Shown piece by piece: positions 1-64,000 of a stretch of DNA of 64,000 bases. Source of the stretch: Novosphingobium sp. Chol11 (GTDB lineage: Bacteria > Pseudomonadota > Alphaproteobacteria > Sphingomonadales > Sphingomonadaceae); contig NZ_CAMBTS010000004.1 of the NCBI RefSeq assembly GCF_945870625.1, positions 1-64,000 on the forward strand, given 5' to 3'. The position numbers were made by a program, and so were the translations under genes. The notes below the pieces were generated by a model that made no database searches, was not told the DNA's origin, and was given only the letters and a program-made list of their open reading frames with translations. How positions within the stretch are numbered: position 1 is the stretch's first letter; every line of letters begins with the position of its first letter.

Positions 1-365
1 GCAATCGCGGATGGAACGGCAATCGCTATGGCTTTGCGGGCAACGGCGGCTTCCGCGCCTGGGACAACGGCTGGCGGCGGGATCGCCGCTATGACTGGTA
101 TGGCTGGCGCAACAGCCACCGCAATTTCTTTCGCGGCGGCTTCTACAACGCGCCGTTTCGCGGCTATTCCTACAGCCGGCTGAGCATCGGGATTTTCCTC
201 GGATCGGCGTTTTATGATCAGCGGTACTGGATCAACAATCCGTGGGACTATCACCTGCCTGATGCCTATGGCCCCTATCGCTGGGTGCGCTACTTCAACG
301 ATGCGATCTTGGTCGACACCTTTACCGGCGAAGTGGTCGATGTGATTACCAACTTCGACTGGTGA
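1..365 (+). CDS. RcnB-like protein, C-terminal part
   Basis: The reading frame is open from the window edge (codons start at base 3) to TGA at 363-365, so only the C-terminal ~120 residues are present. The fragment is very rich in Gly, Arg, Asn, Trp and Tyr. It ends in a block of the form PYRWVRYFNDAILVDTFTG followed by VVDVI, which resembles the C-terminal RcnB domain of periplasmic proteins linked to nickel/cobalt homeostasis. A signal peptide would lie outside the window. The function is inferred from this C-terminal pattern only. Many sphingomonad RcnB-domain proteins have no known role in metal efflux. Confidence 0.6.
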   Translation, partial: NRGWNGNRYGFAGNGGFRAWDNGWRRDRRYDWYGWRNSHRNFFRGGFYNAPFRGYSYSRLSIGIFLGSAFYDQRYWINNPWDYHLPDAYGPYRWVRYFNDAILVDTFTGEVVDVITNFDW

Positions 366-384
366 CCCTGCCTGAGCGAATGGT

Positions 385-416
385 CCCCGCGCCCCTGCGC
401 CGGCAGGGGCGCGGGG
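385..416 (+). terminator. 14-bp GC hairpin after RcnB-like gene
   Basis: Bases 385-398 and 403-416 form a perfect 14-bp GC-rich stem with a four-base GCCG loop, 20 bases after the stop codon of the RcnB-like gene. There is no T tract, so it may be a transcript-end stabiliser or a repeat-type hairpin rather than a classical intrinsic terminator. Confidence 0.5.
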
Positions 417-485
417 AGCTGTTCGCGTTGGGCGGGACCGAGACCTTGCAGCATTTGCCGCAGTGCGCCATGACACCGCCTGATC

Positions 486-1163
486 ATGGTTCTCAAACGC
501 CGCACAATGCATGCCGATCCAGACAGCCTGGCGCTGAAGAGCATGGGCAAGGCGGTCTGCGCGCGGCTTGATCTCGATCCGGCGGCTTATCGCCTCCCGG
601 TCGAAGGATTGTCGATCTATGGCGTGGGCGGTTTTCTCTCCGCCAGCGAATGCGCGCGCCTGATCGAGATGGTCGATGCGGTGGCGGTGCCCTCGCCCAC
701 GTATCATGGCAACAGCGACGGCGGGCGCACCAGCTTCAGCGGCGATGTCGATCCATCGGCGCCCTTCATCCGCATGCTACAGCGACGGATCGACGATCTT
801 CTGGGCATCGATCCAGCCTGCGGCGAAACCTTGCAAGGGCAGCGCTATACGCCCGGCCAGCAATTTCGCGCGCACTTCGATCATTTCGACCAGAGCGCCG
901 CCTATTGGCCGGGCGAGCAGGCCCGCGGCGGCCAGCGCAGCTGGACCGCGATGGCGTATCTGAACGACGTCGAAGAAGGCGGCAGCACCGACTTTCCCAA
1001 GCTTGGCCTGTCGGTCGCGCCGCAGGTCGGCGCGCTGCTGGTCTGGGACAACATGAGCCCGAACGGCACCCCCAATCCGCTCAGCCTCCACGCCGGGATG
1101 CCTGTGATCAAGGGCACGAAGTATGTCGTGACCAAGTGGTATCGGGTGCGGCCATGGGCTTGA
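486..1163 (+). CDS. 2OG-Fe(II) oxygenase, prolyl 4-hydroxylase type
   Basis: The product (225 residues) resembles the catalytic domain of prolyl 4-hydroxylase-like 2-oxoglutarate/Fe(II) dioxygenases. These hydroxylate a substrate while decarboxylating 2-oxoglutarate. The iron ligands can be read as His130-x-Asp132 (AHFDHF) and His202 (SLHAG), with Lys212 (GTKYVVTKW) in the 2-oxoglutarate-binding position. All core residues are present, so the enzyme should be active, but the substrate is unknown. Start 486 is used. ATG at 507 (218 residues) is equally possible because neither has a clear ribosome-binding site. The 3' end overlaps the next gene by 10 bases, which suggests co-translation. Confidence 0.8.
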   Translation: MVLKRRTMHADPDSLALKSMGKAVCARLDLDPAAYRLPVEGLSIYGVGGFLSASECARLIEMVDAVAVPSPTYHGNSDGGRTSFSGDVDPSAPFIRMLQRRIDDLLGIDPACGETLQGQRYTPGQQFRAHFDHFDQSAAYWPGEQARGGQRSWTAMAYLNDVEEGGSTDFPKLGLSVAPQVGALLVWDNMSPNGTPNPLSLHAGMPVIKGTKYVVTKWYRVRPWA

Positions 1164-3085
1164 ATTGCTCGTCCGCTCTGAAACCCGTGCGGGTTCTGCT
1201 GGCCGCCTTGATGATCGGCGGGGCGGGCAGCGCCGGCGCAGGGCAACAGCCGGGACCGCCGCGCGCCGCGCTCGATAGTCCGGCCAGTATGCCGGCAGCG
1301 CCGAGCGATGCCGGGCGGCAATTGGCGCAACTGTTTTTCGAGACCATCCGCGCCGAGCGCGCGCTCGATCCGATCGGCGCGCTCGAACGCGGCGACCGGG
1401 TTGATCCGGCGCATTTCCGGCTCATGTTCAAGCGCGAGTTGGCGCAACGGCGGCGCGCGCTCAACGCCGCCGCGTTGCAGCGGCTTGCGGCGATCGACCG
1501 CGGCGCGCTGAGCGAGGCGCAGCGCATTTCCTACGATGTGTTTCGCGCCGGGCAGGAAAGCACTGCGGCCGACTTGTCGCCGGCCATCGAGGCGATGGAG
1601 GCGGTCATGCCGTTCAACCACTTCGGCGGATTTCCGGTCGAGTTTCCGGGGCAAGTCGCCGCCGATTCGGCCATGCCGCTCGAAACGCGGGCAGACTTTC
1701 AATTGCGGTTGGCGCTACTTCGGGCGCTGCCCGGCGTGTTTGCCGATGCGATTGCGCGGTTTCGCGAAGGGATGGCCGCAGGCGTGCTCGAGCCGCGTGT
1801 GACAGTGCGCAACATGATCGCCCAAATCGACGCGGTGCTGGCCGAGCCGGTGGGCCGCTCGCCCTTTACCAGCCCTGCAGGGCAAGTTCCGCGCCGGTTT
1901 GGCCGCGCCGAACAGCAGCGGCTCGCGCTCGATTTCAGCGCGGCGACCCGCACGAAAGTCTATCCCGCCTACCGCGCCTTGCGCCGCTTTCTGGCGGAGG
2001 AATACTTGCCCGCTGCGCGCGAAACCGCCGGGTTGGTGGATTTACCCGGCGGCCCGCGCCTTTATCGCGCGCTGATCGCCCGCCATACCACGATCAACCT
2101 CGATCCCGATGCCGTGCACCAGCTTGGCCTGTCCGAAGTGGCGCGGATCCAGCGCGCGATGGAAGCGGTCAAGCGCGAGCTTGGATTTGCAGGGCCCCTG
2201 CCCGCCTTCTTTGATGCCATCCGCACCGATCCGCGTTTTCATCCCGCCAGCGCGGCCGAGCTTGAGCGCGGCTTTCGCAGCGTTGGCAAACAAGTCTCGC
2301 TGCTGGCGCCCGACTATTTTCTGCATCTCCCGCGCACCCCGCTCAAGATCGTGCCCTACGCCTCGTTCCGCGCGCGCTTCGATGCCGGCGGAAGCTATGG
2401 CCAAGGCTCGGCAGATGGCCGCCAGCCGGGGATTTTTTACTTCAATACTTACGATTTCAAGAGCCGCTTTCTGAGCGGCATCACCACGCTTTATCTGCAC
2501 GAAGGGGTGCCGGGCCACCATTTCCAGATCAGTCTGGCGCAGGAAAACGCAAAGCTGCCCGACTTCCAGCGGTTTAGCGGCAACACCGCGTTCGACGAAG
2601 GCTGGGCGCTCTATGCCGAGACGCTGGGCTATGAAATGGGGCTCTACAAGGACCCGTTGCAGCACTGGGGTACTTTGGACGATGAGATGCTGCGCGCGAT
2701 GCGGCTGGTGGTCGACACCGGGATCCACGCGCAGGGGTGGAGCCGCGAACGGGCGATTGCCTATATGCTGGCCAATTCGGGGATGGGCCGGAGCGACGCC
2801 ATCGCCGAAGTGGAACGCTACATCGCCAATCCCGGCCAGGCGCTGGCCTACAAGATCGGCGCAATGACCATCCAGCGGCTGCGCGCCAAGGCCGAGCAGC
2901 AGCTGGGCAAGCGGTTCGATATCCGCGCCTTCCACGACGCGGTGCTGAGCAGCGGGGCTTTGCCGATGCCCGTGCTGGAGGGCAAGATCGACCGCTGGCT
3001 TGCCGCTCAGGCGTCCGCGCTGGCCCCCGCTCAGGCCCCCGCCAGCGCCTCGGCAATCAGGGCGCGGGTGCTTGCCACCCCATAA
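1154..3085 (+). CDS. Exported DUF885 family protein
   Basis: This 643-residue protein starts at ATG 1154, inside the end of the oxygenase gene, with GGGTGCGG just upstream. Residues 1-30 form a signal peptide (Lys/Arg followed by a hydrophobic LLAALMIGG stretch and small residues). The body matches DUF885, a family of probable zinc peptidases. The diagnostic motif HEGVPGHH lies at residues 449-456, an HExxxGHH variant that would bind metal. The protein is probably periplasmic. The substrate is unknown. The gene is convergent with lysS, and the two coding ends overlap by 55 bases, which is unusual but consistent with both reading frames. Confidence 0.8.
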   Translation: MGLNCSSALKPVRVLLAALMIGGAGSAGAGQQPGPPRAALDSPASMPAAPSDAGRQLAQLFFETIRAERALDPIGALERGDRVDPAHFRLMFKRELAQRRRALNAAALQRLAAIDRGALSEAQRISYDVFRAGQESTAADLSPAIEAMEAVMPFNHFGGFPVEFPGQVAADSAMPLETRADFQLRLALLRALPGVFADAIARFREGMAAGVLEPRVTVRNMIAQIDAVLAEPVGRSPFTSPAGQVPRRFGRAEQQRLALDFSAATRTKVYPAYRALRRFLAEEYLPAARETAGLVDLPGGPRLYRALIARHTTINLDPDAVHQLGLSEVARIQRAMEAVKRELGFAGPLPAFFDAIRTDPRFHPASAAELERGFRSVGKQVSLLAPDYFLHLPRTPLKIVPYASFRARFDAGGSYGQGSADGRQPGIFYFNTYDFKSRFLSGITTLYLHEGVPGHHFQISLAQENAKLPDFQRFSGNTAFDEGWALYAETLGYEMGLYKDPLQHWGTLDDEMLRAMRLVVDTGIHAQGWSRERAIAYMLANSGMGRSDAIAEVERYIANPGQALAYKIGAMTIQRLRAKAEQQLGKRFDIRAFHDAVLSSGALPMPVLEGKIDRWLAAQASALAPAQAPASASAIRARVLATP

Positions 3086-4674
3086 AGCGCGATGAAGCTG
3101 CCCATGCGCGGGCCTTGCGAAGAGCCGAGCAGCGTTTCGTAAAGCGCCTTGAACCAATCGCGCAGCGACTCAAATTCGTACTGCGGGTCTTTGCCGATGG
3201 CGTAGACCATGGTCTGGATGTCTTCTGCAGATGCGGCCTCATCGGCACTGGTCAGCGCGGCATCGAGCGCGGCCAGCGCGGCGGCCTCGTTGGGAAGCGG
3301 CGCGCGGCGCTGCAGCGTGGGGGCGACGAAATCGCGGTTATAGTCCAGCGCGCAAGTGACCAGCGTATCGAGCGCAGGGTGCGCCGCCGGATCGGCATCG
3401 GCGATATAATTGCCCAGATACGACCAGACTTGCGCGCGGGTGGCCTTGGCGCCGAGCACGCCGACAAGGTTGAGCAGCAAGCCGAACGTGACCGGCAAGG
3501 CATCGCCCGCGCCGCCCGCATAGCCATTGGTGCGCAGCAGATGCCAGACAGGGTTGCCCAATTGCTGATCGAGCGGCTGCTCGGCCAGCTTTTCGCGGAA
3601 CTGCCAATATTCATCGACCGCGCGCGGGATGATCCCGACATGCAGCGACTTGGCACTCTTGGGCTCGCGGAAAAGGTAGAAGCCGAGGCTTTCCTCGCTG
3701 CCATAGGCGAGCCATTGTTCGATGGTGAGGCCATTGCCCTTGGACTTGGAGATCTTCTCGCCGTTCTCGTCGTTGAACAGCTCGTAGATCAGCCCTTCCG
3801 GCCGCCGTCCGCCAAGCACAGCGGCGATCTTGCCCGATTGCGTGACGCTGTCGGTCAAATCCTTGCCGCACATCTCGTAGTCGACGCCGAGCGCGGTCCA
3901 GCGCATCGCCCAATCGACTTTCCATTGCAGCTTCGACCGCCCGCCAAGCACCGATTGCTCGATCACTTCGCCGGTCATGTCGGTGAAGCGGATGATCCCG
4001 GCGGCAGCATCGACCACCTCGACCGGCACTTGCAGCACCTGATGATTGGTCGGCGAGATCGGCAGGACGGGCGAATAAGTCTTGCGGCGTTCCTCGCGCA
4101 GGGTGGGCAGCATGATGCCCATGATCGCCTCGAAATGCATCAGCACATTGATCAGCGCCGCATCGAAGCCGCCCGCGTTGTAGTGATCGCTCGCCGAGAT
4201 GAATTCATAATCGAAGCCGAACCGATCCAGAAAATCGCGCAGCATTGCGTTGTTGTGATGCGCGAAACTTTCGAAGCGATCGAAGGGATCGGGAATGCGA
4301 CTGAGCGGATGGCCGATATGCGCCGCGAGCAGCCCCTGGTTGGGCACGTTGTCGGGCACTTTGCGCAGCCCGTCCATGTCATCCGAAAAGGCGACCAACC
4401 GGGTGGGATGGCCCCCTGTCAGCGCTTCATAGGCGCGGCGCACGAACGTGGTGCGCAAAACCTCTTGAAAGGTGCCGATATGCGGCAGACCCGAGGGGCC
4501 ATAGCCGGTTTCGAACACGACGGGCACGAGGTTGCCAGCGCCGTCGCGCTTGCCGCCGGGAAAGCGCTTGGCGATCTTGCGCGCTTCTTCGAAAGGCCAG
4601 GCCTTGGAGCTCTGCGCGGCGGCGATGAGGTCTTGCCCGGGCGCTTCGTGGACGAGCGAATCTGCGGTGGTCAT
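3031..4674 (-). CDS. lysS: Lysyl-tRNA synthetase, class I
   Basis: This 547-residue protein is a class I lysyl-tRNA synthetase, the archaeal-type fold unrelated to class II LysRS and common in alphaproteobacteria. It charges tRNA-Lys with lysine in the cytoplasm. The nucleotide-binding signature GLPHIGT (HIGH variant) is at residues 62-68 and KISKS (KMSKS variant) at 307-311. The start is ATG at 4674 (MTTADS), preceded by AGGGG. A longer upstream open frame exists, but it has no family similarity. No second LysRS is visible in the window. The symbol lysK is also used for this class. Confidence 0.93.
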   Translation of the reverse strand: MTTADSLVHEAPGQDLIAAAQSSKAWPFEEARKIAKRFPGGKRDGAGNLVPVVFETGYGPSGLPHIGTFQEVLRTTFVRRAYEALTGGHPTRLVAFSDDMDGLRKVPDNVPNQGLLAAHIGHPLSRIPDPFDRFESFAHHNNAMLRDFLDRFGFDYEFISASDHYNAGGFDAALINVLMHFEAIMGIMLPTLREERRKTYSPVLPISPTNHQVLQVPVEVVDAAAGIIRFTDMTGEVIEQSVLGGRSKLQWKVDWAMRWTALGVDYEMCGKDLTDSVTQSGKIAAVLGGRRPEGLIYELFNDENGEKISKSKGNGLTIEQWLAYGSEESLGFYLFREPKSAKSLHVGIIPRAVDEYWQFREKLAEQPLDQQLGNPVWHLLRTNGYAGGAGDALPVTFGLLLNLVGVLGAKATRAQVWSYLGNYIADADPAAHPALDTLVTCALDYNRDFVAPTLQRRAPLPNEAAALAALDAALTSADEAASAEDIQTMVYAIGKDPQYEFESLRDWFKALYETLLGSSQGPRMGSFIALYGVASTRALIAEALAGA

Positions 4675-4970
4675 AGCCCCTGCTCTTTCACGGCTGCGTT
4701 CATCTTGCGCAAGGAAAAGCTTTCTAAGTTGACATAGTTGACACAGTCCAGAGCACAAACTCCGGGGGCCTGAGAAACCACGCACAGAGCCCCCCAGGCG
4801 AAGCCAGAACACTGCAAATACTGGGTTTCCGGGCTGAACATGGGCGGGACTTAGCATGTTCTGGCGCTGTAGGAAAACCGCGCAGGAATTCGGTAACGGC
4901 TCGGTGCTAAGAACTGCGAGCGCCGTGCCGCTTTGCCTGAGCAGAGAGCCGCGAAGCGCAGGAGGCCGCG
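4675..4970. other. lysS / PH-protein divergent intergenic region
   Basis: This 296-base region separates two divergent genes and should hold both promoters. Visible structure: a tandem hexamer pair TTGACA-TAG-TTGACA at 4729-4743; an inverted pair GAACATG (4836-4842) and CATGTTC (4855-4861); and an outer inverted pair CCAGAAC (4804-4810) and GTTCTGG (4858-4864). No open frame here looks genuine. No -10 element could be paired confidently with the TTGACA hexamers. Confidence 0.35.
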
Positions 4971-5585
4971 ATGGACAGACCGCCGGTGATGATCGATCCT
5001 GAACTGGATGCCATTCTGCGCCGCGAGATGATGACCGGCGAGCGCATCCTGTGGCGCGGCCAGCCCAATCCGCACAAGCTCTATGCCGCGTTCGGGCTAT
5101 GGTTGTTTGCGATTCCATGGACGGTGTTTGCGCTGTTCTGGGAGAGCATGGCGCTGATGATGCTGTGGGGCGGCGGCACCAAGACGCCGGCCGCGATCAC
5201 ATGGTCCTTCGGCATCGTGTTTCCGCTGTTCGGCCTGCCGTTCATCGTGATCGGATTTTACATGCTGGCGACCCCGTTCAAGGCGATCGCCAAGGCCAAG
5301 CGCACGATCTTCGCGTTGACCGACCGGCGCGTGCTGAGCGTGACAGCAGGCAAGAGCCGCGAGAGCGCCAGTGTCATGCTCGATCAGATGGGGCCGTTCA
5401 AGGTAAAGGCGGGCAGCGACGGCTATGGCAGCCTTGCCATCCAGACCGGCAGCTCGGTCGACAGCGACGGCGACCGGATCACCGAGACGTTCCTGATCGC
5501 CGGGGTTCCCGATGTCTCGCGGCTGGAGGGATTGCTCCTCGAACAACGTGCGCGGCTGGCGGGCGGGCGCGGCGCGGCGGCCTGA
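4971..5585 (+). CDS. Bacterial PH-domain-like membrane protein
   Basis: This 204-residue protein has a short cytoplasmic N-terminus with a GERILWRGQP motif. Two hydrophobic segments follow, at about residues 43-67 and 76-100. After them comes a beta-rich domain containing FALTDRRVL, the hallmark of bacterial pleckstrin-homology-like domains (YdbT/YokE type). The arrangement (two membrane helices followed by a PH-like domain) is typical of small sphingomonad membrane proteins of unknown function. It is preceded by GCAGGAGG, a strong ribosome-binding site. It is probably followed in the same transcript by the small gene at 5664. Confidence 0.7.
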   Translation: MDRPPVMIDPELDAILRREMMTGERILWRGQPNPHKLYAAFGLWLFAIPWTVFALFWESMALMMLWGGGTKTPAAITWSFGIVFPLFGLPFIVIGFYMLATPFKAIAKAKRTIFALTDRRVLSVTAGKSRESASVMLDQMGPFKVKAGSDGYGSLAIQTGSSVDSDGDRITETFLIAGVPDVSRLEGLLLEQRARLAGGRGAAA

Positions 5586-5663
5586 TCGCTTGCGGGCCCC
5601 CTGATGGAAGGGCGGAACAAGGCAAGCTCCCATGGGTTAAAGGACCATTGGAGAGCATTTCCT

Positions 5664-5843
5664 ATGGCCAGATTTTTACCCGGCAAACCGCCCAAAGGTC
5701 CGCGCAAAGCCCCGCACATCAGCACCGAAGACGTGCGCGCTGGAAGCACGCCGCATATCGTCCGTTATGTGCTGGCATTCAGCCTGCTGCTGGCGGTCCT
5801 CGCCATGTCTGCGGTCTGGATTATCCCGGCCGTCGCCCGCTGA
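5664..5843 (+). CDS. Small single-pass membrane protein
   Basis: This 59-residue open frame starts at ATG 5664, with GGAGAG about 8 bases upstream. The first ~35 residues are basic and proline-rich (MARFLPGKPPKGPRKAP), and the last ~25 form one hydrophobic segment (YVLAFSLLLAVLAMSAVWIIP). An upstream in-frame ATG at 5604 would add 20 unconvincing residues. No family is recognised. The good ribosome-binding site, the position 78 bases downstream of the PH-like gene and the clear membrane segment support it being real. Confidence 0.6.
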   Translation: MARFLPGKPPKGPRKAPHISTEDVRAGSTPHIVRYVLAFSLLLAVLAMSAVWIIPAVAR

Positions 5844-6007
5844 GTCCACCCGCTGAGTCCACCCGAGACCGAGCGCCGCGTTAAGCAAAACTGCTGACTG
5901 TCAGCGCTACTTGCGCAGGTATATGCTTTGCTTTGGCCGTGCACCGGTCAATACGCGCATAGTCCCTAATTTGAGCGGTCTGCGCGCAAGAAGACAAGGA
6001 CAATGTC

Positions 6008-6616
6008 ATGTCAATCGAACTCCCCCCCCTGCCCTTTGCCGATGATGCGCTTGAGCCGCATCTGTCGGCGCACGCGCTGATGCTGCATCACGACAAGCAT
6101 CACGCCAACTATGTCGCCAAGCTCAATGCTCTGGTTGAGAACGGGCCGCTGGCCGCGTTGCCGCTGGAGGAGATCATCCATGCCAGCGAAGATGACCTTG
6201 CCAGAAAGGACATCTACAACAACGCAGCGCAAGCTTGGAACCATGCCTTCTTTTGGAACTCGCTGAGTGCGGACGGGGCCGATAGGCCGGGAGGCTCGCT
6301 TGCCGCCGCCATCGACAAGGATTTTGGCAGCCTGGCCGCCTTCAAGGAAGCTTTCACCAAAGTGGCAGTCGGCGCTTTCGGTTCGGGCTGGATCTGGCTG
6401 GTAAGCGAGGCGGGCAAGCTGGCCATCATCAAGACGAGCAACGCCGAAACCCCGGTGGGTTCGCACCGCGTGCCGCTCGCGACGCTCGATGTGTGGGAAC
6501 ACGCCTATTACGTCGATTACGAAAACCGGCGGCCCGCCTATGTTAAGGCGTTTCTCGACAAGCTGATCAACTGGAACTTCGCCGCACGCAATCTGGACAT
6601 GGCGCTGGTTGCCTGA
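6008..6616 (+). CDS. sodB: Superoxide dismutase, Fe type
   Basis: This 202-residue Fe/Mn-family superoxide dismutase converts superoxide to oxygen and hydrogen peroxide in the cytoplasm. Metal ligands are visible as His27 (LMLHHDKHH), His79 (NNAAQAWNH) and the Asp/His pair in LDVWEHAYY. The NNAAQxWNH motif, with its Gln, and FGSGW favour iron over manganese. The length is normal for SodB. ATG 6008 follows an AAGGA ribosome-binding site. It is transcribed alone and converges on the flagellin gene, with a hairpin between them. Confidence 0.95.
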   Translation: MSIELPPLPFADDALEPHLSAHALMLHHDKHHANYVAKLNALVENGPLAALPLEEIIHASEDDLARKDIYNNAAQAWNHAFFWNSLSADGADRPGGSLAAAIDKDFGSLAAFKEAFTKVAVGAFGSGWIWLVSEAGKLAIIKTSNAETPVGSHRVPLATLDVWEHAYYVDYENRRPAYVKAFLDKLINWNFAARNLDMALVA

Positions 6617-6630
6617 GCGGGACGCGAAAA

Positions 6631-6658
6631 TGCGGTGACGCCTTTCGGCGACACCGCA
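6631..6658 (+). terminator. Hairpin terminator candidate after sodB
   Basis: TGCGGTGACGCC and GGCGACACCGCA pair over 12 bp with one mismatch around a TTTC loop, starting 15 bases after the sodB stop. AAAA precedes the stem, so it could also act on flagellin transcripts from the opposite strand. No long T tract follows on the plus strand. Confidence 0.5.
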
Positions 6659-6695
6659 TCCTCGTGGAGGAGCGCTTCAATTCAGGAGGCGGCTT

Positions 6696-6725
6696 CGCCG
6701 GGTGTTTGGGACACCATGCCCGGCG
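6696..6725 (-). terminator. Hairpin after flagellin gene
   Basis: CGCCGGG (6696-6702) pairs with CCCGGCG (6719-6725), with an inner GTGT/ACAC extension. The hairpin sits about 10 bases past the flagellin stop codon on the minus strand. It is probably the flagellin transcript end. There is no strong U tract. Confidence 0.45.
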
Positions 6726-6734
6726 CGGGGAGAA

Positions 6735-7616
6735 TTACTTCAGAAGGGACAGGACATTCTGCTGCGCCTGATTGGCCTGCGCGATCATCGCGGTGGAGGC
6801 CTGGCTCAGGATCTGCGCTTTGGCCATCATTGTCGTTTCGGCCGAATAATCGGTATCGAGGATGCGGCTGCGCGCATCGGACAAGTTGGTGACGTTGTCG
6901 TTGAGGTTGTTGACCGCCGATTCAAGGCGGTTCTGGCCGGCACCGAACGAGGCGCGCGCGGCGTTGACGGCAACAAGCGAGTCATCGACGTTGTCGATCG
7001 TGGTGCTGGCCAGCGCTGAGGTCGAGACATCGAGCGCCTGTGTGGCGGCGGCGGGATCATAGACCACGTTGCCGGTACCGAACATCTTCGAGCCGTCCAT
7101 CGCCTTGCTGACGAGATCGACAGTGTCGGTCGTTTCCGAGCCGGTCTGGATCGAGAACAGCGTATCGTCTGCGCCTGCGGCGGCAGGCGCTGCGGGCGTC
7201 ACGGTGAACAGCATGCTGCCGTTGAACTTGGCCTTTGACAGCACGTCGCTGATCTGGCCGGTGATGTTTGACACTTCCGATTGCATCGCGTCGCGGTCGG
7301 ACTGCTGATAGGTTTCCGACTTCGCTTGGACGGCCAGTTCGCGCACACGCTGGAGCATCGCGGTCACTTCGTTGAGCGCACCGTCGGCGGTCTGCGCGAA
7401 GCTGATACCGTCGTTGGCATTGCGGATACCCTGGCCCATGCCCTTGATCTGCGCGGTCATCGTGGTGGTGATGGCGAGCCCTGCGGCATCGTCCTTCGCA
7501 CCGTTGATGCGCTTGCCGGTAGAGAGGCGCTCCATCGCGATGCCGGACATCTTGGCGGCAGTGTTGGAGGCGTTTGTCGCCTTGATCGCGCTGATATTGG
7601 TGTTGATTACTGCCAT
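6735..7616 (-). CDS. fliC: Flagellin
   Basis: This 293-residue flagellin is the filament subunit of the flagellum. The conserved N-terminal D0/D1 region is obvious ([13 protein letters not shown], then [17 protein letters not shown]), as is the C-terminal one ([19 protein letters not shown] ending NVLSLLK). The variable centre is short (about residues 140-200), as is usual for alphaproteobacteria. The start is ATG 7616, with GGAG about 9 bases upstream. The longer open frame upstream is not flagellin. No other flagellar gene is in the window. A weak sigma-28-like pair, TAAA and GCCGTCC 14 bases apart, lies upstream. Confidence 0.95.
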
Positions 7617-7818
7617 GATCCCATTCTCCACTAGCGGGCCGCCGAAGCGCAAACCCGGTTGAAATCCCGAGGAGTAGGACGGCTGGCCCGCAAGTGGTTT
7701 AACCGTGCAGATGGTTAAGACAGGTTTCATCGGCATGCGGATGAATGCCTATGGGAAAAGCAGCGGCGCGGCCCGGCGGGCGCTTGCTCCGTGCGGCTTT
7801 TGCCTTCAGGGTCAAGCC

Positions 7819-10584
7819 ATGTCGGCCGCCGCCCTTCCCGCATTGCACGCCAGCCACGGCGGATGCTGGATGCGCGATGCGCAGGGCAGAATGGCCGGGA
7901 GCACGCGCCCCATCGGCAAGGGCGAGGCGATCACCGCAGCGGCAGATGCGCCGCTGCTGATGCTCAACGCGCCGCTGGTGGCGAGCCGGCTGGGCTATCC
8001 TGATCTGGCGGGGCTCGATCTGCTGGAGCTGTTTGCCTTCATCCACCCCGCCCGCTTCATGGTGCCCACACCCAAAGGGCTGGCGCATGCGCTCGATCTG
8101 CCCGAACCGGCCAGCGACGATGCGGTGCCGGCCCTGTTGCAAACCGCCGCCGCGGCGCTGCTCGCGACGTGCGACGACCCGCTGTGGGGCGCGCGGGAGG
8201 GAGCGTGGAGCGCGCTGCAATCGCTGGCGCGGCTGCACTGGGGCTGGACCGATTTGCTGGCACAGCGCATCCGCAGGCCCGAGCGCGCCGAGCGCTGGCT
8301 GTTTGCCCGGCTGCCGGAATGGGAGGATGCGCCCGAGCGGCCGCAGCCCGCGCAGATTGTGCTCGAGGATGGCGAGATTGCCGGGCGGCTGGCCGAGCTG
8401 ACCGGCAGCGGCGCGGAAACGCGCGCCGGGCAGCAAGACTATGCCCGCGCGGCGGGCGCAATGTTTGCCCCGCGCCGCGCGGTGCACCAGCCGCATATCC
8501 TGCTGGCGCAGGCGGGAACGGGCACCGGCAAGACGCTGGGCTATCTCGCCGCCGCATCCCTGTGGGCGCAGCGCAGCGGCGGGACGGTGTGGGTTTCGAC
8601 CTTCACCAAGGCCTTGCAGCGCCAGCTGCGCCGCGAGAGCCGCCGTGCGTTTCCGGAAGTTCGTGACGGCAAGCCGCCGGTGGTGGTGCGCAAGGGCCGC
8701 GAGAATTACCTCTGCCTGCTCAATCTGGAAGATGCGCTGCAGGGCGGATTTACCGGGCGGGCGGCGATCATGGCGCAACTGGTGGCGCGCTGGGCCGCCT
8801 ATAGCCAGGATGGCGACATGATCGGCGGCGATCTGCCCGGCTGGCTCGGCACGCTGTTTCGCCGCCGGGGGATCGCAGCGCTGACCGACCAGCGCGGCGA
8901 ATGCGTTTATGCCGGGTGCCCGCATTACCGCAAATGCTTCATCGAGCGCGCGGCGCGGGCATCGGCGCAGGCCGAGCTGGTCATCGCCAACCATGCGCTG
9001 GTGATGGTCAATGCCGCGCGCGCCAGTGGGATCCGGGGCAGCGATGCGGCGCAGCGGCCGACGCGCATCGTGTTCGACGAAGGGCACCATGTGTTCGAAG
9101 CGGCAGATGCGATGTTTGCCGCCGCGCTCACCGGGGCGGAAACGATCGAGCTGCGCCGCTGGGTGATCGGGCCGGAGAGCAAATCGCGCGGGCGGCGGCG
9201 CGGGCTGGCCGCAAGGCTGGCCGATGTAGCAAGCTACGACGAGGAAGGCGCGCGCGCGATCGGGCAGGCGCGCAATGCGGCAGAGGCTCTGCCCGGCGAT
9301 GGCTGGCTGGCGCGGATGAGCGAAGGCGCCCCTTATGGCCCGATCGAGACGCTGCTTGCCGCCACGCGCACGCTGGTGCTGGCGCGCGACGAGAGCGGCG
9401 GGCAGGACGCAGGCTATGGGCTGGAGACCGAAGCCGCCGAACTGGGCGGCGCTTACATCGAAATTGCGGGGCATGCGCAGGAAGCGCTGGAGGCGCTGCG
9501 TCAGCCGCTGGTGCGGCTGGGGCTACGGCTCGAAGCGTTGATGGCCGACGGGCCGGACTGGCTCGACGGACCGGCGCGCGCGCGGATCGAAGGCGCGCGC
9601 GGCGCGATTGGCTGGCGCGCCGATCTGCTGGCCGGATGGATCGCGCTGCTGGCGCGGCTCGGCGGGCCGGGCGACCCCGACTTTGTCGACTGGCTGGCGC
9701 TCGACCGCTCGGATGGGCGCGAATGGGATGTCGGGCTGCACCGGCGCTATCTCGATCCGATGAAGCCGTTTGCCGCCGCCGTGCTCGCGCCTGCGCACGG
9801 GGTGATGATGACCAGCGCCACCTTGCGCGACGGGCATGACTGGGACAGCGCGATTGCGCGCAGCGGCGCGGGCTATCTCGACGTCACGCCGCAGCTGTTT
9901 GCCGCCGACAGCCCGTTCGATTATGCGAGCCAGGCCGAAGTGCTGATCGTGACCGACGTGCCCAAGGGCGATATCCCGGCGCTGGCGGCGGCTTATGCGC
10001 AACTGATCGAGGCGGCGGGCGGCGGCGCGCTGGGTCTGTTTACCGCGATCCGGCGGCTGCGCGCGGTGAATGGGCGGATCGCCGACCGGCTGGCGCGCGG
10101 CGGGCTGGCGCTGTTTGCCCAACATGTCGACCCCATCGACACGGGCACGCTGGTCGACATTTTCCGCGACGATCCGCGCGCTTCGTTGCTGGGCACCGAC
10201 GCGCTGCGCGACGGGGTCGATGTGCCGGGCCATTCGCTGCGGCTGGTGGTGATGGAGCAAGTGCCCTGGCCCAAGCCTTCGATCCTGCACCGCGCGCGGC
10301 GGCTGGCCGCCTCGGCAAGAGGGGGCGGCCAAGCCCACGATGACCATATCATCCGGGCGCGGCTGGCGCAGGCCTTTGGCCGCCTGATCCGCACGCGTAC
10401 CGACCGCGGGCATTTCGTGGTGCTGTCGTCGGCTTTCCCCTCGCGCCTGCTCAGCGCGTTTCCGGCGGGAACACCGGTTCATCGCTTAACGCTCGATGCG
10501 GCTTTACAACGCGTGTCGGGCGGTGTTTCTGCGCGCGAGACTGCGCTGCCCCATGAATCGCGCGCCGAGAAAGAAGGGCCTTGA
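7819..10584 (+). CDS. DinG-like ATP-dependent DNA helicase
   Basis: This 921-residue superfamily 2 helicase belongs to the DinG/XPD group, which unwinds DNA 5'-3' in repair. Walker A AGTGTGKT lies near residue 233. DEGH (Walker B, in place of DEAH) is at 420-423. Between them are cysteines (CVYAGCPHYRKC) plus an earlier Cys in NYLCLLN, consistent with the Fe-S cluster of this family. Late motifs appear in LLGTDALRDGVDVPG and QAFGRLIRT. ATG 7819 follows AGGG with good spacing. The earlier in-frame start at 7705 lacks support. The stop overlaps the start region of the next gene, suggesting co-transcription. Confidence 0.88.
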   Translation: MSAAALPALHASHGGCWMRDAQGRMAGSTRPIGKGEAITAAADAPLLMLNAPLVASRLGYPDLAGLDLLELFAFIHPARFMVPTPKGLAHALDLPEPASDDAVPALLQTAAAALLATCDDPLWGAREGAWSALQSLARLHWGWTDLLAQRIRRPERAERWLFARLPEWEDAPERPQPAQIVLEDGEIAGRLAELTGSGAETRAGQQDYARAAGAMFAPRRAVHQPHILLAQAGTGTGKTLGYLAAASLWAQRSGGTVWVSTFTKALQRQLRRESRRAFPEVRDGKPPVVVRKGRENYLCLLNLEDALQGGFTGRAAIMAQLVARWAAYSQDGDMIGGDLPGWLGTLFRRRGIAALTDQRGECVYAGCPHYRKCFIERAARASAQAELVIANHALVMVNAARASGIRGSDAAQRPTRIVFDEGHHVFEAADAMFAAALTGAETIELRRWVIGPESKSRGRRRGLAARLADVASYDEEGARAIGQARNAAEALPGDGWLARMSEGAPYGPIETLLAATRTLVLARDESGGQDAGYGLETEAAELGGAYIEIAGHAQEALEALRQPLVRLGLRLEALMADGPDWLDGPARARIEGARGAIGWRADLLAGWIALLARLGGPGDPDFVDWLALDRSDGREWDVGLHRRYLDPMKPFAAAVLAPAHGVMMTSATLRDGHDWDSAIARSGAGYLDVTPQLFAADSPFDYASQAEVLIVTDVPKGDIPALAAAYAQLIEAAGGGALGLFTAIRRLRAVNGRIADRLARGGLALFAQHVDPIDTGTLVDIFRDDPRASLLGTDALRDGVDVPGHSLRLVVMEQVPWPKPSILHRARRLAASARGGGQAHDDHIIRARLAQAFGRLIRTRTDRGHFVVLSSAFPSRLLSAFPAGTPVHRLTLDAALQRVSGGVSARETALPHESRAEKEGP

Positions 10585-10586
10585 CC

Positions 10587-11132
10587 GTGAAGACCCTCGC
10601 CCTGTTTCGCCATGCCAAATCGGACTGGTCCGATGCGCGCGCGCGCGATTTCGACCGGCCGCTCAATGCGCGCGGGCTTCGCGGCGCGCTGGCGATGGGG
10701 CAACACATCATGGCCGGCGGCTGGCACTTCGACCGGGTGATCGCCTCGCCCGCCGTGCGCGTGGCCGAAACGATCGAACAGGCGAGCAAGGCGTGGGGCC
10801 GCAGCTTTCCAGTCGAGTGGGACCGGCGGATCTATCTGGCGAGCTCGGCAACGCTGATCGATCTGCTGCGCGAAGTGGGCGGCGATCCGGCCAGCGTGCT
10901 GATGGTCGGACACAATCCCGGGCTGGAAGACCTGATATTCGATCTGGTGCCGCAGGATAGCGCCAATCCGCTGCGCGCCGAAGTCGAGATCAAGTTTCCC
11001 ACCGCGACATTTGCGGTGATGGAGCTGGCCATCGAGCGTTGGGACCAGCTCGCCGAGCGCTGCGCCCGGCTGACCCACCTGACCCGCCCGCGCGACCTCG
11101 ATCCCGAACTGGGGCCGGACCTGAACGATTAA
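10587..11132 (+). CDS. SixA-type histidine phosphatase
   Basis: This 181-residue protein is of the histidine phosphatase superfamily, SixA subgroup. These proteins remove phosphate from phosphohistidine in phosphorelay proteins or act on small phospho-compounds. The catalytic RHAKSDW motif is at residues 8-14, and the second active-site histidine is in MVGHNPGLE. GTG 10587 is preferred as start because AAGAAGGG lies 8 bases upstream. A TTG at 10581 would overlap the helicase stop but is too close to that site. It probably forms a two-gene unit with the helicase. Confidence 0.8.
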   Translation: MKTLALFRHAKSDWSDARARDFDRPLNARGLRGALAMGQHIMAGGWHFDRVIASPAVRVAETIEQASKAWGRSFPVEWDRRIYLASSATLIDLLREVGGDPASVLMVGHNPGLEDLIFDLVPQDSANPLRAEVEIKFPTATFAVMELAIERWDQLAERCARLTHLTRPRDLDPELGPDLND

Positions 11133-11206
11133 GCGCAAGTTGGCAGTGCGCTAGCCGCTTGCGGCCCATTTTGACGGCCTCCCCAGCAAAGACGTTCACA
11201 CTGCAC

Positions 11207-11226
11207 ATGTTGAAAATATTTGACAT
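11207..11226. promoter_or_regulatory. Operator copy 1 and -35 element
   Basis: ATGTTGAAAATATTTGACAT is an imperfect 20-bp palindrome in an AT-rich patch between two GC-rich genes. Its right end contains TTGACA (11220-11225), a good -35 hexamer. Seventeen bases further on is ATCTAT (11243-11248), a weak -10. A second near-identical palindrome lies exactly 40 bases downstream. It is likely the binding site of the Xre regulator encoded two genes downstream. Confidence 0.6.
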
Positions 11227-11246
11227 TGGCTGGATCGATGCCATCT

Positions 11247-11266
11247 ATGTAGAAGATATTTTACAT
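11247..11266. promoter_or_regulatory. Operator copy 2
   Basis: ATGTAGAAGATATTTTACAT matches the first palindrome at 17 of 20 positions and starts 40 bases later, close to four helical turns, so both would face the same side of the DNA. It covers the region from the candidate -10 to just before the GGGGGG ribosome-binding site of the 11278 gene. Binding there would block transcription. Confidence 0.6.
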
Positions 11267-11277
11267 AGGGGGGATTG

Positions 11278-11679
11278 ATGACATTTCGTGAACGCTCAGC
11301 ATGGGTGATGAGCTGCATGCTCATTCTGGTCGGCGGATTTTACCTCAAGCTGGTGATCGGGGATGGCGTCCCCCCATCCGCTGCGGCTATTCCCTTGGTG
11401 CTTTTCACCGTCGTTCTGTCGATCGCAGCGCAAATTGTTCTGGCGCTCATGTCTCCTCGCGAAACGTCCACCCCCGCAGACGAACGCGAGCGGCTGGTGA
11501 TCGACAAGGCAGCCCATTTCTCATCTTATGTCTTGCCAACCGGCGTCGTCGCGGGCCTTGGCTGGTTTATGGCCTCGCAAGACGGGATGGCGCTGTTTCA
11601 CATCGCCCTGACATCGCTGGTTGTCGGTCAGATCATTGAATATGGCATGCAGATTTTCCTGCTTCGCTCCAAAGTTTGA
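11278..11679 (+). CDS. Four-helix membrane protein of unknown function
   Basis: This 133-residue protein has four hydrophobic segments, at about residues 10-28, 38-57, 82-101 and 106-127. They are separated by a polar loop with PADERERLVIDKAA, which recalls the DExE-type loop of small DUF2178-like membrane proteins that pair with Xre regulators. ATG 11278 follows a purine-rich GGGGGG site. It lies 3 bases upstream of the Xre gene and is surely co-transcribed with it. The function is unknown. The pairing suggests a regulator-controlled membrane protein rather than a transporter of a defined substrate. Confidence 0.7.
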   Translation: MTFRERSAWVMSCMLILVGGFYLKLVIGDGVPPSAAAIPLVLFTVVLSIAAQIVLALMSPRETSTPADERERLVIDKAAHFSSYVLPTGVVAGLGWFMASQDGMALFHIALTSLVVGQIIEYGMQIFLLRSKV

Positions 11680-11682
11680 TCC

Positions 11683-11901
11683 ATGGGAAAGCCACCCCCA
11701 ATCACGAACCGGGTCCGCGAACTTCGCGAGGCGCATGGCCCGATGAGCCAGGCAGCCTTGGGAGAAGCGGTCGGCGTTACCCGCCATACGATCATCGCAA
11801 TCGAGCAAGCTCGTTATTCACCTAGCCTCGAAACCAGCTTCCGCATTGCACGGGTATTCAATGTCGGACTTGAAGACGTTTTTGGTTGGGAAGGCGATTA
11901 G
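11683..11901 (+). CDS. Xre-family HTH regulator (YozG type)
   Basis: This 72-residue protein is almost entirely one helix-turn-helix domain of the Cro/CI (Xre) type: MSQAALGEAVGVTRHTIIAIEQARYSPSLETSFRIARVF. It ends GLEDVFGWEGD, as in the compact YozG-like regulators. There is no ligand or dimerisation domain beyond the HTH. It starts 3 bases after the membrane-protein gene. Two matched palindromes in front of the pair are likely its operators, implying autoregulation. Confidence 0.85.
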   Translation: MGKPPPITNRVRELREAHGPMSQAALGEAVGVTRHTIIAIEQARYSPSLETSFRIARVFNVGLEDVFGWEGD

Positions 11902-11989
11902 AGACCGATCTTCCTTTAGGTCGGTGTCGCATGCGAATTCGCTCAGGATGCGTGTTCCAGAATGGACGCAGCTTGGGCCAGCGCCGCGC

Positions 11990-12499
11990 TTATTCGTCAA
12001 GCGCGGCGTTGAGCCGGTCGTGAATGCCTTCGAGATGGCCACGCAGCACGCGCAGCGCGGTGATGATCTCCTGCACTTCGGGCTCGGCGGCAGCTCGTTC
12101 AGGCGGATCGGAGGCCGCAGGCGCAGCCAGCACTGGAGCGTTGAACGGGGCCTGCGCGTCTTCGTAGACCGCGGCCTTCGTCTTAGCCGTGCCCGCTCCC
12201 TGGCCCGCTCCCTCGCCCCCCGCCTCAATCGCGAGCCGCGCGCCGCGGATAGTGTAACCCTCGCAGTGCAGCAGGCGATCAATCTCGCAGATCAGGGCGA
12301 TATCTTCGGTTCGGTAGTATCGCCGCCCGCCGGCACGGGTGAGCGGGCGGAGCATCGGAAACTGCTCCTCCCAATAGCGCAGGACATGGTGCTTGATGCC
12401 GAGCGCTTTGGCGACCTCGCCAATCGTGCGCAGCGCGCCAGTCTCCTTGCCATCATCGAAAACCGATCGATTGCTGCTGGAAGGAACCGGATTTTCCAT
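11990..12499 (-). CDS. MerR-family transcriptional regulator
   Basis: This 169-residue protein has a MerR-type winged HTH at about residues 22-95 (TIGEVAKALGIKHHVLRYWEEQFPMLRP, then GRRYYRTEDI). An Ala/Glu-rich linker and a C-terminal helix follow. There is no cysteine-rich metal-binding end, so it is not a mercury or copper sensor of the classical kind. It is the MerR gene regularly found behind ihfA in alphaproteobacteria, where its role is unclear. It starts 14 bases after ihfA, with only a weak ribosome-binding site, so expression probably depends on ihfA transcription. Confidence 0.88.
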   Translation of the reverse strand: MENPVPSSSNRSVFDDGKETGALRTIGEVAKALGIKHHVLRYWEEQFPMLRPLTRAGGRRYYRTEDIALICEIDRLLHCEGYTIRGARLAIEAGGEGAGQGAGTAKTKAAVYEDAQAPFNAPVLAAPAASDPPERAAAEPEVQEIITALRVLRGHLEGIHDRLNAALDE

Positions 12500-12513
12500 A
12501 TTCTAGCGCGTGA

Positions 12514-12813
12514 TCATTCGACTTCGGCGATCCGTTCCTTGAGCATCTGGCTCGCCCGGAAGGTCATGACCCGGCGCGGGGTGATGGGCACTTCGACGCC
12601 GGTTTTCGGATTGCGGCCCAGTCGCTCGGACTTGTCGCGCAGAATGAAGGTGCCAAAGCCGGAAATCTTGACGTTTTGCCCCTGCGCCATGGCATTGCTC
12701 ATATGTTCAAGAATACCTTCGACCAGATCAAGCGAGTCTGCCCGGCTCAGGCCGACTCTGCGATTGATGCTGTCTGCCAGATCGGCTCGCGTAAGAGCCC
12801 CAACCGTACGCAT
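12514..12813 (-). CDS. ihfA: Integration host factor subunit alpha
   Basis: This 99-residue IHF alpha subunit is a DNA-bending nucleoid protein that pairs with IhfB. The whole HU/IHF fold is recognisable: [18 protein letters not shown] at the N-terminus, the VKISGFGTF core, and the beta-arm [11 protein letters not shown] with its intercalating proline. ATG 12813 is chosen because GGGGAGAAG lies 7 bases upstream. A GTG at 12831 would extend it by six residues. A 138-base gap to fabH contains a CtrA-like box, so it may have its own promoter besides transcription from rpmF-plsX-fabH. Confidence 0.95.
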
Positions 12814-12856
12814 TTCCAAACTTCTCCCCACGACGACGAATGCGAGAGGGAGCTTG

Positions 12857-12871
12857 TTAAACCGTTTTTAA
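12857..12871. promoter_or_regulatory. CtrA-like binding site upstream of ihfA
   Basis: TTAA-ACCGTTT-TTAA, followed by CC, matches the full alphaproteobacterial CtrA consensus TTAA-N7-TTAA(C). It lies 44-58 bases upstream of the ihfA start codon. In the minus-strand sense it also appears as two AACGGTT direct repeats. The spacing is exact, but no experiment supports binding. Confidence 0.5.
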
Positions 12872-12951
12872 CCGTTGGCAAGATAGTGACCGGACCTATA
12901 ACGATTGATATGTAAGGAAAAAATACAAATCACCGAAATCGATTGCAGGAT

Positions 12952-13929
12952 TTACAAGCGCACCAAGCTGGCACCCCAGGTGAAGCCGCCGCCCATCGCC
13001 TCAAACACTACCAGATCGCCCGGCTTGATCCGGCCGTCGCGCACCGCGACATCGAAGGCCAGCGGCACCGAGGCGGCGCTGGTATTGGCATGGCGGTCCA
13101 CCGTGACGACCAGCTTTTCAGGCGCAAGGCCAAGCTTGCGCGCGGTCGCCTCAAGGATGCGCAGATTGGCCTGATGCGGCACTACCCAATCGATATCGCC
13201 GGGCGAAATTCCCGCAGCATGCAGCACTTCTTCAAGAACCGCAGCGAGATTGACCACCGCATGGCGAAAGACCTCGCGCCCTTTCATCCTGAGCTTGCCG
13301 ACCGTTCCGGTCGTCGAAGGCCCGCCATCGACATAGAGCAACTGGTTGTAAGCGCCATCGGCATGAAGCCGCGAGGCGATGATTCCCGGCGAGGCGGGAT
13401 CGGTCTCATCGACTTCGCCCGCTTCGAGCACTACCGCGCCCGCGCCATCGCCGAACAGCACGCAAGTGCCGCGATCCTCCCAATCGAGCAGACGGCTCAT
13501 CGTCTCGGCGCCGATGACCAGCGCGCGGCGCGCACCGCCAGTGCGCAGCATCGCGTCCGCCGTCGCCAGCGCATAGAGAAAGCCCGAACAGACCGCCGCG
13601 ACATCGAACGCGATCCCGCCGCGGCAGCCGATGGCATTCTGGACGATCGTGGCCGTGGCCGGAAAAGTCTGATCCGGGGTGGTGGTGGCCAGCACGATCA
13701 GATCGATCGATGCGCCCTCCATCCCAGCCGCTTCCAGCGCGCGCTGGGCGGCCAGAATCGCAAGGCTGGCGGTGGTTTCGCCCTCCCCCGCCAGATAGCG
13801 ATTGCGGATGCCAGTCCGCTCGGTGATCCAGGCGTCGGTGGTATCGACCAGCGCCGCAAGCTCGTCGTTGGAAACGGCGCGAACGGGGAGCGCCGAACCG
13901 CTGCCCCGGACCAGCGAACGCACGATCAT
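12952..13929 (-). CDS. fabH: 3-oxoacyl-ACP synthase III
   Basis: This 325-residue KAS III condenses acetyl-CoA with malonyl-ACP to start fatty acid synthesis. The catalytic triad is visible: Cys114 ([11 protein letters not shown]), His252 (VPHQAN) and Asn282 (HANTSAAS). The length and the C-terminal GGGFTWGA are typical. The start overlaps the plsX stop by 4 bases (ATGA), so the two are translationally coupled, as is standard in the rpmF-plsX-fabH operon. Confidence 0.97.
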
Positions 13930-14990
13930 GCGGCCGGTTCCGCAGTTTGCGGGCTTCTGCGCAAGGCGACATTGGCCGAACGCTGAAGATCGGCAGCGAT
14001 ACGCTCGGTCAGGTTTTCGGCCAGCAGGCGGGCAGTGACATCGACCGCATGCGCCACGCCCAGTGCCGTGGCCCCGCCGTGGCTTTTCACGACAATGCCA
14101 TTGAGCCCCAGAAACACCGCGCCATTATGATTGTTGGGATCGAGGTGATGCTTGAGCAGCTCGGTCGCGGGCCGGGAGATCAGAAAGCCGAATTTGGAGC
14201 GCAGCGAGCTGGCAAAGCTGCGCTTGAGCAGATCGGCGACGAACCGCGCTGCGCCCTCCATCGCTTTCAAGGCGATATTGCCGGAAAACCCGTCGGTCAC
14301 GGCCACGTCAAAATCCCCGCGTGACAGCTTGTCCGCTTCGATGAAGCCGTCAAAGCTGAATTCCAGCCGCAGCGCCGCTTCTTTCAGCAGCGCGGCGGCT
14401 TCGCGCAGTTCGCCGGTGCCCTTGGTTTCCTCCGACCCGATATTGAGCAGGCGCACGCGCGGATTTTCGAGCCCGTTGACAATCCGCGCATAAGCCGCGC
14501 CCATGATCGCAAACTGCACCAGATTGCGCGCATCGCATTCGGCATTCGCGCCGAGATCGAGCATGATCAGATCGTGCTTGCCCAAGGTCGGCATCAAGGC
14601 GGCCAGCGCCGGGCGATCGATTCCGGGCACCATGCGCAGCGCCACTTTGGCCATCGCCATCAAGGCGCCGGTGTTGCCCGCGCTAACCGCCGCGCCCGCC
14701 TCGCCGCGCTTCACCGCGTCGATGGCGAGGCCCATGGAGGTCGTTTTTGCGCGGCGCAGCGCCTGTGTCGGCTTTTCATCGCCGCTGACGACATCGGGCG
14801 CATGAAGGATTTCGGATGCTGCGCGCAGATTGGGATGGCGGGAAAGCGCCTGCTTTATCCGCTCTTCATCGCCGACCAGCAGGATTTTGAACTGATCATG
14901 GCGCGTGCGCGCAAGCGCGGCACCTTCGACCATGACACGCACGCCTTCATCGCCGCCCATCGCGTCAACGGCGATACGCGGCAATGTCAT
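13926..14990 (-). CDS. plsX: Phosphate acyltransferase PlsX
   Basis: This 354-residue PlsX makes acyl-phosphate from acyl-ACP for phosphatidic acid synthesis at the inner membrane face. Recognisable blocks are [11 protein letters not shown] at the N-terminus, [32 protein letters not shown], and [18 protein letters not shown]. The start ATG 14990 gives [14 protein letters not shown]. It sits 27 bases downstream of rpmF and overlaps fabH by 4 bases. Confidence 0.97.
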
Positions 14991-15017
14991 AGTCGGCGCT
15001 TCTCCCTTAGTCGGACG

Positions 15018-15197
15018 TCAAAGGCCGACAGCGATGATCTCACGGCCATTATAGTGGCCACAGGCACCGCAGAGCATATGCGGACGCTTCAGTTCGCCGC
15101 AATTGCTGCATTCGTGGAAAGCATCGACCTTCAGCGCATCGTGGCTGCGGCGCATGCCACGGCGTGACGGCGAGGTCTTTCGTTTGGGGACGGCCAT
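15018..15197 (-). CDS. rpmF: 50S ribosomal protein bL32
   Basis: This 59-residue bL32 has the usual [21 protein letters not shown]-terminus. Two CxxC pairs (Cys30/33 and Cys43/46) would bind zinc, so this is the zinc-containing (C+) form. The start is ATG 15197; the open frame upstream of it is not conserved. It is the first gene of the rpmF-plsX-fabH-ihfA-merR block, with the promoter expected in 15198-15442. Confidence 0.97.
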
Positions 15198-15442
15198 TGC
15201 GGCACCTGTTCCTGATCTAAGGGTCGTTATGTTTTGATGGCGATAGGCAAAACCAGCACCGCACACAACCCCTGTGCGCGCGCGCGGTGGGACTACATAG
15301 CAAACTGGAATCGCCCGTCGCAGGCGAAGCGCGCGTATACGTAATTTTGGGTGCTTTGCAAGCTTGGGAAGGCTACCAACGAAATTCGAGGGGCGAGCGG
15401 CGACCACATCGGGGCCGCGCCGAGGAAAACAAGGCCGATACG

Positions 15443-15832
15443 ATGATCCTGACCACCACACTCTGCGCCGGTGCCGCTGCGGCCATTCTGAATATCTGGC
15501 TGGGCCTGCGCATCGGCCAACTTCGCACCACCCTCAAGATATCCATCGGCGATGGCGGCAGCGAACCGCTGGTGCGGCGGATGCGCGCGCAGGCCAATTT
15601 CATCGAAAACGCGCCCTTGGTGCTCTTGCTGATCGCCGCGATCGAGCTGGCCCGCCCGGGCGACACGGTGCTGATGGCCATCGCCGCGATCTTCACCGTG
15701 GGCCGCGTGCTGCACGGACTTGGCATGGATGGCGGCGCGCTGGCGGCGGGGCGGATGATCGGCACGCTTTCGACGCTGCTGGTTCAGCTGGCGCTGGCGA
15801 TCTGGGCGGTCAAGATCGCGCTGGGCTACTGA
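15443..15832 (+). CDS. MAPEG family membrane protein
   Basis: This 129-residue integral membrane protein has four hydrophobic segments. The MAPEG signature region is visible ([24 protein letters not shown] and GRVLHGLGM). MAPEG proteins include microsomal glutathione transferases and related small membrane enzymes; many bacterial members have no known substrate. Start ATG 15443 follows an AAGG site. It ends directly against the metallo-beta-lactamase gene on the opposite strand: their stop codons abut, forming TGATCA at 15830-15835. Confidence 0.85.
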
Positions 15833-16498
15833 TCAGCCGAGCACGTAGTCACTCACATAACCGTTGGTCTTGCGCTCTTGGCCAAAGGTGCTGGTGGGGC
15901 CGTGGCCGGGCACGAAGGTGATGTCGTTGCCCAGCGGCCAGAGCTTTTGCGTGATCGAATCGATCAAATCCTGATGATTGCCCAGCGGAAAATCGGTGCG
16001 GCCGATCGAGCCTTGAAAGATGACATCGCCGACAATCGCAAAGCGTGACGGCTGGTGGACGAATACCACGTGGCCGGGAGTGTGGCCCGGGCAGTGGATC
16101 ACATCGAGCACGAGATCGCCCAGCGTGACAGTGTCGCCATCTTGCAGCCAGCGGTCCGGCTCGAAAATCTCGCCGTGAATGCCCCAGCGCTTGCCATCGT
16201 CGGCCAGCTTGTTGATCCAGTAGCGATCCGCCTCGTGCGGGCCCTCGATCGGCACGCCCAGTTCGCGCGCCAGCACCCCGGTGCTGCCGCAATGATCGAT
16301 GTGGCCGTGCGTCACCAGCAGCTTTTCGATGGTGACGCCAGAGCGCGCGATGGCGAGCTTCAGCTTGTCTAGATCGCCGCCCGCATCGATGAACGCGCCG
16401 CGCATGGTCTTGGTGCACCACACCAGCGTGCAATTCTGCTGGAGCTGGGTGACGGGGATGATCGCCACTTTGAAGGGCGGTTGCTGGGTTTCGGTCAT
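15833..16498 (-). CDS. Metallo-beta-lactamase-fold hydrolase (glyoxalase II-like)
   Basis: This 221-residue cytoplasmic hydrolase of the metallo-beta-lactamase superfamily is close to YcbL-type glyoxalase II-like proteins. Zinc ligands are in THGHIDH (residues 63-69), CPGHTPGH, GDVIF, and the final GHGPTST. Such enzymes cleave thioesters such as S-lactoylglutathione, though single-domain members vary in substrate. The length is right for the short type II form, which lacks the C-terminal glutathione-binding domain. Confidence 0.88.
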   Translation of the reverse strand: MTETQQPPFKVAIIPVTQLQQNCTLVWCTKTMRGAFIDAGGDLDKLKLAIARSGVTIEKLLVTHGHIDHCGSTGVLARELGVPIEGPHEADRYWINKLADDGKRWGIHGEIFEPDRWLQDGDTVTLGDLVLDVIHCPGHTPGHVVFVHQPSRFAIVGDVIFQGSIGRTDFPLGNHQDLIDSITQKLWPLGNDITFVPGHGPTSTFGQERKTNGYVSDYVLG

Positions 16499-16544
16499 GG
16501 CGCGAACTTGGCGATGGTGGGCGCGGAAGGCAAGAGTTGTTGGA

Positions 16545-17240
16545 CTAAAGCCGCCCGCCCTTCCACACCACGCGGCCGACGATGGTGGTGTCGCGTTCGG
16601 GCCGCTCGCTACGCGGATAGGCGGGGTTGTCGCTGATCACGCGCAAGAGGCCGGCCGGGCCCGCCTCGATCCGCTTGACCAGCAGGACATCGTCGAGCCG
16701 GATGACGTGGATGCCGGCGCGCATCGCGGTGAGGCTGCGATCGACGATGATCTCGTCGCCATCGCGCAAGGTCGGCTCCATCGAATCGCCCTCGACCTCG
16801 ACAACGCTGAGCGTGGCAGGATCGAGCCCCAGCCGCCGCAGCCAGCGGTGCGAAAAGCGCAAGGCGCCGCTGGGCCGCTCGGCATCGGCGAGCGCGCCCG
16901 GGCCGGCCGAAGCGCCCAGCGGCAGGCGGGGAATATCGGCCCATTCGGCGGGCGCGGGCTTGGCACCCGGCGGCGCGGCAGCCGCGCGCATGCCGGGAGT
17001 AAGCACGCTTTCGCGCGGCGCTCCGCCCAGTTCGGCCTCGTCCACGCCGAAGAATTCGGCGAGCGTGCGCCGGTCGTTCTCCTCCAGCTTGCGCGGCGAA
17101 CCCTTGCGCACGAACTGCTGCAGATAGCTGGCGTTGCGATCCAGCAAGCCGGACAGCGCCGCAAGGCTGATCCGGCGCGAGGCCGCCAGCGCGACGAGGC
17201 GCTCGCGCACCGGATCAACTGTCTCGATTCGGGAATCCAT
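16545..17240 (-). CDS. S24 (LexA/CI-like) repressor with HTH
   Basis: This 231-residue protein has an N-terminal HTH (residues 14-65, RISLAALSGLLDRNASYLQQF), a flexible Ala/Pro-rich linker and a C-terminal S24 peptidase domain. Ser153 (EGDSMEP) and Lys189 (LLVKRIE) form the catalytic dyad, 36 residues apart as in LexA. An Ala112-Gly113 bond lies 41 residues before Ser153, a plausible self-cleavage site. It should therefore be a DNA-damage-cleavable repressor. ATG 17240 is used because GGAGGT ends 6 bases upstream of it. It is divergent from a Cro-like gene, the arrangement of a temperate-phage switch, but no phage genes are nearby. Confidence 0.85.
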   Translation of the reverse strand: MDSRIETVDPVRERLVALAASRRISLAALSGLLDRNASYLQQFVRKGSPRKLEENDRRTLAEFFGVDEAELGGAPRESVLTPGMRAAAAPPGAKPAPAEWADIPRLPLGASAGPGALADAERPSGALRFSHRWLRRLGLDPATLSVVEVEGDSMEPTLRDGDEIIVDRSLTAMRAGIHVIRLDDVLLVKRIEAGPAGLLRVISDNPAYPRSERPERDTTIVGRVVWKGGRL

Positions 17241-17338
17241 CACCTACCTCCATATCGGAAGAATATTCTCTAGACGTGTAGGATTTTTCCGTCAACAAAA
17301 GAAAAATGCTTTTGCGACTCATCTGGGAAGAAAGTGTG
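17241..17338. promoter_or_regulatory. Divergent promoter region with palindrome AGAATATTCT
   Basis: This 98-base region lies between the S24 repressor and the Cro-like gene. It contains a perfect 10-bp palindrome, AGAATATTCT, at 17260-17269, 20 bases from the repressor start codon. It also holds the repressor ribosome-binding site (GGAGGT on the minus strand, 17246-17251) and a purine-rich GGGAAGAAAG site for the plus-strand gene. The palindrome is a likely operator. Promoter hexamers could not be assigned. Confidence 0.5.
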
Positions 17339-17527
17339 ATGCTGATCCTGAAAATCGACCAGTTCCTTGACCTGACCGGCATGCCGGTGACCAAATTCGG
17401 CCGGCTGGCCGCGCATGATCCCCGCTTTGTTGGCGATCTGCGCAATGGCCGCGCACCGCGTCCCGCGACAGTATCACGAGTGGAACATTTCATGAACGAC
17501 TATCGGAGCAACACCCATGTGGCTTGA
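17339..17527 (+). CDS. Small Cro-like HTH protein
   Basis: This 62-residue protein can be read as one helix-turn-helix domain: FLDLTGMPVTKFGRLAAHDPRFVGDLRNGRAPRPATVSRVEHFM. The layout and the DxRFVxDLxxGRxPRxxTxxRVxxFM pattern resemble HTH domains of the CI/Cro type, including that of the neighbouring S24 repressor (YLQQFVRKGSPRKL). ATG 17339 follows GGGAAGAAAG. Its 3' end overlaps the next gene by 11 bases. The HTH assignment is my reading of the pattern; a hypothetical-protein label would be the cautious alternative. Confidence 0.65.
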   Translation: MLILKIDQFLDLTGMPVTKFGRLAAHDPRFVGDLRNGRAPRPATVSRVEHFMNDYRSNTHVA

Positions 17528-17882
17528 TCGCACTCTGTTCGAACGCAAATCGGCCCCTGCCCCGCGCGTGCGCATCAGCCCGGCCGAACGGCTGCTGCGC
17601 GCGGTGCGCGCGCTCGCCGGAGCCAGCGCGGAGATGATCAGCCATACCGAGACGCCCTGGGCCAGCGTGACATTCGCCGGATCGCGCCACACCATGGTGC
17701 TGCGCTTTGCCGGGTGGGAAGCCTGCGACGATGCCGAGCATTTCCGCCGGCAATTGCCCGAGCACGAGTTTACCATCCCCGGCGTGCTGGTCGCAGACGC
17801 GGCGGCGAGCATCGCGCACCAGATCCTGCTGCCCGAGCCATGGATGGAGCTTGAAGTGGACCTGCTGCTGCTCGATGATTGA
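17517..17882 (+). CDS. Conserved hypothetical protein
   Basis: This 121-residue protein of unknown function is mixed alpha/beta by composition, with no signal peptide, membrane segment or cysteine pair. It overlaps the Cro-like gene by 11 bases, so the two are co-translated. The C-terminus is acidic and hydrophobic (PWMELEVDLLLLDD). Its tight linkage to a regulator pair suggests it is an effector or partner of that switch, but nothing in the sequence names an activity. Confidence 0.65.
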   Translation: MWLDRTLFERKSAPAPRVRISPAERLLRAVRALAGASAEMISHTETPWASVTFAGSRHTMVLRFAGWEACDDAEHFRRQLPEHEFTIPGVLVADAAASIAHQILLPEPWMELEVDLLLLDD

Positions 17883-17939
17883 GTGGGGCGCGCGGCGGAT
17901 CGATCCAGGTGCGGGGTTGCAGATTTTGGGCAGGATGCT

Positions 17940-18890
17940 TCAGTACCCGAGCGCGTAGTCCACTTGCCATTCCAGCGGCTCGCCGCGTCCATAGCGGGCC
18001 ATATTGGCGAGGAAACGCTCGGCCGAACGGGGAAACATCTTGTCCTGCGCGCGGCCCGAGAGGTGCATCGTGACATGCGCCCCCGGAAGCGACCAGAGCG
18101 GATGCTCCGGCGGCAGCGGCTCGGGCGTGGTGACATCGAGGAACGCGCCGCCGATGCGCTTTTCGGCGAGCGCCGCAACCAGCGCATCCTGATCGATCAC
18201 GCTCCCGCGCGCGATATTGATGAGCGCAGCGGTGGGCTTCATCGCGGCAAGCTCGGCCGCGCCGATCATCGCTTCGGTTTCCGCCGTGGCGGGCACCGCG
18301 AGGATCACCCAGTCAAACTTGCCCAGCTGCGCGCGCCACTCATGCGGCTGGAGCACGCCTTCGCCCGCAGAACGGCGCACTTTGGTGACTTCGACGGCGA
18401 AGCCTTGCAACATGCGATCGACCAGCCCGCCGATCGCGCCATAGCCCACGATCAGCGCCTTGCTGCCGGCCAGCTCGATTTTGCCCGGCGAATCGGTCAA
18501 CCACTCATGGCGGCTTTGGGCATGCACCACCTCGCGGTAGCCCTTGGCCATGGTGAGCATGCCCATGACGACATATTCGGCGATGGTAATCGCGCTGATC
18601 CCCGCGCCATTGGTGAAAACCACCCCGCGCTGCGCCATCAGATCGAGCGGAAAGCCATCGATCCCGGCATAGATCGAGGTGAGCCACTTGAGCTTTTCCG
18701 CCCGCTCGATCGCGCGGACCATGTCGTCCTTGTCTTCCAGATCGAACCAGCCAATCTCGGCCTCGGGCGCCATTTCCAGCAATTCCTGCCGGTGACGGAA
18801 ATAGCGGGCGTCGATCCAATCGGGCAGATGCGGCTCGATCACCGGGCGGGCGAGCGCATTCATGACGAGCACAGTCTTGGGGACGGTCAT
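17940..18890 (-). CDS. D-2-hydroxyacid dehydrogenase
   Basis: This 316-residue NAD(P)-dependent oxidoreductase belongs to the D-isomer-specific 2-hydroxyacid dehydrogenase family, which interconverts 2-keto and D-2-hydroxy acids. The cofactor-binding GYGAIGG is in the middle. The catalytic Arg is in NIARGSVID, Glu in TTPEPLPPEHPLW, and the proton-donor His in VTMHLSGRAQD. The Ser-Gly after that His and the overall length resemble the glyoxylate/hydroxypyruvate reductase A group. The substrate cannot be fixed from sequence. Confidence 0.87.
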   Translation of the reverse strand: MTVPKTVLVMNALARPVIEPHLPDWIDARYFRHRQELLEMAPEAEIGWFDLEDKDDMVRAIERAEKLKWLTSIYAGIDGFPLDLMAQRGVVFTNGAGISAITIAEYVVMGMLTMAKGYREVVHAQSRHEWLTDSPGKIELAGSKALIVGYGAIGGLVDRMLQGFAVEVTKVRRSAGEGVLQPHEWRAQLGKFDWVILAVPATAETEAMIGAAELAAMKPTAALINIARGSVIDQDALVAALAEKRIGGAFLDVTTPEPLPPEHPLWSLPGAHVTMHLSGRAQDKMFPRSAERFLANMARYGRGEPLEWQVDYALGY

Positions 18891-18907
18891 TGCCCTGATT
18901 TTCCTTG

Positions 18908-19372
18908 CTATGGACGGGATTTGCGCAGCGCGATGTCGGCCGCAATCGTCTTTACCAGCGCCGCGCGCAGGCCTTTGGCGAAGCTGGGGGCGATCATGTC
19001 ATCGATCAGCCACTGGCTGCCAACCTGGCTGAGCACGAAGCGCAGCGGCGGGCGGCGGCTGGACAGCGTCACGGTCACTTCGCGCCGCCCCGCGCCAAGC
19101 GGCACGGCGCGGATCACGCGTGGCCGCAAGGAGGACGCATCCCAATCCTGACATTGGCACAGCCAGTCAAAATCCGAGAGATCGTCGAGTTCATCTGTCG
19201 GTGTAACCGCGCGCCACCGCGCGATCAGCGTGCGCAGCGAAGCAGTGTAGATCGGCCGCTCCCACGCGGAAAGCTCCATCTGCGCGCTGCGGTACGGCGC
19301 ATAGATCGCCGCGACGGCGGCCTCGGGCGTAGAGAGCTTCGCGGCGGCCAGAGCCAGTGTTGCCAAGAACAT
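18908..19372 (-). CDS. Small exported protein of unknown function
   Basis: This 154-residue protein starts at ATG 19372, where GGAGG lies 5 bases upstream; an ATG at 19384 is less well placed. The N-terminus MFLATLALAAAK is a short hydrophobic leader, and AAVAAIYAPYRSA follows, as in small periplasmic proteins. It contains a CQCQDWD patch, a beta-rich middle (RREVTVTLSSRRPPLRFVL) and SQWLIDDM, reminiscent of NTF2-like/DUF3828 folds. No confident family was recognised. It lies 17 bases upstream of the hydroxyacid dehydrogenase on the same strand. Confidence 0.65.
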   Translation of the reverse strand: MFLATLALAAAKLSTPEAAVAAIYAPYRSAQMELSAWERPIYTASLRTLIARWRAVTPTDELDDLSDFDWLCQCQDWDASSLRPRVIRAVPLGAGRREVTVTLSSRRPPLRFVLSQVGSQWLIDDMIAPSFAKGLRAALVKTIAADIALRKSRP

Positions 19373-19406
19373 GTGAGCCTCCAATCCCAGCCGAGCGGGT
19401 CGCGGA

Positions 19407-19805
19407 TCAGGCGCGCCGCTGCTCTATTTCGTTGCGCGCCGCATCAGCAAGGAAAGCGCTGCGGGTAAGATGCCGTTCGGCGGCGGCTTTGTCGATAGCG
19501 TCGAGCATGCCGCGATCCATCGAGATATTGGCGCGCACCTGTCGCCCGGTACGGCGGATATGCGGCACCGCCAAGATGAACGCCCCAGCTGCAAGATCAT
19601 CCGCTGCTGCCGCGCGAATGGCCTCAAGGCTGCGCGGCGGGGCGACCTCGGCCGCATCCTCGAACCACAGCTCCAGCGCTTCACAAGCATTGGGCACAAG
19701 TGCCTCCGCTTCGTCCGCCGCCGAAAAACAGCCCGGAAGGTCGGGAAAATGGACCCCAAAGGCGCTATCTGCGTCCTTGTGGACCACGGCGTAGTAGTAG
19801 TTCAT
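19407..19805 (-). CDS. hicB: HicB antitoxin
   Basis: This 132-residue type II antitoxin pairs a HicB partial RNase H-like domain (MNYYYAVVHKDADSAFGVHFPDLPGCFSA) with a C-terminal ribbon-helix-helix-like segment (VRANISMDRGMLDAIDKAAAERHLTRSAFLADAA). It should neutralise HicA and bind its own promoter. It overlaps hicA by 4 bases, so the order is toxin first, then antitoxin. Confidence 0.92.
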   Translation of the reverse strand: MNYYYAVVHKDADSAFGVHFPDLPGCFSAADEAEALVPNACEALELWFEDAAEVAPPRSLEAIRAAAADDLAAGAFILAVPHIRRTGRQVRANISMDRGMLDAIDKAAAERHLTRSAFLADAARNEIEQRRA

Positions 19806-19984
19806 TGCCAGCCTGCCATTCTTGCGATGCTGCGCGCGGTGCCCGTGGGCAAGTCCTTCTTGGGGTGCGGTACGATCACCACCAGGCCCCCTTTACGAAA
19901 CTTGTGATGCGATCCCTTGATTGCCACAAGCACAAAACCATCCGCGAGCAGCCGTTGGACAATCTTCCGGCTATCACGCGCCAT
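19802..19984 (-). CDS. hicA: HicA mRNA interferase toxin
   Basis: This 60-residue HicA toxin has a double-stranded-RNA-binding-like fold and cleaves mRNA during translation. The family signature is intact: SRKIVQRLLADGFVLVAIKGSHHKF with the catalytic His in GSHHKF, then VVIVPHPKKDLPTGTARSI. The length is normal, so it should be active. The start chosen is ATG 19984 (MARDSRK); an upstream TTG at 19990 is in frame. A perfect TATAAT overlaps the sequence just before the start codon, so the transcript may have almost no leader. Confidence 0.92.
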   Translation of the reverse strand: MARDSRKIVQRLLADGFVLVAIKGSHHKFRKGGLVVIVPHPKKDLPTGTARSIARMAGWQ

Positions 19985-19989
19985 GCGCA

Positions 19990-19995
19990 ATTATA
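19990..19995 (-). promoter_or_regulatory. Candidate -10 box of hicAB
   Basis: On the minus strand TATAAT ends only five bases before the hicA ATG (19984). A possible -35 TTGCGC lies 19 bases further upstream (20015-20020). If this is the -10, transcription would start at or beside the initiation codon, giving a leaderless toxin mRNA. The gene also lies 38 bases downstream of cysS and may be read from there. Confidence 0.4.
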
Positions 19996-20022
19996 TACAC
20001 ATTTTCAGAAGGCGGCGCAAGA

Positions 20023-21555
20023 TCATGCGAGCCTCCATTCCCAGCCGAGCGGGTCGCCGTCCATTACCTCGACGCCCTTCGCGGCAAGCTCATCGCGCAG
20101 CGCGTCGGAGCGGGCGAAGTCCTTGGCGGCTCGGGCTTCCTTGCGCTGCGCGAGGATGGCTTCGATTTCGGCTTCGGCGAAGGTTGCGGATTTGGGGCGG
20201 AGGCGCAAGTCGGCACGGGTGAGCGTGAGCAGATTGAGGCCGAGGACCGCGTCCATCGCGGCGATGGCTCGCAACCGGACGGCAGGCGCTTGCTTCTTGG
20301 CCGCGAGGACCAGATCTATGTCCGTCAGCGCTTCAGGGGTCGCAAGATCATTCGAGATGGCCTCGTCGAACGCCTGCAGGTTGCCCCCCTGCGCCTTCAT
20401 CAATTCATCGTCACCCTGAACTTGTTTCAGGGTCCATCCCTCGTCCGGCGACAACGAGGCGGGGGGAGAAATGGATGCTGAAACAAGTTCAGCATGACGG
20501 TGCTTAAGAGCTTCGATGCCCAGCACCATCCGCTTCAATCGCGTGAGCGCCGCGCCCAGCCCTTCCCAGCTGAATTCCAGTTCGCTGCGGTAATGCGCTT
20601 GCAGGCAGAGCAGGCGGTAGGCGAGCGGGTGGTAACCTTTGTCGATGAGCAACTGCAGGCGCAGGAATTCGCCCGAGGACTTCGACATCTTGCCCGAGCG
20701 TTCGACCAGAAAATTGTTGTGCATCCAGATGTTGGCGCCGGAATGTGATGCCACGTCGAGCCCGCCGGTGCAGCAGATTGCCTGATTCTGGGCGATCTCG
20801 TTGGGGTGGTGGATCTCGCGGTGGTCGATGCCGCCGGTGTGAATGTCGAACGGAAAGCCGAGCAGCGCGCCCGACATTACCGAGCATTCGAGATGCCAGC
20901 CCGGCGCGCCGCGGCCCCACGGGCTGTCCCACTCCATCTGGCGGCGCTCGCCTTCGGGCGTCTTGCGCCAGATCGCGAAATCGGCGGCCTGGCGCTTGCC
21001 GTCGACCGCTTCGATGCGGCCCTCCCCTTCGTCCGTCGCGGCGCGGGCAAGGCGGCCATAATCGGCCACGCTCGCCACGTCGAAATAGAGGCCCGAGGGC
21101 AGTTCATAGCAGTGTTTCGCGGCGATGCTTTGCGCAAATTCGATCATCTGCGGCACGTAATCGGTGGCGATCGACCAGTGCGCGGGCTGGCGGATATTGA
21201 GCGCGGTGATATCTGCCCAGTAGGCCTCGGTATAATGCTGCGCGATGTCCCAGATCGATTGGGCGGAGGCTTTGGCGGCTTTTTCCAGCTTGTCTTCGCC
21301 CGCATCGGCATCGTCGGTCAGGTGGCCGACGTCGGTGATGTTGATAACGTGGCTGAGATTGTAGCCCTTGAACGACAGCGTGCGGCCCAGCACATCGGCA
21401 AAGACATAGGCGCGCATGTTGCCGATGTGGGGGTAATTATAGACCGTGGGCCCGCAGGTATAGACCCGGGCCTCCCCCGCATGCACCGGCACGAACGGCT
21501 CGGCCTTGCGGGTGAGGCTGTTGAACAGGGTCGGCGGCGCGGGTTGAGGCTCCAT
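20023..21555 (-). CDS. cysS: Cysteinyl-tRNA synthetase with in-frame repeat insertion
   Basis: This 510-residue class I CysRS charges tRNA-Cys. Zinc and nucleotide motifs are clear: CGPTVYNYPHIGN near the N-terminus, GWHLECS and GGIDHREIHHPNE in the middle, and GKMSKSSGEF. A stretch of about 31 residues around 353-383 (HRHAELVSASI to LKQVQGDDE) has no counterpart in the family. It is encoded by a 91-bp palindromic repeat (20409-20499) that keeps the frame open. It lies between the catalytic and helical C-terminal parts, where an insertion is likely tolerated. The rest of the protein looks normal and functional. Confidence 0.95.
   Translation of the reverse strand: MEPQPAPPTLFNSLTRKAEPFVPVHAGEARVYTCGPTVYNYPHIGNMRAYVFADVLGRTLSFKGYNLSHVINITDVGHLTDDADAGEDKLEKAAKASAQSIWDIAQHYTEAYWADITALNIRQPAHWSIATDYVPQMIEFAQSIAAKHCYELPSGLYFDVASVADYGRLARAATDEGEGRIEAVDGKRQAADFAIWRKTPEGERRQMEWDSPWGRGAPGWHLECSVMSGALLGFPFDIHTGGIDHREIHHPNEIAQNQAICCTGGLDVASHSGANIWMHNNFLVERSGKMSKSSGEFLRLQLLIDKGYHPLAYRLLCLQAHYRSELEFSWEGLGAALTRLKRMVLGIEALKHRHAELVSASISPPASLSPDEGWTLKQVQGDDELMKAQGGNLQAFDEAISNDLATPEALTDIDLVLAAKKQAPAVRLRAIAAMDAVLGLNLLTLTRADLRLRPKSATFAEAEIEAILAQRKEARAAKDFARSDALRDELAAKGVEVMDGDPLGWEWRLA
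20409..20499. repeat. 91-bp palindromic repeat inside cysS
   Basis: The element has 29-bp inverted ends (20409-20437 and 20471-20499) that differ only at two dinucleotides, CC/GG versus TG/CA. Those changes compensate each other, so each end still forms its own hairpin around CTGAA and TTCAG. The same left end occurs base for base at 51048-51076. This is a dispersed sphingomonad-type palindromic repeat, here inserted in a coding frame. Confidence 0.85.
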
Positions 21556-21631
21556 GGGCCCATGCTCTGCCAGCCAGCGCGGGCCAAGGTCAAGTGCGCG
21601 GCGCGGCGGTGGACCCGCCGCGCCGCGGTGC

Positions 21632-22294
21632 TCAGAACCCGTCGAAGCGCACGTTGCCGTCGATAGGCTCGCGCTCGCGGTCGAAGTTGTTCACCGGCAC
21701 GTCCGGATCGCGATACCCGATGGCGATGCCGCAGAAGAAGATGTGGCTTTCGTCCGAAACGCCGAGGAACTCCTTGATAAGCTTGGCGTGGAGCGACAGC
21801 GCTTCTTGCGGGCAGCTATCAAGGCCCTCACCGCGCAGCAGCAGCATGATGGTTTGCAGCCACATGCCGACATCCGACCACTGCGGCGGCCCCATGCGGC
21901 GATCAAAATAGCAAAACAGCACCGCCGGAGCGCCGAACGATTCGAAATTGCTGCGCATGAAATCATCGCGCGCTTCGGCATCGCCGCGGCCAATTCCCAT
22001 CGCGGTGTACATCGCTGCGCCCACACCGTGCAGCCGGGCGAGGCACTGCGGGATCACTTCGGGATCATCCCAGCTATATTCGCGCGGGTCCTGCGGCGGG
22101 GTGACGAGCATCTTGTCTTGCAGCGCGCGCAGCGGCGCGCCGGCGAGGATCGTGGCCTCCCATGGCTGGAAATTGCAGCCCGACGGCGTCCAGCGCGCGG
22201 TATCCATCACCCGCCGCAAGGTTTCGAGCGGCACCGGGGTATCCTTGAAGGCGCGGATCGAGCGGCGCGTCATTACAGCTTCGGAAACATTCAT
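21632..22294 (-). CDS. Nitroreductase family protein (copy 1)
   Basis: This 220-residue FMN-dependent nitroreductase-family enzyme reduces nitro compounds or quinones with NAD(P)H. It begins MNVSEAVMTRRSIRAFKDTPV, with the conserved RRSIRxF for FMN phosphate, and has ARWTPSGCNFQPWE. Start ATG 22294 has GGAG 8 bases upstream. It is a tandem paralogue of the next gene, sharing the QWSDxGMWLQTxMLLLRxEGLDSC block. The genomic context (cobT and cysS) gives no substrate. Confidence 0.85.
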   Translation of the reverse strand: MNVSEAVMTRRSIRAFKDTPVPLETLRRVMDTARWTPSGCNFQPWEATILAGAPLRALQDKMLVTPPQDPREYSWDDPEVIPQCLARLHGVGAAMYTAMGIGRGDAEARDDFMRSNFESFGAPAVLFCYFDRRMGPPQWSDVGMWLQTIMLLLRGEGLDSCPQEALSLHAKLIKEFLGVSDESHIFFCGIAIGYRDPDVPVNNFDREREPIDGNVRFDGF

Positions 22295-22352
22295 GTCTAT
22301 CACTCCAGATTGAGATTGAGGGCAGCTACAGACTGTTCTGCAGTCACCAAAG

Positions 22353-23036
22353 TCAGAAGCCCTCGAACCGCACGACATCCTCGAACGGGACGCGCGGCAC
22401 CGGGAAGGTATTGATCGCGGCATCAGGATCGCGCCGCCCGATCGCCATCCCGCAAAAGAAGATGTGGCCCTCGGGAATGCCGAGCAGGCCTTTCATCGCC
22501 TCGCCATACATCGCCCAGATTTCCTGCGCGCAGCTGTCGAGCCCCTCTTCGCGCAGCAGCAGCATCACCGTTTGCAGCCACATGCCGATATCCGACCATT
22601 GCGGCTTGCCCATGTAGCTTGGCGTATAGGTAAACAGCTGGACCGGCGCGCCGAAGCTTTCCCAGTTCTGGCGCATCTGGGAAAACCGCGCCTCGCGGTC
22701 GCCGCGTGCGATGCCGGCCGCGGTGAACATCGCCTGCCCCACCGCCATGCGCTGCGCCGCATAACGACCTTCCATTTCGGCGGGATAGATCGCGTATTCG
22801 ACCCCGGCCCCGAGCGGCGCGGTTTTGGTCAGTTCCACAATCGCGGTGCTGATCCGCGACAGCTCTGCGCCGGTCACGATCACCGCGTTCCACGGCTGGG
22901 TATCGCCGCCCGAAGGCGCGCGCTGCGCCTTGGCAAGCACCCGCTCCAGGACCGCGCGCTCGACCGGATCGGGCAAGAAGCGGCGGATCGAGCGGCGCGA
23001 GGCGACGGCTTCGGAAACGGACATCGGGGCGATCAT
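22353..23036 (-). CDS. Nitroreductase family protein (copy 2)
   Basis: This 227-residue nitroreductase is paralogous to the gene 58 bases downstream, with the same RRSIRRF, APSGGDTQPWNAV and GMWLQTVMLLLREEGLDSC motifs. The FMN-binding features are intact. ATG 23036 is used. ATG 23024 would remove four residues, and neither has a strong ribosome-binding site. The two copies have diverged in the middle, so they may differ in substrate. It starts 32 bases after cobT, in the same run of minus-strand genes. Confidence 0.85.
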   Translation of the reverse strand: MIAPMSVSEAVASRRSIRRFLPDPVERAVLERVLAKAQRAPSGGDTQPWNAVIVTGAELSRISTAIVELTKTAPLGAGVEYAIYPAEMEGRYAAQRMAVGQAMFTAAGIARGDREARFSQMRQNWESFGAPVQLFTYTPSYMGKPQWSDIGMWLQTVMLLLREEGLDSCAQEIWAMYGEAMKGLLGIPEGHIFFCGMAIGRRDPDAAINTFPVPRVPFEDVVRFEGF

Positions 23037-23068
23037 GGCTGTTTAACTGTCCGATTAAAGTCTTGCCG

Positions 23069-24886
23069 TCAATCGTCCTCGAACAGACCGGCGAGTTGTT
23101 CGACCATCGTGCCGCCCAGTTGCTCGACATCCATGATCGTGACAGCGCGGCGATAATAGCGCGTGACATCGTGGCCGATGCCGATGGCCACCAGTTGCAC
23201 CGGCGATTGCTTTTCGATCCACCCGATCACCTGGCGCAAGTGCTGCTCAAGATAGCCCGCGTTGTTGACCGACAGCGTCGAATCGTCGACCGGCGCGCCG
23301 TCCGATATCACCATCAGGATGCGGCGATCTTCCTGTCGCGCGAGTAGGCGGCTATGCGCCCAGATCAGCGCCTCGCCGTCGATGTTTTCCTTGAGCAGCC
23401 CCTCGCGCATCATCAGCCCGAGGTTTTTGCGCGCGCGCCGCCATGGCTCGTCCGCTTTCTTGTAAACAATATGGCGCAAGTCGTTGAGACGGCCGGGATG
23501 CGGCGGCTTGCCGCCTGCCAGCCATGCCTCGCGCGATTGTCCGCCCTTCCACGCGCGGGTGGTGAAGCCCAGGATCTCGGTCTTGACCCCGCAGCGCTCG
23601 AGCGTGCGCGCCAAGATATCCGCGCTGATCGCCGCGATCGAGATCGGCCGCCCGCGCATCGATCCAGAATTGTCGATCAGCAAAGTGACGACGGTGTCCT
23701 TGAACTTCACCTCGCGCTCGATCTTGTAGGACAAGGAATGCCCGGGCGAGATGATCACCCGCGCCAGCCGCGCGGCATCGAGCATGCCTTCTTCCTGATC
23801 GAAATCCCACGAGCGGTTTTGCTGCGCCATGAGGCGGCGCTGCAGCCGGTTAGCGAGGCGCGTGACGATGCCTTGCAGGCCCTTCAATTGCGCATCGAGA
23901 TAGGCGCGCAGCCGGGTCAGTTCCTCTTCGTCGCACAGTTCGCTGGCCAGAACGACCTCGTCGTGCGCGGTGGTGTAGGGCTTGTAGTCCCAGCCATCGG
24001 GCAGATCGGTCCACGGCCGGTTGGGCCGGGTGGGCAGCATGCCCTCCTCGCCGTCATCGGCCAGATCGGCGTCGGCGGTCTCCTCGGGGCGCTCGGTGTC
24101 CTGCTCCTGCTCGCCCTGCTCCTCGCTCTCGCTAGGCTCGCCCGCGACTTCGGTGGGCTGCTGCTCGGCGGAATCCTCGGAGGTGTCGGGCTGGTCCTCG
24201 TCGTCGTTGTCGCCGTCCTCGCCCTGATCCTCGTCGCTCTTGTTTTCCTCGTTCTCGCTGGTCTTGGTGAGATCGAGATGGCCCAGCATATCGAGCGCGA
24301 GTTGCTGAAACGCCTTCTGATCGCTCAGCACATCAGCCAGCGCGGCAAAATCGCCCTCCGCGCGCTCGGCAATCCAGCCGCGCACCATGTCGGTGCCTTC
24401 TTGTGCGCCGGGCGGGATCGGCTCGCCAGTGAGGCTTTCGCGCAGCAACATGGCCAGCGCGGAGGCGAGCGGCACGTCTTCGCTGCGCGAAGCCCGCGCG
24501 ATTGGATCGCTGGCGAGGCGCGCATCGGTGACGGCGCCGATATTGCCGCGCATCCCGGCATAGCCATCGGTGCCCAGCGCCTCATAGCGCACTTGTTCGA
24601 CCGCATCGTAGCAAGCGCGGGCCGCAGGTTCTGCCGGAGCGCCGCGCTGATGCAGGATATCGTTGTGCAGCCGCAGCCGCAGCGCCATCGAATCGGCCGC
24701 GCCGCGCGCCTGCGCGACTTGTGCAGCCGGAAGCGTGCGCCCCGGCATCGGCAGCCGCATGTTGCCGCCGGACTGGCTCGCGGCCTCGGCGGTCCACGCC
24801 ACTTCGACCTCAGGATCATCCGATACTGCACGCGCCGTGCCCGCCAGAACGGTCCGGAATTGGTCGAGGGGGGTGGTGTCGCTCAA
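23069..24886 (-). CDS. cobT: Cobaltochelatase subunit CobT
   Basis: This 605-residue CobT is the VWA-containing subunit of the aerobic cobaltochelatase (CobNST), which inserts cobalt into hydrogenobyrinic acid diamide. The long acidic middle (about residues 215-280, runs of D/E with P and Q) and the C-terminal von Willebrand A domain with the metal-site motif DNSGS are both present. The usual AAA+ partner cobS is not adjacent in this window, which is worth noting because they are often neighbours. No cobalamin riboswitch was seen upstream; the gap to the transaldolase gene is only 34 bases. Confidence 0.93.
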
Positions 24887-24920
24887 GTCTGCTCCGCCGA
24901 TTTATCAGTTAGTCGCCCGA

Positions 24921-25574
24921 TTACACTATGCTTTGCCCCGTCTTGGCCCAATCTGCAAGAAAGCCCTCGATGCCCTTTTCGGTCAGCACATGCTTGAACA
25001 GGCCCTTGATCACGGCGGGCGGCGCGGTGATCACATCCGCACCGATCTTTGCGCTTTCAAGCACATGCACGCCGTGGCGGATCGAGGCGACGAGGATTTC
25101 TGTGGCGAAGGCATAGTTGTCGTAGATCAGGCGGATGTCGCGGATGAGGTCCATCCCGTCGAACCCGTTGTCATCATGGCGGCCAACGAACGGCGAGACG
25201 AACGTCGCGCCAGCTTTCGCGGCGAGCAGCGCCTGGTTGGCCGAAAAGCACAGCGTGACATTGACCATCGTGCCATCGCCCGTCAGCTTATTGCAGGTCT
25301 TGAGCCCGTCGATCGTCAGCGGCACCTTGATGCACACATTGTCGGCGATCCGCCTCAGGATTTCGGCCTCGCGCATCATCCCTTCGTGATCGAGCGCGAT
25401 CACTTCGGCCGAGACCGGGCCGTGGGTGAGATCGCAGATTTCGCGCGTAACCTCCATGAAATCGCGGCCCGATTTGGCGATCAGCGAAGGATTGGTGGTC
25501 ACTCCATCGAGCAGCCCGGTGGCGGCCATTTCGGCGATTTCAGCGGTGTCGGCAGTATCGACGAAGAATTTCAT
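24921..25574 (-). CDS. Transaldolase / fructose-6-phosphate aldolase (TalC type)
   Basis: This 217-residue protein is of the small transaldolase subfamily (TalC/FSA). The Schiff-base Lys83 is in [38 protein letters not shown] and SPFVGRHDD match the family. It transfers or cleaves three-carbon units in the pentose phosphate pathway; transaldolase versus aldolase activity cannot be separated here. It is divergent from priA, with a nine-copy tandem repeat in the shared promoter region. It leads a run of minus-strand genes (cobT, two nitroreductases, cysS). Confidence 0.9.
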
Positions 25575-25645
25575 GACGCGCTCTCTCCAAGCCCGTTCGG
25601 GGCGATTCCCATGGGGCTATAAGCAGTCGGGGCCGCGCTGTCAGT

Positions 25646-25767
25646 CCCCTGCATTTGGCCCCTGCATTCGGCCCCTGCATTCGGCCCCTGCATTTGGCCC
25701 CCTGCATTTAGCCCCCTGCATTTGGCCCCCTGCATTTGGCCCCCTGCATTTGGCCCCCTGCATTAGG
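25646..25767. repeat. Nine-copy 13/14-bp minisatellite
   Basis: Nine head-to-tail copies of a CCCC(C)TGCATTTGG unit fill 122 bases. The first four copies are 13 bp, with four Cs, and the last five are 14 bp, with five Cs. Copies differ only by T/C at one position and single end changes. The array sits in the 247-base region between the divergent transaldolase and priA genes. It has no unique spacers, so it is not a CRISPR array. Confidence 0.95.
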
Positions 25768-25821
25768 CCCCCGCCGCGCAGCGCCTTTCCTTTGCGCGGC
25801 CGCCGCACTAGCGAGGGTGCG

Positions 25822-27987
25822 ATGAACCGCGTTCGCTGCCTCGTCTTCAATGCCGCGCTGGGCGCGCTCGATTACCGCGTGCCCGAGGGGATGGAGGTGA
25901 CGCCGGGCAGCGTGGTCCTGGCCCCGCTCGGGCCGCGCCAGATCGTGGCGGTGGTGTGGGACGATGGCCGCCTGCCCGGCGCGGAAGTGGCCGCCGCCAA
26001 GCTGCGCCCGCTGCTGGCGGTGCTGCCCGTGCCGCCGCTGCCCGCGCCGCTGCGGCGGCTGGCCGAATGGTGCGCGGACTATTACCTCGCCCCACTCGGC
26101 TCGGTGGCGCGCATGGCTATGTCGAGCAGCGCGGCGCTGCGCGGCGGGGGGACCGTGACCGAATACCGGCTGACCGGGCAGGAGCCGCCGCGCCTCACCC
26201 CGCAGCGCCTGCAGGCGATGGACCTGATCGGCGGCGAGCAAGGCTCGATCCGCGAACTGGCCGAAATCGCGGGCGTTTCCGAAGGCGTGCTGCGCGGGAT
26301 GGCCAATGCCGGCCTGTTGGAGCCGGTGCTGGTCGACAGCGACCGGCCCTACCCCGCGCCCGATCCGCGCTTTGCCGAGCCGCAGCTTTCCGCGCTGCAG
26401 GCCGAGGCAGCAGCGACGATGGTAGGCGCGGTCAAGGCCCGCGCATTCCGCACTTTCCTGCTCGATGGCGTGACCGGATCGGGCAAGACCGAGGTTTACT
26501 GCGAAGCCATCGCCGCCGCCATCGAGGCAGGCGGGCAAGTGCTCGTGCTGCTGCCCGAAATCGCGCTGACGGCGGCGTTCCTGGCGCGGTTCGAGGCGCG
26601 CTTTGGGGCAGAGCCGGTCCTCTGGCATTCGGGGCTCAAGGCCTCCGAGCGGCGGCGCGCGTGGCGGCAGGTGGCGTTTGGCGGCGCGCGGGTGGTGGTC
26701 GGCGCGCGTTCGGCGCTGTTCCTGCCCTTCCCGGCCCTCGCCTTGATCGTGGTCGACGAGGCGCACGAAGTTTCGTTCAAGCAGGATGACGGGGTGCGCT
26801 ACAATGCGCGCGATGTGGCGGTGATGCGCGCGCGGTTCGAAGGCGCGCCGATCATTCTGGCGAGCGCCACCCCCGCGCTCGAAAGCCTCCAGATGGCCGA
26901 GATGGGCCGCTATGAACGGCTGGTGCTGCCCGACCGGTTCGGCGGCGCGCGGTTGCCCGAAATCCGCGTGATCGATCTGCGCGAGGAGCAGCCCCCGCGC
27001 GGGCGCTGGCTCGCGCCGCCTTTGGTCGAGGCGCTGAAGGACCGGCTGGCCAAAGGCGAGCAGAGCCTGCTGTTTCTCAACCGGCGCGGCTATGCCCCGC
27101 TCACGCTGTGCCGCCACTGCGGGTTTCGCTTCAAATGCCCCAATTGCTCGGCCTGGCTGGTCGAGCACCGCCTCTCGCGGCGGCTGGCCTGCCACCACTG
27201 CGGCCACGAAGTGCCGCCGCCGCCGACGTGCCCCGAATGCGGCGAGCCCGATTGCCTCGTCGCCTGCGGCCCCGGCGTCGAGCGGATCGCCGACGAGGTC
27301 GCCGAAATCCTGCCCGGTGCGCGCGTGGCGCTGGTGACATCGGACACACTGACCAGCGCGGCCAAGGCGGCGGAATTTGTCGCCCAGGCCGAAAGCGGCG
27401 CGATCGACGTGATCGTGGGCACGCAGCTCGTCACCAAGGGCTTCCACTTTCCCGAACTGACGCTTGTCGGCGTGGTCGATGCCGATATGGGACTGGAGGG
27501 CGGCGATCTGCGCGCCGCCGAGCGCACCTATCAGCAGATCGCGCAAGTCGCCGGGCGCGCCGGGCGCGGGGCCAAGCCGGGCGAAGTGTTGATCCAGACG
27601 CGCCATCCCGCCGCCGCCGTGATCGCCGCGCTCGCCAGCGGCACGCGCGACGCGTTCTATGCCGCCGAGACCGAAGCGCGGCGCGAGGCGGGAGCGCCGC
27701 CGTTCGGCCGCTGGGCCGCGATCATCGTCTCGAGCGAGGACGAGGCCGAAGCGCGCGACGCCGCGCGCGCCATCGGCGGCACCCGGCCCGAATTGCCCGA
27801 TGTCATGGTGCTCGGCCCCGCCCCTGCCCCGCTTTCGCTGCTGCGCGGCCGCTTCCGCTACCGCCTCCTGATCAACGCGCGCCGCTCCGCCGAAGTGCAA
27901 GCGATCATCCGCGACTGGCTGGGCGAGCTGACCTTCCCGCCCGGCGTGCGCGTGGCGGTGGATATCGATCCCTATTCGTTTGTTTAA
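25822..27987 (+). CDS. priA: Primosomal protein N' (PriA helicase)
   Basis: This 721-residue replication-restart helicase binds stalled forks and reloads the replisome. Domains in order: an N-terminal 3'-end-binding region, then a helicase core with Walker A GVTGSGKTEVY and DEAH in VVDEAHEVSF. A zinc-binding insert follows with CRHCGFRFKCPNC, CHHCG and CPECGEPDC, and finally QVAGRAGRG. ATG 25822 gives MNRVRCLVFNAALGALDYRVP, the expected N-terminus. The much longer open frame upstream runs through the tandem repeat and is spurious. Confidence 0.95.
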   Translation: MNRVRCLVFNAALGALDYRVPEGMEVTPGSVVLAPLGPRQIVAVVWDDGRLPGAEVAAAKLRPLLAVLPVPPLPAPLRRLAEWCADYYLAPLGSVARMAMSSSAALRGGGTVTEYRLTGQEPPRLTPQRLQAMDLIGGEQGSIRELAEIAGVSEGVLRGMANAGLLEPVLVDSDRPYPAPDPRFAEPQLSALQAEAAATMVGAVKARAFRTFLLDGVTGSGKTEVYCEAIAAAIEAGGQVLVLLPEIALTAAFLARFEARFGAEPVLWHSGLKASERRRAWRQVAFGGARVVVGARSALFLPFPALALIVVDEAHEVSFKQDDGVRYNARDVAVMRARFEGAPIILASATPALESLQMAEMGRYERLVLPDRFGGARLPEIRVIDLREEQPPRGRWLAPPLVEALKDRLAKGEQSLLFLNRRGYAPLTLCRHCGFRFKCPNCSAWLVEHRLSRRLACHHCGHEVPPPPTCPECGEPDCLVACGPGVERIADEVAEILPGARVALVTSDTLTSAAKAAEFVAQAESGAIDVIVGTQLVTKGFHFPELTLVGVVDADMGLEGGDLRAAERTYQQIAQVAGRAGRGAKPGEVLIQTRHPAAAVIAALASGTRDAFYAAETEARREAGAPPFGRWAAIIVSSEDEAEARDAARAIGGTRPELPDVMVLGPAPAPLSLLRGRFRYRLLINARRSAEVQAIIRDWLGELTFPPGVRVAVDIDPYSFV

Positions 27988-27989
27988 AA

Positions 27990-28012
27990 TCAGTTCGGGA
28001 GGCCCGAGCTGA
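27990..28012 (+). terminator. Hairpin after priA
   Basis: TCAGTTCGGG and CCCGAGCTGA pair over 10 bp (one G-T wobble) around an AGG loop, two bases after the priA stop codon. No T tract follows. Confidence 0.5.
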
Positions 28013-28144
28013 TAAGGGATAACCCCATATTATCCAGAGCGGTTTTTGAAGCATGACAACATAGAAGGCAAACCGCGCGCTGCCCTATCGGCGGTTGGTC
28101 GGCGGTTGGAATTGCGCACAGATTCATGTTGTAGGACGAGACTC

Positions 28145-29902
28145 ATGGCAATTTTTGGGAACCTGAAAATAAAGACAGTGGCGTTGGTAGGTAGCCTCCT
28201 CCTGGCCGGAGCGGCGGTCGGCAGCGCAGCCATGGTGCTGACAGCCACACAAGCGCTGGGCAGTCGCCTGGCCTATTCGGCCGAGAATACCGTACCCAGC
28301 CTTCAACTCCTGGGCAATGTGCGCACCACAATGATCGAAGCACGGCTCTCTTTGAACAAGCAGGTCATCTCATCCAGCGAGCCAGAACTACGCCAGTACA
28401 GGGAAACCACAGCCAAGCAAATCGGCACCGTGGATGCCGCTTTGGTTACGTACCGCTCAATGGTATCCGATGACGCCGAGCGAGTCATTTATGACAAGGT
28501 CCTATCCCGGTGGGCCGACTAAAAGACCGCGGCAATCAAGATTTCTCGGATCCCCCTGACACAGCGCGCTGAAGCGGCTGCGCAGGCAGTAGCGCTTGCC
28601 CCGACCGGCAATGCCGCAGTCGGTGCGTTGAACGAAGATATTGCCTCCAACGTGCAGCTGTCGAAGACCGCAAACGCCGAAGCAAAAGCGGCCGTCGGCA
28701 CCTTCAAATTTCTCTCTATCACGCTGATCCTATTCTCGCTCGCCTTGGCAGCAGGCATCGTGCTGCTGTTTCGGCACCGCTTGTCGGCGCCGCTCACCAA
28801 GCTCATCGACGCCATGCAGGAAATAGCTGGCGGCAACATCGACCACGCCATCCCCGGCGAGGACCTGACCGATGAAGTCGGCGATATCGGACGGGCGCTG
28901 GCGTCCATCAAGCTCAGCGTGGCGGCCCGCAGCGCCGCCGATGCTGAAAGCCAGATGGCGGTTCAACGCAAAGTGGTTGGCGCGCTTGGCGAAGGCCTAT
29001 CCGCGCTGAAAGCCGGTCGCTTGACCGCATCGATCAATGAACCCTTCCCCGGCGAGTATGAGCGGCTCCGCGCCGATTTCAACGATGCCCTGGCCACCAC
29101 AGCAGATCTCATCCGACAATTGGCAGATACGGCGCACAGCGTGAGCAATGGGGCCAATGAAATTTCATCCGCCGCCAGCGATCTGGCCATGCGCACCGAA
29201 CGTCAGGCTTCAAGCCTCGCGGAATCATCTGCGGCGGTGCGCAATTTGAACAAGTCGGCCAGCGGCACAGCCAAGACGGCGACCGACGCCAACGCTCTGG
29301 CCCGGAGCGCGCAAAACAGCGCCAACGGCGGCGGCGATTCGATGACCCAGACAGTCGCGGCGATGAACCAGATCGCCGAATCGAGCCGCCGCATGGAAGA
29401 AATTGTCGGCATTATCGAAGGGCTCGCGTTCCAGACCAATCTGCTTGCACTGAACGCGGGCGTCGAGGCCGCGCGTGCAGGCGAAGCCGGACGGGGCTTT
29501 GCCGTTGTCGCAACCGAAGTCCGCGCGCTGGCGCAGCGCAGCACGGATGCAGCCAAGGATATCGGCAGCATCATCCAGTCAAGCGGCCGCGATGTGGTGC
29601 AAGGCGTTACCATGATCGGCCAGACACAGACCGCGCTGACGGAAATCGTCGCCAGCACGCAGGAATTGTCCGAAATGATCGAGAGCATAGCGGTTGCCGC
29701 GCGCGATCAATCGGCGACGATCACGCAGGTGAGTTCAGTGGTGGAAGACATGGATCGTTCGACCCAGCAAAACGCCGCACTCGTCGAGCAGTCCTCCGCC
29801 GCAGCACGCTCGCTGCTTAATCAAGCCGGGGCGATGAACGAACTGGTTGGTCGCTTCGAATACGAAGCCACGGGTTATGGACAAATGCGCCGGGCTGCAT
29901 GA
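28145..29902 (+). pseudogene. Methyl-accepting chemotaxis protein broken by an in-frame stop
   Basis: One frame runs from ATG 28145 to TGA 29902 and would encode a 585-residue chemoreceptor, but TAA at 28520-28522 interrupts it after WAD. The N-terminal part (125 residues) has a membrane segment and the start of a four-helix-bundle sensor. The remainder, in the same frame, has the second membrane segment (LSITLILFSLALAAGIVLLF), a HAMP domain and a full signalling domain with the conserved hairpin tip region (GIIEGLAFQTNLLALNAGVEAARAGEAGRGFAVVA). The family has a Tyr-Lys-type sequence at the break, so Tyr to stop is the likely event. A sequencing error is the main alternative. ATG 28628 could restart a receptor lacking most of the sensor. 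Confidence 0.8.
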
Positions 29903-29917
29903 CCGCCACGTTGCATA

Positions 29918-29939
29918 GGGGGGCTGCGCAAGCTCCCCC
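29918..29939 (+). terminator. G-rich hairpin at end of chemoreceptor locus
   Basis: GGGGG-GCT and AGC-T-CCCCC pair with a one-base bulge around a short GCGCA loop, 16 bases after the chemoreceptor stop and ending next to the stop codon of the convergent ferritin-like gene. It may serve both genes. Confidence 0.45.
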
Positions 29940-29940
29940 T

Positions 29941-30459
29941 TCACCCCTCCAGCGCAGAATCCAGCAGCGCCGCTGCCGCTAGCAAGCGGTTGCCGTGGTC
30001 GGTTTCTTCCTTGCCGTTGGCGCGGAAGAGCGCAGCGGCTTCGGCGTTGCCGATGCTCGCGGCCCAACCTTCGTAGAGCGCTTCGCCCGCGAATTCGGCA
30101 TCGGCCAGTTTGCGCAATGCCGCCGGGGTGAGTTCGGCGAGCGGGAACGCGCCGCCGGCGAGGTAGGGGTTGTTCTGAGCGGCGGGCGGCGCGAACTCTT
30201 CGCCGGTCAGCGCCTTCAGCGCGGCGGCGGCGCGGGTCGCGTGGAGGAATTCCTCATCGCCATTGGCGACGAGCAGATCGGCCACCGCCGGGTTGTCGCT
30301 TTGCGCGGCAGAGGCGCGGTAAAGCTCCTTGCTCGCTGCCTCGACCAGCACCATGACCTTGATGTCCAGCGCGGTCGGCGCGGTGACTTTGCCGATATGG
30401 GCGAAAGCTTCGCCAATGGTCTGCGGCATGGCAGGGTCGAGCGCGAGGGTGGTGGTCAT
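29941..30459 (-). CDS. Ferritin-like domain protein
   Basis: This 172-residue protein looks like a ferritin-like/rubrerythrin-type four-helix bundle. Candidate di-iron carboxylate and His motifs are spaced along it: EAASKELYRAS, DEEFLHA, EFAGEALYEGW and KEETDHGN. It lacks the C-terminal rubredoxin domain. The start is ATG 30459 (MTTTLALD), with GGGAG upstream. It probably handles iron or peroxide stress, but this is inference from the fold-like pattern. Confidence 0.65.
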   Translation of the reverse strand: MTTTLALDPAMPQTIGEAFAHIGKVTAPTALDIKVMVLVEAASKELYRASAAQSDNPAVADLLVANGDEEFLHATRAAAALKALTGEEFAPPAAQNNPYLAGGAFPLAELTPAALRKLADAEFAGEALYEGWAASIGNAEAAALFRANGKEETDHGNRLLAAAALLDSALEG

Positions 30460-30589
30460 GGCTGGTTCTCCCGGGGGGTAATGCGATTGATCTTGGAGGG
30501 TATAGCAGCGGCGGCGCGGTGTTAAGGGGGAATGAGGGGGCTGGCGGCGTGCTTGACCGCACGAGGCCCCAGCCTTCGCCGAGGGCCGG

Positions 30590-31621
30590 TTAAGGCCTTT
30601 CCCGCGCCAAGAGCTCTTGCTTGATGGCGAGACCCCAGGCGTAGCCGCCGAGGCTGCCATCGGTGCGGATCACCCGGTGGCAGGGGATGAGGACCGAGAC
30701 GTGGTTCGCCCCGTTGGCGCTGCCCGCCGGACGCACCGCGCCCGGATTGCCGACAGCGGCGGCGAGCTGGGCATAGGTGCGTGTCTCCCCGCGCGGGATG
30801 CGGCGCAACTCGCGCCAGATTGCTTCCTGAAACGCGGTGCCTTTGACGTCGATCGGAATATGCGCGAAATCGCCGGGCGTTTCGACTGCGGCAACGACTT
30901 GGCCGAGCAATACCTCGAACTCCGCGCCGCCTTCGATCAGTTCGGCATTCGGAAAGCGCTGGCGAATCGCGCTGCCGTCTTCGCCGAACGAGAGGCGGCA
31001 AACGCCCGTGTCGGTCGCGGCGACGAGCATTTTGCCGAGCGTTGTGGGCACCGTCGCCCAGCGGATCGTGACCCCGCGCCCGCCCTGCGCCCACGCCGAG
31101 GGGCTCATGCCAAGCCGCCCCCCTTCACTTGCGCCCATGGCAGCATAGAAGCGCGAGGGGCCGGAAAAGCCGGCATCATAGATGGCATCGGTCACGCGGG
31201 CGGTCTCCGTAAGGGCTTGAACAGTGCGCTCGGCACGCAGCGCGCGGGCATAGGCGGCGGGCGACAGGCCGGTATGGCGGGTGAACACGCGCTGGAAGTG
31301 CGCGGGGCTATAGCCGGTCTCCTGCGCCAGCGCGCCCAGCGCCAGCGGCTGTTCTGCAGACTTGATCGCAGCGATGGCGGCCAGCACGGCGCGCTCATCG
31401 CGCGACACATCATCGGGCGAGCAACGCTGGCAGGCGCGCAGGCCAGCATCGCGGGCACGCGCGCCATCGGCGAAGAAGCGCACGTTCTCGCGCCGGGGAT
31501 GCCGCGCAGAACACGACGGGCGGCAATAGATGCCGGTGGTCAGCACGCCGGTGACAAAGCGGCCATCAAAGGCGCGGTCGCGCGCGCAGACAGCCGCCCA
31601 TGCTTCTTCATCGCTCATCAT
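30590..31621 (-). CDS. ada: Bifunctional Ada DNA methyltransferase / regulator
   Basis: This 343-residue Ada protein repairs alkylated DNA and activates the adaptive response. The N-terminal zinc domain holds Cys33, Cys37, Cys64 and Cys67 (GIYCRPSC and RACQRC), one of which accepts methyl groups from phosphotriesters. An AraC-type HTH follows (ALGALAQETGYSPAHFQRVFTRHTG). The C-terminal O6-methylguanine methyltransferase domain has the acceptor Cys314 in IPCHRV. All domains are complete. ATG 31621 is used (GGAG 7 bases upstream); ATG 31618 is the alternative. Confidence 0.95.
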   Translation of the reverse strand: MMSDEEAWAAVCARDRAFDGRFVTGVLTTGIYCRPSCSARHPRRENVRFFADGARARDAGLRACQRCSPDDVSRDERAVLAAIAAIKSAEQPLALGALAQETGYSPAHFQRVFTRHTGLSPAAYARALRAERTVQALTETARVTDAIYDAGFSGPSRFYAAMGASEGGRLGMSPSAWAQGGRGVTIRWATVPTTLGKMLVAATDTGVCRLSFGEDGSAIRQRFPNAELIEGGAEFEVLLGQVVAAVETPGDFAHIPIDVKGTAFQEAIWRELRRIPRGETRTYAQLAAAVGNPGAVRPAGSANGANHVSVLIPCHRVIRTDGSLGGYAWGLAIKQELLARERP

Positions 31622-31888
31622 ATCGCGTCTCCATGTTCCTTTCACCAAGCTTTGCCCTTAGCCGCTGCGCTTGCCATCCCGCGCCATGCGCTCAAAGCAA
31701 ATCTTCGGGAACGCGGCTCGCCGGGCACCTTTCCGCACCCGCGAACGCGCGAAACCACAGCACTGAAAACTGGCGTCTTGTAATGCGGCGGCTACGTTGC
31801 TAACCGCGCCCCGATTGCGGGCTGCTGTGACTTTGTGCACAGCACCATGGCCTGCTTGAATTATCCTTGGTGAAGGGAACTTTGACGC

Positions 31889-32443
31889 GTGGAGATTTCC
31901 GGCGGGATTACGGCCAGCTTGGCAGGACGCTATGCTTCGGCGCTCTATGATCTTGCGCTGGCGCATGGCAGTGTGGCCGTGGTCGAGAGCGATCTTGAAA
32001 CGCTGGCCAGCGCCATCCGCGGGTCGGATGATCTGGCCGGGCTGATCCGCAACCCCGAAGTGCGCCGCGAAGATTCGGCCAAGGCCATCGCCGCTATCGC
32101 CCAGCTGCTCGGTCTTTCGCCGCTCACTGGCAATTTTCTCGGCGTGCTCGCCGCCAACCGCCGCCTTGCCTCGCTGCCCGATATGGCGCGCGCCTTTGCC
32201 GCGATTGCCGCAGCAGAGCGCGGCGAAGTGAGCGCGACCGTGACCAGCGCGCATCCGCTCGACGCCGCTCAGATCGACGCGCTCGCGGCAAAGCTCAAAG
32301 CGCTCGAAGGCAGCGATGTGAAACTCAATGCCGTAGTCGATCCGGCGATTCTGGGCGGTCTGGTGGTCCAGATCGGCAGCCGCATGATCGACAGCTCGAT
32401 CCGCACCCGTCTCAATTCGCTCGCCCAGGCCATGAAAGGCTAA
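31889..32443 (+). CDS. atpH: ATP synthase F1 subunit delta
   Basis: This 184-residue delta subunit (OSCP) links F1 to the peripheral stalk. [15 protein letters not shown] near the N-terminus and the C-terminal [34 protein letters not shown] block are diagnostic. The start is GTG 31889, with AAGGGAA about 9 bases upstream. It is the first gene of the F1 operon; the F0 genes are not in the window, as is usual in alphaproteobacteria. Repressor-type regulation is not visible. Confidence 0.95.
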
Positions 32444-34027
<1,584 letters not shown>

Positions 34028-34038
34028 ATTTTGGATTG

Positions 34039-34067
34039 CGTCGTCCCGGCACTTGCCCGGGATGACG
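34039..34067. repeat. Palindromic hairpin between atpA and atpG
   Basis: CGTCGTCCCGG and CCGGGATGACG form an 11-bp stem (one G-T wobble) around a 7-base loop, in the 56-base spacer. The sequence resembles the dispersed CGTCATCCCGG-type repeats of sphingomonads. In an operon spacer it could protect or attenuate the message. Confidence 0.7.
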
Positions 34068-34083
34068 GTTTGAGGGAGCCGTC

Positions 34084-34956
34084 ATGGCCTCGCTGAAGGA
34101 ACTCAAAGGGCGGATCAACTCGGTCAAATCGACCCAGAAGATCACCAAGGCCAAGCAGATGGTCGCGGCGGCCAAGCTGCGCAAGGCGCAGGCGGCGGCG
34201 GAAGCCGCGCGTCCCTATGGCATCCGCATGGCCGCCGTGATGGGCAGCCTTGCCTCCAAAGTGGCAGGCCAGGACAACGCGCCGCTGCTGATGCGCGGCA
34301 CCGGGTCGAGCCAGCGCCATCTGCTGGTTGTCGTCAACACCGACAAGGGCCTGTGCGGCGGTCTAAATTCGAACATCATCAAGGAAGCGAAGATTCAGGC
34401 GCGCGCGCTGATTGCGGCGGGCAAGGATGTGTCGTTCTACCTCGTGGGCAAGAAGGGCCGCGCGCCGATCAAGCGCGAATATCCCGATCTCAAAGCGGAT
34501 GGCTTCGACACCAGCACCGTGCGCACGCCCGGCTTCGAGGAAGCTGGCGCGATTGCCCGCGAGCTGATCGCGCTGTTCGAAGGCGGCAAGTTCGATGTCG
34601 CGCACCTGATCGCGCCCAAGTTCAAATCAGCGCTGGCGCAAGACCCGGTGACCGCGCAGCTGATCCCGGTCCCCGCCCCGGTCGCTGCGAACGACAGCGG
34701 CGCTGTTGTCGATTACGAGCCGAGCGAAGCGGAAATCCTCGAAGGCCTGCTGCCGCGCTACGTCACCACCCAAATCTTCGGCGCGCTGCTCGAACGCGAA
34801 GCATCTGAACAGGGCGCTTCGATGACCGCGATGGACAACGCCACCCGCAACGCGGGCGAACTGATCCAGAAGCTGACCATCCAGTACAACCGCAGCCGTC
34901 AGGCCGCGATCACGACGGAGCTGATCGAGATCATCGCAGGCGCAGAGGCTCTGTAA
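34084..34956 (+). CDS. atpG: ATP synthase F1 subunit gamma
   Basis: This 290-residue gamma subunit is the rotary shaft of F1. The N-terminal helix ([36 protein letters not shown]) and the C-terminal helix ([38 protein letters not shown]) that enter the alpha-beta ring are clearly conserved. It follows atpA after a hairpin spacer. Its stop codon overlaps the start of a DUF4259 gene (TAATG). Confidence 0.98.
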
Positions 34957-35339
34957 TGGGTGCTTGGGGCGTCCAGTTCACCGAGAACGATGGTGCGCTC
35001 GATTTCCTTGGCGAAATCGGGGAGTCGCGCGATTGGGCCGACGTGGAAGCATGCCTGACCGATTTTATCGATAGCGGCGGGTACGACGACGCCGATCAGG
35101 CGTTTGCAGCAAGCGAATTGGTCGCGGCGGCGCTGGGCAACCCCTCCCCGCATCTGGATGCAGAGCTGGCCGCTTGGGCAGCGGAGCACGCCGAGCGCGC
35201 TGCCGCATTTGCTTCGAAAGCCAAGCAAGCGGCTGACCTGATCGCAACCAGCAGTGAATTGAACGAACTTTGGGCTGAAACCGATGAGTATGCCGATTGG
35301 CAGGCGTCGGTCGATGATCTCGAGCGCCGCCTCGGCTGA
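34956..35339 (+). CDS. DUF4259 family protein inside atp operon
   Basis: This 127-residue protein begins [21 protein letters not shown], the hallmark N-terminus of DUF4259, a family of unknown function. It is acidic, with many Ala, Asp and Glu, and no membrane segments or signal peptide. Its ATG overlaps the atpG stop codon by one base, so translation is coupled, and atpD starts 30 bases after its end. It is therefore embedded in the F1 operon as a sixth cistron. Nothing shows whether it acts on ATP synthase or is a passenger. Confidence 0.8.
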   Translation: MGAWGVQFTENDGALDFLGEIGESRDWADVEACLTDFIDSGGYDDADQAFAASELVAAALGNPSPHLDAELAAWAAEHAERAAAFASKAKQAADLIATSSELNELWAETDEYADWQASVDDLERRLG

Positions 35340-36842
<1,503 letters not shown>

Positions 36843-36854
36843 TTTGAACCGAAG

Positions 36855-36949
36855 CCCCTCCCGCACGCGGGAGGGGTTTGGGGTGGGCCTGCCGCAAACG
36901 CAGCGCTCCGCCCCGGCCCACCCCCGGCCCCTCCCGCACACGGGAGGGG
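36855..36949. repeat. Double-hairpin repeat between atpD and atpC
   Basis: Two hairpins fill the 119-base spacer: CCCCTCCCGC/GCGGGAGGGG (36855-36876) and CCCCTCCCG/CGGGAGGGG (36928-36949). The latter is preceded by CCCACCCCCGG (36917-36927), and the facing inner arms are also complementary. The 21-base arm at 36917-36937 is identical to one arm of the repeat at 45738-45828, so these are members of one dispersed family. Confidence 0.8.
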
Positions 36950-36961
36950 GGAGAAGCTGAA

Positions 36962-37219
36962 ATGTCGCTACACTTCGAACTCGTTACCCCCGCCCGCCTT
37001 GTCCGCTCGGAAGATGTTTACATGGTCGTCGTGCCCGGTGCGGAGGGCGAGTTTGGCGTGCTCGAAGGCCATGCGCCGGTCATGTCGATCATCAAGGACG
37101 GCGCGCTCAAGGTCTATCGCAGCGCGGGTGCAGCGCCTGAGGAGATCATGGTCGAAGGCGGCTTTGCCGAAGTCGGCGACAAGGGTCTGACTGTGCTGGC
37201 CGAGCGCGTCGTCGGCTGA
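36962..37219 (+). CDS. atpC: ATP synthase F1 subunit epsilon
   Basis: This 85-residue epsilon subunit has the N-terminal beta-sandwich only ([40 protein letters not shown]). The usual C-terminal helical hairpin that inhibits ATP hydrolysis is absent, as in other short alphaproteobacterial epsilons. Start ATG 36962 lies right after the repeat, with GGGGGAGAAG as ribosome-binding site, partly contributed by the repeat itself. A strong terminator follows. Confidence 0.95.
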
Positions 37220-37246
37220 TTATCCGCAGCACTGCGTAACAAGAAC

Positions 37247-37270
37247 GGGCCGGCTCGCGAGAGTCGGCCC
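37247..37270 (+). terminator. Intrinsic terminator of the atp operon
   Basis: GGGCCGGCTC and GAGTCGGCCC pair with one mismatch around GCGA, followed by TTTGTT, 27 bases after atpC. This is a well-formed terminator for the operon. Confidence 0.8.
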
Positions 37271-37385
37271 TTTGTTCATCCGGTTTGACCGCATGTGCCC
37301 TTTGGCGCGGCCGAGTTCGTCATGCACCCGTCATATGACAGCCCCACAGGAGCGCTGAACACCAGACCTTCAGGGGCGGAAGACG

Positions 37386-38057
37386 ATGCCGCAGATCGAT
37401 ATTCTGCTGACCGGTTCGCTGGCGGTCGGGCATGAGCCTTTCGCCCACAACGAGCTGCGCGTGGTGTTTCACCTGTGGGATGGCGCCGCGCGGCTGCCGC
37501 TGCTGGAAGGGCGCGCATGGGCCTTTGTCGATTGGTTGCTGCCTGCGCTTTCCGGGCTTGAGCTATGCCGCCGTTTGCGGCTCGACCCGCAGACCGAGAA
37601 CGCGCATGTCACGATGATCCTTGAGGATGATGACGATGACGCGAGACGCCGCGCGCTGCGCGCCGGGGCGGACGATTACATTGTCGGCCCGCTGACCCGG
37701 GCGGTGCTGCTAGACCGGGTGCTGGCGGTGCAACTGCCGCAGCAGGAGCTTGCCGCGCGCACACGGCGGCTGGGCGATCTCTCGCTCGATCTGGCCGCCT
37801 TGCAGGTGCGCTGGAAAGACACGCCGATCCCGCTTATGCCCAACGAATTTCGCCTGCTGCGCTACCTGATGGAGCAGCCGGGCCGCGTATTCTCGCGCGC
37901 GCAACTGATCGCCGCGCTGGGCAAAGTGGAGCCACCGCTCGACGAGCGCACGGTGGACGCCTGGGTCAGCCGCCTGCGCCGCGCACTGCGCGAGGCGGGC
38001 GCGGGCAACATGCTGCGCACCGTCCGCGCGCTGGGCTATGTGCTCGATCGGCCATAA
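37386..38057 (+). CDS. Response regulator with degenerate receiver, OmpR/PhoB type
   Basis: This 223-residue protein has an N-terminal receiver-like domain (1-115) and a C-terminal winged-helix DNA-binding domain (125-223, with PLMPNEFRLLRYLMEQPGRVFSRAQLIAAL and RTVRALGYVLDRP). Asp49 sits where the phosphoacceptor should be (FVDWLLPALSG). The acidic pair at the N-terminus is missing (ILLTGSL), the conserved Thr/Ser is replaced (MILE), and the switch Lys is Gly101 (IVGPL instead of VTKPF). It is probably not controlled by ordinary phosphorylation. No histidine kinase is adjacent. Confidence 0.85.
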   Translation: MPQIDILLTGSLAVGHEPFAHNELRVVFHLWDGAARLPLLEGRAWAFVDWLLPALSGLELCRRLRLDPQTENAHVTMILEDDDDDARRRALRAGADDYIVGPLTRAVLLDRVLAVQLPQQELAARTRRLGDLSLDLAALQVRWKDTPIPLMPNEFRLLRYLMEQPGRVFSRAQLIAALGKVEPPLDERTVDAWVSRLRRALREAGAGNMLRTVRALGYVLDRP

Positions 38058-38077
38058 GGGGCGCGGCGCGCGAAAAA

Positions 38078-38104
38078 GGGGCGCGATCCTTGCGGACGCG
38101 CCCC
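38078..38104. terminator. Bidirectional terminator candidate
   Basis: GGGGCGCG and CGCGCCCC, extended inward by TCC/GGA around TTGC, with AAAAA before and CCTTTG after. It lies between the convergent response regulator and TonB-dependent receptor genes and could serve both. Confidence 0.65.
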
Positions 38105-38138
38105 CCTTTGTCTCATCCGTTTTGCAGATACGACCCGA

Positions 38139-40655
38139 TCAGAACTTTGCCCCTGCGCGAAGGCCGATCGTGCGAGGTGCGGTGGCGAAAACATAAGGCC
38201 GACCGGTGCATGCCCCGCACGAAACCGTGCGCGAGAGCTGGCCGCGCGTATCAAAGATGTTGGAGACGAAAAGCTCGAGCGAATAGTTTGTCCAATTGCT
38301 GCCGATGGCTGCGTTGATTGTGCCAAAAGACGGCAAGCCGCCTTGGGCATTGGCAAAGGCAACGCGCAGATCCGATGAAGCCTCCGACTGGAAGCTGAAG
38401 TTCAATTGGCCATAGACATTGGCACTGCCGACAGGCGCTGTGTAGCGCGCGGTTGCCGCCATTTTGAGCTGCGGAGTGATCGGCAGACGGGTTCCGCCGG
38501 GAGCCAATACGTCGGCGCCCGAACAGACCACGCCTTGATCCGCAGTACGGCACAAGTTGTTCAGCGTCTTGGCATCGGTGTAAGCTGCGGCAATGTTGAG
38601 GTTGAGCCGCTCCAGTTGGAAAGTGGCATCAACGTCGAAGCCGCGAATCCGCGCGTTAGGACCGTTGGTGATGACGGTAAAGCTGTTGGGGCCAAGATAG
38701 CTGAACTGGAAATTTTGCCAGTTTTGCTGATAAACGGCGGCATTGAGCCGCATGGCACCCAGCTTTACCTTGGCACCAAGTTCATAATTCATCAGGAAAT
38801 CCGGCCGGTAGCTGCCGAAATCGCCGCGGCGGTTATTGCCGCCGGGGCGAAAGCCCTTCGATGCTGTGGCATAGAACAACAAGCCATCCCGAGGTTTCCA
38901 AGTGGCGTTGAAGCGCCAGGTTGCGCCGTCACCCTTGGCCCGCACGGGATCGACCCTGCCGTTGTTGAACTCGCCAAGGTTGGTGCATGGCCCTCCGGCC
39001 ACGGCGGCCGGAAGCAAGGTGGTGTCTGCCTGTCCCGCCAATTGCGCGGCACGCAGCCGCACGCCGGATTGGGTGAAGCACCCGGCAACGCCGGTTTGCG
39101 TCGAAAAGATTGCGTTGGGCGGGCCGCTGTTGTTGCCGCCCTGAATGAAGTTTGGATCACGGCCAAAGCCGAAGAAGCCGATCAGCGTGTTGTCATATCT
39201 GAAATACCGGCCGCCGGCGGTCAGCGTGACGGTTGGCGCAATGTCCCAGCTCAGTTCGCCGAACGCCGCGTAGTTTTTGTCGACGCGATACTGCTTTGTG
39301 AGCCACAGGGTTCCAGGCAGATTATTGACCGAAAGCTGCGGAGCAAGATTGGTGACCAGATAATTCTGCTCGATCTGGTTCGACTGGAACTGGTAAAATG
39401 CGCCAGCTACAAGCCGCACAGGATTTTCCACCGGTGAGGCAATGCGCAATTCCTGGCTGAACATCTTGAAATGGTCACCGCCGATCACCCGCTGGCGCGG
39501 ATCGATCGTGTCTCCGGCTCCATCCTGAAAATACTGGTACGAAGCCACTCCGCCAGACGAGGCATAGATCGAATCGTAAGCCTCGGCATAGTCGGTGTAG
39601 TCGCTCGACGAAAAAGTCTTGCGATCAAGGTAGGCTGTGGCCGAGGTCAGATCCCAGTTGCCAATCTTGCCTTCGATCGTCAGCGCGCCCTGGATAAACC
39701 GGTCGTTGCGGAAATCGGGGAAGAAGCGCTGGACCTGCAGATCGCCGACGCTGGGATCGAAGCTGTAGATACCGTGGCTTTTGGTTTCCTGAATCATGAC
39801 CGACGGGGTCACCGTCCAGTTGTCGTCCAGATTGACCTTCAGCGCGGCGCGGCCGCCATAGATGTCGGTATCGTTGAAGTTCTTTTCCACCAAGCCCGCG
39901 TTGTTAACGCAAATCCCGCCTGGCTGGAGCAGAAAACAGCGCGTCCCGGCCACGTTGTCGATAAACCCGGCATCTTTTTGGTAGAAAGCAACAATGCGCA
40001 GCGCAGCCGCCGACGATAGCGGAAGGTTGATCATGCCTTCGATGTTTCCGCCCTGGCCGCCCTTTTCAACGGTGTTGACCTGGCTATCGATCGACGCGGA
40101 AAATCCGGTTGCATCAGGCTTGTTGGTGATGATGCGGATCGTACCTGCCTCGGAGCTTGCGCCATAGAGCGTGCCCTGCGGCCCGGCGAGGCTTTCGATG
40201 CGGGCAATATCGTAGACATGGACGTCGAGGTTTCCGCCGATCGTCGTAACCGGCTGTTCATCGAGATAGACACCGACCGAGGGGAGTGAGCCTGAATGAT
40301 TGCCATCGCCGCCCGAGGCCACGCCGCGCATGTAGATCACGTTGGTTCCCGGCGTACCGGCCGATTGCGCCACGATCGATGGCAACTGCTGCGTGTAACT
40401 GTTGAAATTCGAAACGTTAAGCTGATCAAGCTTGGCGCTAGTGAGCGCCTGAATGGCGATCGGCACGTTCTGGAGGTTTTCGCTACGCTTCTGGGCTGTG
40501 ACGATGATCACGTTGGGATCGGAATCGACAATCGCAGCATCTGCTGCATTCTGCGGCGCATCCTGCGCCATCGCGACTGGCGCGGCGAGCGCGGTGGAAG
40601 CCAGCAAAGCCAGCCGGGTCAAACGACCGGCCATCGAGTCCCCGTAAATTTTCAT
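38139..40655 (-). CDS. TonB-dependent outer membrane receptor
   Basis: This 838-residue receptor starts with a signal peptide (MAGRLTRLALLASTALAAPVAMAQDA). A plug domain follows with a TonB-box-like DPNVIIVTAQKRSENLQNVPIAI. The rest is a beta-barrel ending in a terminal aromatic-type strand (TIGLRAGAKF). It imports a large substrate across the outer membrane using TonB energy. It belongs to the big sphingomonad OAR-like/TBDR group, whose substrates are often plant- or aromatic-derived. ATG 40655 is chosen over 40667 because GGG is spaced correctly upstream. A TPR sulfotransferase gene follows the same strand upstream. Confidence 0.92.
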   Translation of the reverse strand: MKIYGDSMAGRLTRLALLASTALAAPVAMAQDAPQNAADAAIVDSDPNVIIVTAQKRSENLQNVPIAIQALTSAKLDQLNVSNFNSYTQQLPSIVAQSAGTPGTNVIYMRGVASGGDGNHSGSLPSVGVYLDEQPVTTIGGNLDVHVYDIARIESLAGPQGTLYGASSEAGTIRIITNKPDATGFSASIDSQVNTVEKGGQGGNIEGMINLPLSSAAALRIVAFYQKDAGFIDNVAGTRCFLLQPGGICVNNAGLVEKNFNDTDIYGGRAALKVNLDDNWTVTPSVMIQETKSHGIYSFDPSVGDLQVQRFFPDFRNDRFIQGALTIEGKIGNWDLTSATAYLDRKTFSSSDYTDYAEAYDSIYASSGGVASYQYFQDGAGDTIDPRQRVIGGDHFKMFSQELRIASPVENPVRLVAGAFYQFQSNQIEQNYLVTNLAPQLSVNNLPGTLWLTKQYRVDKNYAAFGELSWDIAPTVTLTAGGRYFRYDNTLIGFFGFGRDPNFIQGGNNSGPPNAIFSTQTGVAGCFTQSGVRLRAAQLAGQADTTLLPAAVAGGPCTNLGEFNNGRVDPVRAKGDGATWRFNATWKPRDGLLFYATASKGFRPGGNNRRGDFGSYRPDFLMNYELGAKVKLGAMRLNAAVYQQNWQNFQFSYLGPNSFTVITNGPNARIRGFDVDATFQLERLNLNIAAAYTDAKTLNNLCRTADQGVVCSGADVLAPGGTRLPITPQLKMAATARYTAPVGSANVYGQLNFSFQSEASSDLRVAFANAQGGLPSFGTINAAIGSNWTNYSLELFVSNIFDTRGQLSRTVSCGACTGRPYVFATAPRTIGLRAGAKF

Positions 40656-40786
40656 GATTTTGCCCATCCCACGTTTTACGTCGATTATCCCAACCGGGTG
40701 CACCCAGCGCACCGGTGAGGTCAAGAAGGTACGACTGTGCTTGATCTGTTGCGCCCCAATCTGTTGCAACTCAGCCACACTGCCGA

Positions 40787-42370
40787 TCACAAACCGGGCG
40801 GCGCATCGGGGTATGCTTCCAAAACTGGCCCCAGTGCTGCCTCCAGCGGCCCTAGCCAAGGCTCGAAGGCTTTCCATGCCTCGGTCCCTTCGCGGTAGAT
40901 CGGCTGGCGCACTTGCTCTGAACTGGGTGTGCGCACCGCGCGCGCGTTGTCATAAAAGGCCAGGCACGCGGGCTCGAAATCGAGCCCGCAGTAAGCCAGC
41001 AGCGCGCGTACTTCGCCCTCGGTGTCGTCAACCATCCGCTCGTAAATCACACGGTGAATCCGGCCCGGCAAAACCGCATCGAGATGTGCCATCAGCCGCA
41101 CATAATCCCGGTAATAGCGCCCGACGTCGTCCAGATCATACGTAAAGCCCTGCCCCCGCGCAAAGTGTTGCTTGAAATTGGAAAAGCAGCACGACAGCGG
41201 ATGGCGGCGCGCATCGACGATCCTGGCACCCGGCAGGATGAGGTGGATGAAGCCCGCGTGCAGCCAGTTGTTCGGCATCTTGTCGATGAACAGCGGCCGC
41301 GCGGTGTGCCGCTGCACCCGGGTGCGCGCCAGATAGTCCTCGCCCAGCGCGCGCAGCTGCGCCGCAGACAGTTCCGCCAGCGCGCGAGGATAGCCATCGA
41401 TACTGCGCGCGAGCATCGCGATATCGGGCAGCTCGGTGGTGCCCTCCACCGCGCTGTGGCTGGAGAGGATCTGCTCGATCAGCGTGGAGCCCGCGCGCGG
41501 CATGCCCAGTACGAAGATCGGATCGGGCGCGGCGCAGCCGGCCCCTGCCCCTCGCGCAAACAACGCGGGCGCGGCGGCGGCGATCATGGCATCGACTTGC
41601 GCGGTCATGTCCTGCGCCCGGTATGCCAAGCGCTTTTTGCGCAAGGCGTTGGCGGCGGCATAGTGCGCGAAAGCGGCCTCGGCCTCGCCGCGATCCTCCA
41701 GTCCCTTGCCCAGCGCAAAATCGAGATGCCAGCGGTCTTCGTCCGCAAGATCGTCCGGCTCCAGCGCCGCCCGCATCGCCGCCAGATCCTTGTCAGAAAA
41801 GCGCACCGTCTTGAGATTGGCAAGGCTCCACCACACCTCGCCCAGCCCGGGACTGAGCTCAAGCGCGCGGCGATAGGCGGCAATCCCTTCGGTCAGCTGG
41901 CCCACGGTCTTGAGCATGTGGCCAAAGCTCATCCAAACTTTAGGTTGATTCGGCGCATCGCTCAGCACCTGGCGGTAAAGTGCCAGCGCCTCGTCAAACT
42001 CGCCAAGCCGGCCGAACGCAGCCGCCTGCAGATTGGCTGCGCCGATATTGTCGGGATCTTCGGCGGTGACGCGCGCCAGTTCGTCGATCGCCTCGGCCGC
42101 GCGGTTGGTGCGATAGAGCACCAGCGCCAGATTGGCGCGCGCCGGGGTGAAACCGGGGGCGAGCTCGATCGCCCGGCGCAGCAGGTTTTCCGCGTCGGTA
42201 TAGCGCCCGATCCGTCCGGCCAGCTCGGCAAACAGGCGGATCGCGCGCACATCGAACGGATTTTCCTTGAGCAGCGCGCGCAGCAGCGGCTCGGCCTCGT
42301 GGAGCACGTTGTCGTTCATCGCCATGGCGGCGGCAACGAGGCGCGGATCGTATGCAGTGACAGTGGCCAT
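40787..42370 (-). CDS. TPR repeat sulfotransferase
   Basis: This 527-residue protein has an N-terminal array of tetratricopeptide repeats (about residues 20-250) and a C-terminal sulfotransferase domain. The PAPS-binding 5'-phosphosulfate loop appears in IFVLGMPRAGSTLIEQIL, and RRHPLSCCFSNFKQHFA is the 3'-phosphate region. It would transfer sulfate, or act in a protein-bound context as in other TPR sulfotransferases. Start ATG 42370 is used. A GTG at 42388 is also in frame, and neither has a convincing ribosome-binding site. It lies 131 bases upstream of the TonB-dependent receptor gene. Confidence 0.88.
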   Translation of the reverse strand: MATVTAYDPRLVAAAMAMNDNVLHEAEPLLRALLKENPFDVRAIRLFAELAGRIGRYTDAENLLRRAIELAPGFTPARANLALVLYRTNRAAEAIDELARVTAEDPDNIGAANLQAAAFGRLGEFDEALALYRQVLSDAPNQPKVWMSFGHMLKTVGQLTEGIAAYRRALELSPGLGEVWWSLANLKTVRFSDKDLAAMRAALEPDDLADEDRWHLDFALGKGLEDRGEAEAAFAHYAAANALRKKRLAYRAQDMTAQVDAMIAAAAPALFARGAGAGCAAPDPIFVLGMPRAGSTLIEQILSSHSAVEGTTELPDIAMLARSIDGYPRALAELSAAQLRALGEDYLARTRVQRHTARPLFIDKMPNNWLHAGFIHLILPGARIVDARRHPLSCCFSNFKQHFARGQGFTYDLDDVGRYYRDYVRLMAHLDAVLPGRIHRVIYERMVDDTEGEVRALLAYCGLDFEPACLAFYDNARAVRTPSSEQVRQPIYREGTEAWKAFEPWLGPLEAALGPVLEAYPDAPPGL

Positions 42371-42457
42371 CACCTTTGCAACAAACACGGTGACGGCGCG
42401 CGATCAAGCGTTACTGTCATGATCTTGTCCCCGAAGCGGGGAGCGGGGGAGGCGCGC

Positions 42458-43747
42458 GTGGGCACCAAGGGCAAAGGTCTCGGCTTCTGGATGGTGCTGG
42501 CGCTGTGTGTCGGCAACATGATCGGCTCGGGCATCTATCTGCTCCCCGCCACGCTCGCGCCGCTGGGCACCAACCAGCTTTATGGCTGGATCGTGACCAT
42601 CGGCGGGGCGACCTGCCTTGCTGCGGTGTTTGCGCGGATGAGCGCGAAGCTGCCGATCTGCGGCGGGCCTTATGCCTATGCACAGGCCGCGTTCGGGCCG
42701 TTTGCCGGGTTTTGCGCGGCATGGAGCTATTGGGTGATGCTGTGGGCGGGCAACGGCGCGATTGCTGTCGCCGTCGTCAGCAATCTCAGCCTGATCTTTC
42801 CCGCCATCGGCCAGACCACCGGCCTGCCCGCGCTGCTCTCGGTGGGCTGCGTCTGGCTGCTGACCTGGGTCAATATTCGCGGTGTGCGCTCTGCCGGAGA
42901 GGTTTCGGTGATCACCAGCGCGATCAAGCTGATGCCGCTGGTGCTGCTGATCGGGCTTGCGCTGTGGCTCACGCTGATCGGCGCGCCGCATGTAGCGCAG
43001 CCGCCGGTGCCGATTGCGGCGGGCGCGATTGCAACGGCGGCGGGCCTCACCTTCTGGGGCTTCCTCGGCCTTGAATCCGCGACCGTTCCGGCGGGCAAAG
43101 TGGAAAACGCGGCGCGCGTGGTGCCGCTCGCCACGCTGATCGGCGTAATGCTCACAGGCGTGATCTACCTCGGCATCAGCCTGGCCTTCTGGGCCTATAT
43201 GCCGTTGGCTGCCGCCGCCGCCTCCCCCGCCCCGGTCGCCGATTTGCTGGGCCGCTATTTCGGCAGCGGCATGGGGCAAGTGGTCGCGGTCTTCGCCGCG
43301 ATCAGCGCCTTCGGCACGCTCAACGGTTTCATCCTGCTGCAAGGCGAAATGCCCTGCGCGATGGCGCGCGGCGGGGTGTTTCCGGCATGGTTCGCACATG
43401 ATGGCGCGAGCGGCACGCCGGTGCGCAGCCATGTGGTGTCCTCGATCCTGCTTTCGGCGGTAACTCTACTCAATTTCGGGCGCGGCATGGGCGATCTGTT
43501 CCAGTTCATTGCCTCGATCAGTCTGGCGGCGGGAATGCTCAGCTATTTCATCAGCATGATGGCCGCGATCCGGCTCTTGCCGGAAGAACGCTGGCTGATC
43601 GTGGTCGCGCTGATCGGCGCGGCGTTCATCGTCTGGGCGACCTGGGGGCTGGGCGCGAGCGCGGTGGGATACGGCGCGCTGCTCGTGGCGGCAGGGCTGC
43701 CGGTCTATTGGGCGGTGCGGCGGGGGCAAGGCGCGGCGCTGGCATGA
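42458..43747 (+). CDS. APC-family amino acid permease
   Basis: This 429-residue protein has about twelve membrane segments. It begins LGFWMVLALCVGNMIGSGIYLLPATLAP, the APC superfamily signature, as in arginine/agmatine or basic amino acid antiporters. GTG 42458 is preferred as start because GGGGGAGG lies 5 bases upstream; ATG 42419 would add 13 residues. It is divergent from the sulfotransferase and overlaps the small membrane gene by 4 bases (ATGA). The substrate is unknown. Confidence 0.85.
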   Translation: MGTKGKGLGFWMVLALCVGNMIGSGIYLLPATLAPLGTNQLYGWIVTIGGATCLAAVFARMSAKLPICGGPYAYAQAAFGPFAGFCAAWSYWVMLWAGNGAIAVAVVSNLSLIFPAIGQTTGLPALLSVGCVWLLTWVNIRGVRSAGEVSVITSAIKLMPLVLLIGLALWLTLIGAPHVAQPPVPIAAGAIATAAGLTFWGFLGLESATVPAGKVENAARVVPLATLIGVMLTGVIYLGISLAFWAYMPLAAAAASPAPVADLLGRYFGSGMGQVVAVFAAISAFGTLNGFILLQGEMPCAMARGGVFPAWFAHDGASGTPVRSHVVSSILLSAVTLLNFGRGMGDLFQFIASISLAAGMLSYFISMMAAIRLLPEERWLIVVALIGAAFIVWATWGLGASAVGYGALLVAAGLPVYWAVRRGQGAALA

Positions 43748-43929
43748 AGCCCCGCTGGTGGAAGCGGCTCTGGCTGCGCTATCTCTATTATTGCAAGCAG
43801 CACTGGATCATCGCCGGGGCGATCACGGTGTGGGTGCTATGGGGGGTGCTGCAGGTGGGCATCCAGCTGCTGCCCGTGCTGCTGCAGTTCGTGTTCGAGT
43901 TTGGGATCTCGCTGATCGCAGCGCTCTAG
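43744..43929 (+). CDS. Small membrane protein coupled to permease
   Basis: This 61-residue protein begins basic and aromatic (MKPRWWKRLWLRYLYYCKQHW). One long hydrophobic span follows (IIAGAITVWVLWGVLQVGIQLLPVLLQFVFEFGISLIAAL). Its ATG overlaps the permease stop (ATGA), so the two are translated together, which suggests a small accessory subunit of the permease. No family is recognised. Confidence 0.6.
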   Translation: MKPRWWKRLWLRYLYYCKQHWIIAGAITVWVLWGVLQVGIQLLPVLLQFVFEFGISLIAAL

Positions 43930-43965
43930 CGCGCGTCCCCCTTCACCACCGCCTTCGGCGCCGGT

Positions 43966-44069
43966 CCCCCTCCCCGTTTGGACTTCGTCAAAACAGGGAG
44001 GATCAAGGTCCTCCCCATTTTCCCGCAGGGCAAATGGGGAGGTGGCAGTCCGGAGGACTGACGGAGGGG
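43966..44069. repeat. Intergenic palindromic repeat
   Basis: The spacer between two convergent genes contains a hairpin CCTCCCCATTT/AAATGGGGAGG (44010-44042) and a second one, CAGTCC/GGACTG (44046-44060). It is bounded by CCCCCTCCCCG on the left and CGGAGGGG on the right. It has the form of a dispersed CTCCCCATTT-type repeat of sphingomonads and may also act as terminator for both genes. Confidence 0.7.
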
Positions 44070-44073
44070 TGCT

Positions 44074-45705
44074 TTACCGCGCCCTATGCAGCGCTTTCCA
44101 CACCACCGAGCGGTCGCGGATGATCTCCGCCGCCGCATTGTGGCCGGGAGCGCCGGTGACGCCGCCGCCCGGGTGCGTGCCCGATCCGCACATGTAGAGC
44201 CCCTTGATCGGCGAGCGGTAGTCGCCGTTGCCGAGCACGGGCCGCGCGCCATAAAGCTGGTCGAGGCCCATCTGGCCGTGGAAGATATCGCCGCCGATCA
44301 GGCCGAACTTGCGCTCCAGATCGAGCGGCGAGTGGATCTGGCGGCCCAGCACCGCTGCCTTGAAATTGGGGGCATGGTCGTTGACCGTGTCGATGATGAG
44401 ATCGGCCACCTTCTCGCGCACATCGTCCCAGCTTTGCGGGCTGCCGTTCTTCTTGGGCGGCAATTCGGGCGCGAACTGCTGGCAGAACAGGCTGGCGATA
44501 TGCTGGCCCGGCGGCGCGAGGCTGTCGTCCACTGTGCTCGGCAACTTGATCTCGATGATCGGCTTTTTCGACCATCCCTGCGCTTTGGCGTCGGTAAACG
44601 CCTGATCCATGTAGTCCATGCCCGGCGCGATGATGATCCCGGCGGTGTGGTGCTCGGCCTTGTCCTTGCCCGGCAGCACGGTAAAGCTGGGCAGCTCCGA
44701 CAGCGCGACATTCATGCGGAAAGTGCCCGAGCCGGTCTTGTAGCCCTTGATCCGGCGGTTGAAATCGGGATCAAGATCGCTTGCATCCACCATCTGGCGA
44801 AAGAGCATCGCCGGGCCGACATTGGCCGCAACGATCGGCGCATAAAGCTCCTCGCCGCTCGCCAGCTTGACGCCGGTCGCTTTTCCATTGTTCACCAGCA
44901 CTTTGTCGACCGGGCATTCGAGGCTGATTTCCACGCCATATTCGGCGCAGGCGGCGGCCATCGCGGTGGTGATCGCGCCCATCCCGCCAACCGAATGGCC
45001 CCATGCGCCCATCTTGCCGTTCACTTCGCCAAACACATGGTGGAGCAGCACGTAAGCGCTGCCCGGGGTCGAGACGCCGGCATAATTGCCCACGACTGCG
45101 TCAAAGCCGAACGCAGTTTTCACATAATCATGTTCGAACCAGCCATCGAGGAAATCGCGCGCCGACTTGGTGAAAATGTCGAGCAGATCGCGCTGCGCGG
45201 CGAGGTCCATCTTGGCCAGCGGCCAGCCCTGCTGCGCCGCCAGCATCAGTGAACGCGCGCCGCCGCCGGCATTGGGCGGGGTTTGCAGCGCGATATCGCG
45301 CAGCACTTGTGCCACCTTTTCAAGCGCGGCGTCGTAATGCTTGTAGGCGTCGGCGTCCTTCTGCGAAAACCGCGCAAACTCCGCCTCGGTGCGCGCCGCC
45401 CCGCCGCCGAGCTTCAGGTAGGTATCTGCAAACGGGAAGAAATTGCTGATCGTGCGCTCGATGATGCGAAAGCCGCGGTCGTGCAGCTTCATGTCGGCGA
45501 TCACCTTGGGCCGCAGCAGGCTGACCGTGTAGCTCGCGGTCGAATTGCGGAAACCGGGATGAAATTCCTCGGTCACGCAGGCCCCGCCGACGATATCGCG
45601 CCGTTCCAGCACGCGCACTTTCATCCCCGCCTTGGCCAGATAAAACGCGCAGACAAGGCCATTGTGGCCCCCGCCGATGATGAGCGCGTCGTAGCGATTG
45701 GTCAT
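44074..45705 (-). CDS. Phytoene-dehydrogenase-like FAD oxidoreductase
   Basis: This 543-residue FAD-dependent oxidoreductase has a dinucleotide-binding GGGHNGLVCAFYLAKAG at residues 11-27. The C-terminal FAD motif is GLYMCGSGTHPGGGVTGAPGHNAA. It matches the phytoene dehydrogenase-like/PYRD group, which includes carotenoid desaturases and many uncharacterised enzymes. No carotenoid genes are nearby. It lies downstream of a Rieske oxygenase on the same strand, so the two may act in one oxidative pathway. It could desaturate or oxidise a hydrocarbon or amine substrate. Confidence 0.85.
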   Translation of the reverse strand: MTNRYDALIIGGGHNGLVCAFYLAKAGMKVRVLERRDIVGGACVTEEFHPGFRNSTASYTVSLLRPKVIADMKLHDRGFRIIERTISNFFPFADTYLKLGGGAARTEAEFARFSQKDADAYKHYDAALEKVAQVLRDIALQTPPNAGGGARSLMLAAQQGWPLAKMDLAAQRDLLDIFTKSARDFLDGWFEHDYVKTAFGFDAVVGNYAGVSTPGSAYVLLHHVFGEVNGKMGAWGHSVGGMGAITTAMAAACAEYGVEISLECPVDKVLVNNGKATGVKLASGEELYAPIVAANVGPAMLFRQMVDASDLDPDFNRRIKGYKTGSGTFRMNVALSELPSFTVLPGKDKAEHHTAGIIIAPGMDYMDQAFTDAKAQGWSKKPIIEIKLPSTVDDSLAPPGQHIASLFCQQFAPELPPKKNGSPQSWDDVREKVADLIIDTVNDHAPNFKAAVLGRQIHSPLDLERKFGLIGGDIFHGQMGLDQLYGARPVLGNGDYRSPIKGLYMCGSGTHPGGGVTGAPGHNAAAEIIRDRSVVWKALHRAR

Positions 45706-45737
45706 TGGTATGCTCCCGATTTCCTAAGTGGGAAGAA

Positions 45738-45828
45738 CCCACCCCCGACCCCTCCCGCAAGCGGGAAGGGAGATTTGCGTTGCGCCCCTCCTTCCCCCCT
45801 CCCGCCTGCGGGAGGGGCCGGGGGTGGG
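45738..45828. repeat. GC-rich inverted repeat, 21-bp arms
   Basis: The arms CCCACCCCCGACCCCTCCCG(C) at 45738-45758 and its complement at 45808-45828 match at 20 of 21 bases. The right arm also forms its own hairpin with CCCCTCCCGC at 45796-45805. It belongs to the same family as the atpD-atpC spacer repeat. It separates the Rieske oxygenase gene and the FAD oxidoreductase gene. Confidence 0.85.
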
Positions 45829-45835
45829 CATTCCC

Positions 45836-47014
45836 TTAGCCCTTGCTCCACCCCGGCGGCGGCGCTTTGTGCAGCCGCGCCTCGGGCGTGATCGCGCGGA
45901 TCTTGCGCGCGAAGCTGCGCAGGCAGACCTCGCTCTGGCCAATCGGCCCCGCGCCATAGGTTTGCGAGGCCATGCCTTGCTGCACCCGCTCGATCAGCCA
46001 GGTATCCTCCTTGTTGACCACCCTGTTGATCCGCCAGTTGGCATAGCGCACCAGCTTCATTTCGCGGCTCGCATCGGGCAAGGCGAAGGCCATTTCGCGA
46101 AGCACGCAAGTCGTCGGCCCGGTCGGCAGCCACTGCATGAAATCGATCTGATCGGCATAGATATCAAAAGCGATATTGGGCCACAGTTTGTAATAGAGCC
46201 AGCGCCGCTGGCCTTCGAGCGGCAGATGCGGCGCAGGCGGCAGGTGCGCCTGATAAAACCGCTCCCAGAACAGCGCAGAAGGCTTGTCGACCAGATCGCC
46301 CTTCATCCGGTCGACCCATTCCTGCGCCTCGATCTCGTAGGACTTGGCGAAAATCCGCACCAGCCCGTCGTGGACCACTGGAATGTGGAGGTTGTCGGAA
46401 TAGTTGTCGCCGACATTCTTCCAGTTCACGCTGCGCGGGCGCAGCCGCACATCGCTGATCCGGCGCATCTCGGCAAACCGGTAAGGCGCGACTTCGGCTT
46501 CATAGGGGGCCATCATCTCCGCCACCGAAGGAAAGCCCGCATCGGTCAGCCGCACGAACACGAAGCCGTGCCAAATCTCCAGCGCCACTGGCACCAGCCC
46601 GTTTTCCTCCAGCTTCAGCGCTGGATAATCCGCCTTCATCGGCACCCCGGTCAGCCGGCCATCGGTTTCATAGGCCCAGGCATGATAGGGGCACACCAGC
46701 TTCTTCGCGCAGCCTGCCGGGCCTTCGACCAGCCGCATCGCGCGGTGGCGGCAGACATTGGCGAAGGCGCGGATGACGCCGTCCTCGCCGCGCACCGCGA
46801 TCACGCTTTCGCCGATATAGTCGAGCGTGCGGTAATCGCCGGGCTGCGCCAGATCGCTTTCGTGGCAGACGATCTGCCACGACGGGCGGATCACGCGCTC
46901 CATCTCGCGCGCATGGTTTTCGGGATCGGTGTAGAGCCAGCCGGGCAGGCTCCAGTCCGCGTCGGGATCGTGCTCACTCTCAGCCAGCGCCGGAAACGCG
47001 GATTGATCACCCAT
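45836..47014 (-). CDS. Rieske aromatic-ring-hydroxylating oxygenase, alpha subunit
   Basis: This 392-residue Rieske non-haem iron oxygenase has [2Fe-2S] ligands Cys88/His90 (CRHRA) and Cys108/His111 (CPYHAW). The mononuclear iron His residues are in NVGDNYSDNLHIPVVH. The catalytic domain begins WKNVGDNY, as in SRPBCC oxygenases of quaternary-amine or aromatic substrates. ATG 47014 (MGDQSAF) is used because the longer start at 47077 would run through the operator palindrome. It is divergent from a BetI-like regulator, which hints at a betaine/choline-like substrate, but that is inference. Confidence 0.88.
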   Translation of the reverse strand: MGDQSAFPALAESEHDPDADWSLPGWLYTDPENHAREMERVIRPSWQIVCHESDLAQPGDYRTLDYIGESVIAVRGEDGVIRAFANVCRHRAMRLVEGPAGCAKKLVCPYHAWAYETDGRLTGVPMKADYPALKLEENGLVPVALEIWHGFVFVRLTDAGFPSVAEMMAPYEAEVAPYRFAEMRRISDVRLRPRSVNWKNVGDNYSDNLHIPVVHDGLVRIFAKSYEIEAQEWVDRMKGDLVDKPSALFWERFYQAHLPPAPHLPLEGQRRWLYYKLWPNIAFDIYADQIDFMQWLPTGPTTCVLREMAFALPDASREMKLVRYANWRINRVVNKEDTWLIERVQQGMASQTYGAGPIGQSEVCLRSFARKIRAITPEARLHKAPPPGWSKG

Positions 47015-47044
47015 ATCTGCCGAATCCCTGCGCACGAAATTGCC

Positions 47045-47064
47045 TGTTGGACGATCGTACAACA
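47045..47064. promoter_or_regulatory. Operator palindrome for TetR regulator
   Basis: TGTTGGACGATCGTACAACA is a 20-bp inverted repeat (18 of 20 bases symmetric) centred in the 68-base gap between the divergent Rieske oxygenase and TetR genes. It lies 31 bases from the oxygenase start and 19 from the regulator start, a good position for a TetR operator that represses both. Confidence 0.7.
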
Positions 47065-47082
47065 ACGCGTATCCCATGCAAG

Positions 47083-47685
47083 ATGAAATCGCCCGCCTTC
47101 TCCCGCGCCGAGCCTGACGCCCGCCGCCTCAGCCTGATCGAGGCCTGCGCACGGGTGCTTGCCGCCGCCGGTTCCGCCGGTGCGAGTGTGCGCGCGATTG
47201 CGCTGGAGGCGGGAGTTTCGCCTGGCCTTGTCGGGCATTACTTCGGCGGGATCGACGCGCTGGTGGCGGCGACGTATGCCCATGTCGATGCGCAAGTGTC
47301 AGACGCGCTCGATGCCGCAGTCGCGGCGGCTGGCGCCGCCCCCCGCGCGCGGCTCGAAGCCTTCGTCACCGCCAGCTTTGACGCGCCGATTGCCGATCGC
47401 GCGCTGCTGGCGACATGGATCGCGTTCTGGAGCCTGATTACCGCGCGCGCCGATCTCGCGCGCCAGCACGATGCGCAATATGCCGGCTATCGCGCCCGCC
47501 TCGAACGCCTGCTGGCCGGATGCGGCGTACCAGAGCCCGATCTGCGCCGGGCCGCGATTGCGGTTACCGCGCTGGTCGATGGGCTTTGGCTGGAGCTGTG
47601 CCTATCGCCTGGGTGCTTCAGCGCGGAGGAAGCGGGCGGGATTGCGCGCCGCTTCCTCGATGCGCTCATTTCGCCAGATCGGTGA
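47083..47685 (+). CDS. BetI-like TetR-family repressor
   Basis: This 200-residue TetR-family regulator has an N-terminal HTH (LIEACARVLAAAGSAGASVRAIALEAGVSPGLVGHYFGG) that resembles BetI, the repressor of choline/glycine-betaine genes. The C-terminal ligand-binding helices end in ALVDGLWLELCLSPG, also BetI-like. ATG 47083 is chosen because earlier starts fall in the operator. Its 3' end overlaps the convergent M20 peptidase gene by 20 bases. The effector may be choline, betaine or another quaternary amine. Confidence 0.85.
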   Translation: MKSPAFSRAEPDARRLSLIEACARVLAAAGSAGASVRAIALEAGVSPGLVGHYFGGIDALVAATYAHVDAQVSDALDAAVAAAGAAPRARLEAFVTASFDAPIADRALLATWIAFWSLITARADLARQHDAQYAGYRARLERLLAGCGVPEPDLRRAAIAVTALVDGLWLELCLSPGCFSAEEAGGIARRFLDALISPDR

Positions 47686-49075
47686 CGAGGCTGAGGAAAT
47701 AGGTGATCCCGGGGCGGATATTCACCAGCCGCACCCGCTCGTTGAGGCCATGCGAAAATTCCTCCGAATCCTTGGTAAACAGCGGGCTGGCCCCATAGCT
47801 CGGCACATCGAGCGCGCGGTAGTACATGCTGTCAGAAGCGCCCGAGGACTGGCCGGGCACCACAACGACATCCTTGCCCCAGGCCTTGCGGATCGCCTTC
47901 TCGCTCGCCGCGACAAAATCCGCCCGCATCGGCGAGGCATGCGTTTCGAGCGAGCCTTCGGAAACATCGGTAATCTTGACCACCGGCATCGCGATCACTT
48001 TGCCCAGTTGCGCCATGATCTCGGCGCGCAGATGGCCGGGGAAGATGCGGCAGTTGACATTCGCAGTGGCGCGCTGCGGCAGCGCGTTGACCGCGTGGCC
48101 GGCGCTGACCATCGTCGGCACACACGTCGTGCCCACTTTGCCAACCGTGGCCGGATTGGCGCGCAGGATCGCGAGCGCGGCCTCATCGCCCGGATGGGCG
48201 GCAAAGGCGCGCATCGCCGCGGCCAACTCCCGATCGGGCTCCAGATCGGCGGCCTTGGCGAAAAAGCCTTTGGTCAGCTCGTTCTGCTCGGCGGGAAATT
48301 TGTAAGCACCCACTTTCGCCAGCGCCTGCGCCAGTTGCACGATGGCGTTATCTGGGCGCGGCGCAGAACTGTGGCCGCCGGGATTGGTCACTTCGAGCTG
48401 GAAATCGCCATAGGTCTTCTCCGCGCCGTCCCACGACCATGCCAGCGGCTTGCCCGATGCCTCGTCCAGCTTGCCGCCGCCGCCATCGATGTTGATCACC
48501 ATTTCGGCATTCTTGAGCTTCTCGGCGATGATCCCGCTGGTCTTCATCACCGTTTCCTCGTCGCCCGAGAATTGGAGGATCACGCTGCGCTTCGGCTTGA
48601 AGCCAGCGCGGCGCAGCTCGACCAGCGAGGCCAGCGCCGTCGCCCCGTTGAACTTCATGTCGGTCGCGCCGCGGCCATAGAGGATGCCTTCCTCGACCAC
48701 CGGGGTGAACGGATCGCGTGTCCAGTCGGCGGGCTTGGCTTCCACCACGTCCATATGCCCCGAAATCACCAGCGGCTTCAGCGCCGGTTCCGATCCCTTC
48801 CACGTGGCAATGATATAGGCCGTATCATCGACCGGGGTTATCTCGATGTCGCCTTCGGCCCAGCCGCCGGCAAGCAGCGCCTGCTTGTAAAGATTGGCCA
48901 CGTCGATGGTGCGGTTGTTCGGCCCGCGCACCGATCGCATGGCAATGGACTTCATCGAAAGATCAAGCACTTGCGCTTCCGCCTGCGGGTAGCCGGGCGC
49001 TGCGGCCTGGGCGGGATGGCCCGCAAGTGCAAATGCCGCCATCGCGGCGGAGAGGGTGAGGCGAGATTTGATCAT
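47666..49075 (-). CDS. Exported M20 family metallopeptidase
   Basis: This 469-residue M20 peptidase has a signal peptide (MIKSRLTLSAAMAAFALAGHPAQA). Zinc ligands are in SGHMDVV (His107, Asp109), RGATDMKFNG, and the catalytic Glu is in GDEET; the bridging-domain contacts are in HSSAPRP. It would hydrolyse peptides or acyl-amino acids in the periplasm. ATG 49075 is used, with AAGGAG upstream. It converges on the regulator gene and shares 20 bases with it. Confidence 0.9.
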   Translation of the reverse strand: MIKSRLTLSAAMAAFALAGHPAQAAAPGYPQAEAQVLDLSMKSIAMRSVRGPNNRTIDVANLYKQALLAGGWAEGDIEITPVDDTAYIIATWKGSEPALKPLVISGHMDVVEAKPADWTRDPFTPVVEEGILYGRGATDMKFNGATALASLVELRRAGFKPKRSVILQFSGDEETVMKTSGIIAEKLKNAEMVINIDGGGGKLDEASGKPLAWSWDGAEKTYGDFQLEVTNPGGHSSAPRPDNAIVQLAQALAKVGAYKFPAEQNELTKGFFAKAADLEPDRELAAAMRAFAAHPGDEAALAILRANPATVGKVGTTCVPTMVSAGHAVNALPQRATANVNCRIFPGHLRAEIMAQLGKVIAMPVVKITDVSEGSLETHASPMRADFVAASEKAIRKAWGKDVVVVPGQSSGASDSMYYRALDVPSYGASPLFTKDSEEFSHGLNERVRLVNIRPGITYFLSLVTDLAK

Positions 49076-49206
49076 GTCAGGCTGGCTCCTTGATGCGGGC
49101 AAAGCTGCCCCGCCTGCGCCGTGCTGGCAACAGGTTTTGTCATGCGCCTGGAATTTCAGAGGTTTAGAGCGGCTTGCGCCAAGCCTTACTCAAACACCCC
49201 AACCCT

Positions 49207-49294
49207 GCTCATGCTGAGCTTGTCGAAGCATCGCAGCGCAACCGCTGCGCTAACACCTTTCGCCCTTCGACATGCTCAGGACTGCAGGGTGAGC
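49207..49294. repeat. GCTGAGCTTGTCGAAG-type palindromic repeat
   Basis: GCTGAGCTTGTCGAAG (from 49213) is inverted as CTTCGACATGCTCAGG (from 49265), matching at 14 of 16 bases. Outer ends GCTC and GAGC complete the element. It is a different family from the cysS-type repeat. Confidence 0.75.
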
Positions 49295-49339
49295 GGGGTT
49301 GGAGGTGCAAGAGTTCCACCCCACCCGAAACAATCGATT

Positions 49340-49472
49340 GCATAAAGCGCAACCATGTTCGTGCATTTCGCACTTGCGAGATAGTCCCCAGGGGCGCATT
49401 TATCTTAAGCCTTTCAGGCACCCTCTCCCAAACTTTCAAGGGCCATCCGGCAACGGATGGCCCCTTTTTTTT
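49340..49472 (+). ncRNA. Candidate small RNA ending at strong terminator
   Basis: No protein gene precedes the terminator on this strand, so a short transcript probably ends there. The region just before it has a GCC-TTTCA-GGC hairpin, then an unpaired ACCCTCTCCCAAAC, an anti-Shine-Dalgarno-like C-rich stretch common in alphaproteobacterial sRNAs. The 5' end is uncertain, and no clear promoter is visible. Confidence 0.4.
49440..49472 (+). terminator. Strong rho-independent terminator
   Basis: GGGCCATCCG (49440-49449) and CGGATGGCCC (49454-49463) form a perfect 10-bp stem with a GCAA loop, followed by C and eight Ts. It is the best intrinsic terminator in the window and has no obvious gene in front of it. 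Confidence 0.9.
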
Positions 49473-49750
49473 GGGGTAGAAGCATGCGATCCGGCGCTGG
49501 TGGTCGACACCACGCGCTCTGCTATTCGCCGCCGAGAAACGCGCCGGGACACGGGCGGAAGGCCGCGAGCCCCGCCATGTCAAAGGCCCCGGCGGCAAGG
49601 CTGCGGCGACCGGGCCGTGATGAGAGCCGTCCTGGCACAGCATTTAGCTAGTTGGCGTAGACGGACCATGCCGTTAACAATATAGGTTAAGCTCCGCAGG
49701 TGCGTGCCCGAAACTCCCGCTGAGGATGGAAAACCAGTTGACCGTCAAAA

Positions 49751-49987
49751 ATGTTCTATAAGCTGAGATCCTTGACACGGGTGTGGTGCCATTTTCGTGG
49801 CCATTGGCCGCTTCGCCAGCAATCAAAAAGCTACGAATTCAACAGGTGGACCCACTGCAGGCGCTGCCGCCAGCTGATGGTTCGCGGCTATGACTACAGG
49901 TGGAAGCCCGCCAATTCTAATGAGGAGGCGGCGTTCGAGCGCTTATCTGCCCGCTTTTCGGCTGCCCAGGATCTGGCGGAAAGCTAG
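49751..49987 (+). CDS. DUF1660-like small zinc-binding protein
   Basis: This 78-residue basic protein has a CHFRGHW pair near residue 13 and HCRRCRQL near 35-42. The C-x3-GH ... C-x2-C layout recalls DUF1660 (prophage-associated zinc ribbon) proteins and suggests zinc binding. It has no ribosome-binding site better than weak, and its surroundings are non-coding. It could be a relic of a mobile element. Function unknown. Confidence 0.5.
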   Translation: MFYKLRSLTRVWCHFRGHWPLRQQSKSYEFNRWTHCRRCRQLMVRGYDYRWKPANSNEEAAFERLSARFSAAQDLAES

Positions 49988-50025
49988 CAGCAGCGGCGCG
50001 GCGCACGCGAACCGATCATCCCCCT

Positions 50026-51021
50026 TCACCCATGCGGCAGGATCACCGTGCGCCCCACCACGCGGCGTTCGCGCATCGCAAGATAGGCTTCGCGCCAGTC
50101 GTCCAGCCCGACTTGCGCGCTTACATGCGGGCGGATCTTGCCTTCTACCGCCAGCGCGAGGATCGCGGCGACGTTCTCTGCCCCGCGCTCCGGGAAGCGC
50201 CGCCCATATTCGCCCGCGCGCACGCCGACCACGGCGAAACCCTTGATCAGCGGGATGTTGGCGCGCACCTGCGGGATGCGGCCGCTGGCAAAGCCGACCA
50301 CCAGCAGGCGGCCGCCAAACGCGGTGTAGCGGCAGCCCTCATCGAACACATCGCCGCCGACCGGATCATAGACCAGTTCCGCCCCGCGCCCGCCGGTGAG
50401 CGCCAGCACTTCCTCGCGGATTCCAGTCGGCCCCGCGAGAAGGTGATCGGGCGCATAAAGCCGCGCAATCTCGGCGCGCTTCTCCGCGCTCGATGCCACC
50501 GCAATCACGGCAAGGCCCAGCGCGCGGCCCAGATCGACCGCCGCAAGGCCCACGCCGCCCGCCGCGCCGTGCACCACCAGCGTCTCGCCCGCCTCGGCGC
50601 GGCCCAGCCGCACCAGCGCGACCCACGCGGTGAGATAGGCGGCGCGCAAGGCCGCCCCTTCGGCAAAGCTCAAGCGATCCGGCAGCGCCATGATCGCCGC
50701 ATCGGCAAACACGCCGTACTGCGCCGCGCAGCCGATCCCGCCGACGATCACCCGGTCGCCGGCTTGCCACTGGCTGCCTGGCCCCGCGCGCGCGACCACC
50801 CCTGCCCCTTCCATGCCCGGCACGAACGGCAGTGGCGGTTTGGCCTGATAGAGCCCCTCGGTCATGAGCAAGTCAGGAAAACCCAGCGCCGCTGCCTCGA
50901 TCCGCACCAGCGCCGCGCCCGGCCCGGGCTCCGGCACCGCGCGCGTCCCCAGCGCTACCCCCGCCAGATCGGGCGCGAGCGCTGAAACTTCGAGGACGCG
51001 CATTGTCGATTCTGCAGCCAT
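50026..51021 (-). CDS. Quinone oxidoreductase / zinc-free alcohol dehydrogenase-like
   Basis: This 331-residue MDR-superfamily oxidoreductase is of the NADPH:quinone oxidoreductase type. It lacks the zinc-ligand cysteines of alcohol dehydrogenases. The cofactor motif appears in LVVHGAAGGVGLAAVDLGRALG. It ends in VVGRTVILPHG. ATG 51021 gives MAAESTMRVLEV; ATG 51003 is an alternative. The open frame continues upstream into the palindromic repeat at 51048-51188, giving a spurious N-terminal extension. It is next to the amine-oxidase operon but has its own start region. Confidence 0.85.
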   Translation of the reverse strand: MAAESTMRVLEVSALAPDLAGVALGTRAVPEPGPGAALVRIEAAALGFPDLLMTEGLYQAKPPLPFVPGMEGAGVVARAGPGSQWQAGDRVIVGGIGCAAQYGVFADAAIMALPDRLSFAEGAALRAAYLTAWVALVRLGRAEAGETLVVHGAAGGVGLAAVDLGRALGLAVIAVASSAEKRAEIARLYAPDHLLAGPTGIREEVLALTGGRGAELVYDPVGGDVFDEGCRYTAFGGRLLVVGFASGRIPQVRANIPLIKGFAVVGVRAGEYGRRFPERGAENVAAILALAVEGKIRPHVSAQVGLDDWREAYLAMRERRVVGRTVILPHG

Positions 51022-51047
51022 GTCAGTCACCCGCTCAGTCCAGCCGT

Positions 51048-51188
51048 CGTCACCCTGAACTTGTTTCAGGGTCCATCTCTCAGCGCGCGCCGGAGCTTGC
51101 AATGAAAAGATGATGCTGCCGCGGGGTGCCTTTCCGGCGAGCACCGCATATGCAGATGGATGGACCCTGAAACGCGTTCTGGGTGACG
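51048..51188. repeat. 141-bp palindromic repeat, second copy of cysS family
   Basis: The left end 51048-51076 is identical over all 29 bases to the left end of the repeat inside cysS. The right end 51160-51188 is its diverged inverse (ATGGACCCTGAAACG to GGGTGACG). It lies in the spacer between the quinone oxidoreductase and amine oxidase genes. Confidence 0.85.
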
Positions 51189-51225
51189 AAGATACTTTTT
51201 GCCGCAAGCGCGCCCTGCCCCCGGC

Positions 51226-52815
51226 TCACCCCGCCAATGCGCGCTGGTGCAGCCTGGTGATGGCGTCGAGCGAGGAGAGCAGCGCGCCTTCCTGCCAGCA
51301 GCCGTAATACGAGCAATGCTCGCCCGCGAGCACGATGCGCCCGTCCATCGACACCAGATTCTGATAATGCGCGGCGCGCGATTCCTCGGTCCAGGTGGCG
51401 CAGCATCCCAGAATCCACGGCATACGGCTCCACGCCAGCGACGCGCCATTGCTGAACTCCGCCTTGTAGTGCGCCGGATGGAACACCGCGCCCTGATCCA
51501 GCGCGGCCTGGATGCGCCTTTCGGGGGTCATCCCCGCCAGCACATACGCGCCCACCCCGAACGGATAAGCGCCGAGAAGAACTGCCGGACCATCGCTGAA
51601 GCAACCGTGACCCGGATAGCTGACCAGCCCGATCGCCTGATCGGTGAACGAGCTCCCGCCATAGATCGCATCCTCGGTTTCCCAGAAGCGGCGCTTCATC
51701 TCCAGCCCGATCTTCACCGAATTTCCATAGGGCAACGCTTTGAGCGCCGCTTTCTTGGTATCGGCGATTTGCACGTCGATCTGGCCCAGAATGCTGGCAG
51801 GAATGGTGCAGACCATCCAATCGGCCTTGGTCTCGCCGGCCGCGCCGGTGATGGCGTCGGTCCAGCTGGCGGTCACCCCCTTTTCGTCCTGCGCGATCTT
51901 GGTGATGCGCGTGTTGAAGCGGATCGTCTTGCCCACGCGCGCCTGAAATGCCTTGCCGATCCGGTCCATCCCGCCCTTGGCCTGGAACATCGAGGTTTGC
52001 ATCGCATGCTCGGCAAAGAAGCCAAGCTGATCCCAGATCTTGCTGTCGAGCGTTTCGGAAAGGCCGAAGGGATCATTGGGGATCGGCGCGCCGTTCACCC
52101 CGCCGCCCGGCGGCCGCTCCCAGCCGCGCTGCTCGCCCACTTTCTCGCTTTTCCCATAGGTCATGTTCTTGTCGAGCACGCCCCAACTGCGCATCGCCTC
52201 AAGCAACCTGGCCTTGTCCTCCGGCGTGACCGCAGCATCGAGCGCGCCGGCATTGAGCGCCTTGCCCAGCAGCTCGGAGACGTGGCCTTTGAAGTCAATC
52301 GTCAGGTCGCGGTAGCGCTGCGGCTTGCCGCCAAATGCGGTCTTGCGGTGGATGAAGGCGTTGTGGTTGCTCTGCATGAACGGTTCGAGCGCAACGCCCA
52401 GTTCCTTGCAGTAATGCAGCACGGTGCGGTGGTGATAGGGAATGCGCCAGGGGCCGGGATTAAGATAATTGCCCGGCGCGAAGCCCACTTTCTGCACCGA
52501 GCCCAGTTCGTTCACCGTATCGCCGCCGCGCAGCGTCATGTTGCGCCCGCCCGCGCGTCCCTGCAGCTCCAGAATCTGGACCTTGTAGCCCGCCTTGGTC
52601 AGTTCATAGGCCGCGAGCATCCCGGCAAGGCCCGCGCCGATCACCAGCACCGATGCGCCGGGCCGCGCGCCGGTGAGCTGCGGCGGGCCGGTGAAATGCG
52701 ATTCGGCCGCATGGCCCAGCACCGTCATCGTCTGATAAAGCGCCGCACCGCCGCCGACTTTGCCGATCACCCTGAGCAGATCGCGCCGCGTTGGCGCAGT
52801 GAAGTGATCGAGCAT
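51226..52815 (-). CDS. Tat-exported flavin monoamine oxidase
   Basis: This 529-residue FAD amine oxidase has a twin-arginine signal (TRRDLLRVIG, Arg10-Arg11, then a hydrophobic stretch), so it is folded before export to the periplasm. The FAD-binding VLVIGAGLAGMLAAYEL has its Gly triad at 60-65, and the C-terminal GRIVLAGEHCSYYGCWQEGALLSSLDAI completes the FAD site. It oxidises primary or secondary amines to imines with electron transfer. ATG 52815 follows AGGAGG. A cytochrome c gene lies 69 bases upstream on the same strand, a possible electron acceptor in place of oxygen. Confidence 0.9.
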   Translation of the reverse strand: MLDHFTAPTRRDLLRVIGKVGGGAALYQTMTVLGHAAESHFTGPPQLTGARPGASVLVIGAGLAGMLAAYELTKAGYKVQILELQGRAGGRNMTLRGGDTVNELGSVQKVGFAPGNYLNPGPWRIPYHHRTVLHYCKELGVALEPFMQSNHNAFIHRKTAFGGKPQRYRDLTIDFKGHVSELLGKALNAGALDAAVTPEDKARLLEAMRSWGVLDKNMTYGKSEKVGEQRGWERPPGGGVNGAPIPNDPFGLSETLDSKIWDQLGFFAEHAMQTSMFQAKGGMDRIGKAFQARVGKTIRFNTRITKIAQDEKGVTASWTDAITGAAGETKADWMVCTIPASILGQIDVQIADTKKAALKALPYGNSVKIGLEMKRRFWETEDAIYGGSSFTDQAIGLVSYPGHGCFSDGPAVLLGAYPFGVGAYVLAGMTPERRIQAALDQGAVFHPAHYKAEFSNGASLAWSRMPWILGCCATWTEESRAAHYQNLVSMDGRIVLAGEHCSYYGCWQEGALLSSLDAITRLHQRALAG

Positions 52816-52884
52816 GAAACCTCCTGTGGCGGCGGGGGCGGCAGGAACGCCGAACCCCAAATGAATTTGGCAAAACGCGGCGGA

Positions 52885-53340
52885 TCAGTGGCCGCAATTG
52901 CAATCGGGCACCGGCGGATTGGCAGTCGTGATCCGATCGAGATCGGCCACCGTCACCGTATCTTGATACTTGTTGAAATGGCCGCGCACGTAATTGAGCA
53001 CAGCGGCGATCTGCGGGCGGGTCAGCATGCCGGCAAACCACGGCATGCCGCCGCGTCCTTTGAGCAGGATGATGCTGCCATAGTCCTTGTCCGCCAGCCG
53101 GGGATTGTCTGCCAGCGCGGGGAACATCGCGCCGGGCACGCCGCAGCCCTTGGCATCGGCCATGTGGCACGATTGGCAGATCTGCTCATAAATCTCGCGG
53201 CCTTCGGCCGAAACCTCGACCGCGGATTCGCCATTGCTGGGCCGGTCCTGCGCGAAGCCGGGCGATGCCTGAGCGAGCGCGACGGCGAGAGAAAGGGTGC
53301 CCGAGAGCAACGCCGCTGCTCGATACCTGAGCAAGATCAT
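52885..53340 (-). CDS. Exported c-type cytochrome
   Basis: This 151-residue class I cytochrome c has a signal peptide (YRAAALLSGTLSLAVALAQASPGFAQ). The haem motif CQSCH is at residues 55-59 and the axial Met99 in GGMPWFAG. It ends in an unusual cysteine-rich PDCNCGH. It should carry one-electron equivalents in the periplasm. It precedes the Tat-exported amine oxidase by 69 bases, so they are probably one transcript. ATG 53340 is used; there is no strong ribosome-binding site. Confidence 0.9.
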   Translation of the reverse strand: MILLRYRAAALLSGTLSLAVALAQASPGFAQDRPSNGESAVEVSAEGREIYEQICQSCHMADAKGCGVPGAMFPALADNPRLADKDYGSIILLKGRGGMPWFAGMLTRPQIAAVLNYVRGHFNKYQDTVTVADLDRITTANPPVPDCNCGH

Positions 53341-53620
53341 ATGCCAGCTTTCATGCACAAAATGAATGATTGGCTCGTGTTATGGTGTCGCACCATGTGC
53401 GCAAAGCAGTTTGTTGTCCCGATAACTGCGCCTTTCGGGCAAGCACAGTGATGCCAGTTCACCTGATGCATTGCTCAAACCTGCCCCAGCATGCTGCTAC
53501 ACGCTTCAAGCGAGCGCTTTTGCCCATGCGCTGTTTCGCGTATGACCCATGCATGGCCATGACCTAAGGGTGGGTGATGTCCCGCTAATACCAACCGCTC
53601 CTGCAAAAAAGGAACCACCG
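53341..53620. promoter_or_regulatory. Divergent control region of amine-oxidation genes
   Basis: The 280-base gap between the divergent cytochrome c and ridA genes contains two palindromes, ATGGTG-TCG-CACCAT (53382-53396) and CCATGCATGG (53547-53556). Either could be an operator. No confident -35/-10 pairs were found. No small gene here looks genuine. Confidence 0.4.
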
Positions 53621-54121
53621 ATGCGCTTCACGCTTCTGTCCGCCGCGGCCCTCATCGCGCTTGCCCCTCTGGCCACCGCGCAGGCGCAAGTGACGCGCAT
53701 TCAGAGCAATCCCAAGGGGTTGATCCTTGATGGCGCAGACGTTCAGGCGGGCACCGATATCTTCTATCTCTCGGGCCAATTGGCCTCGCCGGTCGATCCC
53801 ACCAAGACTTTTGACCAGGTCAAATCGATCGAGGATCTGGGCGACACCAAGACCCAGACGATCAGCACGTTCAATCAGATCAAGAAAATCCTCGAAGCGC
53901 GCGGCTATGCGATGTCGGACATCATCAAGCTGACGCAGTTTGTCGTGGCCGATCCAAAGCTGGGCAAGATGGATTTTGCCGGCGTCAACGAAGGCTTCAA
54001 GCAGTTTTTCAAGACCGCTGAAAACCCCAATACCGTGGCGCGTTCGACCGTTCAGGTCGCAGCGCTCGCCGGTCCTTACTTCCTCATCGAGATCGAGGCG
54101 ATCGCCGCCAAGAAGCGTTGA
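53621..54121 (+). CDS. Exported RidA family protein
   Basis: This 166-residue RidA/YjgF-family protein normally hydrolyses reactive enamines or imines to keto compounds. Here it carries a clear signal peptide (MRFTLLSAAALIALAPLATAQAQ), so it works in the periplasm, which is unusual. The catalytic carboxylate-binding Arg141 (VARSTVQVAAL) and the Glu in IEIEAIA are intact; the usual Cys near that Arg is Thr. ATG 53621 has AAAGGA upstream. It is divergent from the amine oxidase and cytochrome c genes and 5 bases before a cytochrome b561. Confidence 0.9.
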   Translation: MRFTLLSAAALIALAPLATAQAQVTRIQSNPKGLILDGADVQAGTDIFYLSGQLASPVDPTKTFDQVKSIEDLGDTKTQTISTFNQIKKILEARGYAMSDIIKLTQFVVADPKLGKMDFAGVNEGFKQFFKTAENPNTVARSTVQVAALAGPYFLIEIEAIAAKKR

Positions 54122-54126
54122 TCGGC

Positions 54127-54657
54127 ATGGCCAGCATTCCGGGGCCCGTGCGCTACAACCAGACCGCGCGGGCGCTGCACTGGATCATCGCCGCGCTTGT
54201 CCTCCTCAATCTCGTCACCGGACTGCTGGGCGAGACGCTGGAAGAACTCCAGATCCCGGCGCCCTCGCATCTGGCGACCGGCATTCTCATCCTGCTGCTC
54301 TCGCTGGTCCGGCTGGGCTGGCGGCTGACTTGGCGCGCGCCTCCCCACGCTGCGGATGTCAGCCCGCTGCTGCGCAAGGTGGCGCGCGTTACGCACTTGT
54401 CCTTCTATGCGCTGATGCTCGTCATGCCGATCACCGGCTGGATTTTCGTATCGGCGAGCAAGTATCCGATCTCGATGTACGGCCTGTTCCTGTGGCCCAA
54501 GCTGCCGTTGACCAAGGCCATGCCGATTGTCGGCGCGGCGACGGAAGCCCATGAAATTCTCGGCTATGGCTTTGCCGCGCTGGCAGCCTTGCACATCGGC
54601 GCGGCTCTTTATTACCACTTTGCCTTGAAGGATCAGACGCTGCGGCGCATGCTGTAA
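54127..54657 (+). CDS. Cytochrome b561
   Basis: This 176-residue integral membrane cytochrome of the b561 type has four hydrophobic helices and His residues for two haems (HWIIAAL, SHLATG, THLSFYAL, HEILGYG and ALHIGAALYYHF). It moves electrons between the membrane quinone pool and periplasmic partners. The start ATG 54127 lies 5 bases after ridA, so they are one operon. This makes it a candidate electron link for the amine-oxidation locus. Confidence 0.9.
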   Translation: MASIPGPVRYNQTARALHWIIAALVLLNLVTGLLGETLEELQIPAPSHLATGILILLLSLVRLGWRLTWRAPPHAADVSPLLRKVARVTHLSFYALMLVMPITGWIFVSASKYPISMYGLFLWPKLPLTKAMPIVGAATEAHEILGYGFAALAALHIGAALYYHFALKDQTLRRML

Positions 54658-54660
54658 ATA

Positions 54661-54702
54661 CGCACAGCAGCGCCGCATTCGTATTCAAATCGCTGCGGTG
54701 CG
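54661..54702 (+). terminator. Terminator candidate after cytochrome b561
   Basis: CGCACAGCAGCG and CGCTGCGGTGCG pair over 12 bp with one mismatch around an 18-base loop, followed by CGTTTTC. It starts three bases after the stop codon of the cytochrome b561 gene. Confidence 0.6.
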
Positions 54703-54840
54703 CGTTTTCACCGGTAATACTTGCGCATACAGACGAATAACGCGCACACTGCAGCTGAACGGGAGTGAGCGGGGATGCAGGCAAAGACGTGCGCGGATCG
54801 GGACAGGATGACGACGAAAAGCTGGTCTGACGGCCGCATC

Positions 54841-54858
54841 TGCCGGGATGCCCCGGCA
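54841..54858 (+). promoter_or_regulatory. Leader hairpin before glgP
   Basis: TGCCGGG and CCCGGCA form a perfect 7-bp stem around ATGC, 38 bases upstream of the glgP start. It may belong to the glg mRNA leader, but no regulatory family is recognised. Confidence 0.35.
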
Positions 54859-54896
54859 CTCCGGCGTGTGCGGGCGCATCACAGGGAGCCTCTACG

Positions 54897-57338
54897 TTGA
54901 ACATCGAAGTCCCCCGCGCGCCTGCCCCGTCGGCAGGCTGGCCCGCCATCGACGCCCACATTATCGACGTGCTGCGCCACCGCGTCGGCAAGGATGAACG
55001 CGCCGCCAAGCCGCACGATTGGTTCACCGCCACCGTGCTCACCTTGCGCGATGCGGTGATCGATCGCTGGATGGAATCGACCCGCCGCACCTACGATGAA
55101 GGCGCCAAGCGGGTCTATTATCTCAGCCTCGAATTCCTGATCGGGCGGCTGCTGCGCGATGCCTTGTCGAATATGGGCATGACCCGCGAGATGGAGCAGG
55201 CGCTGCGCGATTATGGCTTCGATCTCGCCGAGATCGAGGAGCTTGAGCCCGATGCCGCGCTCGGCAATGGCGGCCTCGGACGGCTGGCGGCGTGCTTCAT
55301 GGAAAGCCTCGCCAGCCTCGATATCCCGGCCTACGGCTATGGCATCCGCTATGTAAACGGCATGTTCCGCCAGCGGCTCGACGATGGCTGGCAAGTCGAA
55401 CTCCCGGAAACCTGGCTCAGCCACGGCAATCCATGGGAATTTGATCGCCGCGAGAGCGCCTACCGCATCGGCTTTGGCGGAGAGGTAATCGATCAGGGCG
55501 AAGGCGTGCAGTGGCATCCGGCCGAACAGATCGAGGCGCATGCGATCGATACGCCCGTCGTCGGCTGGCGCGGCAAGCGGGTGAACACGCTGCGGCTATG
55601 GACCGCCAGCGCGCTCGATCCGATCCGGCTCGATGCCTTCAACGCGGGCGACCACATCGGCGCGCTGGCCGGTCAGACCCGCGCGGACAGCCTGGTGCGC
55701 GTGCTCTATCCTGCGGATTCGACTGCGGCGGGGCAGGAATTGCGCCTGCGGCAGGAGTTTTTCTTCACCTCCGCCTCGCTGCAAGACATCGTGCGCCGCC
55801 ATGTGCAGGAATTCGGCGATATCCGCACCTTGCCCGAAAAAGCCGCGATCCAGCTTAATGACACCCACCCGGCGGTGGCGGTGGCCGAATTGATGCGGCT
55901 GCTGGTCGATGTGCACGGCCTTGAATTCAGCGAGGCATGGGAGCTGACCAAGCGCACCATCGGCTACACCAACCACACGCTGCTGCCCGAGGCGCTGGAG
56001 AGCTGGCCGCTGCCGCTGTTCGAGCGGCTGCTGCCGCGCCACATGCAGATCGTCTATGCGATCAACAGCCGCGTGCTGCGCGAGGCGCGCAAGGCCGGGC
56101 TTGAGCCGCACGCGATTTCGGCGATCAGCCTGATCGACGAAGGCGGCGAGCGGCGCGTGCGCATGGCCAATCTGGCCTTCGCCGGCGCGCACAGCGTCAA
56201 TGGCGTGGCCGCGCTCCACACTGAGCTGATGAAGTCCACGGTGTTTGCCGATCTTCATGCGCTCTACCCTGAGCGGATCAACAACAAGACCAACGGCGTC
56301 ACCCCGCGCCGCTGGCTGCAGCAATGCAATCCGGGTCTTGTCGCGGTGCTCAAGGACGCTATCGGCGACGGCTTTCTGGATGAGACCGAGAAGCTTGCCG
56401 ACCTCAATGCGCTGGCGGACGACGCCGCGCTGGGCGAGCGGATCGCCGAGGTCAAGCGCTCGAACAAGGTGGCGCTGGCCGGGCACATCAAAACGCTCAC
56501 CGGATTGCGGCTCGATCCCGATGCGCTGTTCGATGTGCAGATCAAGCGCATCCACGAGTACAAGCGCCAACTGCTCAACCTAATTGAGACAGTGGCGCTC
56601 TATGACCAGATCCGCAGCCATCCCGAGCGCGACTGGGTGCCGCGCGTCAAGATTTTCGGCGGCAAGGCGGCATCAAGCTATCACAACGCCAAGCTGATCA
56701 TCAAACTGGCGAGCGACATCGCGCGGCGGGTCAATTCCGATCCTTCGGTCGGCGGCCTGCTCAAAGTGGTGTTCGTGCCCAATTACAACGTGACGCTGGC
56801 CGAGCGGATCATCCCGGCTGCCGACCTTTCCGAGCAGATCAGCACGGCGGGGATGGAGGCTTCGGGCACCGGCAACATGAAGTTCGCATTGAACGGCGCG
56901 CTCACCATCGGCACGCTGGATGGCGCCAATATCGAGATCAAGGACCGTGTCGGCGACGACAATATCGTGATCTTCGGGCTGACCGCCGATGAAGTCGCGG
57001 AAAAGCGCGGCAACGGCTACAATCCGCGCGAAGTGATCGAGGGCAGCCGCGAATTGCAGCAGGCGATTGCCGCGATCGCCACCGGCGTTTTCTCGCCCGA
57101 TGATCCAAAGCGCTACGCCGATCTGATGGGCGGGATCTACGATCACGACTGGTTTATGGTCGCCGCCGATTTTGATGCCTATCACGCCGCGCAGCGCGGC
57201 ATCGACCGGCGCTGGGAAAACCCCGCCGCCTGGCGCGCCGCCGCGATCCGCAACATCGCCAATGTCAGCTGGTTTTCCTCTGATCGCACGATCCGCGAAT
57301 ATGCCCGCGACATCTGGGGAGTCACACCCGGCTCATGA
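54897..57338 (+). CDS. glgP: Glycogen phosphorylase
   Basis: This 813-residue glycogen/maltodextrin phosphorylase releases glucose-1-phosphate from alpha-1,4-glucans using pyridoxal phosphate. The PLP-lysine region and substrate loops are clear (KRIHEYKRQLLN, then SGTGNMKFALNGALTIGTLDGANIE), as is YYLSLEFLIGRLL. The length is standard. The start is TTG 54897, with AGGGAG 8 bases upstream and no better ATG. It leads the glg operon and is followed by glgB 10 bases later. Confidence 0.95.
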   Translation: MNIEVPRAPAPSAGWPAIDAHIIDVLRHRVGKDERAAKPHDWFTATVLTLRDAVIDRWMESTRRTYDEGAKRVYYLSLEFLIGRLLRDALSNMGMTREMEQALRDYGFDLAEIEELEPDAALGNGGLGRLAACFMESLASLDIPAYGYGIRYVNGMFRQRLDDGWQVELPETWLSHGNPWEFDRRESAYRIGFGGEVIDQGEGVQWHPAEQIEAHAIDTPVVGWRGKRVNTLRLWTASALDPIRLDAFNAGDHIGALAGQTRADSLVRVLYPADSTAAGQELRLRQEFFFTSASLQDIVRRHVQEFGDIRTLPEKAAIQLNDTHPAVAVAELMRLLVDVHGLEFSEAWELTKRTIGYTNHTLLPEALESWPLPLFERLLPRHMQIVYAINSRVLREARKAGLEPHAISAISLIDEGGERRVRMANLAFAGAHSVNGVAALHTELMKSTVFADLHALYPERINNKTNGVTPRRWLQQCNPGLVAVLKDAIGDGFLDETEKLADLNALADDAALGERIAEVKRSNKVALAGHIKTLTGLRLDPDALFDVQIKRIHEYKRQLLNLIETVALYDQIRSHPERDWVPRVKIFGGKAASSYHNAKLIIKLASDIARRVNSDPSVGGLLKVVFVPNYNVTLAERIIPAADLSEQISTAGMEASGTGNMKFALNGALTIGTLDGANIEIKDRVGDDNIVIFGLTADEVAEKRGNGYNPREVIEGSRELQQAIAAIATGVFSPDDPKRYADLMGGIYDHDWFMVAADFDAYHAAQRGIDRRWENPAAWRAAAIRNIANVSWFSSDRTIREYARDIWGVTPGS

Positions 57339-57348
57339 AGCCTGCAAC

Positions 57349-59520
57349 ATGAAGCCGTCCGGGCGCGCCCTCGAAGCCTTGCTGGAAGGCACCCACGCGG
57401 ATCCGTTCGCGCTGCTGGGCATCCATGAAGGTCCGCGCGGGGCATTTGCCCGCGCTGTGCTGCCGGGCGCAGAGACCGCCGAGGCGCATGATCTGGCCGG
57501 GATCTCGCTCGGCGCGCTCGCGCGGATCGATCCACGCGGGCTGTTCGAAGGCCCGGTTTCGGGTCCGCGCCAGCCGGTGCGCTATCGCTGCACCGGCGGC
57601 GGCCACGAATGGTGGCAAACCGATGCCTATTCCTTTGGCCCGGTGCTGGGTCCGACCGATGATTTTCTGATCGCCGAGGGCACCCACCTGCGCCTGTTTG
57701 ACAAGATCGGCGCGCATGTCATTGATCATGAAGGCGCGCGCGGCGTGCATTTTGCGGTCTGGGCGCCCAATGCGCAGCTTGTCGCGGTGGTCGGCGATTT
57801 CAATGGCTGGGATCACCGCCGCCACCCGATGCGCCGCCGCGCCGATATCGGCGTGTGGGAAGTGTTTGTGCCCGATATCGGCGCAGGCGGCGCTTACAAG
57901 TTCCGCATTACCGGGCCAGACGGCGCGGTCCTGCCGCTGAAAGCCGATCCCTTCGCTTTCGCCTCCGAATTGCGCCCTGCCACGGCCAGCGTGATCGCCG
58001 AGGTCGGCAAACCCGCTTGGGGCGACGCGGCGCACCGCGCGCACTGGGCCGCCACCGATCCGCGCCGCGCGCCGATGGCGATCTACGAAGTGCACGCCGG
58101 ATCGTGGCGCAAGCCGGATGGCGGCGAGTTCCTCACCTGGGATGAACTGGCCGAGCAGCTCATCCCCTATGTGCTCGACATGGGCTTCACCCACATCGAA
58201 TTCCTGCCGGTGTCCGAGCATCCCTATGATCCCAGCTGGGGCTATCAGACCACCGGGCTCTATGCTCCTTCTGCGCGCTTCGGCGGGCCGGATGGCTTCG
58301 CCCGCTTTGTCGACGGCGCGCACCGCGCCGGGCTGTGTGTCCTCATCGATTGGGTGCCTGCGCACTTCCCGGTTGATGCGCATGGACTTGCGCATTTCGA
58401 TGGCACCGCGCTTTATGAGCATGCCGATCCCAAGCTCGGCTTTCATCCCGACTGGAAGACCGCGATCTACAATTTCGGGCGGCGCGAAGTTGCCAGTTTC
58501 CTCGTCAACAATGCGCTGTTCTGGGCCGAGGCCTATCATGTCGATGGTCTGCGCGTCGATGCGGTCGCCTCGATGCTCTACCGCGATTATTCGCGCGCAT
58601 CGGGCGAATGGATTCCCAATGCCGCTGGCGGGCGCGAAAACTGGGAAGCGGTCGCCTTTCTGCAGGCGATGAACAAGGCGGTCTACGCCAGCCACGCCGG
58701 GTTCGTGACTATCGCCGAAGAATCGACCAGTTGGCCCGGTGTTTCCAAACCCGTGCACGAGGACGGGCCCAACGGCGGCGGCCTGGGTTTCGGGTTCAAA
58801 TGGAACATGGGTTTCATGCACGATACCCTGCAATACATGGCGCGCGATCCGGTCCACCGGCGTTTCCATCACGACGAGATCACCTTCGGGCTGATGTATG
58901 CCTTCAGCGAGAATTTCGTCCTGCCTTTGAGCCACGACGAGGTCGTCCACGGCAAAGGCTCGCTGCTCACCAAAATGAGCGGCGACGACTGGCAAAAATT
59001 TGCAAACTTGCGCGCCTATTATGGCCTGATGTGGGGCTATCCGGGCAAGAAGCTGCTGTTCATGGGCCAGGAATTTGCCCAGCGCCGCGAATGGAGCGAG
59101 GCCCGCAGCCTCGATTGGGAACTGCTGGGTGCCCCCGCGCACGAAGGCGTGCGCCGCTGGGTGCGCGATCTCAACCAGGCTTATGCCGCGCTGCCCTCGC
59201 TCCATGCCCGCGATTGTGAGGGCGAGGGTTTTGCCTGGCTGGTGGCCGATGATGCGCTCGCCTCGGTGTTTGCGTGGATCCGCATGGCCCCGGGCGCGCC
59301 GCCGGTGGCGGTGGTGTGCAACATGACACCCACCTTCCACAGCCACTACCGCCTGCCGCTGCCGCATGACGGCGTGTGGCGCGAGGCGCTGAACAGCGAT
59401 GCCGCGATCTATGGCGGATCGGGCGAGGGCAATCTGGGACAGGTGATCGCATCGCACGGCGCGGCGCTGGTGGCGCTGCCGCCGCTGTCCACGCTGATGC
59501 TGGTTTTCGAGGATCAATGA
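57349..59520 (+). CDS. glgB: 1,4-alpha-glucan branching enzyme
   Basis: This 723-residue GH13 branching enzyme makes alpha-1,6 branches. Domains: an N-terminal CBM48 domain (FAVWAPNAQLVAVVGDFNGWD), a (beta/alpha)8 barrel with catalytic Asp404 (RVDAV), Glu457 (IAEES) and Asp530 (SHDEV), and a C-terminal beta domain. ATG 57349 is used; an ATG at 57335 is out of frame. It starts 10 bases after glgP. Confidence 0.95.
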   Translation: MKPSGRALEALLEGTHADPFALLGIHEGPRGAFARAVLPGAETAEAHDLAGISLGALARIDPRGLFEGPVSGPRQPVRYRCTGGGHEWWQTDAYSFGPVLGPTDDFLIAEGTHLRLFDKIGAHVIDHEGARGVHFAVWAPNAQLVAVVGDFNGWDHRRHPMRRRADIGVWEVFVPDIGAGGAYKFRITGPDGAVLPLKADPFAFASELRPATASVIAEVGKPAWGDAAHRAHWAATDPRRAPMAIYEVHAGSWRKPDGGEFLTWDELAEQLIPYVLDMGFTHIEFLPVSEHPYDPSWGYQTTGLYAPSARFGGPDGFARFVDGAHRAGLCVLIDWVPAHFPVDAHGLAHFDGTALYEHADPKLGFHPDWKTAIYNFGRREVASFLVNNALFWAEAYHVDGLRVDAVASMLYRDYSRASGEWIPNAAGGRENWEAVAFLQAMNKAVYASHAGFVTIAEESTSWPGVSKPVHEDGPNGGGLGFGFKWNMGFMHDTLQYMARDPVHRRFHHDEITFGLMYAFSENFVLPLSHDEVVHGKGSLLTKMSGDDWQKFANLRAYYGLMWGYPGKKLLFMGQEFAQRREWSEARSLDWELLGAPAHEGVRRWVRDLNQAYAALPSLHARDCEGEGFAWLVADDALASVFAWIRMAPGAPPVAVVCNMTPTFHSHYRLPLPHDGVWREALNSDAAIYGGSGEGNLGQVIASHGAALVALPPLSTLMLVFEDQ

Positions 59521-59527
59521 CAACGCC

Positions 59528-59575
59528 GTAAGCAAACTGGGCCATAAGCAAAATGGGCCATAAGCAAAAAGGGGA
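59528..59575 (+). repeat. Three-copy 16-bp tandem repeat before glgC
   Basis: Three consecutive units of ATAAGCAAAATGGGCC type occupy 48 bases of the 63-base glgB-glgC spacer. The first two are near-identical, and the third drifts into AAAAAGGGGAGAG, which is the glgC ribosome-binding site. Confidence 0.85.
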
Positions 59576-59583
59576 GAGCGCAG

Positions 59584-60843
59584 ATGAGGGAAACATACGG
59601 ACAGCCACTGGCGCGCGATGCGATGGCCTATGTTCTGGCCGGCGGGCGCGGCAGCCGCCTCGCCGAACTGACCGACAACCGCGCCAAGCCGGCGGTCTAT
59701 TTCGGCGGGGTCAGCCGGATCATCGATTTCGCGCTGTCGAACGCGATCAATTCGGGCATCCGCCGCATCGGCGTGGCCACGCAATACAAGGCGCATTCGC
59801 TGATCCGCCACATGCAGCGCGCGTGGAATTTCATGCGGCCCGAACGCAACGAAAGCTTCGACATCCTGCCCGCCTCGCAGCGCATTTCCGAGCTGATGTG
59901 GTACGAAGGCACCGCCGATGCAGTATTTCAGAACATCGACATCATCGCCAGCCACGCGCCCAAATACATGGTCATTCTGGCGGGCGATCATATCTACAAG
60001 ATGGACTACGAACGCATGCTCCAGCAGCATGTCAACGCGGGCGCCGATGTCACCATCGGCTGCCTCGTGGTGCCGCGCGCAGAGGCCCGCGAATTTGGCG
60101 TGATGGCGGTCGATACCGCCAGCGTGATCACCGATTTCATCGAAAAGCCTGCCGATCCGCCGGGCATTCCCGGCGATCCGGCGAACGCGCTGGCCTCGAT
60201 GGGGATCTATGTGTTCAACACCGATTTCCTGTTTGCCGAGCTGCGCCGCGATGCCGCCACGCCCGGCTCCAGCCGCGATTTCGGCAAGGACATCATCCCC
60301 TACATCGTCAAGCATGGCAAAGTAGTCGCGCACCGCTTCACAGACAGCTGCATCCGCGCAGCCGAAGGCACCGGCGAATACTGGCGCGATGTCGGCACGC
60401 TCGATGCGTATTTCGCGGCCAATCTCGATCTCACCGACGTGGTTCCCGAACTTGACATGTACGACCGCGACTGGCCGGTCTGGACCGACCAGATCGTGGC
60501 CGCTCCGGCCAAGTTCGTGCATGATTCCGATGGCCGCCGGGGCATGGCGATTTCTTCGCTGATCTCGCAGGATTGCATCGTTTCGGGTGCGGTGGCGCGG
60601 CGCAGCCTGCTCTTCACCGGGGTTAAGATGGGCTCGTTCTCCAGCGTCGAGGAAGGGGTGATCCTGCCCCATTGCAACATCGGGCGCGGCGCGCGGCTGC
60701 GGCGCGTGGTGATCGATTCGGGCGTGCGCATCCCCGAAGGCCTCGTGGTCGGCGAAGATCCGGTGCTCGATGCCAAGCGTTTCCGCCGCACCGAAAATGG
60801 CGTCTGCCTGATCACCAAACCGATGATCGAGCGGCTGAAATAG
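59584..60843 (+). CDS. glgC: Glucose-1-phosphate adenylyltransferase
   Basis: This 419-residue ADP-glucose pyrophosphorylase makes ADP-glucose, the committed step of glycogen synthesis. The N-terminal nucleotide-binding [29 protein letters not shown], the catalytic GDHIYKMDY, and a C-terminal left-handed beta-helix ([28 protein letters not shown]) are intact. ATG 59584 follows GGGGAGAG. It is co-transcribed with glgA, which starts 7 bases later. Confidence 0.97.
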
Positions 60844-60850
60844 CGCCGCC

Positions 60851-64000
<3,150 letters not shown>

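Follow-up and report, generated by a model that had tools for sequence, protein, structure and literature searches.

A predicted exported Rid protein recurs with a Tat-signalled L-amino-acid oxidase and cytochrome c across Pseudomonadota

The lao-cccA-ridA cluster of Gluconacetobacter diazotrophicus PAL5 (GDI2456, GDI2455 and GDI2454) was published in 2016, and its authors propose a periplasmic L-amino-acid oxidase (LAAO) assisted by the cytochrome and RidA (PMC5053998). The gene trio considered here is thus already in print, and a preliminary description of our locus, which had taken the combination to be undescribed, has to be corrected on this point. Use of cytochrome c by flavin amine dehydrogenases has been demonstrated biochemically for NicA2, Pnao and relatives (PMC9396064, PMC12224317) and, for enzymes collected with NicA2 as query, a Tat signal together with an adjacent CytC predicts cytochrome use (PMC12224317). 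Among Rid proteins, the Rid3 members PFL_1385 and PSPTO_3006 deaminate imines made by LAAO (PMC5619798). Within the accessible portions of the open-licence literature, no paper devoted to the export or periplasmic location of a bacterial Rid came up.

Here we analyse four genes at 51226-54657 of the window, the whole 64,000-nt stretch taken from Novosphingobium sp. Chol11 (GCF_945870625.1, contig NZ_CAMBTS010000004.1). All four genes lie where the preliminary description had placed them, and the divergent gap has the length that it had given (Table 1). No Rfam match was found within 50900-54960. Many relatives' loci carry a TonB receptor, a LuxR-type regulator and a hybrid kinase; for six genes of this wider locus, Pfam names were assigned via representatives only. 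The window locus is short, retaining oxidase, cytochrome and Rid without the relatives' TonB receptor, sulfotransferase, kinase and regulator.

Table 1. Features of the locus in window coordinates, with the basis of each assignment.
Feature	Position	Strand	Basis
Tat-exported FAD L-amino-acid oxidase/dehydrogenase (predicted), 529 aa	51226..52815	-	Pfam, PDB match, model, aligned residues
Sec-exported mono-haem cytochrome c (predicted), 151 aa, CQSCH, Met99	52885..53340	-	Motif, Pfam, alignment
Divergent control region (putative), 280 bases	53341..53620	.	Alignment by eye, weak basis
Rid protein, 166 aa, predicted N-terminal signal peptide	53621..54121	+	PF01042, alignments, signal rule, model
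Cytochrome b561, neighbour, probably outside the module	54127..54657	+	PF01292

The flavoenzyme, whose ATG at 52815 is preceded by AGGAGG, matches Pfam Amino_oxidase (E 1.3e-48) and finds its best PDB match in 2jae, the LAAO of Rhodococcus opacus (E 2.8e-82), with 175 of 466 aligned residues identical. Its predicted model has the same fold as 2jae (TM 0.93-0.94 by target length, rmsd 2.0). Arg124, which aligns with the arginine that we take to bind the carboxylate in LAAO, is kept in 138/138 rows of the alignment, and Trp507 in 137/138; some genes are present twice among these rows. By its sequence and predicted fold, the enzyme is therefore of the R. opacus LAAO type, an assignment that replaces that of a general amine oxidase. 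The preliminary description, which had named a Tat-signalled FAD amine oxidase, stands in respect of the Tat signal (TRRDLL, residues 9-14) and gives way in respect of the substrate, since homology to LAAO and retention of the aligned Arg argue for amino acids rather than general amines. A loose Tat-like pattern recurs in 102 of the 103 oxidases of the window's clade. Comparison supports the earlier proposal that oxidation takes place outside the membrane. The substrate range may nonetheless differ from that of the R. opacus enzyme, because a Trp in the pocket region of the latter is replaced by Cys472. This cysteine co-varies perfectly with Cys506 (both Cys in 64/138 rows, a single Cys in none), which suggests a disulfide near the pocket. 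Residue differences between oxidases with and without a cytochrome were set aside as confounded by kinship.

The cytochrome gene may begin at the ATG at 53340 or at a TTG two codons further in. The protein has a hydrophobic N-terminus and CQSCH at residues 55-59, and the column of Met99 holds Met in 104/104 aligned relatives, bearing out the earlier view of a secreted cytochrome c. Upstream, an alignment by eye, which is a weak basis, places a palindrome at 53382-53396, flanked by boxes that resemble the -10 and -35 elements of the cytochrome/oxidase unit, and, at the equivalent place in six relatives, a palindrome of different letters. A consensus scan of the divergent gap returned no sigma-70 match.

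The ATG of the Rid gene lies at 53621 and follows AAGGAA. The protein matches PF01042 (E 1.4e-17; 64.2 bits, cut-off 27.3) and falls below the TIGR00004 cut-off (53.8 versus 106.25); both of its best PDB matches, 9bkc and 9bka, are Rid3 proteins. By alignment to these two and to 2dyy, Arg141 is the equivalent of the RidA arginine, presumably Arg105 in RidA numbering, and Arg141, Ser51 and Glu159 are invariant in 75/75 LAAO-linked Rids. The N-terminus reads MRFTLLSAAALIALAPLATAQA-QVTR, with the cleavage site judged by eye, and the signal peptide noted previously is thus again predicted for the window protein. It is also the rule among relatives: 68 of 75 distinct LAAO-linked Rids (the window's own included, and Rids below 70 bits, such as the truncated L180, excluded) pass a home-made test of charge, hydrophobic core and small residues, which is not SignalP and was applied identically to controls. 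Two, which are Pseudomonas-like, plainly have no signal, and lipoprotein-type signals were seen by eye in four. The controls were 31 PF01042 matches to which a locus had been assigned (L001, L003 and 29 new loci); of all 31, 6 pass, against 4 of the 29 controls without LAAO in the locus, two of the six being LAAO-linked and also counted among the 75. Across the Rid alignment the signal region is variable and the mature part conserved.

The three genes are recurrent partners. A co-occurrence search of the kind proposed in the preliminary description, run on 398 sampled Pseudomonadota genomes, found Rid in 25, the oxidase in 27 and both in 24, so that a single Rid genome is without the oxidase (Fisher p 3.7e-34, kinship ignored); where both occur, the two genes are 96 to 3501 bases apart. 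This search is an independent test, most other loci having been retrieved via the oxidase, which makes the linkage in them partly one of construction. For the neighbourhood count, 147 rows were reduced to 136 genes, of which 125 had flanks of 900 bases or more on either side and 11, with shorter flanks, were removed; the window's own gene was not counted. The cytochrome adjoins the oxidase in 101 of the 103 genes of the window's clade and, together with the co-occurrence, this leads us to reject a chance neighbourhood. The recurrent partnership read from these sequences rests on that adjacency, on the 24 shared genomes and on the predicted signals of the linked Rids, which likewise support the earlier suggestion that an exported Rid is tied to the oxidase. 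Rid is not an obligatory partner, because 54 of the 103 window-clade oxidases, including Caulobacter and Phenylobacterium loci, have no Rid of at least 70 bits within the retrieved stretch. In a second oxidase clade, 19 of 22 genes have no adjoining cytochrome and 18 of 22 have a Rid; in three genes of this clade a di-haem cytochrome c occupies the slot between oxidase and Rid. A survey of the oxidase family (a match at E 0.001 in 122 of 149 genomes) was set aside as a count, many of its matches being short FAD-motif matches.

Gene identity, predicted export signals, conserved active-site residues and conserved linkage can all be read from the sequences, and we think it probable that the locus encodes an L-amino-acid dehydrogenase that works in the periplasm, is linked to cytochrome c and has its imine hydrolysed on site. 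In this scheme an L-amino acid, or a closely related alpha-amino acid, would be oxidised to its imino acid by the Tat-exported flavoenzyme; the neighbouring cytochrome c would re-oxidise FADH2 and hand the electrons to the respiratory chain; and the exported Rid would turn the imino acid into ammonium and a 2-oxo acid, which would draw the reaction onward and protect the proteins of the periplasm. Both the use of cytochrome and the hydrolysis of the imine are here assigned by analogy with characterised relatives, and the near-constant adjacency of the cytochrome supports as likely its proposed part as electron acceptor. The same adjacency makes it improbable that the enzyme is a true periplasmic oxidase, reducing O2 to hydrogen peroxide (in nitrogen scavenging or against competitors) while the cytochrome serves another purpose, even though characterised homologues (R. 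opacus, snake venoms) bear the name oxidases, the sister clade mostly has no adjoining cytochrome, and Tat enzymes without a nearby cytochrome are described as reacting rapidly with O2 (PMC12224317). Some doubt also attaches to the substrate, which could, although we think this rather unlikely, be a specific alpha-amino compound, for example a TonB-imported one, or belong to tryptophan-to-auxin chemistry, rather than being one of the common free L-amino acids. Auxin production from tryptophan depends on the cluster in G. diazotrophicus (PMC5053998), and the receptor, regulator and kinase of many relatives' loci also point this way, but the window locus is without the TonB receptor and its genome has only a 36% homologue of it. 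Free amino acids are, moreover, the usual substrates of the LAAO family. That Rid serves the oxidase as a subunit, structural or stabilising, instead of acting as a free imine hydrolase has a precedent in Chlamydomonas, where a periplasmic enzyme of a catalytic LAAO subunit and a non-catalytic RidA subunit is cited (PMC5053998) and LAO1 is depicted with LAO2/RIDA in the periplasm (PMC10805672); the invariance of the three Rid residues and the many window-clade oxidases without a linked Rid make such a role unlikely here.

The preliminary description had also drawn cytochrome b561 into the electron route. In the window this protein (PF01292, E 5.6e-27) is encoded on the same strand as ridA and begins 5 bases past it, as would suit transfer of the system's electrons to the quinone pool. 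In 195 loci, however, there is, the window apart, a single weak b561 match (18 bits, L093); in four relatives (L256-L259) b561 lies 11 kb off, adjoining a second TonB receptor, and L260 and L261 showed none. In L077-L081 and L151, which are the six closest relatives, a phosphorylase gene follows ridA by about 250 bases or less, leaving no space for b561. We therefore reject b561 as a conserved part of the path; by gene order it is probably outside the module, and its passing electrons to the quinone pool is very unlikely.

Beyond this locus, we favour a dedicated periplasmic Rid lineage, with Sec- or lipoprotein-type signals, that frequently accompanies exported L-amino-acid dehydrogenases, often cytochrome-linked ones, across Pseudomonadota. 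If so, bacterial Rid chemistry would not be confined to the cytoplasm, many of the proteins annotated in this group as 'L-amino-acid oxidases' would be respiratory dehydrogenases, and electrons could be conserved via respiration rather than ending in peroxide. The published gene cluster would become a testable unit in which imine hydrolysis moves outside along with the oxidase. These points matter for what many LAAO, cytochrome c and RidA-like genes, in Novosphingobium and elsewhere, should be called, and for tryptophan-derived auxin in bacteria.

Each known system shares part of this arrangement. Chlamydomonas LAO1 with LAO2/RIDA likewise brings together a Rid and an L-amino-acid oxidase of the periplasm, but is algal and peroxide-producing, with no cytochrome gene named for its cluster in the relevant parts of PMC10805672. 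PFL_1385 and PSPTO_3006 (9bkc, 9bka) are the closest solved Rid relatives by sequence and model and keep the Arg, whereas the window Rid is only 38% identical to them and the words 'signal' and 'periplasm' are absent from PMC5619798. R. opacus LAAO (2jae, 2jb1) shares the fold and the aligned Arg and Trp; the window enzyme differs by Cys472 and, in a comparison made from the window side only, by its neighbouring cytochrome. With the NicA2/Pnao group the locus has in common the flavin amine oxidoreductase superfamily and, by prediction from sequence, a Tat signal and an adjacent Sec-signalled cytochrome c, the features that mark flavin amine dehydrogenases using cytochrome c; that group was gathered with a NicA2 query, whereas the window enzyme is closest to LAAOs, and the word 'RidA' is absent from the text of PMC12224317, as is any word starting 'Rid' from PMC9396064. 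The auxin-linked G. diazotrophicus cluster, to which the window is likened by published description only, forms one operon, whereas the window ridA diverges from oxidase and cytochrome, and export of its RidA goes unmentioned in the abstract, results and excerpted passages of PMC5053998. The two nevertheless agree, as far as that paper's excerpts go, in linking a Tat-signalled LAAO, likened there too to the R. opacus enzyme, with a cytochrome c and a ridA gene.

The four genes named in the preliminary description, which encode an oxidase, a cytochrome c, a Rid protein and a cytochrome b561, are all present as described, both in the sequence and by Pfam, with a 280-base gap separating the two diverging units. 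The window is part of contig C4 in a draft genome of 3.23 Mb, and good ribosome sites can be read at the starts of the oxidase and Rid genes. The palindrome 5′ of the cytochrome gene has a counterpart in six relatives that is also palindromic, with different letters, and is a possible operator.

Coordinates of the oxidase module and other features (positions in the window unless a contig is named)
Feature	Positions	Strand	Remarks
FAD oxidase, L-amino-acid oxidase (LAAO) type, Tat-signalled	51226-52815	-	follows the cytochrome c gene; spacing 69 bases
Cytochrome c	52885-53340	-	first gene of the minus-strand unit
Palindrome	53377-53404		flanked by -10-like and -35-like boxes
Rid (PF01042), signal peptide	53621-54121	+	first gene of the plus-strand unit
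Cytochrome b561	54127-54657	+	follows rid; spacing 5 bases
Rieske ring-hydroxylating oxygenase, alpha subunit	45836-47077	-	
BetI-type TetR regulator	47047-47685	+	divergent from the Rieske oxygenase gene
Kinase-regulator orthologues	G000:C81:4334-7001		own genome, contig C81; orthologous to the pair flanking the module in relatives; a frame matching the relatives' TPR-sulfotransferase at 34-40% identity lies nearby

The oxidase belongs to the Pfam family Amino_oxidase; among solved proteins, the L-amino-acid oxidase of Rhodococcus opacus comes closest (E 2.8e-82; 175/466 aligned residues identical). Its AlphaFold2 model (mean pLDDT 87.9) best matches structures 2jae and 2jb1, with TM 0.93-0.94 by target length and an rmsd of 2.0. 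The closest named relatives, from Novosphingobium, are at most 86% identical; at E 1e-40, the oxidase occurs in 41 of 119 genomes of a genus sample. Arg124, which aligns with the Arg binding the substrate carboxylate in the R. opacus enzyme, is Arg in 138/138 aligned rows, the Tyr417 position holds Tyr in 90 rows and Phe in 44, and Trp507 is conserved in 137. These residues point to alpha-amino acids as the probable substrates. In contrast to R. opacus LAAO, which has Trp and Ala at these positions, the window's enzyme has Cys472 and Cys506, jointly Cys in 64 of the 138 rows and singly in none; a disulfide near the active site is predicted. Two close oxidase copies stand in tandem on one strand in five loci (L044, L045, L047, L098 and L136).

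The cytochrome c is mono-haem, with a CQSCH motif, and the Met99 position is Met in 104/104 aligned relatives. Neighbourhoods were counted for 125 distinct oxidase genes, each flanked by no fewer than 900 bases on either side: 103 in the window's clade (at least 340 bits, about 40-86% identical) and 22 in a second group. Within the window's clade, a same-strand cytochrome lies near the oxidase in 101/103, the two exceptions being first copies of tandem pairs, and 102/103 oxidases match a loose Tat-like pattern. The second group has no cytochrome in 19/22; the other three loci carry a di-haem cytochrome in the slot of the mono-haem one, between oxidase and Rid, which looks like one cytochrome swapped for another. 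On a quick tree, which is rough, has long branches and scores the di-haem cases as lacking a cytochrome, the cytochrome label changes 5 times, compared with a shuffled mean of 30.5.

Three proteins of the own genome match PF01042, and only the window's Rid lies on the oxidase's contig. Across 398 genomes sampled evenly from the phylum (Rid E ≤1e-12, oxidase E ≤1e-40), Rid relatives occur in 25, oxidase relatives in 27 and both in 24 (Fisher p 3.7e-34, a statistic that ignores kinship). The single Rid match without an oxidase is partial (G449), and three genomes have the oxidase without Rid (G221, G282 and G461). All 24 pairs share one contig, the gap measuring 96-151 bases for five pairs, 450-806 bases for 17 and about 3.4-3.5 kb for two.

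Export of the Rid was assessed in 75 distinct proteins (at least 70 bits) from 195 loci, each with an oxidase of at least 100 bits in its locus, a linkage that is partly by construction because most loci were fetched via the oxidase. A home-made signal-peptide rule is passed by 68/75; five of the seven failures look, by eye, like signal peptides that narrowly miss the rule or have an unclear start. Four Rids (L163, L169, L172 and L173), also judged by eye, carry a lipoprotein-type signal instead. Among control PF01042 loci from related genomes, 6/31 pass, or 4/29 once two passers that adjoin an oxidase of the same family and also belong to the 75 (L221 and L226) are removed. Other lineages also seem to have exported Rids; L211, L229, L215 and L217 are short control loci without LAAO whose PF01042 proteins pass the rule. 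The other two failures come from Pseudomonas-like loci, L177 and L178 (genomes G483 and G426), where the Rid has no signal peptide; it adjoins a Tat-signalled oxidase, with no cytochrome, and may be cytoplasmic or exported together with its partner.

In a 20-row alignment the mature part of the Rid is conserved and the signal region varies in length and letters; Arg141, Ser51 and Glu159 are invariant in 75/75. By both sequence and model (mean pLDDT only 74.2), the Rid's closest matches among solved proteins are PFL_1385 and PSPTO_3006, Rid3 members shown in PMC5619798 to deaminate imines generated by an L-amino-acid oxidase.

The preliminary description had also made b561 part of the module, a reading that comparison makes less likely. 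The window and its six closest relatives (L077-L081 and L151) have oxidase, cytochrome and Rid in common, b561 being in the window alone, and the 195 loci yield only the window's own b561 and one weak match (L093, 18 bits). Four longer Novosphingobium loci (L256-L259) run from oxidase, cytochrome, TPR-sulfotransferase and TonB receptor through Rid, on the opposite strand, to a LuxR-type regulator, hybrid kinase, second TonB receptor, b561 and phosphorylase; the L258 cytochrome, missed by the gene caller, is visible in L086, taken from its length as the same contig. There, b561 relatives 60-65% identical adjoin the second TonB receptor; no b561 was seen in L260 or L261. Given this placement, and its absence from the closest relatives and nearly all of the 195 loci, the window's b561 is more likely a remnant neighbour. 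Since kinase, regulator and TonB receptor also occur in loci further removed (L042, L045 and L093, for example), the short form of the window's locus is best read as a loss. The own genome has a regulator 76% identical elsewhere, adjoining a kinase 61% identical; for the TonB receptor it has no more than a homologue at 36% identity.

Outside the inner membrane, an amino acid would likely undergo oxidation at FAD, judging by family membership. Electrons would then likely pass to the neighbouring cytochrome c, by analogy with cytochrome-using dehydrogenases, of which a Tat signal plus an adjacent cytochrome gene is a mark according to sections of PMC12224317. The conserved residues, with what parts of PMC5619798 and PMC4433059 report, suggest that the exported Rid likely hydrolyses the imino acid. 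A fixed three-part machine is disfavoured, because for 54/103 oxidases of the window's clade the fetched stretch holds no linked Rid reaching 70 bits, and 19/22 of the second group lack a linked cytochrome. Oxidase, cytochrome and Rid are frequent partners, not obligatory ones.

Our literature search found no report that the cluster's bacterial Rid is itself exported, or on how strictly Rid travels with the oxidase. Clustering of RidA and Rid3 genes with FAD amine oxidase genes is described in portions of PMC4433059. PMC5053998, on the lao-cccA-ridA cluster of Gluconacetobacter diazotrophicus, cites a complex of LAAO and RidA in the periplasm of Chlamydomonas, where PMC10805672 draws LAO1 and LAO2/RIDA. 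The window's module is not a new kind of system; it adds useful comparative data to a known one.
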